The translations under genes and the position numbers were made by a program. The notes under the pieces are model-generated. The model worked only from the letters and a program-made list of their open reading frames with translations, searched no databases and was not told the DNA's origin. DNA of 24,307 nucleotides, taken from IMG/VR virus record IMGVR_UViG_3300032285_002032, positions 1 to 24,307 of that record. One strand, written 5' to 3'. Shown piece after piece: positions 1 through 24,307 of the stretch (positions are counted from its first letter, which is position 1; the number at the start of each line of letters is the position of its first letter). The stretch comes from a virus.

Positions 1-118
1 GTCTGCGGGTATTTTCTAGAAAAAACGAAAATATTTTTCTGTATATTTTATTAATTATATGCGCGTTATTTGATAGTGCGCTCTCGTCTCATCAGTATAT
101 ATGAGGCTAGTCGAGCTC
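1..118. other. AT-rich region without a recognisable gene
   Basis: I see no gene in this stretch between the window edge and the end of the HNH endonuclease gene. It is rich in A and T (roughly 10-65) and then holds GCGC-containing segments near 60-82. No convincing hairpin plus T-run is present. HNH endonuclease genes often sit next to the terminase/packaging end of phage genomes, so this could be close to a genome end or packaging site. That is inference from position only. Confidence 0.35.
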
Positions 119-442
119 TCAGCGATGCTGCTTCTTACTATTGCAGGTCAGACAGCATGCTCGTAGGTTCTTTGGATCTAGTCGATCTCCGCCATTAGCT
201 AGCGCCACCACGTGATCGACGGTAGCATCCCTGCCAACCAGCCTTTTCCCGCAGATATAGCATGCCCAATTATCACGGGCCAGTATCTGTAGTCGAATCT
301 TAGACCATGCTGAATCGTAGCCGCGTTGCTGCGCTGTAGCTCTGATGCGTGGCGGTTGATCAGCATCTCTTACCGCCTGGCATCTATCGCATCTACTTCT
401 TGCCGTAGGTATGCCGCAGGTAAGGCATGGCATCTTAGGCAT
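119..442 (-). CDS. HNH homing-type endonuclease
   Basis: This 107-residue protein is a metal-dependent HNH nuclease. It begins with a small cysteine cluster (CLTC at about 6-9, CDRC at about 18-21). The HNH core follows: a CYIC pair near 61-64, DHVVAL giving the catalytic His near 77, the Asn of the KNL motif near 92, and a closing CLTC-N segment near 97-101. In many phages a stand-alone HNH of this size sits beside the terminase and assists DNA packaging; others are homing endonucleases. Here it is the last gene of the minus-strand block and starts 2 bases after the stop codon of the proteasome-like gene, so the two are probably cotranscribed. The packaging role is inference, since the terminase is not visible. 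Confidence 0.85.
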   Translation of the reverse strand: MPKMPCLTCGIPTARSRCDRCQAVRDADQPPRIRATAQQRGYDSAWSKIRLQILARDNWACYICGKRLVGRDATVDHVVALANGGDRLDPKNLRACCLTCNSKKQHR

Positions 443-444
443 GA

Positions 445-1047
445 TTAGTCTTCGTCATCGAGTAATGCAATATAAGTGCGACCATCTTTATGTTGTATCG
501 CAACCTGTACTGCATCGCCTGAATATATATCAAACTTAATCGCTGTCTTTACTGCTTGCTCTAAGATATCGACAGCTTCTTCAAATGATTCAACTTCTTC
601 AATGCCTAAAGCAACTGCCGCACCTAAAGCTAATTGTCGCCCTGTCCCGGTGACATGAAGATTTTCTTTATTGCGTTCTATTCCATAAACTTCATCAATA
701 AAATAAATTGTTCCATTTACTGCAACAATTAAATCATTATCAAATGAAGCGATCTCGCCGCTTTCTTTCATTTCGTATCCGGAATCAATAAAAGCTTTTC
801 TTAATGCCGGAACAAATTTATTCACCATAAACCAATCAAGATTTGTTTTTGGTGCTGCAGGTGGACGGAACGAATGCTGAACAATGTTCATACCTCGTAC
901 TGTTCCCGCTGCTGCAATTAAGTACTTTCCGTTAATTGCAATTTTTCCCATTGGCGAGCAATCGGCTCTTAAATGACCAAAAGAAGTTTGAGAGTCCGCT
1001 GCGATTAAGCACCAATCATCGTGTTGGAAGGCGATCAGCGTTGTCAT
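445..1047 (-). CDS. Proteasome beta/HslV-like Ntn-hydrolase (threonine peptidase)
   Basis: The 200-residue product matches the proteasome beta/HslV fold of N-terminal nucleophile hydrolases along its length. It starts Met-Thr-Thr, so simple methionine removal would expose Thr1 as nucleophile; there is no propeptide. Counting from that Thr, Asp17 falls exactly where the family has it (AADS). A Lys lies at 34 (family Lys33) in MGKIAI, a GTG turn lies near 133-135, and the D-x-x-S-G motif (DIYSG, protein residues 173-177) matches the Asp166/Ser169/Gly170 triad support. Length fits one beta-type subunit. No alpha subunit, ATPase or ligase gene is nearby, so it either forms a self-compartmentalised ring (as HslV or Anbu do) or joins host subunits. 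A good ribosome site (AGGGAG) precedes the ATG. A terminator-like hairpin and a weak candidate promoter lie just upstream, suggesting partly independent expression. Function in infection is unknown; altered host protein turnover is a guess. Confidence 0.85.
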   Translation of the reverse strand: MTTLIAFQHDDWCLIAADSQTSFGHLRADCSPMGKIAINGKYLIAAAGTVRGMNIVQHSFRPPAAPKTNLDWFMVNKFVPALRKAFIDSGYEMKESGEIASFDNDLIVAVNGTIYFIDEVYGIERNKENLHVTGTGRQLALGAAVALGIEEVESFEEAVDILEQAVKTAIKFDIYSGDAVQVAIQHKDGRTYIALLDDED

Positions 1048-1057
1048 TGGATCTCCC

Positions 1058-1103
1058 TGAAAAAGTAATGGCGAGGGCTGCCTTCCCCAACAGACACCTC
1101 GCC
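1058..1103 (-). terminator. Candidate rho-independent terminator
   Basis: On the minus strand GGCGAGG (1103-1097) pairs with CCTCGCC (1076-1070), and a TTACTTTTTC run follows. The loop is long (about 20 bases) and the T-run is interrupted, so strength is uncertain. It would separate the zinc-ribbon gene ending at 1146 from the proteasome-like gene. Confidence 0.45.
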
Positions 1104-1112
1104 GAGGACATT

Positions 1113-1141
1113 TATATCACAATTAGACAAATCAAGCACAA
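1113..1141 (-). promoter_or_regulatory. Weak candidate promoter with a repeated AATTGTG element
   Basis: Reading the minus strand, TTGTGC (1141-1136) and GATATA (1118-1113) are separated by exactly 17 bases, a sigma70-like layout with weak hexamers. AATTGTG occurs twice in this interval. On the plus strand the string AATTAGACAAA (1121-1131) recurs exactly in the divergent control region at 10100-10110, so both sites may bind the same regulator. A start here would place the terminator-like hairpin in the leader of the proteasome-like gene, where it could act as an attenuator. All of this is inference from pattern. Confidence 0.25.
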
Positions 1142-1145
1142 TTGT

Positions 1146-1751
1146 TTACTCCTGGTGTTTCTTCATAGATCCGGCCAGGAGGCCAAGCTGAGTTTTGTCC
1201 CATTCGGCATGGCATTTGGTGCATTTAGCCGATGTCGGTCCGTAGTGATCCATTTGGACAGTAATGGCATTGCTCATGCTGCACAGCGGACACGCTCGAC
1301 TAATCTTGCGCGGTTTCTCTTTCCAGTTCAAGGCTAGCTCGACCTGATTTCGGTAATACGAGACCTGACCGGACACATGATCGACCAATTCGTCGGTTGC
1401 GTTCAGAAGAGCGCTTGGTAGCTGATAAAAGTTCTCGGCGATCGAGGTCTGGAGCTTTCCCCCGGACATCATGACCAGATTTATGCTCAATCGGTCCGCC
1501 GTAATCAACAATTCCATCATTTCGTCATTTATAGGCGTCTTAGAACCGGCCTGGGACCGTTTAGAGGACCCGTCGGCGTTAGAGCTAGGCGTAGACTCAT
1601 AAACCTCAGTGTAAAGCTGTTTAAGGAGGCTCTCGTGGCGCGAGACGTGTGTCTTACCGTTATCCATTGGCTCTTCGTGATCGTATGCCTTGGTCAGGTG
1701 CGCCACGTCGTCGATCAGCGATGCCATGAGCTCAGAACGGGAGCTGCGCAT
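1146..1751 (-). CDS. Zinc-ribbon protein of unknown function
   Basis: The product is 201 residues. The N-terminal half is mostly helical in character with a low-complexity Ser-rich stretch (about 52-70). The C-terminal part holds a zinc ribbon with CPLC at 154-157 and CTKC at 177-180. Zinc ribbons of this type usually bind DNA or RNA or make protein contacts; no catalytic motif is visible. The first ATG overlaps the end of the upstream gene by about 20 bases. A second in-frame ATG at 1725 (residue 9, MASL) is a possible alternative start. The gene lies between the replication initiator region and the proteasome-like gene. I do not recognise a specific family with confidence. Confidence 0.7.
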   Translation of the reverse strand: MRSSRSELMASLIDDVAHLTKAYDHEEPMDNGKTHVSRHESLLKQLYTEVYESTPSSNADGSSKRSQAGSKTPINDEMMELLITADRLSINLVMMSGGKLQTSIAENFYQLPSALLNATDELVDHVSGQVSYYRNQVELALNWKEKPRKISRACPLCSMSNAITVQMDHYGPTSAKCTKCHAEWDKTQLGLLAGSMKKHQE

Positions 1752-2043
1752 TTACGAGACTCTCTTCTTTGCATTCATGGAGAGAAAGTACCAAAGGCTG
1801 TGGTCCATTGATCCCATTTTGGAGGTCCCTGAGTAATCGGAGTTTCGCAGTTGTCTCCTTCATGGTCATGACCAGCCTAAACGTCGAACCGCCTTGCAGG
1901 TGGATCTGCAGCTCCTCAAACTTGGACAACAGGACCCGATCGAGCTTCACATCGAACCCGCCAGCGAAGCATTGCCAAACGACCGCCTTGCAGCGAGTAC
2001 ACATCGATTCCTGTACCGCCGTTGTCTTGAAGGGTTCACTCAT
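1732..2043 (-). CDS. Small cysteine-containing protein, unknown function
   Basis: This is a 103-residue protein. A CTRC pair at 15-18 and a further Cys at 25 suggest a partial zinc site. The middle is beta-strand and helix mixed, with no recognised catalytic motif. Its 3' end overlaps the start of the zinc-ribbon gene in another frame, which points to translational coupling. It is the first gene after the iteron region, and its ribosome site is modest (AGGGA about 8 bases before the ATG). Association with replication is suggested only by position. Confidence 0.65.
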   Translation of the reverse strand: MSEPFKTTAVQESMCTRCKAVVWQCFAGGFDVKLDRVLLSKFEELQIHLQGGSTFRLVMTMKETTAKLRLLRDLQNGINGPQPLVLSLHECKEESLVNAQLPF

Positions 2044-2052
2044 ATAAAAATC

Positions 2053-2219
2053 CCTGGGAGGAACTTTTATTAAAAAATCTTCCCCCTATGCCTAGAGGTT
2101 CCTCCCTCTCCGTTCCTCCCCTTAGGGAGGAACGGGAGGAACGGGAGGAACCACTATTTTTGGTCATAGGAGTTCCTCCTGGGAGGAACCGGGAGTAACC
2201 TGGGAGGAACGGGAGGAAC
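2053..2219. repeat. Array of 9-bp GGGAGGAAC iterons, candidate replication origin
   Basis: GGGAGGAAC occurs on the plus strand at 2056-2064, 2125-2133, 2134-2142, 2143-2151, 2181-2189, 2202-2210 and 2211-2219, with a one-base variant at 2191-2199. It occurs inverted at 2098-2106 and 2112-2120, with an inverted variant at 2172-2180. Three copies are in perfect tandem. The inverted pairs make hairpins, for example 2112-2133 with a 4-base loop. An AT-rich patch (2065-2081) lies inside the array. The right end overlaps the last codons of the PrimPol-helicase gene. Iterons plus an AT-rich element beside the replicative helicase gene are typical of an origin. Alternatives are a transcription terminator (hairpin followed by TTTTTTAAT on the minus strand) or an operator. 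Confidence 0.65.
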
Positions 2220-4374
2220 CTGCTCCGGGTTGACTGAAACCGGCCGAAAATGAGTCCGAAATTGGATCAAGAGAGGCGTAGTAATGCTTGACGAAGCTGA
2301 AACGGCGGGCCGAATTGCGGGCTTCTCCGTCCCTGGTTTCCTCCAAATAGCCTTCTTCAACCAAGATGTCGATAGCTAAACCGACGGCAGAATCCTTGCC
2401 TTTGACGCTCTTCGTGATTTCGTTTCTCGTGGCAAGCTCAGTCCCAGTCCACTCCGACACGAATCGAGTAACACGCTCCATGAGAACAGTAGGCCGCATT
2501 CGACCGTCCGCTGACATAGAAGGCATCTCGATATGCCAAAGTGTCCGAGAAGGGTCCTGGGAGTCCAAAACGAACGTTCCTGCGTGCTTTCCAGGAGACG
2601 CTGATCGAAGTCCGCCATTACGGTCCTTTTCGATGGTCAGATTGATCTTTCCGAGCTTTCCAGGAGCTGGCGCAAGAATTACCTCAGCCGACAAATAAGT
2701 GCCATCTACGGCGCGTTTCTTGGCCGTTCCGCCGATGGCATAGCCCGACGATCTCGCGTCCACGCCCTTCGGCAAGTGGTCAATCGTGATCACGCAGGCG
2801 CCAATAACGTGAGCTAGAGGCTTGCAGACCGCACGAATAGCTTTGGTGATGTCATCATTGTCAGTGGACTTCAGTCCCAACATAGGGACAATTTCACCGA
2901 GTGAGTCAACGACGGCAATCTCTGGTCTCCAGACCAGCATATCTTGGATAAACTGCCGAAGTCCAGTGATGTCCTCAGGTTCTGCGATCCGAAAGAGCTC
3001 GGGATTAGCTACCGCTGAAACCGGTGCACCAAGAGCCACCAAACGGGTGGCAATTTCGGCCGATCCATTATGGTCAACGTCCAGATAGACAGCTTTGCGA
3101 TTCTTGTGTAATCCTTCGACCACGGCGCACATCGCAAGCCATGATTTGGCCGTTTCTGGGTCGCCGAAGACGCCGTTAATTCGTCCCTGATAGAACAAAG
3201 ACGCGCCATCGGATCTGGTCACCCAAGAAGGCGGCTGGATTTCTGGAGCTTGACCGGTTAGTAACCACGAGAGGTCGGCGTAGATGGAGATTTCCTCAGG
3301 TTCTAGGATTTCTCCGGTTGTTGGATCGACGACAGGAGCAGTATCAACAGGCGCCAGGAATTGCTCGACGCTGAATTCCATGCCCTTTAGCTTTCCGTCG
3401 CAGTCTTTGCCGTGACATTGCTCATGTGGTTGCATTTTGGCCAGAATGATCGATATGCCGCCGAGCAGCATACGCTTCCACTCCATTTCAGCCTCATGGT
3501 TGCCACGATCTGCGCCAACAATCATTACGAAGTCGTTTCCGGTCTTCTGGAGAGCATAGCCAACGCCTAAGTGTCCAACTTGGCCAAGGCGCAACAGTCC
3601 CAACATGAGATCTCGGACAGCATCGTGTCTGGATCCAAGTCGACCGGACAGTGCGTCGTTGAGCTCGTCAAGTTTTCTGTGAACAAGGCCGCAAGGCATT
3701 CCCGCCGTGCACCATTCAGCGAAAGCGACCGCGAGTTCCTCCGCGTTGCTGTCCACTCGTTCGGTGGCTGGCAGAGCAAGTTGACCTCGTGTAAGTCCAT
3801 GAACCCATGTCGCTGGTAGCTCTGGAAGAATCATCGGAGACGGTCCTGGACCCAGATTCGTCATATTTCCAGGCCCTATCCATCGATAAACTCGACCTTC
3901 AGGGTGAAGACTTGGCCAAACGACCGCGTATCTATGCCCTCGGTGAATCGTCTCGATGCCCGGACCGACCTGATTTGGCCACTGAAGGCCTTCTGGAACT
4001 CGGTAGAACCTGATGCCTGAAGTACCATCGTCGCGGCTCGTTACGCGCCAGGTATCTGGAAGCGCGCCGAAACTTGATATGGCCTGGGTCAAGCTTTGAA
4101 GTCCGGCTTTGTCTCCGTAGGCGTCAACATCGATCCCGAGAACATTTGCCGGCATGCGAAGAGCTACGTTGCCCGAGCCTCGATTTTTGATCCAAGAGAG
4201 GATCTGATCATCGTCAGGCGATACGTGCGCAAAGCGCTTGCCAGTAAAGCCAGTTGGTGGGTGCGATTTCTTACCCGCCGGTAACGGGAGAACATCGAGC
4301 CAACCGAGCGCCCGATAGTCTTTAGCTGCCTGTTCGTAAGGACCCTGAACAGATACTTGTGGTTCAGGCATCAT
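2164..4374 (-). CDS. Bifunctional PrimPol and RecA-fold replicative helicase
   Basis: This 736-residue protein is the likely replication initiator. Residues about 10-190 form an archaeo-eukaryotic-type primase/polymerase domain: IDVD at 81-84 supplies two metal-binding aspartates, and the conserved PSLHPEG segment with a following YRW (about 154-165) is typical of the Prim-Pol family. Residues about 365-630 form a RecA/RepA-like ATPase. Its Walker A is GDPETAKS at 404-411, which departs from the usual GxGKT pattern as in RepA-type helicases. Walker B is IAVVDS at 486-491, and TIDHLPK near 530-536 fits the family's later strand. A winged-helix-like tail follows, and the last 20 residues are Ser/Gln-rich because they are encoded by the iterons. 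The start codon overlaps the upstream stop (ATGA). It should synthesise primers and unwind DNA at the phage fork. Confidence 0.9.
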   Translation of the reverse strand: MMPEPQVSVQGPYEQAAKDYRALGWLDVLPLPAGKKSHPPTGFTGKRFAHVSPDDDQILSWIKNRGSGNVALRMPANVLGIDVDAYGDKAGLQSLTQAISSFGALPDTWRVTSRDDGTSGIRFYRVPEGLQWPNQVGPGIETIHRGHRYAVVWPSLHPEGRVYRWIGPGNMTNLGPGPSPMILPELPATWVHGLTRGQLALPATERVDSNAEELAVAFAEWCTAGMPCGLVHRKLDELNDALSGRLGSRHDAVRDLMLGLLRLGQVGHLGVGYALQKTGNDFVMIVGADRGNHEAEMEWKRMLLGGISIILAKMQPHEQCHGKDCDGKLKGMEFSVEQFLAPVDTAPVVDPTTGEILEPEEISIYADLSWLLTGQAPEIQPPSWVTRSDGASLFYQGRINGVFGDPETAKSWLAMCAVVEGLHKNRKAVYLDVDHNGSAEIATRLVALGAPVSAVANPELFRIAEPEDITGLRQFIQDMLVWRPEIAVVDSLGEIVPMLGLKSTDNDDITKAIRAVCKPLAHVIGACVITIDHLPKGVDARSSGYAIGGTAKKRAVDGTYLSAEVILAPAPGKLGKINLTIEKDRNGGLRSASPGKHAGTFVLDSQDPSRTLWHIEMPSMSADGRMRPTVLMERVTRFVSEWTGTELATRNEITKSVKGKDSAVGLAIDILVEEGYLEETRDGEARNSARRFSFVKHYYASLDPISDSFSAGFSQPGAGSSRSSQVTPGSSQEELL

Positions 4375-4592
4375 TCGCGCTCTTCCGTATATGAATATTC
4401 ATGCGTGCAGCTCTTGCACATAACTTGTTGATCAACGTTTCCCCAATCATCGGTTTCAAAATCTTCTTCCCAAACCGCCGCGCAGATCTTGCCTTCGTTC
4501 TGACAATCTTCGCAGCGTTCTTCACAAACTATTTCACGAGTGATGGTTTCTGAGTAGATCCCAGATCCCATCATCGAAAATCCTGGTGCCAT
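4371..4592 (-). CDS. Small acidic zinc-ribbon protein
   Basis: This 73-residue protein has three cysteine pairs or triplets (C-x4-C-x2-C at about 23-30, CAAV near 37, CKSC near 59-62), enough for a treble-clef or ribbon zinc site. The rest is rich in Glu and Asp. No enzyme motif is seen. It starts right after the FmdB-like gene with the GGGGAA-type ribosome site used throughout this genome, and its stop overlaps the PrimPol-helicase start, so it is translationally coupled to the helicase. A role as replication accessory or regulator is only positional inference. Confidence 0.7.
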   Translation of the reverse strand: MAPGFSMMGSGIYSETITREIVCEERCEDCQNEGKICAAVWEEDFETDDWGNVDQQVMCKSCTHEYSYTEERE

Positions 4593-4763
4593 TTAATTCC
4601 CCTTTCCGGCCCAACCCGTTCCTTTGAAAACAATTCCTGGTGCCGAGAAAATCTTTTGCATCATTTCTCCGCAGTCGCACCTTGGTGCTGTTTGATCTTC
4701 GACGCTAGCTATAACTTCAACAGTTATGCCGCACGTATTGCACTTAAAGTCATATGTTGGCAT
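4593..4763 (-). CDS. FmdB-family zinc-ribbon small protein
   Basis: This 56-residue gene opens with MPTYDFKC-x2-C, the hallmark N-terminus of the FmdB-type putative regulatory zinc ribbon. It continues with a CDC pair near 33-35 and ends in the typical GIVFKGTGW segment. A very strong ribosome site (AGGAGGAAC) lies directly upstream of the ATG. The stop codon is immediately followed by the start of the next zinc-ribbon gene. FmdB-like proteins are common in actinobacteria and their phages; the name comes from a putative regulator and the actual role is not settled. Confidence 0.85.
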   Translation of the reverse strand: MPTYDFKCNTCGITVEVIASVEDQTAPRCDCGEMMQKIFSAPGIVFKGTGWAGKGN

Positions 4764-4770
4764 GTTCCTC

Positions 4771-5217
4771 CTAATACCACTTATATTTCACCCAGTGCGC
4801 TTTAGCTCCGCACGGTCCCGCCGATCCGTACCATCGGGAGATGTAAGCTAACGTGGCGATCAGCTGAGAGCGCGGATCTGTGGAGTATTTCATGCCAATA
4901 TTTCTATATGTTGAGGCCAAAAGCTGACCAATGCCACGGGCGTGGGTCGATGGATTCTTGGCTAGGGGGTTCCAATGCGATTCGTGGATCAGAACGTAGT
5001 CTAGACATTTGAATTGATCTGGAGTTAGCAGCTGGAAAGCTAGATAACGCGCTTCATTCATCTGGAAGCTAGCTTGTGAGGCTTGGACAAATTCATCAGT
5101 CAAATCGACTTGCTGTACCTTTTGCGGATTTGGTTTAGTAACAAAAGTTCCGGCAGTAAAAAAGACTAAGCTAAACGTAATAAGCGTCACGATAAAGCGA
5201 TGATTTAAGCGTTTCAT
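4771..5217 (-). CDS. Membrane-anchored lytic transglycosylase
   Basis: The 148-residue product has a basic N-terminus and one hydrophobic segment (about 9-26), which acts as an uncleaved anchor or signal peptide. A compact soluble-lytic-transglycosylase-like domain follows: catalytic Glu79 in HESHWNP, the ARGIGQL motif at 93-99, and a closing YISRWYG at 125-131. This is the usual E-S-x-x-N-P / G-x-x-Q-x arrangement of lysozyme-like muralytic domains. It would cleave glycan strands of peptidoglycan outside the membrane. It lies in the replication block, far from the CHAP endolysin, so a role in early cell-wall change or superinfection effects is possible. It is coupled to a tiny upstream gene by a TAATG overlap. 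Confidence 0.8.
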   Translation of the reverse strand: MKRLNHRFIVTLITFSLVFFTAGTFVTKPNPQKVQQVDLTDEFVQASQASFQMNEARYLAFQLLTPDQFKCLDYVLIHESHWNPLAKNPSTHARGIGQLLASTYRNIGMKYSTDPRSQLIATLAYISRWYGSAGPCGAKAHWVKYKWY

Positions 5218-5321
5218 TATTTCCTCGATTCATAGATGGATCGCAATAAGTTGATCCATTGGTTGTTTCTTCGGAGTGCTTTCTTGTTTTCAATTTTTTT
5301 AATAAGTGTTATGAGTTTCAT
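5217..5321 (-). CDS. 34-residue basic peptide
   Basis: This short gene starts at an ATG preceded by AGAAGGGGGAAAA, the genome's usual ribosome site, immediately after the strong terminator. The peptide is Lys/Arg-rich (MKLITLIKKIENKK at the start) and could form an amphipathic helix. Its stop overlaps the transglycosylase start (TAATG), so translation is coupled. A longer reading from 5417 is open but would span the terminator hairpin and lacks a ribosome site. Function unknown. Confidence 0.55.
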   Translation of the reverse strand: MKLITLIKKIENKKALRRNNQWINLLRSIYESRK

Positions 5322-5337
5322 TTTTCCCCCTTCTGAG

Positions 5338-5379
5338 AAAAAAGAGTGAGGGCCAGTCCCTCTGTTACTGGCCCTCACT
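5338..5379 (-). terminator. Strong rho-independent terminator
   Basis: Arms AGTGAGGGCCAGT (5345-5357) and ACTGGCCCTCACT (5367-5379) are perfectly complementary over 13 bp with a 9-base loop. On the minus strand the hairpin is followed by TTTTTT (5343-5338). It lies 7 bases after the stop of the gene ending at 5386 and should end most transcripts of the nucleotide/recombination block. Confidence 0.9.
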
Positions 5380-5385
5380 GCCGGA

Positions 5386-5883
5386 TTAGAACGTTGGATT
5401 GACCGGAGTCGCTCCAAGTTGCTGCATCAAGGCCGCGATGGCTGCTTGATCTAGACCAGACGCAGCTGGCGTTGTTACCGGCGCCGGAGTCGCAGGAACG
5501 GCTGCAACAACAGGCTGAGCAAAAGACTTCTTTGCTTGCGCTTCAACCCACGCTTGAGCGCGAGCAACGTCAGCATCTTGGAAGTTGTTGAGGACCCAAG
5601 CTGGATTTCCCTTACCAGTGTCAACGGTGCCAACACGAGCAAGGACGTTCTTTGATCCAACCGAGAGCTTATTGGTAATACCGACGTGTCCAACTTTGAC
5701 GTCGACGTTGAGCTGCTGATCTCCGTCGAGATCGACGAAGTCAACTGTGAATTCGTCAATGTCACCCTTACGGAGTTCGTCGTAACGACGATTGGATGTC
5801 TTGACTGCGGTGAAGAGGACAAGGTGTCCTTGGTGATCCGCTGGCTTGAAAAAGCCACCACCAGATTTTGGTTGTTCGAACAT
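5386..5883 (-). CDS. Candidate single-stranded DNA-binding protein
   Basis: This 165-residue protein has a beta-rich N-terminal domain of about 110 residues and a Pro/Ala/Val-rich linker (about 120-142). A short C-terminal helix and tail end in Phe. That plan (OB-like core, disordered linker, short tail) and its place directly after a RecB/Cas4-like nuclease suggest a phage SSB-like protein. No sequence motif proves it: the tail is not the acidic DDDIPF type of bacterial SSB. It could equally be another recombination accessory protein. The ATG has AAGAAGGGAAAC upstream, and a strong terminator follows the stop. Confidence 0.5.
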   Translation of the reverse strand: MFEQPKSGGGFFKPADHQGHLVLFTAVKTSNRRYDELRKGDIDEFTVDFVDLDGDQQLNVDVKVGHVGITNKLSVGSKNVLARVGTVDTGKGNPAWVLNNFQDADVARAQAWVEAQAKKSFAQPVVAAVPATPAPVTTPAASGLDQAAIAALMQQLGATPVNPTF

Positions 5884-5914
5884 GTTTCCCTTCTTTCTTT
5901 TTCTCTATTTGTTT

Positions 5915-5928
5915 CTTGCATTTGCAAG
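5915..5928. repeat. Short perfect inverted repeat before the SSB-like gene
   Basis: CTTGCA-TT-TGCAAG is a perfect 6-bp inverted repeat in the 46-base gap between the nuclease stop and the SSB-like start. It could be an operator or a weak RNA hairpin near the ribosome site. Chance occurrence cannot be excluded. Confidence 0.35.
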
Positions 5929-5929
5929 C

Positions 5930-6688
5930 TTATATTTTCTGCTTCTTACCCATAACCGACTTTGATCGGTCAGCTTTCCACTTAAAGACTTCTAAAGCTG
6001 CTTTGAATACACCAAACTCAGCTTCAGTTACGTCCATGTCTACAACAGACGCATTGCCTTCTTTAGGAGCATGCCAGATCTGGCAACGGGTAATTGGAGG
6101 GATAGGAACTTCTGAACCATCGAGGCGTAAAATAACATCAGCATATTTGTACGCCGCTAATTGAATGGAATAGTCCGGATAAACTCCAGTCGACGTTTTA
6201 AGGTCAACGAGAGTGACTTCACCATCAATAATATGAATTCCATCAAAGCTTCCGGCATAACCATTTGTATGAGACCAGACAGTCCCTTCAATGGAAAGCG
6301 GTTGAGGTTTAATAGTCTTCAGGATAGAACGAAGATTTCTTGCGGCTTCACCGAGTCCGGGCGGATCAAACGGAGAATTAATATCAATTTCTCCACGCAA
6401 TAGACCTTCGCAATATTCATGAGCATCAGTTCCGGCAGCCGCAGCTTTGTCTCTGGTTCTCCAAGGAGATCCTTTGAGCATGTCAATTGCTGCATCGTCT
6501 GGAAGATTGATCCATGAACTCTTATTTGCTGCGGCAAATTCCGCAACGACTTTCGCTGCCCATCGAGGGAGCGCTGGTTTATCTAGAACATTGAGAACAG
6601 TTGTTACCGAAGGTACAACTTCTCCGCTGATCGGGTGAGAATAACCTCGTCCAGTCCCGACAGTAACCGCAAGAGCAGGACTAGTCAT
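5930..6688 (-). CDS. RecB/Cas4-like PD-(D/E)XK exonuclease
   Basis: The 252-residue product carries the full PD-(D/E)XK exonuclease set: a His in GTDAHE near 90, Glu134, the G-x-x-D motif (GSFDG, Asp149), the DLKT core (Asp162, Lys164) and motif IV Q-x3-Y (Gln176-Tyr180). This is the RecB/Cas4 branch found in many phages as a recombination or replication-fork nuclease that degrades double-stranded ends from 5' or 3'. It lies beside a candidate SSB and a Holliday junction resolvase, forming a recombination set. The 3' end of the upstream gene overlaps its start by 8 bases. No Fe-S cysteine cluster is evident, which argues for a RecB-type nuclease rather than a true Cas4. No CRISPR genes are nearby. 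Confidence 0.85.
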   Translation of the reverse strand: MTSPALAVTVGTGRGYSHPISGEVVPSVTTVLNVLDKPALPRWAAKVVAEFAAANKSSWINLPDDAAIDMLKGSPWRTRDKAAAAGTDAHEYCEGLLRGEIDINSPFDPPGLGEAARNLRSILKTIKPQPLSIEGTVWSHTNGYAGSFDGIHIIDGEVTLVDLKTSTGVYPDYSIQLAAYKYADVILRLDGSEVPIPPITRCQIWHAPKEGNASVVDMDVTEAEFGVFKAALEVFKWKADRSKSVMGKKQKI

Positions 6689-6962
6689 TTAAGTCACCGC
6701 TTGAAAGTCCTTGAATAGCTAAAACCATTGCAAACGCCTTGATTCCAACCTGCGTCATAATGTTCTCCAATTCCCTGAGCTCGTTGATGTCTCTCTTAGT
6801 ATCAGCTAGGAGAATATCACGGTCCACTGACACCAGCATTTGGTGAATTCGATCCGATGATGGTTCTGGTAGATAAAAATCTACTTTGCGCATAAATTGG
6901 TCATGAGCAGACGTGAATACGTCATGGCTCTCTTTCAGTAAATCCTTATTCTTGCGTGGCAT
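6681..6962 (-). CDS. Small helical protein, unknown function
   Basis: This is a 93-residue protein beginning MPRKNK. I choose this start because AAGGGGAAACAA sits directly before it, matching other starts in this genome; the reading frame is open further upstream. It is probably all-helical, with heptad-like stretches in the middle. No motif is recognised. It sits between the resolvase and the RecB-like nuclease and overlaps both slightly, so it may be part of the recombination set. Confidence 0.6.
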   Translation of the reverse strand: MPRKNKDLLKESHDVFTSAHDQFMRKVDFYLPEPSSDRIHQMLVSVDRDILLADTKRDINELRELENIMTQVGIKAFAMVLAIQGLSSGDLND

Positions 6963-7320
6963 TTGTTTCCCCTTCAGTTCTTGGATCGCCATAACCCGCG
7001 TCTCGTAGTAGTTCCACGAGAATTTTAAGCGGGACGATCGCTGGCCATTTCTCTATTGACGCAGGTCCAAAACCATCTGGCCGAAGAACCGCCACCGGAA
7101 TAATTCCGTCGGCAATTCGTTCAGCAGCTTGATTCATAGCTTCAGTGACTGGGAAACCCCTGCGTGCTTTAACTTCCCAGTCAATTCCAACCGTTCCGGT
7201 GACATCTGTTCCTTGCCGACCTGCTCCGGCAGATTCAGCAAAAGGCCAACCATGCGCCGCGAGATAGTTTGCCACTATTTTTTGCGTCGCATAACCGCGA
7301 TGTTTCCGATGTTGACTCAT
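6946..7320 (-). CDS. Holliday junction resolvase-like PD-(D/E)XK nuclease
   Basis: Starting at the ATG at 7320 (ATGA overlap with the upstream stop), the protein is 124 residues. It shows a helical start (GYATQKIVANYLAAHGW), then GRQGTDVTG with the metal-binding Asp, then DWEVKAR with the catalytic Glu and Lys. This is the compact archaeal-Hjc-like / PD-(D/E)XK layout annotated as Holliday junction resolvase in many actinophages. It should bind branched DNA and resolve recombination or replication junctions before packaging. The longer open frame from 7464 is rejected because it lies wholly inside the upstream gene. Confidence 0.75.
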   Translation of the reverse strand: MSQHRKHRGYATQKIVANYLAAHGWPFAESAGAGRQGTDVTGTVGIDWEVKARRGFPVTEAMNQAAERIADGIIPVAVLRPDGFGPASIEKWPAIVPLKILVELLRDAGYGDPRTEGETNATQE

Positions 7321-8153
7321 ACGATCCGTTCTCGAGCTTGATAGACAGCGCTTTCGAGCCAGTGCTCGAAGGTGGTCAATCCTGGCAGGTAAAGGTTCGC
7401 TTGCCACCCATAAAGGATAGCTCTTGCGGTCAAACTTATTTCTTCGATCGTATTTTTTGACCAAAGAGGTTCATAGTCCCAAGTTCCGTCATCGATAGCT
7501 CTTAGCTGCTCAGCCTTTTCAATGTCTCGGTGGTATAAGTGTAAGGAACCAACGGAGTGAGAATACCAACCCATCGGCAGATCCAGAGCCTTAGCTACCG
7601 CGCCCTGCATGGCGGCAAATTGGACTAAATCATATGGAAGACCAAGCCAGACGTCATTCGAGCGCATAGTCGTTCTCATGCAGAGCGAGCCGTTCCGGAT
7701 CAAGAACTGAAGAGCAAGCGTGCAAGGAATGTCCTTGACCTTGGCTCCAAGATCTTGCTTTGAGTCAAATATGGTCAAAATGGCCTGACGTGTATCTGGA
7801 TCAGACTTTAAGAGATCGACCAAAGCATCAAGCCGACCGTAGATCCGCTGACCGTAAGCTCCGTGAAAGACGCCGCCGTCAAGATAATTGGCGAAGACAC
7901 TAGATCCAGAGACTACTAATTCTGGCGCCACGGTAGTACCAACCAACTGCAGCGCTTCAACAGCGCCGATAAAAGGCTTTAGCTCTCGATATCGGACCTC
8001 GTAAGGCATCAACCATGGACGATTTACCTTGAACGTCACGTTGGTGAGTTCTTGAGTGTCCTGACCTCTAGGAGAGATTTTGTCCCCGTGGATCAAACAC
8101 ATGCCGATAGCTGATTCAACTACTTCGGACGGAGTATCAAGTTCAAGATACAT
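7317..8153 (-). CDS. dCMP hydroxymethylase-like enzyme (thymidylate synthase fold)
   Basis: This 278-residue enzyme has the thymidylate synthase fold. Its catalytic positions run two residues behind E. coli ThyA numbering: Cys144 (DIPC; ThyA Cys146), Arg164-Ser165 (Arg166-Ser167), Asp167 (Asp169), and His205 and Tyr207 in GSLHLYH (His207, Tyr209). The key difference is LGLPYDL: Asp175 replaces Asn177, the residue that selects uracil. Asp at this site is characteristic of dCMP hydroxymethylases such as T4 gp42 and of CMP hydroxymethylases such as MilA. I therefore infer that it converts dCMP to 5-hydroxymethyl-dCMP (or methyl-dCMP) using methylene-tetrahydrofolate. Neighbours are a dNMP kinase, an all-alpha dUTPase/dCTPase-like enzyme and dCMP deaminase. 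Ordinary thymidylate synthase activity remains possible. Confidence 0.75.
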   Translation of the reverse strand: MYLELDTPSEVVESAIGMCLIHGDKISPRGQDTQELTNVTFKVNRPWLMPYEVRYRELKPFIGAVEALQLVGTTVAPELVVSGSSVFANYLDGGVFHGAYGQRIYGRLDALVDLLKSDPDTRQAILTIFDSKQDLGAKVKDIPCTLALQFLIRNGSLCMRTTMRSNDVWLGLPYDLVQFAAMQGAVAKALDLPMGWYSHSVGSLHLYHRDIEKAEQLRAIDDGTWDYEPLWSKNTIEEISLTARAILYGWQANLYLPGLTTFEHWLESAVYQARERIV

Positions 8154-8616
8154 CTGGTAGATCCCTTTCTAGGTGGTTTGAATTAATGATTTCAACGTTA
8201 TGCATGCGATCAGCAAGGTCAATAAACATGTCCTGAGCTTTGATCACGTTGTCAATTTGGTCCTGTTCGCCGCGAAGCATGAGAGTTGTAGCTATCGCAT
8301 CAATGTCTCGATAGACCAGAATTAAACGAGCGCCTAACTCATCGATCATGGCATTACATATTGTGAATGATTCTGGTCGCTTGTACAACGATTGACGATT
8401 AAAAATCGTTGGCCAGATCATTTCACCCATATGCCAGCGATCCAAGATCAGATTTTCACCTTCTTCGGCATCAACAATTGGCTTAATATATTCTTCAAAC
8501 CAGTGCTTATGCGTTGGAACTCCGGCGTGCAGAATTCGAGCATTTTGTTCCTTAGCTAACCACGCAGCATGAGAGCTCTTTCCAGTCCCATCAACGCCTT
8601 CAAGTATTGTAATCAT
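8143..8616 (-). CDS. Deoxynucleoside monophosphate kinase (thymidylate kinase-like)
   Basis: A 157-residue P-loop kinase. The Walker A GVDGTGKSS lies at residues 7-15, a DRW motif (LILDRWH) follows near 58-64, and a lid-like segment with Arg (LMLRGEQ) near 112-118. This is the thymidylate kinase superfamily, shorter than the usual 200 or so residues. It should phosphorylate a dNMP to dNDP; the neighbouring hydroxymethylase-like gene makes a modified dCMP a plausible substrate, as with T4 gp1. I choose the ATG at 8616, which overlaps the upstream stop as ATGA and has AAAGGA 7 bases upstream; a TTG six bases earlier also fits. The 3' end overlaps the next gene. Confidence 0.8.
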   Translation of the reverse strand: MITILEGVDGTGKSSHAAWLAKEQNARILHAGVPTHKHWFEEYIKPIVDAEEGENLILDRWHMGEMIWPTIFNRQSLYKRPESFTICNAMIDELGARLILVYRDIDAIATTLMLRGEQDQIDNVIKAQDMFIDLADRMHNVEIINSNHLERDLPDVS

Positions 8617-9062
8617 GCGCAATCCTTTGGAAAACCATCGTCGTATTCGCAGCCTTCAGAGACTGAACACATGACGCCAGCGTCGTCAAAAGCTCTCTTG
8701 CATTCAGGACACTTGCCCCAAACGCCGTCATAACCATCAGTCTGGCGCTTTGCATTTCTGTCGGCCTTGTCTAAGTAACGGATCTCAACTTCGTCCGCCG
8801 TAGCACCAACCGCTAGCCATAGATTTACAATAAAGTGAAGAACGTCGACAAGCTCGCCGACAAACGCCTCACGGTTAATATGTCGAGATGTGGCCCACGG
8901 TTTCCAGCCAACCTCAGCAAGAGCTTCGTGAAGCTCATCAGTTGCGGCAAGTATCATGTCCTTAATGAACTGAATTTTCTCGTCTTCAGGAAGATTCTCT
9001 GGATCGATACCAAAAGATTCTTTCTGAAGTACGGCTTGTCGCATAAAAATTGAATCAAGCAT
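8613..9062 (-). CDS. Dimeric dUTPase/MazG-type all-alpha NTP pyrophosphohydrolase with C-terminal zinc finger
   Basis: The 149-residue product carries the four-helix NTP pyrophosphohydrolase metal motifs: ExxE in TDELHEA (Glu43, Glu46), then ExxD in VGELVDVLHF (Glu70, Asp73), and the ending KADRNAKRQTDGYDG. This resembles dimeric dUTPases, the superfamily to which T4 dCTPase/dUTPase gp56 is assigned. It would hydrolyse dUTP and/or dCTP to the monophosphate. A cysteine-rich C-terminal extension (CPEC at 118-121, Cys132, Cys138) looks like a zinc finger and is unusual for the core family. In a cytosine-modifying phage such an enzyme removes dCTP and feeds dCMP to the hydroxymethylase; otherwise it provides dUMP for dTMP synthesis. 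Ribosome site AAGGGGAAATAA is ideal. Confidence 0.8.
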   Translation of the reverse strand: MLDSIFMRQAVLQKESFGIDPENLPEDEKIQFIKDMILAATDELHEALAEVGWKPWATSRHINREAFVGELVDVLHFIVNLWLAVGATADEVEIRYLDKADRNAKRQTDGYDGVWGKCPECKRAFDDAGVMCSVSEGCEYDDGFPKDCA

Positions 9063-9486
9063 TTATTTCCCCTTCGTACTTCTTGACGTGTATACCCAAT
9101 CGATCTGCAATCCTGTTTAGCTGATCTGGCGGATATGTTTCTTGGTTGATTTCTTCTAAATAGAAGACCTCTTTGATGCCGTAAGCTGAGATCAGCGGAA
9201 GGCAATTCATACAGGGCCGATGCGTTACCGCAAGAAGTCCGCCGCGCGTATCTGAAGGAACAACGTACCGAAGTGCGTTAGCTTCAGCATGGATTACATA
9301 AGGACGCCTGGACTCGCGATCGTCCCAATTCAACGATACGCCCGAAGGCGCGCCGTTGTATCCAATACTAGCCACTGATCGATCTGGTCTAAGTACAACC
9401 GCACCGACCTTTAACCACGGATCTTCGCTACGAAGTGCCGCGGTTTCTGCCAAGGCAAGGGCATATTCTGTCCAATTAAGTCTCAT
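9055..9486 (-). CDS. Deoxycytidylate (dCMP) deaminase
   Basis: The 143-residue zinc enzyme has the cytidine/deoxycytidylate deaminase signature: His66-Ala-Glu68 (HAE) for zinc and proton shuttle, and PCMNC at 91-95 for the other two zinc ligands. A substrate loop YNGAPSG lies near 43-49. Length is normal for phage dCMP deaminases. It converts dCMP to dUMP, supplying dTMP synthesis. Its start overlaps the HTH gene stop (ATGA) and its end overlaps the next gene's start. Its presence together with a dCMP hydroxymethylase-like enzyme mirrors T-even phages, which carry both. Confidence 0.9.
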   Translation of the reverse strand: MRLNWTEYALALAETAALRSEDPWLKVGAVVLRPDRSVASIGYNGAPSGVSLNWDDRESRRPYVIHAEANALRYVVPSDTRGGLLAVTHRPCMNCLPLISAYGIKEVFYLEEINQETYPPDQLNRIADRLGIHVKKYEGEINA

Positions 9487-9698
9487 CGCGACGATCGTTT
9501 TCGACCGTCACTCTGGCGAACTAATTGTTGCACCCTAGAAGTCGAGAGCTTTAGGATTTGAGCTATTTCGGCATATGTCATACCGTGATTTCTGGCCCTA
9601 AGGATCACTTCTAAGAACTTTTGTTTACTGTTGGCCACGGAAACGGAGTGTTTTTTGACCTCCCGATGCCAATGTTTTAACTGCTCTTCAATTGTCAT
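9483..9698 (-). CDS. Helix-turn-helix DNA-binding protein
   Basis: This 71-residue protein carries a clear HTH at about 40-61 (MTYAEIAQILKLSTSRVQQL), of the sigma70 region-4 / MarR-like type used to read short operators. The N-terminal half is helical and the C-terminus is basic. It is the second minus-strand gene from the divergent control region and is coupled to both neighbours by ATGA overlaps. The nearby palindromes and 10-bp repeats at 10034-10124 are natural candidate targets, making it a candidate switch or early-gene repressor. This link is inference. Confidence 0.75.
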   Translation of the reverse strand: MTIEEQLKHWHREVKKHSVSVANSKQKFLEVILRARNHGMTYAEIAQILKLSTSRVQQLVRQSDGRKRSSR

Positions 9699-9991
9699 GC
9701 AAGAATTTCCGCCTCAACGGTAATTTTTTGATTGCCAATTTCTGAAATAACGGCATCCTCCAAATCTCCGTTGCTTACAAATTTTCCTTCAATTCTTTGA
9801 AGATCAATGTTTGCTAAAAATTGACCATCTTCATAAATCACTTCGACATTTTCAATTTCAAAGTTGGTATTCTGATCGTCTCCAACACCTTCAATATTTA
9901 TATTATTAAGAGTGTCAGTAATGGCTTCAATAATCTTTTCGTTCAAATCTCCAATGTCAATTGGAAGTTTCTTGATCCGGTTGCTTGCCAT
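9695..9991 (-). CDS. Small acidic protein, unknown function
   Basis: Starting at the ATG at 9991, which has AAGGGGAAACAA directly upstream, the protein has 98 residues. After a basic start (MASNRIKK) it is strongly acidic and rich in Asp, Glu and Ile. Its layout is a helix (residues 15-30) followed by several beta strands. It is the first minus-strand gene leaving the divergent control region, so probably early expressed. No family recognised. Upstream in-frame codons to 10270 are open but run through the control region and are rejected. Confidence 0.65.
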   Translation of the reverse strand: MASNRIKKLPIDIGDLNEKIIEAITDTLNNINIEGVGDDQNTNFEIENVEVIYEDGQFLANIDLQRIEGKFVSNGDLEDAVISEIGNQKITVEAEILA

Positions 9992-10033
9992 TTGTTTCCC
10001 CTTCCGATCCTTCCCGTTCGTCCGGATCGATGG

Positions 10034-10047
10034 GTGTAAAGCTACAC
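10034..10047. repeat. Palindrome GTGTA-AAGC-TACAC
   Basis: A perfect 5-bp inverted repeat around a 4-base centre, about 43 bases upstream of the minus-strand gene start. Its size suits a dimeric regulator operator. No protein can be assigned, though the HTH protein encoded at 9483-9698 is a candidate. Confidence 0.4.
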
Positions 10048-10077
10048 TACGGGAACAGGCGGAAAGCCATATTTGTG

Positions 10078-10097
10078 GTCTTTTTTGGAAAAAAGTC
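10078..10097. repeat. 20-bp near-palindrome with T6/A6 arms
   Basis: GTCTTTTTTG/GAAAAAAGTC is an almost perfect inverted repeat (the GTC ends differ from strict symmetry at one base per arm). It directly abuts the 10-bp tandem repeats. It may be an operator or a bend-inducing A-tract element in the divergent promoter region; as RNA it would form only a weak A-U hairpin. Confidence 0.4.
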
Positions 10098-10124
10098 AAA
10101 ATTAGACAAAATTGGTCAAAATGT
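10095..10124. repeat. Three tandem 10-bp repeats (consensus G-W-CAAAATTR)
   Basis: Units GTCAAAATTA, GACAAAATTG and GTCAAAATGT follow each other with a period of exactly 10 bases, near one turn of the DNA helix. The A-tracts would therefore lie on one face and bend the DNA, and a protein could bind side by side. The inverted form CCAATTTTTAC follows. The string AATTAGACAAA at 10100-10110 recurs at 1121-1131 upstream of the proteasome-like gene. Confidence 0.55.
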
Positions 10125-10239
10125 CCAATTTTTACACGTAAAAGAATTTGCTCAAATAGTGTGCTTTTTCTATTCCCTGGGAGTAGAATTATGTCATGAA
10201 GCTGATCGACGGGATCTGCTGATAACGAAGGGTACGAAC

Positions 10240-10410
10240 ATGAACGGTTATACAAAGCAAATTGCAGCAATGCTTAGTTGTTCTCTTGACGAAGCTAAAA
10301 AAGTTCAAGATTATATTGAAGAAGAAACTGATATTGATTATTCAGAATGCACTGAAAATGAATTTGTTAAATATGTAATGCAAGCTATTAAAGAAATGAA
10401 GGTAGCATAA
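10240..10410 (+). CDS. Small acidic protein 1 of the plus-strand cassette
   Basis: This 56-residue protein is the first of four genes transcribed against the rest of the window. It is predicted helical and acidic in its second half (Glu/Asp-rich around 27-41), with no motif I recognise. It follows an AAGG ribosome site and ends with TAATG shared with the next gene. Short acidic proteins made from an isolated early-type promoter are often host-takeover or anti-defence proteins, but nothing here proves it. Extension upstream of the ATG would run through the control region. Confidence 0.6.
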   Translation: MNGYTKQIAAMLSCSLDEAKKVQDYIEEETDIDYSECTENEFVKYVMQAIKEMKVA

Positions 10411-10718
10411 TGATCAACATGGACGTAGTTCTTGAGGAAATTAAGAAAATCGATCCTGAGCTAAACGCTGAAATGTGGCATACTGGTGGCGGTTGCATGA
10501 CGATTTACGTTGGTACTCCTGACGAAGATGGCATGTATCCAGTTGCTGCTGGTCCTGGATTTAGACGTGATGGTCAAAATGTTGCTCATTTTGATGATTT
10601 TTATTTTGGAGAAGATGGCGATGGATTTTTTGAGTGCGTTCAATCTGGATCTGACGCTGATATTGCACGTCGTATCTATAGCTTTTATGAGTATATGAAC
10701 ATGCATAAGGAGGCATAA
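10410..10718 (+). CDS. Acidic Gly/Asp-rich protein 2 of the plus-strand cassette
   Basis: The 102-residue product is coupled to the gene before it by a TAATG overlap. It begins with a helix (about 4-15). A Gly-rich beta section follows (GGGCMTIYVG near 27-36) with repeated acidic and aromatic residues (FDDFYFGEDGDGFF near 61-74), and then a final helix. The strong acidity could imitate DNA or support metal binding, but this is speculation. No known family recognised. A good ribosome site for the next gene (AAGGAGG) lies in its last codons. Confidence 0.65.
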   Translation: MINMDVVLEEIKKIDPELNAEMWHTGGGCMTIYVGTPDEDGMYPVAAGPGFRRDGQNVAHFDDFYFGEDGDGFFECVQSGSDADIARRIYSFYEYMNMHKEA

Positions 10719-10793
10719 ATGACTGAAAAAGAAGTAATTTGTGGTGATTGTTTGTATCCATTAAGCCAATGTCAACATCATAAGGAGAAGTAA
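10719..10793 (+). CDS. 24-residue Cys/His peptide
   Basis: A very short gene with a strong ribosome site (AAGGAGGCATAA) starting right after the previous stop. The peptide has Cys8, Cys11 and Cys18 followed by His20 and His21, the spacing of a miniature zinc knuckle. It ends where the next gene starts (TAAATG). Its reality rests on the ribosome site and tight packing; function unknown. Confidence 0.5.
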   Translation: MTEKEVICGDCLYPLSQCQHHKEK

Positions 10794-10949
10794 ATGTTCC
10801 CAATGTCGCCTTTAGAGTCCTGGACCTTCTTGATTCTCGTCTTTACGATCGTCTTTGCTGGTCCAACAGCTGTTAAAAATGTCTTTAATTATGTTTGCGA
10901 GCGCGCCCGTCAGCGCCAATTAGAGGAGTATTACTCTTCTAAGCAATAA
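10794..10949 (+). CDS. Small single-pass membrane protein
   Basis: This 51-residue protein has one hydrophobic segment (about 10-24, WTFLILVFTIVFAG) and a charged tail (ERARQRQLEEYYSSKQ). That suits a membrane protein with its C-terminus in the cytoplasm. AAGGAGAAGTAA lies directly upstream, a strong ribosome site. It is the last gene of the plus-strand cassette and stops just before the bidirectional terminator. Small membrane proteins of this type in phages can be superinfection-exclusion factors; no direct support here. Confidence 0.6.
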   Translation: MFPMSPLESWTFLILVFTIVFAGPTAVKNVFNYVCERARQRQLEEYYSSKQ

Positions 10950-11022
10950 AAAAAGAGACCGCCTACGATCAGGATCATGGACAGAAGGGGTTGCCATAAT
11001 CCGCCGTAGGCGGTCTTTTTTT
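10948..11022. terminator. Bidirectional terminator with a long two-part hairpin
   Basis: AGACCGCCTACG (10956-10967) and CGTAGGCGGTCT (11005-11016) form a perfect 12-bp stem, flanked by seven A on the left (10948-10954) and seven T on the right (11016-11022). It can therefore terminate both the plus-strand cassette and the minus-strand late block, which converge here. The 37-base interior folds further: GGATCATGG (10972-10980) pairs with CCATAATCC (10994-11002) with one mismatch. The last codons of the DUF6378-like gene lie in the T-run. Confidence 0.85.
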
Positions 11023-11287
11023 ATTCTTGTGTAGCTAATTCGCCGCCGATTGCCATATATGCAGCGCCGTCGATCCAGCCATCGAGCTTATCTGGAGACT
11101 GAACCAATCGAGCTACCTTTAGCTGATTCATGCATAAGGCAACCTGGTGTTCAGTAATTGGAGTTTCCAGGACGATGCTCCAGAGCTTTGCGATCCTGTA
11201 GAAGTTCTCTTGTGGTGTTCCGTACTCAGCCTCGCGGTCGTTGTAGATCAGATCCGAAGCTACTTTTAGGATTTCTCCCCTGTCCAT
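11021..11287 (-). CDS. DUF6378-like phage protein
   Basis: The 88-residue protein matches the phage family with the pattern YGTPQENF-RIAKLW, then ITEHQVALCMNQLKVARL, then DGWIDGAAYMAIGG near the end, which I recognise as DUF6378. The function of the family is not established; it is helical and common in siphoviruses, often near nucleotide or DNA metabolism genes. Here it is the last gene of the late minus-strand block, ending inside the bidirectional terminator. Ribosome site AGGGGAAAAT precedes the ATG. Confidence 0.75.
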   Translation of the reverse strand: MDRGEILKVASDLIYNDREAEYGTPQENFYRIAKLWSIVLETPITEHQVALCMNQLKVARLVQSPDKLDGWIDGAAYMAIGGELATQE

Positions 11288-11295
11288 ATTTTCCC

Positions 11296-11685
11296 CTATT
11301 CTTCGACGATTTTAATGCTATGGTGCTTTAAGTATCCTATTGCAGCCTGAAGGATCTGGATATTGTCTTCCGCCATACCGATCAGGGTATTACATTGACC
11401 GCATAGTAACCCGCGGATCGCGTCTTCTGAAAGATCATGGTTGTGATCTACGCTGAAACGCTTGCCGTGAACTTCCTCGGGAACTCCGCAAATGGCGCAT
11501 TTATGGCCTTGAGAGACCAAGAGAGCGTCATAGTCAGCTTGGCGGACAGCCTTTCTCTGCTTCTCTCGGCATTCTCTGCACTGAGATCGGCGACCATCAG
11601 GCTCTCGTGAGCTCTGGCCAAATTCGGAGAAGGCTTTAACCCGAGCGCAGTATTTACAGCGCTTGCGTTTTTCCTTCTCTTCCAT
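11296..11685 (-). CDS. Recombination endonuclease VII (Endo VII-like)
   Basis: The 129-residue product starts at the ATG at 11685, preceded by AGGGGGACC. It opens with a zinc site (CKYC and CREC). The Endo VII core follows: CAICG, SVDHNHD with the catalytic His/Asp/His-Asn, and GLLCGQCN. This ends in a helix, as in T4 gp49. It resolves four-way and branched DNA before packaging. The genome thus carries two junction-resolving nucleases of unrelated folds (see 6946-7320). Open codons upstream to 11745 overlap the holin candidate and are not needed. Confidence 0.88.
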   Translation of the reverse strand: MEEKEKRKRCKYCARVKAFSEFGQSSREPDGRRSQCRECREKQRKAVRQADYDALLVSQGHKCAICGVPEEVHGKRFSVDHNHDLSEDAIRGLLCGQCNTLIGMAEDNIQILQAAIGYLKHHSIKIVEE

Positions 11686-11713
11686 AAGAAGAAGGTCCCC
11701 CTGATCGACTAAA

Positions 11714-11956
11714 TTACTTCGTTTTCTTGGCGGATTCTTTTGCAATCTGCGCGTCCACTTCAGTTTTCACTACAGTGACCACGCCAAAAGCAGGGTCTTT
11801 AGGATTAAGACCGCGGACGGTAACCCCTAGGACACCTGACAAGATAGAGAGGATTTTAACAGTCAGAGGCGCATTTGTAGCGAACGCTGCTGTCGCAAAA
11901 GGAACAGCTATTACGACGTAGGTCTTAGCGATTTTTTTGACTTTATTCAGATCCAT
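11714..11956 (-). CDS. Candidate holin
   Basis: This 80-residue protein starts at the ATG at 11956 (AAGGAGAAATAT upstream). It has two hydrophobic segments (about 13-27 and 31-47) separated by a short turn, then a soluble tail ending in Lys residues. It sits directly after the CHAP endolysin gene, the usual place for a holin. Two-segment topology, size and position support a holin role. No holin family signature is certain, and upstream codons to 12172 are rejected since they lie within the endolysin gene. Confidence 0.65.
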   Translation of the reverse strand: MDLNKVKKIAKTYVVIAVPFATAAFATNAPLTVKILSILSGVLGVTVRGLNPKDPAFGVVTVVKTEVDAQIAKESAKKTK

Positions 11957-11966
11957 ATATTTCTCC

Positions 11967-12485
11967 TTATTTGCTTGTTGGCCACGCCGGACGGGCGACA
12001 CCAATGATGGTCTTATCCAGAAGGCGCTTCCGGCGATAACAACCGCCGCCGTTCTGCTGAGATCCTTTGACGCCTTCGGCTGAGGTATTTCCACCGATCG
12101 TGGTGAGGAACGTCTTATTGTTAGCTTCGACGATCTCCACGTGATCCGCATGACCTGCACCGTTCCAGTCAAAGAAAACTATGTCCCCTGGTTGAGCCGT
12201 TTTAGGGTCGACAAGCTGACCTTTTTTCTTAAACCACGCAAGTCCATTGATCGTGCTGACAAATCCGTGAGAGTTTTCCGCAGCTACAAGAGCGCTGAGA
12301 TTTGCCTGAGCAAAGCACCAGGAAACAAATCCTGCGCACCAGGGTGATCCCTGAAGGTTAGCTTTGGTGACCGATTTCCACCAGTCCCAGACCCAGACGA
12401 TATTGCCAGACTTACCATCAGCTCCGCCGCCTTCAACGGTTCCGACCTTGCTTTGAGCTGCCTTTAAGACATCAATTGCGTTCAT
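11967..12485 (-). CDS. CHAP-domain endolysin
   Basis: The 172-residue protein is one CHAP domain (cysteine/histidine amidohydrolase-peptidase of the NlpC/P60-like superfamily). The nucleophile is Cys50 in SPWCAGFVSW, the base is His115 in GHADHVEIV, and the polar third residue is Asn133 in IGGNTS. QPGDIVFFDW near 98-107 is the characteristic strand. It would cut peptide or amide bonds in host peptidoglycan at lysis. No separate cell-wall-binding domain is seen. The start overlaps the stop of the membrane protein gene by 14 bases, with GAGGAT as ribosome site. Confidence 0.88.
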   Translation of the reverse strand: MNAIDVLKAAQSKVGTVEGGGADGKSGNIVWVWDWWKSVTKANLQGSPWCAGFVSWCFAQANLSALVAAENSHGFVSTINGLAWFKKKGQLVDPKTAQPGDIVFFDWNGAGHADHVEIVEANNKTFLTTIGGNTSAEGVKGSQQNGGGCYRRKRLLDKTIIGVARPAWPTSK

Positions 12486-12735
12486 CGATCCTCGTTTTCA
12501 TGACCTCGACATCAATTCTGATGCATTGCTGATTAGTAAGTAATTCTTCAACCTTATTAATCAGTCCGGTTTTACCGTCGTTATACAGCGCGTATTCAAT
12601 GCGCGATAGTTTATCTTCAATATGCTCTGTGTGGGTTTTAATTGTGTGTTTAGCAATAATTCCCATACCGGCAAGTAATGCCGCTATTACAAAAAAATAT
12701 GAATAAATTATGGTCGCTGTATCGACGTTTGCCAT
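12472..12735 (-). CDS. Small membrane protein with coiled-coil tail (lysis-associated)
   Basis: This 87-residue protein has one N-terminal transmembrane segment (about 8-28), then an amphipathic, heptad-patterned region (about 35-85). The pattern resembles one-segment holins or lysis-associated membrane proteins of actinophages, and it lies next to the endolysin. It may pair with the two-segment protein at 11714-11956 as a two-component holin. The ribosome site is weak, so it may be expressed by coupling. Confidence 0.65.
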   Translation of the reverse strand: MANVDTATIIYSYFFVIAALLAGMGIIAKHTIKTHTEHIEDKLSRIEYALYNDGKTGLINKVEELLTNQQCIRIDVEVMKTRIDERN

Positions 12736-12753
12736 TTGCGCGGTTACCCGTTC

Positions 12754-12879
12754 TTAGTTAGTGGTTGAGTTTTCTTTTTGAGTGAGTGTAGCTTTTAGTA
12801 TTGCAATTTCTTGAGCTTGATTAGCAATTGTTTCTCGTAGATATTTAAAAATTTCAGCAATTTCTACTTGTGTTTCCAT
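12754..12879 (-). CDS. 41-residue helical peptide
   Basis: The gene is coupled to its upstream neighbour by TAATG and has AAGGGGAAATA as ribosome site. The peptide is a single predicted helix with regular hydrophobic spacing (VEIAEIFKYLRETI and AQEIAILKATL), consistent with a short coiled coil. Such peptides are common after tail-fibre genes in siphoviruses. Function unknown. Confidence 0.6.
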   Translation of the reverse strand: METQVEIAEIFKYLRETIANQAQEIAILKATLTQKENSTTN

Positions 12880-13040
12880 TATTTCCCCTTTAGATTTGGC
12901 TCATTGGCATAAAGAGCCTTGAGCTGATTTATTGCGTCTTGCTTAGTAATGTGGCAACCCATAACCTGATTGTCATCATCTTTAATTACCGGAAACCCAT
13001 TGCATCCATATGAATTTGGTTCCCCGACATGATATGGCAT
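12879..13040 (-). CDS. Small conserved phage protein of the VxGCH...ALYANEP type
   Basis: The 53-residue protein reads as a small two-strand-plus-helix unit: CNGFPVIKDDD, then VMGCH, then a helix with QDAINQLKALYANEP. The same pattern occurs as a stand-alone protein or C-terminal module in many actinophages; its role is not known. It lies directly after the tail-fibre gene, with GAGGGGAAGTAAT as ribosome site. Confidence 0.65.
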   Translation of the reverse strand: MPYHVGEPNSYGCNGFPVIKDDDNQVMGCHITKQDAINQLKALYANEPNLKGK

Positions 13041-13041
13041 A

Positions 13042-14748
13042 TTACTTCCCCTCTAGCTGTTTTACTCGATCATTAAGATTTTTTAATAATGGAATTAAAG
13101 CAACAGCAATACGATCATAATTAATTGAATCTGGATTTCCGTCTTTATCGCGATTCATAAGAAGATCTCCAAGAACTGGAATATTTGCTACTTCTTCAGC
13201 AATAACTCCAAGAATTCTATGAAGTCCTTCTGTAGATCCTTGAGCATCGGCTTCACCTTTATCAAAATATGATTTAGGTTCAAGAGCCAAAATTGACTCC
13301 AGCGGAATTATTTGATCTTGAACGTCTACTTTATATTTTAATGAAGAAGTAGATCGAGCAATTAATCCGCTTGAGGCGTTAATATAAGCATTTGCCGATG
13401 AACCTGTTGTTGGGTGATATGGATAATAAATATTAGATTGACCAGTTATATTTCCGGTTGTTATTTGCGCACCAATAAATGATGAATCACCGGTTACATA
13501 TAAACGAGATGATCCATAATTAGTACCGCCACCAATATTTACATAACCATAATAAAGGGTATTTGAGTTTCCGCCCGAAAGAGTTCCGTTTGATGAAAGA
13601 CTCCAACTATAACTCGGTGACGAAAATCCGGTTGAATCAATTGTAAATCCACCAATATTTCCGGCCGTTGAAGTCAATATACCGGTGTTATCTACGGAAA
13701 ATTTAGTACCAATTGTAAGAGTTCCGCCGGTAATAACAACGTCTGAACAAGTTAATTTGCCAGCAGAAGAAAGAATAAATGTACTACTGTTGATATTGAT
13801 TGATCCGGAAGTAATTGTTACAGCTCCCGATGATGTAACCTTAAATGTTCCAGATCCAATATCAATGCTTCCGCCAGTAATTGTTGCTGCGGACAAAGAA
13901 ATTGCAACGCTAATTGTGCCTGCGGTAATTTTTCCTGCATCAAGATTTGCAATTACTGTACTTCCGATGGTACTAGGAGTCCAGGAAGTTCCACCCGCTC
14001 CAGTCCATTGTCCACTAATAACTCCGCCGGTTCCATATTGCCACCAAATATCGCCGGCTTTATTAGCTGTTGATCCTGGCGCGGAATTTGAATAAGTTAT
14101 CTTATTTTTACCATCTGCAGTTGATTGAGCTGCATTTGCTGTATTAAGAGCGGTTGTAATTGATGCATCTTGAACTGAAATCCATGCGCTTCCGGTCCAA
14201 GTATATGGTTTATTTCCAGTTGAAGTATCAAACCAAATATCTCCGATTACAAGTGTTCCGCTTGGCGCTGTTCCCTGCCGATAAATTCTATTTTTTCCGT
14301 CTGCAGTTGTCTGCGCATTACCAGCGGCAGTTTGAGCAATAGCTGCATTAGCAACAGCAAGATCCGCCTGAGCCTGAGCCTGAGCTACTATTGCATTATT
14401 ATTAATAAGATCAGTAACATCTTCATTGTTTGGTATGTAAACAATATCCGTATCAGATTGATCATAATCAGTATTATCAGCTGAATACGCGTCACCAGTC
14501 GCGGTTGTTACTGCCGCATTTGTTGTATTGGCAACCGTAAAGGTGTTTGTGGCAATAGAAGCAATTGTAAATGTTCCGTTATATCCGTCTGGAACAAGTC
14601 CAGAAACAATGACGGTATCACCAGCTGCAAACGTATGACCAGTGGCGGTATAAGTTGCGGTTGAGGATGTGTAACTTACTGCGCTGATTGCAAAATCTTT
14701 AACAGTAATATCAACAGGCGTGTTGGTAATCTGAGGAGCTAATGGCAT
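13042..14748 (-). CDS. Tail fibre with C-terminal S74 intramolecular chaperone domain
   Basis: The 568-residue protein starts with an Ig-like/fibronectin-like domain (about 5-95). An Ala/Gln-rich coiled stretch (about 120-150) follows, with two similar carbohydrate-binding-like segments each announced by TADGKN. A long beta-helical section rich in Gly, Ser, Thr and Ile (about 260-460) comes next. The last 101 residues are a peptidase S74 chaperone-of-endosialidase domain (SLKYKVDVQ, then LGVIAEEV and a final helical hairpin). In this family the domain trimerises the fibre and then cuts itself off. The fibre likely reads the host surface. The Gly/Ser-rich repeats are the usual hot spot for recombination. 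Confidence 0.85.
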   Translation of the reverse strand: MPLAPQITNTPVDITVKDFAISAVSYTSSTATYTATGHTFAAGDTVIVSGLVPDGYNGTFTIASIATNTFTVANTTNAAVTTATGDAYSADNTDYDQSDTDIVYIPNNEDVTDLINNNAIVAQAQAQADLAVANAAIAQTAAGNAQTTADGKNRIYRQGTAPSGTLVIGDIWFDTSTGNKPYTWTGSAWISVQDASITTALNTANAAQSTADGKNKITYSNSAPGSTANKAGDIWWQYGTGGVISGQWTGAGGTSWTPSTIGSTVIANLDAGKITAGTISVAISLSAATITGGSIDIGSGTFKVTSSGAVTITSGSININSSTFILSSAGKLTCSDVVITGGTLTIGTKFSVDNTGILTSTAGNIGGFTIDSTGFSSPSYSWSLSSNGTLSGGNSNTLYYGYVNIGGGTNYGSSRLYVTGDSSFIGAQITTGNITGQSNIYYPYHPTTGSSANAYINASSGLIARSTSSLKYKVDVQDQIIPLESILALEPKSYFDKGEADAQGSTEGLHRILGVIAEEVANIPVLGDLLMNRDKDGNPDSINYDRIAVALIPLLKNLNDRVKQLEGK

Positions 14749-14759
14749 GTTTTATCCCC

Positions 14760-15893
14760 TTACGGTAGAACTAGTCGGGTTGAATTCATAGGTGAGGTCT
14801 GATAAGTAACATTCCAGTCGTCTGGAGTAATTTTATGTTGCATACCTTCAACAACAAGATAAATGGTCAAATTACGTCCGTCAACCGTTGTTCTTTTGAC
14901 TGTTACCTGATCTAAGAGTTCTGTTGATAAGAAATCAGGATATAAGACATCGAGCGCCAGCGCCGTAAAGTTAATTTCAGCAACCGTTGTATTTGGTTTT
15001 GCGTCTTTGGTTGCAAGATATGTTGCAAGTTTTTGCGCCGTGTTGTCACTAAGAATAGCGGTTTCAACGCTTACCGTCTTTGTTCCATACTTGGTTACGC
15101 TTGGTTTATAGGTAAAGGTCTTTTGCTTAAGCTTACCTCGTGTTACTACGGCATTATTAATAACCTGAAGGGTTCCAGGAGTGGTCTTAATGCTATTGTA
15201 TTCAACCGTGTTTACTGCACGAGAATCATCAAACAAGAGCTGCGTAGGACGATTAAACTTCTCAGTATTAGTAATAAAGGTTGCTACACCAGTTCGACTG
15301 ACATAAAATCCGCCAGCTTCAGCAAGAACGCACTCGTTAATCATGTCAGTTACGTTTTGATCTTGACCAGTCTTTTGCATGACAACGGATCCTGAGATAT
15401 TACGCCAGGAAGATCCGGTAGGCCAACCAGCGTATGTAAGCATACGACCAACACGCGTTGAGGTCGTCTCTTGATATGCTGTAGTCTTAAGCGCCGGAGC
15501 TGTTACCTTGGAAAACTTGGCAATAGCATCGACAAAAGTCATGGTAACAAAAGCATCAAATCCAGCATTAACGTCAGTGGTTTCAAGGTATCCATCAAAT
15601 AAAACATAACCTGAACCTGACCAGGTAGCTACAAAGCGCGCTCGAAGACCATCACGCAGCGCAGTAACACCACCAGATACCCAAGGTCCAGATAGGTTAT
15701 CTGGATCGTAATTGCCTGATCTATTGTCAAAGACGACGCTCATACTGCCAGCATCGACCTTCTGATCAGCGCGAGCTCGACCTCGGTTGAGGTTAACCTC
15801 TCTCAGATCTGCTACAGGAACAGTCTGAAAAGATCCGCCAAAGTAAAACTGAACCTTTAGCGTTGGTCCATTTGTACCATCAAAAGCACTCAC
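14760..15893 (-). CDS. Minor tail protein (distal tail/baseplate type)
   Basis: A 377-residue protein directly downstream of the tape measure gene in reading order, in the usual place for distal tail or tail-hub proteins. It is beta-rich. The early region (REVNLNRGRARADQK, then GSMSVVFDNRSGNYDPDN) matches the minor tail proteins of actinobacterial siphoviruses. It starts with GTG, preceded by GGGGG at good spacing, immediately after the tape measure stop. Which baseplate position it takes cannot be told from sequence. Confidence 0.75.
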   Translation of the reverse strand: MSAFDGTNGPTLKVQFYFGGSFQTVPVADLREVNLNRGRARADQKVDAGSMSVVFDNRSGNYDPDNLSGPWVSGGVTALRDGLRARFVATWSGSGYVLFDGYLETTDVNAGFDAFVTMTFVDAIAKFSKVTAPALKTTAYQETTSTRVGRMLTYAGWPTGSSWRNISGSVVMQKTGQDQNVTDMINECVLAEAGGFYVSRTGVATFITNTEKFNRPTQLLFDDSRAVNTVEYNSIKTTPGTLQVINNAVVTRGKLKQKTFTYKPSVTKYGTKTVSVETAILSDNTAQKLATYLATKDAKPNTTVAEINFTALALDVLYPDFLSTELLDQVTVKRTTVDGRNLTIYLVVEGMQHKITPDDWNVTYQTSPMNSTRLVLP

Positions 15894-17438
15894 TTAAACC
15901 CCCAGAATTGCCGGATTAAGACCTTTTCGCCGTAAAAGCTGAGCCATTTCATTGCGCACTTTAACAGCAAGATCCTTTTCAGCAATGACAGATCCAGCAA
16001 CGTGAACGTTAACGATCATGCCCTGGCCAAATCCACTCTTGAGAGGAACAACAGCTTCAGGACCTGCCTCGCCGATCATGGCAAGCGTTGGCTTGTTTAC
16101 GATTCCGCCATCGGCTAGCATTGGGATCTTGGGAATATTAACGCCAAATTCCTTGCCGCCAAGCTTTGGAACCCATGAAGGGATCTTGAAGTGGATCTTG
16201 TTAATAATGCCAATAACAAAATTAATTAGGCTAATAATAGTATTTATGTATGCCTTAACGCCGTTAAGAACAAAGCTAAATACGTTGGAAATAATATGAC
16301 CAACGCCGCGGGCAACGCTGATGATGTCCTTGAAGACGTCTACAATCCAACGAAGAGCCGTGACAACGACCTTTGACGCAAGCGCAAGGGCCTTGAACAC
16401 GACGTCAATAAGGAACAAAAGGACCGGAGCTAAATACTTCATAATAAATGTCCATACTGGCTTTAGTACGGAAAGAAGAATCTTAAACACTTCTCCAAGC
16501 TCGTGGAAAATAATCTTTGCGTTCTTGCCAATATCGTGGAACTTTGACAAGCTATCCTTGGCGTGAATAAAGTGCTGAATTAAAGGAATAACGTGAGCAA
16601 TTAAGGCTCTAATTGTGTTGACATATGGCGCAATAATCTCTGCGCCTTTCTTAAATGCAGGATTAACGTACTTAAGAATAATTGGAAATATCTGAGTAAA
16701 TCCAACCATTGCCTTGGTAAGGATCGGTGTTAAATGCGCTCCGATCTGAACCTGGACGCCCTCAACAGCGCGAGACAAAGCCTTGTGAGCTTCGATGCTA
16801 TCGGCAACAGCCTTCATATTGTCCTTGGTCAGGACAAGGCCATATTTCTGCGCTTCTGCTTCTAGTTCTTCAAGTCCTTTTTTACCCTTATTAAGGAACT
16901 TAAGCATATCAAGACCGGTACGACCAAAGAGGTTTACCGCTGCCGCAGTCTTATGGATACCGTTTGGCATGTTCTTAAACTTTTCGGCAGTGTCAAGAAG
17001 GATCGCATTAAACGACTTTTGATGACCACTTGCATCTCTTGTAGAAATGCGCAATTCCTTGAAGTGCTTATTGTTGGAATCAACGGCTTGAGCAAATTTC
17101 TTAATTGACATCTGAGCTTGATCAACTGAAAGACCAGATTCAACAAATGCGTAGCGCAAACGAGAGGCATCCTCAACGGTGCCGCCAATCATACGCTGAG
17201 TCTTGGCAACCTGCTTACCAACGTCAGTAAAAGCGGTTAACGATTCTTTACCAAATTTAAGTAATTCATCGCCAGCTTTTTCAAATAAATGTGCAGAGAA
17301 AACACCGGCAGCAATTTCTTTAATACGAGAAAACGCGCCGCCGGTTTCTCTTGCGCTATCGGCAACCTTTTTTAACGCCTTGGATGCAGATAAATCTCGA
17401 CCGATCAGATTTACGCCAAGCGACTTATCACTGGACAT
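15894..17438 (-). CDS. Tape measure protein
   Basis: The 514-residue protein is long and mainly helical, with a hydrophobic middle (about 240-390). The typical C-terminal motif LADGGIVNKPT-x-AMIGEAGPEAVVPL is split by variable residues near 440-466. It is placed after the chaperone pair and before the minor tail protein, as in most siphoviruses. It sets tail length and is released during DNA injection. At about 0.15 nm per residue it predicts a fairly short tail near 75-80 nm. Ribosome site TAGGAG lies just before the ATG. No muralytic domain is visible. Confidence 0.9.
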   Translation of the reverse strand: MSSDKSLGVNLIGRDLSASKALKKVADSARETGGAFSRIKEIAAGVFSAHLFEKAGDELLKFGKESLTAFTDVGKQVAKTQRMIGGTVEDASRLRYAFVESGLSVDQAQMSIKKFAQAVDSNNKHFKELRISTRDASGHQKSFNAILLDTAEKFKNMPNGIHKTAAAVNLFGRTGLDMLKFLNKGKKGLEELEAEAQKYGLVLTKDNMKAVADSIEAHKALSRAVEGVQVQIGAHLTPILTKAMVGFTQIFPIILKYVNPAFKKGAEIIAPYVNTIRALIAHVIPLIQHFIHAKDSLSKFHDIGKNAKIIFHELGEVFKILLSVLKPVWTFIMKYLAPVLLFLIDVVFKALALASKVVVTALRWIVDVFKDIISVARGVGHIISNVFSFVLNGVKAYINTIISLINFVIGIINKIHFKIPSWVPKLGGKEFGVNIPKIPMLADGGIVNKPTLAMIGEAGPEAVVPLKSGFGQGMIVNVHVAGSVIAEKDLAVKVRNEMAQLLRRKGLNPAILGV

Positions 17439-17446
17439 GATTTCTC

Positions 17447-17907
17447 CTAATCGTTTTTGGGAATAGCTGCAATGAGATCATTGATAATATCAATATCAAT
17501 ATCCCAGACGTTAAACGGTGTAATTCCTGGATAATTGTGACATAGAAGGGCCATATTTTGCCTGATCTTCTGTCTGGTACCGCCACGGATCAAGGCCCGG
17601 CGGTTACTTATTTTTTTAGATCAGGATCCTCAACGCCGATTTCTTCAATTGAATATGTGTTAAGAACGTCATCAATTGAAACAATCTTTCCAGCGCGAGT
17701 CAAGCAAATCCATGCCAAAGCATAAAGAGCTTTAACCTTTGAATACTTTGGATTAGCGTGAGGCTCATCTTCGCCAAGAGTACTGAGCAAGGTCAGACCA
17801 TCAAGTCCAAAACCTTCTTCAATCTGGATAATCTCGCGACCCGTAGGTCCTGGTTGATTATCTTCTCCGGGCATTGGATAGTTTTCGCCACGTAGTACTA
17901 GTGCCAT
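17447..17907 (-). CDS. Tail assembly chaperone GT fusion made by -1 frameshift
   Basis: Reading the upstream gene (17608-17907) to the A7 stretch and slipping back one base gives a further 54 codons, ending at TAG 17449-17447, 9 bases before the tape measure start. The combined product is 153 residues. The frameshift extension begins ISNRRALIRG and includes TPFNVWDIDID. It contains no good start site of its own, as expected for a protein made only by frameshift. The GT protein binds the tape measure and recruits tail tube subunits in lambda-like assembly. Confidence 0.8.
17608..17907 (-). CDS. Tail assembly chaperone G
   Basis: The 99-residue, acidic, mainly helical protein sits between the gp10-like and tape measure genes, the standard position of the tail assembly chaperone. 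It ends with DPDLKK followed by a stop exactly on an A7 slippery run, the classical arrangement for making the G and GT pair. AAAGGGGAAAATA precedes the ATG. It should be made in excess over the fusion and help the tape measure protein fold and attract tail tube protein. Confidence 0.85.
   Translation of the reverse strand: MALVLRGENYPMPGEDNQPGPTGREIIQIEEGFGLDGLTLLSTLGEDEPHANPKYSKVKALYALAWICLTRAGKIVSIDDVLNTYSIEEIGVEDPDLKK
17611..17617 (-). promoter_or_regulatory. Programmed -1 frameshift slippery site A AAA AAA
   Basis: In the zero frame the minus strand reads CTA AAA AAA TAA, giving the canonical X XXY YYZ heptamer A AAA AAA just before the stop. A -1 slip enters the 54-codon T frame that stays open to 17447. 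The T frame lacks its own ribosome site, which supports real use of the slip. Confidence 0.8.
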
Positions 17908-17918
17908 TATTTTCCCCT

Positions 17919-18452
17919 TTAGTCGAGTGCGTGCGATTTCTTTAGTGCGGCCAGAAAAGCCGCGTAGACATCTTCTCTGAGTTCTGCCTTATGTGGAAGT
18001 ACCGTGCGCAGCAGGAACGGGGTTGATTTTTGAGCAACCCAATTACCCTGCCAAGTTCCATTGGTAGATCTTTTTTCAGGAAATACCGGGTGACGCCAGG
18101 CTTTCTTAGAAAGACCTTCAACGTAACGCGGAAGCTTCTTATACTTGCCAGTTTTTGCTTGGAATTTAGTTCCTGAGACTCGAATACGGATACTGAAACC
18201 GCTTCGGTTACTCTGGTTAATCTTAGTCTCTGTTGCTGCCGCGATGCCAGCACGCAAGCCCATTTTTCCCTCTGAGGATTTCTCCCCGTGTGAAGGAAGT
18301 TCTAGAGCCGCGTGCTGGACCTCGCCAACAATGCTTTTAGACAACTTGACAAGAGTCTTCCGGAGCTCCTTGCCGATCAGGGGATCGGCGTCCTTTACCT
18401 GGCGGTAAAAGTTAAGGAGATCCTGAGAGGAAATCTCAATGTCTTTAGACAC
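17919..18452 (-). CDS. HK97 gp10-like head-tail/tail completion protein
   Basis: This 177-residue protein resembles HK97 gp10-type proteins: helices with LRKTLVKLSKSIV early, then a Ser/Gly-rich turn and beta strands (GFSIRIRVSGTKF), a conserved RYVEGL/HPVF region, and a final helix. Such proteins act at the neck or tail end during joining. The place between the major tail protein and the chaperones is unusual, since gp10-like genes usually precede the tail terminator. It starts with GTG, one base after the upstream stop, without a clear ribosome site, so coupling is likely. Confidence 0.6.
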   Translation of the reverse strand: MSKDIEISSQDLLNFYRQVKDADPLIGKELRKTLVKLSKSIVGEVQHAALELPSHGEKSSEGKMGLRAGIAAATETKINQSNRSGFSIRIRVSGTKFQAKTGKYKKLPRYVEGLSKKAWRHPVFPEKRSTNGTWQGNWVAQKSTPFLLRTVLPHKAELREDVYAAFLAALKKSHALD

Positions 18453-18453
18453 C

Positions 18454-19401
18454 TTAGAGAGATGTGTCCGAAGTTGTGTAAACGACGGTCATTGGTGCAT
18501 CTGTACCGTTATCGTATGCGGTGAAAGTCATCGCAAGATCGATTACGCCAGGGCCTGGGACCTTAGGAGTATCAGCGTCAAACTTAACCGCTGAAAGAGT
18601 GATAGATAGAGCAGATCCAGCAGATCCAGTGAATGTCAAAGCAACCGCTGCAGTTGTATCAGCAAGATACTTAGCAAGAAGCGTTGTATCTGTGAATTCA
18701 GCAGTTAGCTTACCAGTGATCTTACGGAAGCCATTGATAACCTGCTCAGCCTTAGCTCCAGCAGCTCCAAGGTTGTAACGATCTGTCTTAATCGTGTTAT
18801 CTACGGTTACTGAGAAGTCCTTGACGTTAGCAATTGCCGATCCGTCAAGCGTGATTGCGCCTTGAGCAAAGTGGAAGATAGATCCGTTTGCTGGATAAGA
18901 AGCTGTTGCAAGAGATGTTGAGGTTGTAAGACCTGCAGCATCAACACTGAACTTACCGACAGCAAGTTCACCAGCGCCTACGCCGAGCTCAAATGATGAG
19001 ATCTTGCAGCCTGTAAGAGTCTTTGGAGTTACAGTTCCGCCGTACTGAGGGACACCAACCTGAGCGGTAAAGCTCTTTGTATAAGTATCGCCAAGAGTGA
19101 ACGTGAAAGATGATCCGCTCTTAGTAGGAAATGAACCCATTGCGTGAGCAAGGAGAAGTCCAAGACCGTTTGTTGGAAGATCTAGATTAATATCGCCTGT
19201 AGCATCAAATGTTGTAACAACACGACGCTGTGAGCGAGGAAGAAGTCCACCAGCGCGAAGCCCCATACCTTCGCTGATCTTCTTATTGTATTGAGTAGAT
19301 TCGTCAGTGAACTCGTAGAAACGAGTCACGGTGACGTTGGTGTTAAAGGTTGTCTCGGTAGCAATGCCGAGCTGCGAACCTATACCGGAACCGATTGCCA
19401 T
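18454..19401 (-). CDS. Major tail protein (tail tube)
   Basis: The 315-residue, beta-rich protein begins MAIGSGIGSQLGIATE and shows the usual repeated Thr/Gly/Ala-rich strands. DINLDLPTNGLGLLLAHAMG (about 71-90) and a C-terminal ITLSAVKFDADTP-like strand region are also present. It stands between tail terminator and chaperone genes, the normal place of the tail tube subunit, and no sheath gene accompanies it. Subunits polymerise as stacked rings around the tape measure protein. Ribosome site AATAGGAGAACAAC is strong, fitting high expression. Confidence 0.85.
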   Translation of the reverse strand: MAIGSGIGSQLGIATETTFNTNVTVTRFYEFTDESTQYNKKISEGMGLRAGGLLPRSQRRVVTTFDATGDINLDLPTNGLGLLLAHAMGSFPTKSGSSFTFTLGDTYTKSFTAQVGVPQYGGTVTPKTLTGCKISSFELGVGAGELAVGKFSVDAAGLTTSTSLATASYPANGSIFHFAQGAITLDGSAIANVKDFSVTVDNTIKTDRYNLGAAGAKAEQVINGFRKITGKLTAEFTDTTLLAKYLADTTAAVALTFTGSAGSALSITLSAVKFDADTPKVPGPGVIDLAMTFTAYDNGTDAPMTVVYTTSDTSL

Positions 19402-19410
19402 GTTGTTCTC

Positions 19411-19617
19411 CTATTCGGCAGCCGGTGCGTCCGGCGCTGCTGGGGTTTGGATCATTGAAGCAGCTGCTTGATCAGCGGCAGCCCAATTTTCTGTTTGTTC
19501 TAGAAGCGAAGCTGCTGCTTCGTCTGTAACCTCGACGACATCGCCAGCCTTAACAGTTAAGCCTAAAGCGGGGACAGATAAGTCGCCAAGTGGTGAAACA
19601 TTTTTAATTTTCGCCAT
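19411..19617 (-). CDS. Small Ala-rich virion-module protein
   Basis: This 68-residue protein has a small beta-hairpin-like start (GLTVKAGDVVEVTDE) and an Ala/Pro-rich end. Small proteins of this form lie beside the tail tube gene in several siphoviruses. A role in head-tail joining or tail tube handling is inferred only from position. Ribosome site AAGGAGAATCTC is good. No catalytic motif. Confidence 0.6.
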   Translation of the reverse strand: MAKIKNVSPLGDLSVPALGLTVKAGDVVEVTDEAAASLLEQTENWAAADQAAASMIQTPAAPDAPAAE

Positions 19618-19630
19618 GAGATTCTCCTTG

Positions 19631-20089
19631 TTAAGTACGAGCGTGATATGCGATGGTGAAGTTAATTACGACTACAGCGCCAGCGTTAGTCTGACGGTAG
19701 GTTGGTGAATGTGATTCTAAACCTGCGTAAAGAACAACTCCACCAAAACTAGGGTCGGTGCGGATTACGGTGTCCACCGCCGAAAGAAGAGCATAAGCTC
19801 GTGTGCGACGGGCAGAAATATCTGTATCGCCGTCCCAAGACCAAAGAAAACAGTTTACCGTACCAATTTCAAACATCTTCTTGGCACCGACAAGGTTCCA
19901 GTCGTTGTTTGCGGTTCCTGCGAGTACTTCTCCGTCTTCAGATCCATCATGACCCACGCAAATGGCATCGCCTGGATAAGACTCATCAATTTCTGGACCG
20001 TCAAAGATTCGGACGCCAGAAAGAGATGCTGCTGAACTTAAAGCTGTTTTAATGCCATCAATCAGCTGCGGCAGCGCAACCGTTGTCAT
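19631..20089 (-). CDS. Tail terminator protein
   Basis: A 152-residue protein between the connector and major tail protein genes, the normal place of the tail terminator. It starts with a helix (LPQLIDGIKTALSSA), followed by beta strands and an ARRTRAYALLSAVDTVIRTD helix, like the alpha/beta fold of lambda gpU-type terminators. It would cap the tail tube at the head-proximal end and set the stop of polymerisation. Its start overlaps the connector stop by one base (TAATG). Assigned by context and general fold, not by a definite motif. Confidence 0.65.
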   Translation of the reverse strand: MTTVALPQLIDGIKTALSSAASLSGVRIFDGPEIDESYPGDAICVGHDGSEDGEVLAGTANNDWNLVGAKKMFEIGTVNCFLWSWDGDTDISARRTRAYALLSAVDTVIRTDPSFGGVVLYAGLESHSPTYRQTNAGAVVVINFTIAYHART

Positions 20090-20934
20090 TAGGCAAGTCC
20101 AGGAAGTGAGAGAGGATCGAGGAGTTCCATCGCGCGACGTGGCAATGAATATGTTGACGCTGGATAGAAATCGTCTCCGGTCTGGTTACGTGTAATTACG
20201 TTTGCAGCGCCTCGTTGAGTCTGCCATAGATGACGAATAGTCTCAAGAACGCCTTGCTTTGCGGCAGGTGGTGGATTAATAAACCCTGCGACGTAGCTTA
20301 CAACAATATTATTGGCTCCTGGAGCAAAGATTCCAAAGTAGGTTGGACTAGAAAGCGCCCCGGTTGTCACGCGATACACGCGCTGACCGGTTGGATCTAG
20401 GCTGTAATCGGTTGAGGCAAGAAGAAGGCCGTTTTCATAGATCGAGGTAATGCTGAGCGCCTTAGGGTTACGAAGGCGAATATGATCAACATTTCCGTCG
20501 TACTTTTCACTAGTAAATGTCTGACGTCCTAAGATAACGCCAAGATAGCTCTCGCAAAGGTCGGTCGCAGCGTCAATAAAGCGACGGATTTCCTCATCGT
20601 TGGTTGTATTGGTTGCTGCAATATTAAGGTGAGCCTTGACTTCATCGAGTGAAACTACGCCAAGATCTGCAAAGTTGCGGACGGTAAATTCATCAGCATA
20701 TGCGCTGGCATTTGTACCGGTAGCAACCCAGCGGATCGTGTGACGACCGTATTGAGTTGGTGTGTAGTTAATGTCATAAAGACCGGTTCCAGAGTGCGAT
20801 ACCGAAGGTGTAGAAGAAGATCCGTCTGGAGCAACGACCGTTGCTACAACCGCTGTTGCATCTGCTGGTGATCCTGCCGCGTCGGTAATCGTTACGCCAA
20901 GAGCAACAACATCGCCTAAATCATAAACGGCCAT
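20089..20934 (-). CDS. Head-tail connector (gp6-like) with N-terminal Ig-like domain
   Basis: The 281-residue protein has two parts. Residues 1-90 resemble an Ig-like adhesion domain (GTGLYDINYTPTQYGRHTIRW). The rest is a helical gp6/gp15-like connector: VSLDEVKAHLNI, DEEIRRFIDAATDLCESYLG, a beta region, and a final helix with VLETIRHLWQTQ. The connector ring sits under the portal and leads DNA to the tail. The added Ig-like domain is unusual for a connector and could decorate the neck or bind surfaces. Coupled by TAATG to the tail terminator. Confidence 0.75.
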   Translation of the reverse strand: MAVYDLGDVVALGVTITDAAGSPADATAVVATVVAPDGSSSTPSVSHSGTGLYDINYTPTQYGRHTIRWVATGTNASAYADEFTVRNFADLGVVSLDEVKAHLNIAATNTTNDEEIRRFIDAATDLCESYLGVILGRQTFTSEKYDGNVDHIRLRNPKALSITSIYENGLLLASTDYSLDPTGQRVYRVTTGALSSPTYFGIFAPGANNIVVSYVAGFINPPPAAKQGVLETIRHLWQTQRGAANVITRNQTGDDFYPASTYSLPRRAMELLDPLSLPGLA

Positions 20935-20936
20935 AA

Positions 20937-21134
20937 TTATCTGCCTCTCATATTTGTTGTCGCAACGACTCGGACACCCATGTCACCGCGGTTTGTGTAA
21001 TAGTTGTAAATAACTAAAGGTTGGTTATACATCACACCGGTTTGGTTGTAGCGGTAGTGATATTTGGACGCCTCGTGAGACTCGCGCCAGTTCATAGAGG
21101 GAGCGGCAACTACGCGAGGTTGAATATCACTCAC
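20937..21134 (-). CDS. Small Tyr/Asn-rich protein, unknown
   Basis: This 65-residue protein is rich in Tyr, Asn and Arg (YHYRYNQTG, then YNQPLVIYNYYTN). It has no recognised motif. It starts with GTG, overlapping the glycosyltransferase end by 8 bases with GGAG at good spacing, and stops 2 bases before the connector start. Given its place it may be a small virion or assembly protein. Confidence 0.55.
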   Translation of the reverse strand: MSDIQPRVVAAPSMNWRESHEASKYHYRYNQTGVMYNQPLVIYNYYTNRGDMGVRVVATTNMRGR

Positions 21135-22179
21135 TTATAGCTCCTTCATAATGCTTGAGGTTTTCCTTGAGACGATCAATCCAGGGAGCAAGTTCGACGG
21201 CTTTTCTGCCATGCTTGACAGCTTCTGAATAGTTATTAAGGTTATATGCTGAAATCGCAACCAAATCGTGAGGCAAGTATCCCCAGGCATCCGATTCTAC
21301 TAGATATTCCAGCGGTTGCTGCGTAATCCTGAGCGCCGAGTGAGCCATAGCATAGCACTCAATCCAGCGACCTTCTGAGTAGTAATGCTCGGCAAGATCG
21401 ACCCGGGGTTCCCGGCTGATCGGGGATTCTGCAATAGCTTTGAACAGCCAGCTCTCCCGATCCTGATCCTCCATCTTGGCAAGGTATCTCATAGAAGCCG
21501 CGCGTTCTGGTTTCCAGACTGCCTTAGGAAGCTCTAGGTGACGCTTAAACTGAGCAATAGCTTCGGTGTAATGATTGTGAAAGAAGAGTTCCCGGGCATA
21601 ATAAAAGGTATTCCGATCATCGGTCGGGTCTTCCTTTATTGCCAGGCGTAAAAGGGGAAAATATTGACCCCTGGACTTAGTTTGGTCCGGGTGATGATGA
21701 ATCTCAAGCTTGGTCCATAGCTGATTTTCCTGATCCTGACAGGTGAGAACCTCGTGAACAGGGTGCTTCCAGCGAAATCCTTTGCGTGCGTGGATCTTGT
21801 CCCCACCATAGGTAAGGCCAGGAGATCCGTCCGGGTTCCAGGACCAGGTGTACTTATACCGAGGTCGATTAACACCAGGATCTAATGCCTCAAGCTCAGA
21901 TCTCCAGCCAGGGAACAGGACTTCGTCCATGTCTAAAGCTATGCAGTAGTCAACATCAAGCGGAAGCGCGGCTAATGCGGCATTGCGGGCGTCATCAAAG
22001 CGCCAGGGTGAGATCTGGACGCTAATAACCTTAATACCCAAAGCTTCAGCCTTGGATCTGGTCTCATCGGTCGATCCGGTGTCCGCGATCAGCAAAACAT
22101 CGGCTTCTTTGGCCGATTCATACCATTTCTGGACAAATTGCTCTTCATTAAGCGCAATTGTATAGACTGCAATTTTCAT
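21127..22179 (-). CDS. GT-A (family 2-like) glycosyltransferase with TPR-like C-terminus
   Basis: The 350-residue enzyme shows a GT-A fold. It has the start strand IAVYTIALNEEQF, the nucleotide-binding DTGSTDET (Asp33), the FDDARNAAL segment near 61-69 common in this group, and a DMD metal motif at 83-85. The catalytic part covers about 1-190; the remaining 160 residues are helical and repeat-like, consistent with a TPR-type tail. It transfers a sugar from a nucleotide sugar. The acceptor is unknown: virion protein glycosylation fits the gene's place among structural genes, while DNA glycosylation of hydroxymethylcytosine fits the hydroxymethylase-like gene at 7317-8153. Confidence 0.8.
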   Translation of the reverse strand: MKIAVYTIALNEEQFVQKWYESAKEADVLLIADTGSTDETRSKAEALGIKVISVQISPWRFDDARNAALAALPLDVDYCIALDMDEVLFPGWRSELEALDPGVNRPRYKYTWSWNPDGSPGLTYGGDKIHARKGFRWKHPVHEVLTCQDQENQLWTKLEIHHHPDQTKSRGQYFPLLRLAIKEDPTDDRNTFYYARELFFHNHYTEAIAQFKRHLELPKAVWKPERAASMRYLAKMEDQDRESWLFKAIAESPISREPRVDLAEHYYSEGRWIECYAMAHSALRITQQPLEYLVESDAWGYLPHDLVAISAYNLNNYSEAVKHGRKAVELAPWIDRLKENLKHYEGAISE

Positions 22180-22188
22180 ACTTCTCCC

Positions 22189-22989
22189 CTAACGAAGTAA
22201 ATTAACCAAAGATCGCGTTCTTCCGTGTGCCAGTTGAGTGTAGACCTGAGTTGTGGCTACGCTGGTGTGCCGCATAAGTTCCTTTACAGCTACCAAATCT
22301 CCGCCGGAGCGTTCTAGCATATCAGTTGCAAAATAGTGACGCAAAGAGTGAAAATGCTTGGCGTCAGGTCCCAAGATGCGACGCATTTCATTGGCCGCTC
22401 TTGTACTAAACTTGTTAGCTGTCACATTCCAAAGACGACCAAGAGTATCGTATTTCCTGATGGTTTCAGCAACCATAGGGCTGACCGGAATGACCAAATC
22501 GGTGTTTCCCTTGCCAATAACTGTCAACATTGGACCCTCGTCAGTATCAAACAAATCGGAGCCCTTGATAACCGAAGCTTCGCAGCATCGAAGACCCGCC
22601 ATACCGCCCAGAATAAACCAGTCGCGATATATAGGCTGAGCGTCTTGAAGAAGTTTTGCGTATTCCGCTTTGGTTACTGGCTTTGGCGAGGATCGACCAA
22701 CCTTTACCTTGGCTAAATCCTCAGCTGGATTATTACCATTAACCAAGCCCATTTTGTTTAGAGAGCCATAAATAGAACGCAATCGGGCAACATAATTTGC
22801 CTTGGTTGACTGCTTAGTTGCACGTAAAATAATGTTATTTTCCAAGTCTTCAACCGTGGCTAAAGCTGGGTGGACGCCGATTCTGCGGATAATCTGCAGA
22901 TCGGTGAGAATCACGCTGCGAGTAAAGCCGCTTGCCTGGTATCGATTGGTAAGCTTCTTTTCAATCACTTCCATTGGTGTTAGTTCCAT
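22189..22989 (-). CDS. Tyrosine recombinase (phage integrase)
   Basis: The 266-residue protein has an N-terminal SAM-like core-binding domain (about 10-95) and a catalytic domain. All catalytic residues are visible: Arg134 (AGLRCCEA), Lys160 in GKGN, His214-x-x-Arg217 (HSLRH), His241 (RHTSVATTQ) and Tyr250 (VYTQL). It should integrate or excise the genome or resolve DNA between short sites. It lies inside the structural gene region, between a receptor-binding-like gene and a glycosyltransferase, where integrases are not usual. There is no obvious excisionase or repressor next to it and no attP core is recognisable. A candidate promoter lies just upstream; the ATG itself lacks a good ribosome site. 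Confidence 0.88.
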   Translation of the reverse strand: MELTPMEVIEKKLTNRYQASGFTRSVILTDLQIIRRIGVHPALATVEDLENNIILRATKQSTKANYVARLRSIYGSLNKMGLVNGNNPAEDLAKVKVGRSSPKPVTKAEYAKLLQDAQPIYRDWFILGGMAGLRCCEASVIKGSDLFDTDEGPMLTVIGKGNTDLVIPVSPMVAETIRKYDTLGRLWNVTANKFSTRAANEMRRILGPDAKHFHSLRHYFATDMLERSGGDLVAVKELMRHTSVATTQVYTQLAHGRTRSLVNLLR

Positions 22990-23010
22990 ACCAGGAAACG
23001 TACCAGATTG

Positions 23011-23039
23011 GAATTACCTTTGCCGGAGTGTTTTGTCTA
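23011..23039 (-). promoter_or_regulatory. Candidate promoter of the recombinase gene
   Basis: On the minus strand TAGACA (23039-23034, one base off TTGACA) and TAATTC (23016-23011) are spaced by 17 bases, placing transcription start a few bases before the recombinase ATG at 22989. The -10 is weak. The recombinase lacks a ribosome site, so a nearly leaderless transcript is possible. The 91-base gap 22990-23080 also holds two GGAGTGTT repeats (plus strand) and no gene. Confidence 0.35.
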
Positions 23040-23080
23040 GCTCGGGTGATCCGGGGTAAGTTTCTGTGGAGTGTTCCAGC

Positions 23081-23242
23081 CTAGCCCTGTGGGGCTGAGT
23101 TGGCTGCAAGTGTGGCTAGATAGGCTTGGTAATCTGAGTTGGCAGGGTCGGTAGGAATGAAAGCAACCACGCCAGCCTCATCAGTCCGAACGATTATTTC
23201 TTGATTGAAAGCGTTGGTTTGTTTTTCATAAGTGATTGCCAT
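23081..23242 (-). CDS. Small phage protein next to the fibre-like gene
   Basis: The 53-residue protein begins MAITYEK and is coupled to the upstream gene by TAATG. It ends with DPANSDYQAYLATLAANS, a small helix. Short proteins with this DPxNxDYQxYLA end are found downstream of tail-fibre-type genes in siphoviruses. Role unknown; it may assist folding or be part of the virion. Confidence 0.6.
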   Translation of the reverse strand: MAITYEKQTNAFNQEIIVRTDEAGVVAFIPTDPANSDYQAYLATLAANSAPQG

Positions 23243-24300
23243 TATAACTCCGCATCTGCTGTGTAATGAACGAGTAAACCAGTTGCACTAGCAGAACCAG
23301 AACTATAAACAATTCCAGCCGCATCAGAAGCATTTGCAAATGCAACGGTTTGACCAGTAGTGGTGGGAGAACCAATTGAAAACCTGCCAGTTTTATTTGA
23401 AGCGCCAGAAGAATCGTAAAGCGTTACAGTTGGTGATGTTCTTTTCACAATTTTATAGACCAAACCAAGACTCAAATAAGAAGTAGTTGGTGAAGCCGCA
23501 TTTGTTGAAGAAGTAATTGCATTCGTTTCTGTTGCGCTTCCTGGATTTGTTCCTTGCGCATAAGACTTTTCGTAATATCGCATACAGAGGGCTAACTCTC
23601 CTTGGAGTGTTCCTGATGCGGTGGTGAATGGTGTGGCTACTGAGCCGTTCTCTGCCTGTACGCCCCAAATGCTGAAGGTATTGTTCTGCGTTCCGATTGA
23701 ACTGGCGCGAGTGTTGAAAGATGAGCCAGCCGATACCCATAGATTTACGGCAATGCTTGAGCCTGTACCAATAGTTGCTCCGCTAATTGAAGGAACTGTG
23801 AATGTCAGAGAATATCTAGCCCAAGATGTTGAGATGGTTACCGCGCCGCCCGGGGTTGAGAGTGTGCCACCTGAACCACCTGAGCCAAGGCCGAGGTAAG
23901 TTTCAACTGCAATCTTTGGTGTGCCACTTGCGGCCTTTGCCCAAAATGAAACCGTAATGGTTTGACCAGCGAAGGTACGCATATCTTCAATGTTCTGAAT
24001 GAATAAGCCGTAATCGCCAGCACTACCGTATCCTGATGTGACAATCTGAGCATAGTTCTGTGCTTCATAACCAGCCACAGGAGCAGCGCCAGGAGTAAAT
24101 GTCTGTGGCGTTACTGTCATAGTTCCACCACTTGCAGCCATAGTCCAACGGTCAAAGCAATATCCGCTAGTTGCTGAAGTGAAGTTTCTCTGATTGATGC
24201 GGAAGTCACCATTGATGATTTTGTTCTTACCAGCAAGGAAAGGAGCTACTGCGCCACCCGAATCCTGCTGAGTCGTTGAGGTTAGTTGTGCGCGACTCAT
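23242..24300 (-). CDS. Receptor-binding/fibre-like structural protein
   Basis: The 352-residue protein is beta-rich with few charged residues. It begins with a short variable arm, followed by KNKIINGDFRINQRN (about 25-39) and a CFDRW segment, a well-known start of phage carbohydrate-binding fibre or tail proteins. TVSFWAKAASG near 115-125 continues a jelly-roll domain, and the end is a Ser/Thr/Gly-rich strand region. It likely recognises host surface sugars or decorates the virion. Its place upstream of the connector genes, apart from the other tail genes, could mean a head fibre. The start at 24300 is only 7 bases from the window edge, so its ribosome site cannot be judged. Confidence 0.75.
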   Translation of the reverse strand: MSRAQLTSTTQQDSGGAVAPFLAGKNKIINGDFRINQRNFTSATSGYCFDRWTMAASGGTMTVTPQTFTPGAAPVAGYEAQNYAQIVTSGYGSAGDYGLFIQNIEDMRTFAGQTITVSFWAKAASGTPKIAVETYLGLGSGGSGGTLSTPGGAVTISTSWARYSLTFTVPSISGATIGTGSSIAVNLWVSAGSSFNTRASSIGTQNNTFSIWGVQAENGSVATPFTTASGTLQGELALCMRYYEKSYAQGTNPGSATETNAITSSTNAASPTTSYLSLGLVYKIVKRTSPTVTLYDSSGASNKTGRFSIGSPTTTGQTVAFANASDAAGIVYSSGSASATGLLVHYTADAEL

Positions 24301-24307
24301 TATTCAC

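Follow-up and report, generated by a model that had tools for sequence, protein, structure and literature searches.

Proteasome homologues carried by phages are not new in kind. Fuchs, Alva, and Lupas described 22 new proteasome homologues in 2021, two of which, PPH (the homologue of phages and their hosts) and AAH, are common in phages. They saw no Actinobacteria-specific phage with an AAH, and none of the new homologues co-occurred with an AAA+ interactor (PMC8665760). BPH, the beta-proteobacterial proteasome homologue, was described in the same work as having a long acidic pore loop and no known unfoldase (PMC8665760). The protein family PHROG 1040 ("peptidase HslV family") and annotated isolates also precede the gene reported here. 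T5-like phages carry the annotation "peptidase HslV family", and members annotated simply as "protease" occur in the Microbacterium phages LeeroyJenkins, WaterT, Lifes, BarnCat, Cassita, and Pumpernickel and in the Arthrobacter phages Pitbull and Hum25. A member annotated as HslV in Actinomycetia phage DSL-LC01, which was assembled from a metagenome, is approximately 38% identical to the protein described below. No experimental work on a phage-borne proteasome homologue was found in the literature searched, and the papers searched report no tests of the Microbacterium, Arthrobacter, or DSL-LC01 members.

Here we analyze a stretch of 24,307 nucleotides from an IMG/VR virus record (hereafter, the window), in which a stand-alone proteasome-like peptidase gene had been predicted. 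The gene belongs to a less noticed group of viral proteasome homologues and is a constant component of the genomes in its virus lineage. Judging from its sequence and its structure model, the product is almost certainly a proteasome-like threonine hydrolase.

The putative peptidase gene and its N-terminus

The open reading frame occupies positions 445–1047, as originally predicted, and is read on the minus strand from 1047 to 445; the opposite plus strand contains many stop codons. It encodes a protein of 200 residues (MTTLIAFQHDDWCLIAADSQTSFGHLRADCSPMGK...AAAGTVRG...HVTGTGRQ...KFDIYSGDAV), assigned to the Ntn threonine hydrolases by Pfam, PHROG, and modelling, in which Met is followed by the candidate nucleophile Thr. 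This Thr is taken as residue 1 of the mature protein (protein residue 2; codon at 1042–1044, minus strand), and the position is Thr in 66 of 66 sequences of the phage group and in 14 of 14 AAH sequences. All of the residues named in the original prediction were found, namely the N-terminal Met-Thr-Thr, Asp17, Lys34, the GTG turn, and the D-x-x-S-G motif, together with Gly47. The Lys lies at position 33 in HslV and proteasome beta subunits and at 34 in the window protein because one residue is inserted ahead of it.

The absence of a propeptide was likewise borne out. There is no in-frame start 5' of the ATG, and a Shine-Dalgarno-like AGGGAG (1052–1058, minus strand) lies a few bases before it and is kept in the two relatives L002 and L023, leading us to take Met-Thr-Thr as the actual N-terminus. 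The start is the same in relatives at 94%, 91%, and 62–68% identity. The 98-nucleotide leader that separates the ATG from the gene before it (1048–1145, minus strand) is almost invariant in the three closest phages and contains an inverted repeat, GGCGAGG...CCTCGCC, directly 5' of the ribosome-binding site. Hairpin folding of the leader was no better than that of shuffled sequences (z -1.05), and a promoter scan gave no excess above shuffles.

Family assignment and conservation

Profile searches against proteasome families, proposed as a check of the original prediction, placed the protein in the Ntn clan with scores well above those expected by chance: it matched Pfam PF00227 with an E-value of 3.2e-7 and 30.6 bits (gathering cut-off, 22.4) and PHROG 1040 with an E-value of 6.9e-22. 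In a six-frame search of the genome, which scores pieces, the peptidase fell below the PF00227 cut-off. The best solved chain in a phmmer search was the 20S beta subunit of M. jannaschii (1.2e-7, aligned over residues 1–190), and a profile built from the close phage relatives ranked HslV of B. subtilis first among solved structures (2.2e-10).

One profile scan of IMG/VR gave 385 confirmed loci, and another, for which the sister group served as seed, gave at least 507. In an alignment of 66 diverse phage sequences of the window group, Thr1, Thr2, Asp17, Lys33, Gly47, Ser/Thr129, and Ser/Thr169 were present in all 66 and Asp166 in 58. By its sequence, the window protein falls into a large group, mostly from actinophages, in which the beta-type catalytic set has been retained in full. 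Pairwise dN/dS values of the gene were 0.04–0.11, indicating strong purifying selection. The Microbacterium and Arthrobacter phage members, which come from isolates with known hosts, fall in the same phage group by their catalytic motif, but they are distant, being reached only via the sister group (28–32% identity to its member L082). A homologue was also found in Tunturi_5, a phage of an acidobacterium. The members from Ochrobactrum phage vB_OspM_OC (L096:3001–3660) and DSL-LC01 (L020:12001–12690) have Lys/Ala-rich C-terminal tails, for which binding of nucleic acid or of a partner is possible.

Structure model

An AlphaFold2 model calculated from an 80-sequence alignment was obtained with high confidence (pLDDT 90.9, pTM 0.87); a run with 20 close relatives gave a pLDDT of 44 and was discarded. 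The single-chain model has the order of core strands and helices of the Ntn alpha-beta-beta-alpha sandwich, the lack of which had been named in advance as grounds for rejecting the assignment. It is least confident around residues 21–30. A Foldseek search against the PDB returned more than 1,000 matches at E ≤ 0.001, of which the best 50 were BPH, 20S subunits, and HslV; BPH (5ovs) ranked first (E 2e-11, TM-scores 0.69 and 0.74), followed by 20S beta chains and HslV. Among viral models the top match was an uncultured Caudovirales phage protein named HslV (TM-score about 0.9, 35% identity). The modelled helices span residues 50–58 and 70–88, the latter being a long H2, and the loop after helix 2 comprises 16 residues and is net acidic (-3 in the window protein; group median, -2). 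The chain ends only four residues past the last core strand (191–196), with neither a C-terminal helix H5 nor an additional C-terminal domain.

The virus and the genomic context

The window comes from a phage, as indicated by its IMG/VR record and by genes for a tape measure protein, tail fibre, head-tail adaptor, endolysin, and integrase. It is a freshwater bacterial virus that, judging from its genes and those of its relatives, probably infects actinobacteria. In the 94% relative (L002), the terminase has its nearest counterpart in Pontimonas phage phiPsal1 (49%), and the primase matches those of Gordonia and Mycobacterium phages. WhiB, an actinobacterial regulator, was found in 9 of 10 and in 10 of 20 records searched, but it is missing from the window and from the two phages most closely related to it.

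Directly downstream of the peptidase gene lies an HNH endonuclease gene (119–442, minus strand; PF01844/PF14279, PHROG 144). The upstream neighbour (1146–1751, minus strand) encodes 201 residues with a Cys-rich C-terminus and a weak Zn-ribbon match, and adjoins the peptidase gene in all six relatives in which it was found; the second upstream neighbour (1732–2043, minus strand) encodes 103 residues and matches PHROG 10480. In both the window and the phages closest to it, the primase gene is followed by two small genes, peptidase, HNH, TerS, and TerL; the window itself ends after HNH, and in L002 the two terminase genes follow.

Of the contigs that share the terminase lineage and extend far enough upstream, ten distinct ones have a peptidase gene in this slot and four lack it there, one of which (G038) has it elsewhere. 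In L373, L380, and L383, the vacant slot 5' of HNH-TerS-TerL holds an HNH/endonuclease VII-like gene related to window positions 11296–11745, and in the L373 record the peptidase gene was found elsewhere. Exactly one copy of the peptidase gene, 28–71% identical to that of the window, was present in each of 11 related records searched whole. These records belong to the terminase or neighbour-gene lineage, and since all of them were chosen as relatives of one phage, the single-copy statement holds for one lineage. The location differs in phages that are more distant, where the gene is sometimes inverted between modules. Arthrobacter phage Pitbull resembles the window in having it close to an HNH gene, two genes ahead of a terminal one. 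No match was found in phiPsal1. This lack and the variable neighbours had suggested an accessory "moron" gene, which was ruled out by the single copy in all 11 records. PADLOC detected no defence system.

Several other genes were noted. A tyrosine integrase (PF00589; 22189–22989, minus strand) lies among the structural genes, suggesting a temperate phage. The lineage also has two different glycosyltransferase-like genes inserted among its head and tail genes (window 21127–22179, minus strand; L351:6473–7186, plus strand). The thymidylate-synthase-like product of 7317–8153 (minus strand), whose best solved match is the CMP 5-hydroxymethylase 5b6d (2.3e-24), has Asp (LGLPYD) where a phage thymidylate synthase has Asn (LGLPFN), and its gene adjoins a dCMP deaminase gene, a dUTPase-like gene, and a kinase gene. 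By sequence it is likely to be a deoxycytidylate hydroxymethylase or methylase, which hints at modified cytosine in the phage DNA.

Possible functions

We propose that the protein is a phage-owned, BPH-like homologue acting in infection as an active, self-assembling, and ATP-independent threonine hydrolase, most likely a peptidase. Considering sequence, model, and analogy together, we see an even chance that this is correct. Given the established specificity of methionine aminopeptidase, the host enzyme would be expected to remove Met before Thr and expose Thr1. The subunit, which is confidently modelled as an Ntn sandwich, would then form a homo-oligomeric single or double ring, as BPH and HslV do, and so enclose a chamber. 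Thr1, Asp17, and Lys34, all present in the sequence, together with Gly47 at the oxyanion hole, would cleave peptides, unfolded proteins, or specific proteins. Cleavage would take place during infection without a phage AAA+ partner, presumably independently of ATP. Since the gene is fixed in an actinophage lineage, the substrate is probably something encountered in all infections and not part of one rare defence system. Several points may tell against a self-assembling peptidase: non-proteolytic members of the family exist, the host may supply an AAA+ partner, and identity to the best solved match is only about 21%.

The lack of a partner ATPase, alpha subunit, or Pup in the window agrees with the original prediction and extends to other genomes. 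Neither AAA_2 (the Clp/HslU-type ATPase) nor Pup was found in any of 15 phage records, which included relatives and two isolated actinophages. Matches to PF00004 outside the larger phage DSL-LC01 were short or sub-threshold, and there was never more than one PF00227 match per record, so that no alpha subunit was seen. With no ATPase detected on the phage side, a motor could come only from the host. The protein might accordingly be an HslV-like core that requires a host unfoldase such as ClpX, ClpC, or ARC/Mpa for folded substrates, the phage providing the chamber and the host the motor. The ranking of B. subtilis HslV as the best match of the close-relative profile (2.2e-10) favours this, as HslV needs HslU. 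However, the window protein falls well short of the cut-off of the HslV equivalog model (24.6 of 157.75 bits), no AAA+ interactor co-occurs with the new homologues (PMC8665760), and a single host motor is hard to name because the phages span actinobacterial and acidobacterial hosts. We consider dependence on a host motor unlikely.

It is similarly doubtful that the Thr1 chemistry serves a non-degradative task, with the protein being, for example, a specific processing enzyme, a connectase-like protein ligase, or an amidase, possibly in monomeric form. Connectase, a monomeric ligase of the proteasome-like family, provides a precedent (PMC8665760), and a large group of single-copy genes is what would be expected for a specific task. 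On the other hand, the long insertion that connectase has between strands 3 and 4 is missing from the window protein, and the beta-type surroundings of the active site are kept, including Gly47, Asp166, and Ser169, several of which AAH has lost.

The original prediction also allowed for a subunit that enters the host 20S proteasome and inhibits or re-tunes it as a decoy or poison. Many actinobacteria have a 20S proteasome, and the related phages are actinophages. This proposal nevertheless found no support, and we regard it as very improbable. The full catalytic set is intact and under strong purifying selection; the protein is far from the bacterial 20S beta models, with no TIGR03690 match at E ≤ 1 and 46 of 224 bits for the archaeal beta model; helix H5, which stabilizes beta rings, is missing; the Tunturi_5 homologue comes from a phage of an acidobacterium; and the best fold match is BPH, an autonomous homo-oligomer.

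A prohead protease, which the position of the gene immediately ahead of those for packaging and the head might suggest, is largely refuted and highly improbable, because the same lineage has a separate head protease: an HK97-type head maturation protease is encoded between portal and major capsid genes at L351:3447–4856 (PHROG 80, 1.1e-51) on a contig that has a 98% identical terminase and also holds the 91% relative L023, a portal-adjacent protein of relative G007 matches the head maturation protease family PHROG 595, LeeroyJenkins has both a family member (gp16) and a "capsid maturation protease" (gp25), and in other relatives the peptidase gene is far from the head genes. The L351 head protease (plus strand) itself is considerably extended at its N-terminus, where a PHROG 3636 "DNA binding protein" domain (residues 79–219, 3.9e-23) by eye has a Dps/ferritin-like look. 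The length of this protease varies among the relatives, and that of L375 has a different N-terminal domain (PHROG 2859).

If the window protein is indeed an active, self-assembling hydrolase, the virus would run its own compartmentalized protease without a motor. With a complete active site, strong constraint, and one copy per related record checked, the window group offers a better starting point for study, and its relatives in isolated phages of the laboratory hosts Microbacterium paraoxydans and Arthrobacter globiformis mean that the gene could be removed there.

Comparison with known systems

The classes compared were HslV, 20S beta, presumed AAH, PPH, Anbu, DAH, and BPH. Fuchs et al. also describe CPH, a small class of cyanobacterial homologues that occurs in phages as well (PMC8665760). 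The window protein cannot be classed as a true HslV or as a 20S beta subunit. Its score is about a sixth of the NCBIfam equivalog cut-off for HslV, and the best NCBIfam 20S beta score, 46.3 of 224 bits with the archaeal model, is about a fifth of the cut-off; the bacterial model gave no match at E ≤ 1. It shares Thr1, Asp17, the Lys of canonical position 33, the GSG turn, overall profile similarity, and a name in existing annotation with HslV (ClpQ), but the window record lacks HslU, and the acidic loop after helix 2 is longer. Many 20S beta subunits and Anbu have a C-terminal helix H5 (long in Anbu) and DAH (the distant actinobacterial homologue) has an additional C-terminal domain, whereas the window protein has neither; in lacking H5 it resembles the compact group I homologues (PMC8665760).

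AAH was considered as the family because the best plasmid matches of the window protein are rhizobial and Streptomyces AAH-like proteins (25–33%), and AAH is of similar size, begins with Met-Thr, and falls in PHROG 1040. The assignment was ruled out by motif and tree. At position 2 the AAH references, presumed to be such from hosts and motifs, carry Cys (mostly), Val, or Ala. Most of them have SSFRM (SSFRMGQ) where the Gly47 turn would be, and they have GCG and lack Asp166 and Ser169. In a tree of 35 sequences, the presumed AAH and PPH formed one clade (100/99) with the window group outside, and the window clade (100/99) joined the L078 group (99/99). Since the deeper order among the actinophage groups is not settled and the end branches are long, the tree is no proof that the phage group is a single clade. 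Two AAH-like plasmid genes have noteworthy neighbours: that of Bacillus paralicheniformis plasmid pBP1 (L091:4001–4582), probably a phage-plasmid, adjoins genes for a FAD-dependent thymidylate synthase and a helicase, and that of a Sinorhizobium symbiotic plasmid (L090:4001–4546) lies between nifQ and other nitrogen-fixation genes.

PPH is also phage-borne, being found in T5-like phages and others, and shares PHROG 1040 and the annotation "peptidase HslV family". However, it was published as a protein of about 140 residues without helix H2 (PMC8665760), whereas the window protein has 200 residues and a long H2 (70–88). The homologues in T5-like and Vibrio phages were placed by the tree with AAH and not with the window protein. 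When cellular genomes were searched with this profile of the phage proteins, one weak relative was found, in a Parcubacteria MAG, that looks AAH-like, and thus no cellular source was identified. It is possible, although less likely than not, that the group is an unnamed class apart from AAH, PPH, and the cellular classes, which evolved in actinophages, keeps a complete active site of the 20S beta type, and serves these viruses as a proteolytic machine that is fixed, probably essential, and independent of ATP; it would then be a hitherto uncharacterized type of viral proteasome. Fuchs et al. stated that they could find no AAH in phages of actinobacteria, and this is qualified here: actinophages do carry proteasome homologues, of another group.

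Among the solved systems, BPH (PDB 5OVS, 5OVT, and 5OVU) is the closest in fold. Both are compact subunits without a propeptide and share the Thr1/Asp17/Lys33 chemistry and the lack of a dedicated AAA+ partner, and the acidic loop after helix 2 of the window protein points in the same direction as the pore loop of BPH (PMC8665760), which is a weak argument. They differ in that BPH is cellular and the window protein viral, at approximately 21% identity, and in that BPH is known as a double heptameric ring whereas the window protein is known from its sequence and a single-chain model.

Follow-up and report, generated by a model that had tools for sequence, protein, structure and literature searches.

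The gene at positions 7317–8153 of the window, a virus record of 24,307 bases, probably encodes a deoxycytidylate (dCMP) 5-hydroxymethylase, a reading that rests on its active-site residues, its fold in a predicted model and its gene context. The record is classed as linear, so the genome is probably incomplete. The open reading frame, which the sequence-only reading had left without a strand, lies on the minus strand, starts with ATG and encodes 278 amino acids; the plus strand of the same interval contains many stops. The product matches the thymidylate synthase (TS) family PF00303 (E=2.1e-18; 66.9 bits, Pfam cut-off 24.3) and the thymidylate synthase families of PHROG. Its top sequence match in the PDB is the CMP 5-hydroxymethylase MilA (5b6d; E=2.3e-24, and E=2.1e-48 with a profile built from 50 relatives).

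For residue numbering, the TS-fold enzyme was aligned with E. coli ThyA from MG1655. Window residues 66, 100, 122, 144 and 164 correspond to ThyA 58, 94, 126, 146 and 166, and residues 165, 167, 175, 205 and 207 to ThyA 167, 169, 177, 207 and 209. The catalytic Cys144, the folate-activating Glu66 and the active Tyr100 are all present, and the alignment bears out the earlier placement of Cys144, Arg164, His205 and Tyr207 at a constant ThyA offset of +2, as well as the replacement of ThyA Asn177 by Asp175. The latter is not a sequencing slip, because relatives that are 98–99% identical also carry Asp175. Homologue searches yielded 107 TS matches, reduced to 75 non-identical ones when sequences sharing the same final 230 residues were collapsed. 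Asp occupies position 175 in 73 of the 75, and this residue formed part of no search pattern; the two exceptions, SPO1 gp29 and the phiW-14 enzyme, have Asn. Asp141 and Thr145 are partly selected among the homologues, since the main pattern search used DxPCT- and MRSND-like motifs. That search returned at least 589 relatives, 80 of which were kept as loci, so the group of the TS-fold enzyme is common in viral contigs.

At ThyA positions 143, 147 and 177 the TS-fold enzyme reads Asp-Thr-Asp (Asp141, Thr145 and Asp175). The same code is found in T4 gp42, the T4 dCMP hydroxymethylase, and in MilA. In T4 gp42, Asp179 is reported to set the preference for dCMP over dUMP, and Asp145 to activate water and to be required for hydroxymethylation (PMC6400193). 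Asp177 and residue 147 are described as the top two positions tied to cytosine-modified environmental contigs in a MetaGPA analysis of 433 TS sequences (PMC8670742). Asp175 and Thr145, with the matching precursor steps of the operon described below, support dCMP as the substrate, as had been proposed. The sugar positions are Ser165 (ThyA 167) and Arg122 (ThyA 126), where MilA has Ala176 and Lys133. Deoxyribose preference is reported to be set by Ser and Arg, with Ala and Lys in their place in MilA (PMC5175136), and the sequence of the TS-fold enzyme thus points to deoxy-CMP rather than CMP. The features by which we recognized a dCMP 5-hydroxymethylase, namely a TS fold with the Cys/Glu/Tyr set, Asp at 177 and Asp at position −3 from the catalytic Cys (Asp141), are all present. 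A proposed secondary hydroxymethylase signature, Ser or Thr at position −2 from the active Tyr, is absent from the TS-fold enzyme, which has Gly98. T4 has Ser94 and MilA has Thr at this position; we did not treat it as defining because the SPO1 and phiW-14 hydroxymethylases also lack it (Ala and Gly, respectively).

The AlphaFold2 model of the TS-fold enzyme, computed from 50 aligned sequences (mean pLDDT 91.8, pTM 0.92), has the TS fold. By VIA-align its best match is again MilA (PDB: 5b6d, 5jnh), with Z 28.1 and 2.5 Å over 269 aligned residues spanning residues 2–278. TS entries, including E. coli TS, reach Z of about 21 over about 234 residues and align to about residue 265, and the C-terminal part of the model follows the MilA helices up to residue 278, not the TS tail. 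No T4 gp42 chain appears in the best 50 VIA-align rows, which carries no weight alone.

In a 60-row tree, the TS rows fall on one side of a branch (support 100/100), the enzyme of Bosavirus DoCa10 branches next, and the remaining 55 rows follow (100/99). Among these, the TS-fold enzyme belongs to a 26-row clade (100/97), and T4 gp42, MilA and the dUMP enzymes all fall outside that clade. Another tree, built quickly from 50 rows (SH-aLRT only) and including the flavin-dependent hydroxylase AfhB and a near relative from Bp7, gave the same separation. The position of T4 gp42 is itself unsure because its branch is very long. We know of no characterized or assayed member of the 26-row clade. Since the clade groups with no tested enzyme, we assigned function from residues, fold and context.

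The TS-fold gene lies in a run of overlapping minus-strand genes, with overlaps of 4–11 bases between the operon genes, in the order HTH protein, dCMP deaminase, dUTPase_2, kinase, TS-fold enzyme and resolvase-like gene. The small HTH/sigma-region-4-like protein at its head (9483–9698, minus strand) is a candidate member only. It is followed by a dCMP deaminase (9055–9486, minus strand; PF00383) that matches human dCMP deaminase (2w4l, E=5.4e-18) and also 1vq2, a T4-size deaminase structure. Next comes an NTP pyrophosphatase (8613–9062, minus strand) of the dUTPase_2 family PF08761 (E=2e-11), a family that the T4 dCTPase/dUTPase gp56 also matches (2e-5); a Cys-rich, zinc-ribbon-like C-terminal tail lies outside its best-matched stretch. 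The fourth protein is a thymidylate-kinase-fold P-loop kinase (8143–8622, minus strand), a predicted hm-dCMP kinase in the role of T4 gp1. Its Pfam score is weak (19.9 bits, under the cut-off of 27) and PDB sequences gave nothing convincing; the comparison was therefore made by fold, with a predicted model. This model (pLDDT 92.5) matches SPbeta YorR with Z 17.1 and thymidylate kinases with Z of about 13–15. The likely ATG of the resolvase-like gene (6946–7320, minus strand; PHROG 244) at 7320 overlaps the stop of the TS-fold gene; it is a replication/recombination neighbour outside the chemistry.

T4 likewise has a dCMP deaminase (cd), and the deaminase, dUTPase_2-family pyrophosphatase and kinase make up the precursor set that T4 uses for hydroxymethylcytosine (hmC). 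When the fetched stretches of the 80 kept loci were searched by phmmer with the proteins of the window (E<=1e-4), a deaminase was found in 76, a kinase in 20 and a pyrophosphatase in 10. The figures are minimum values, and the loci lack independence, since some come from contigs already represented by earlier loci. All four genes occur together in 10 of the 80 (L111–L119 and L175), which include the closest relatives. ThyX was not found in any of 11 records of the window's family, and each of the four family records searched for a second ThyA has a single PF00303 gene.

By analogy with T4 gp42, Cys144 would attack C6 of dCMP, Asp175 would recognize and protonate the cytosine ring, and methylene-tetrahydrofolate would give one carbon to C5. 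Water activated via Asp141 would then add to the exocyclic methylene, yielding 5-hydroxymethyl-dCMP and tetrahydrofolate (THF), where a methylating enzyme would yield a methyl group and dihydrofolate (DHF). The pyrophosphatase would convert dCTP and dUTP to monophosphates, the kinase would phosphorylate hm-dCMP, and the deaminase would convert some of the dCMP into dUMP to supply dTTP. Host enzymes would complete hm-dCTP, which would be polymerized into phage DNA. The virion DNA may thus contain hmC and be protected from host nucleases; the sequence-only reading had envisaged modified cytosine as a protection from restriction. DNA that does carry hmC would be expected to resist many Type II enzymes and to be sensitive to Type IV enzymes.

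The earlier proposal named either hydroxymethyl- or methyl-dCMP as the product. Of the two, the hydroxymethyl product gains support from Asp141, which lies three positions ahead of the catalytic Cys, and the methyl product is disfavoured. An enzyme of the Xp12 kind, in which Asp175 would select dCMP and hydride transfer would give 5-methyl-dCMP and hence 5mC DNA, is unlikely. Asp177 is not by itself proof of hydroxymethylation, because the Asn177-to-Asp change in a TS is reported to switch preference to dCMP and to yield 5-methyl-dCMP (PMC8670742). Xp12-type methylases were represented by DoCa10, which is reported to share a genus with the 5mC phage Xp12 (PMC11946847), so that the 5mC attribution runs via Xp12. 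This single row reads Asn-Pro-Asp and lies outside the hydroxymethylase group, whereas the TS-fold enzyme has Asp141 and Thr145. Moreover, Pamexvirus phages, including Xp12, encode dihydrofolate reductase (DHFR) (PMC9206674), but no DHFR (PF00186) was found in any of the 11 family records. This would be expected if THF, not DHF, is the product; gene absences in these records, among them those of DHFR and of DNA-decorating enzymes, are nonetheless weak evidence because the contigs may be incomplete.

It is very unlikely that the gene encodes a dUMP hydroxymethylase or a divergent thymidylate synthase fed by its neighbours. The adjoining deaminase and dUTPase_2 protein would make dUMP, the three companion genes also fit plain dTTP supply, and the names given in databases read 'thymidylate synthase'. 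Against this, Asn177 is kept in all nine reference rows of these types and lost in the TS-fold enzyme, and the C-terminal part of the model fits MilA helices. The four ThyA-type rows (E. coli ThyA, RB32 td, Gordonia phage Bantam and Bacillus phage 010DV005) all read Leu-His-Asn, each residue of which is replaced in the Asp-Thr-Asp of the TS-fold enzyme. The five rows of dUMP-hydroxymethylase type all read Asp-Asn-Asn, with Asn147 and Asn177 where the TS-fold enzyme has Thr and Asp; they comprise SPO1 gp29, classed by its record note, the phiW-14 enzyme, and those of GG32, Vibrio YC and Pseudomonas Chuck, which we take to be of this type by kinship. Hypermodified thymine is reported for phiW-14 (PMC5977210).

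A possibility absent from the sequence-only reading, a flavin-dependent dCMP 5-hydroxylase that would produce 5-hydroxy-dCMP, is highly improbable. TS-superfamily 5-hydroxy-dCMP synthases are reported in Mosigvirus phages (PMC13390438), and AfhB, judged from its PDB sequence and the same report, ranks next after MilA by VIA-align (9iqc and 9iqu, Z 24.0 and 23.4); it shares the TS fold, Asp177 and Thr147 with the TS-fold enzyme, and it binds dCMP. AfhB differs in its flavin chemistry, given in the entry title. Both AfhB and its Bp7 relative read Glu-Thr-Asp with Asn169, Val173 and Phe209, as opposed to Asp at 143 and Asp, Gly and Tyr at 169, 173 and 209 in the TS-fold enzyme, and in the 50-row tree the pair is placed apart from it, on a long branch. 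Finally, a MilA-like CMP hydroxymethylase serving a small molecule or RNA is extremely improbable: MilA is the nearest solved structure by sequence and fold, with the same Asp-Thr-Asp code and a C-terminal helical region in common, but its ribose-preference pair Ala176/Lys133 is replaced by Ser165/Arg122, its gene context is different, and the TS-fold gene is located in phage contigs among deoxynucleotide genes. A short residue code separates several chemistries within one fold: 143/147/177, the sugar positions 126/167, and 169/173/209 versus the flavin hydroxylases.

Systems of the dCMP-hydroxymethylase/hmC kind have been known since T4, and the TS-fold enzyme is a well-supported further example of this kind, not a new kind. 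T4 gp42, with gp56, gp1 and cd, has in common with it Asp143/Thr147/Asp177, Ser167 and Arg126, and T4 also has a dUTPase_2-family pyrophosphatase and a dNMP kinase as companions. In contrast, T4 gp42 is 29% identical over only 134 residues and belongs to another clade, the window enzyme has C-terminal helices, the four window genes form one overlapping operon, and no DNA glucosyltransferase was identified. A study published in 2021 already described environmental phages that combine Asp177 TS homologues with modified cytosine (PMC8670742). As described there, the MetaGPA cytosine-modified contigs likewise have Asp177 and a changed residue 147, and their TS genes co-occur with a PF00383 deaminase and a pyrophosphohydrolase domain, as in the window. 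Their carbamoyltransferase partner (PF02543) was not found in any of eight window-family records, and we discarded DNA carbamoylation.

The TS-like genes of Actinomycetia phage DSL-LC01 and Gordonia phage GodonK fall into the same 26-row clade, carry Asp-Thr-Asp and lie near a thymidylate kinase and a deaminase. They differ in their 35–38% identity, larger genomes and annotated DNA polymerase I; DNA_pol_A was not found in any of six window-family records. DSL-LC01, the nearest named phage homologue, is reported to have a predicted Actinomycetia host (PMC10611076), and GodonK infects Gordonia according to its record; an actinobacterial host for the window phage is a guess. Searches of the open-access literature found no report on an actinophage dCMP hydroxymethylase or on freshwater actinobacterial phages with hydroxymethyl or TS genes, and none describing the 26-row clade (actinophage, freshwater and pyrimidine-hydroxymethylase topics). 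We tentatively hypothesize that a compact lineage, probably of actinobacteriophages, with contigs of about 36–37 kb and no family-A DNA polymerase of its own, may replace cytosine with bare hmC by means of a portable four-gene operon and the host replicase, the hmC being undecorated or decorated by an unrecognized enzyme, and that its enzyme clade, frequent among viral contigs from the environment, is without a characterized member. For viral genes filed as 'thymidylate synthase', the residue code yields a testable prediction of cytosine replacement.

Other window genes were considered in relation to the modification. The GT2-plus-TPR glycosyltransferase gene (21127–22179; PHROG 13126, E=2.6e-118) is 61.7% identical to a DSL-LC01 gene and is frequent among environmental viral contigs, one scan giving 124 relatives. 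It was rejected as an hmC decorator: among 80 viral loci with the glycosyltransferase gene, 34 records longer than 21 kb outside the window's family were searched, and a PF00303 gene was found in just one, so the two are unlinked. A tyrosine-integrase-like gene (22189–22989) lies between the glycosyltransferase and a tail gene. Among the loci searched it occurs only in L031, which is identical to positions 15115–24307 of the window, and L036; a search of the pieces of G001–G003, the three closest larger records, did not turn it up. We set aside lysogeny on this basis, the gene being variable and uninformative on the TS-fold enzyme. Dinucleotide counts gave nothing useful on DNA modification.

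The searches also brought up TS-like genes in other settings. A chromosomal locus of Salinispora mooreana (L197:7020-13050) has an Asp-Thr-Asp TS-like gene with the deoxy-type Ser/Arg pair, followed directly by a carbamoyltransferase (PF02543+PF16861), then a glycosyltransferase-like gene and later a methyltransferase, with an epimerase upstream, an arrangement that resembles a hydroxymethylcytosine-plus-carbamoyl pathway carried on an actinomycete chromosome. Six more actinomycete loci (L195, L196, L198–L200 and L202) belong to its clade. The phage PW916 gene annotated as a deoxyuridylate hydroxymethyltransferase (L216:1492-2310) reads Asp-Thr-Asp, as does that of AXL_3, and the substrate in PW916 is therefore likelier to be dCMP. 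Two combinations absent from the reference enzymes were seen, Asn143/Thr147/Asp177 in a Propionibacteriaceae MAG (L206) and Asp143/Thr147/Asn177 in L208 and L209. In Enterococcus phage vipetofem (L014:3938-6296), an Asp-Thr-Asp TS-like gene has an annotated beta-glucosyltransferase one gene on, a T4-like pairing.
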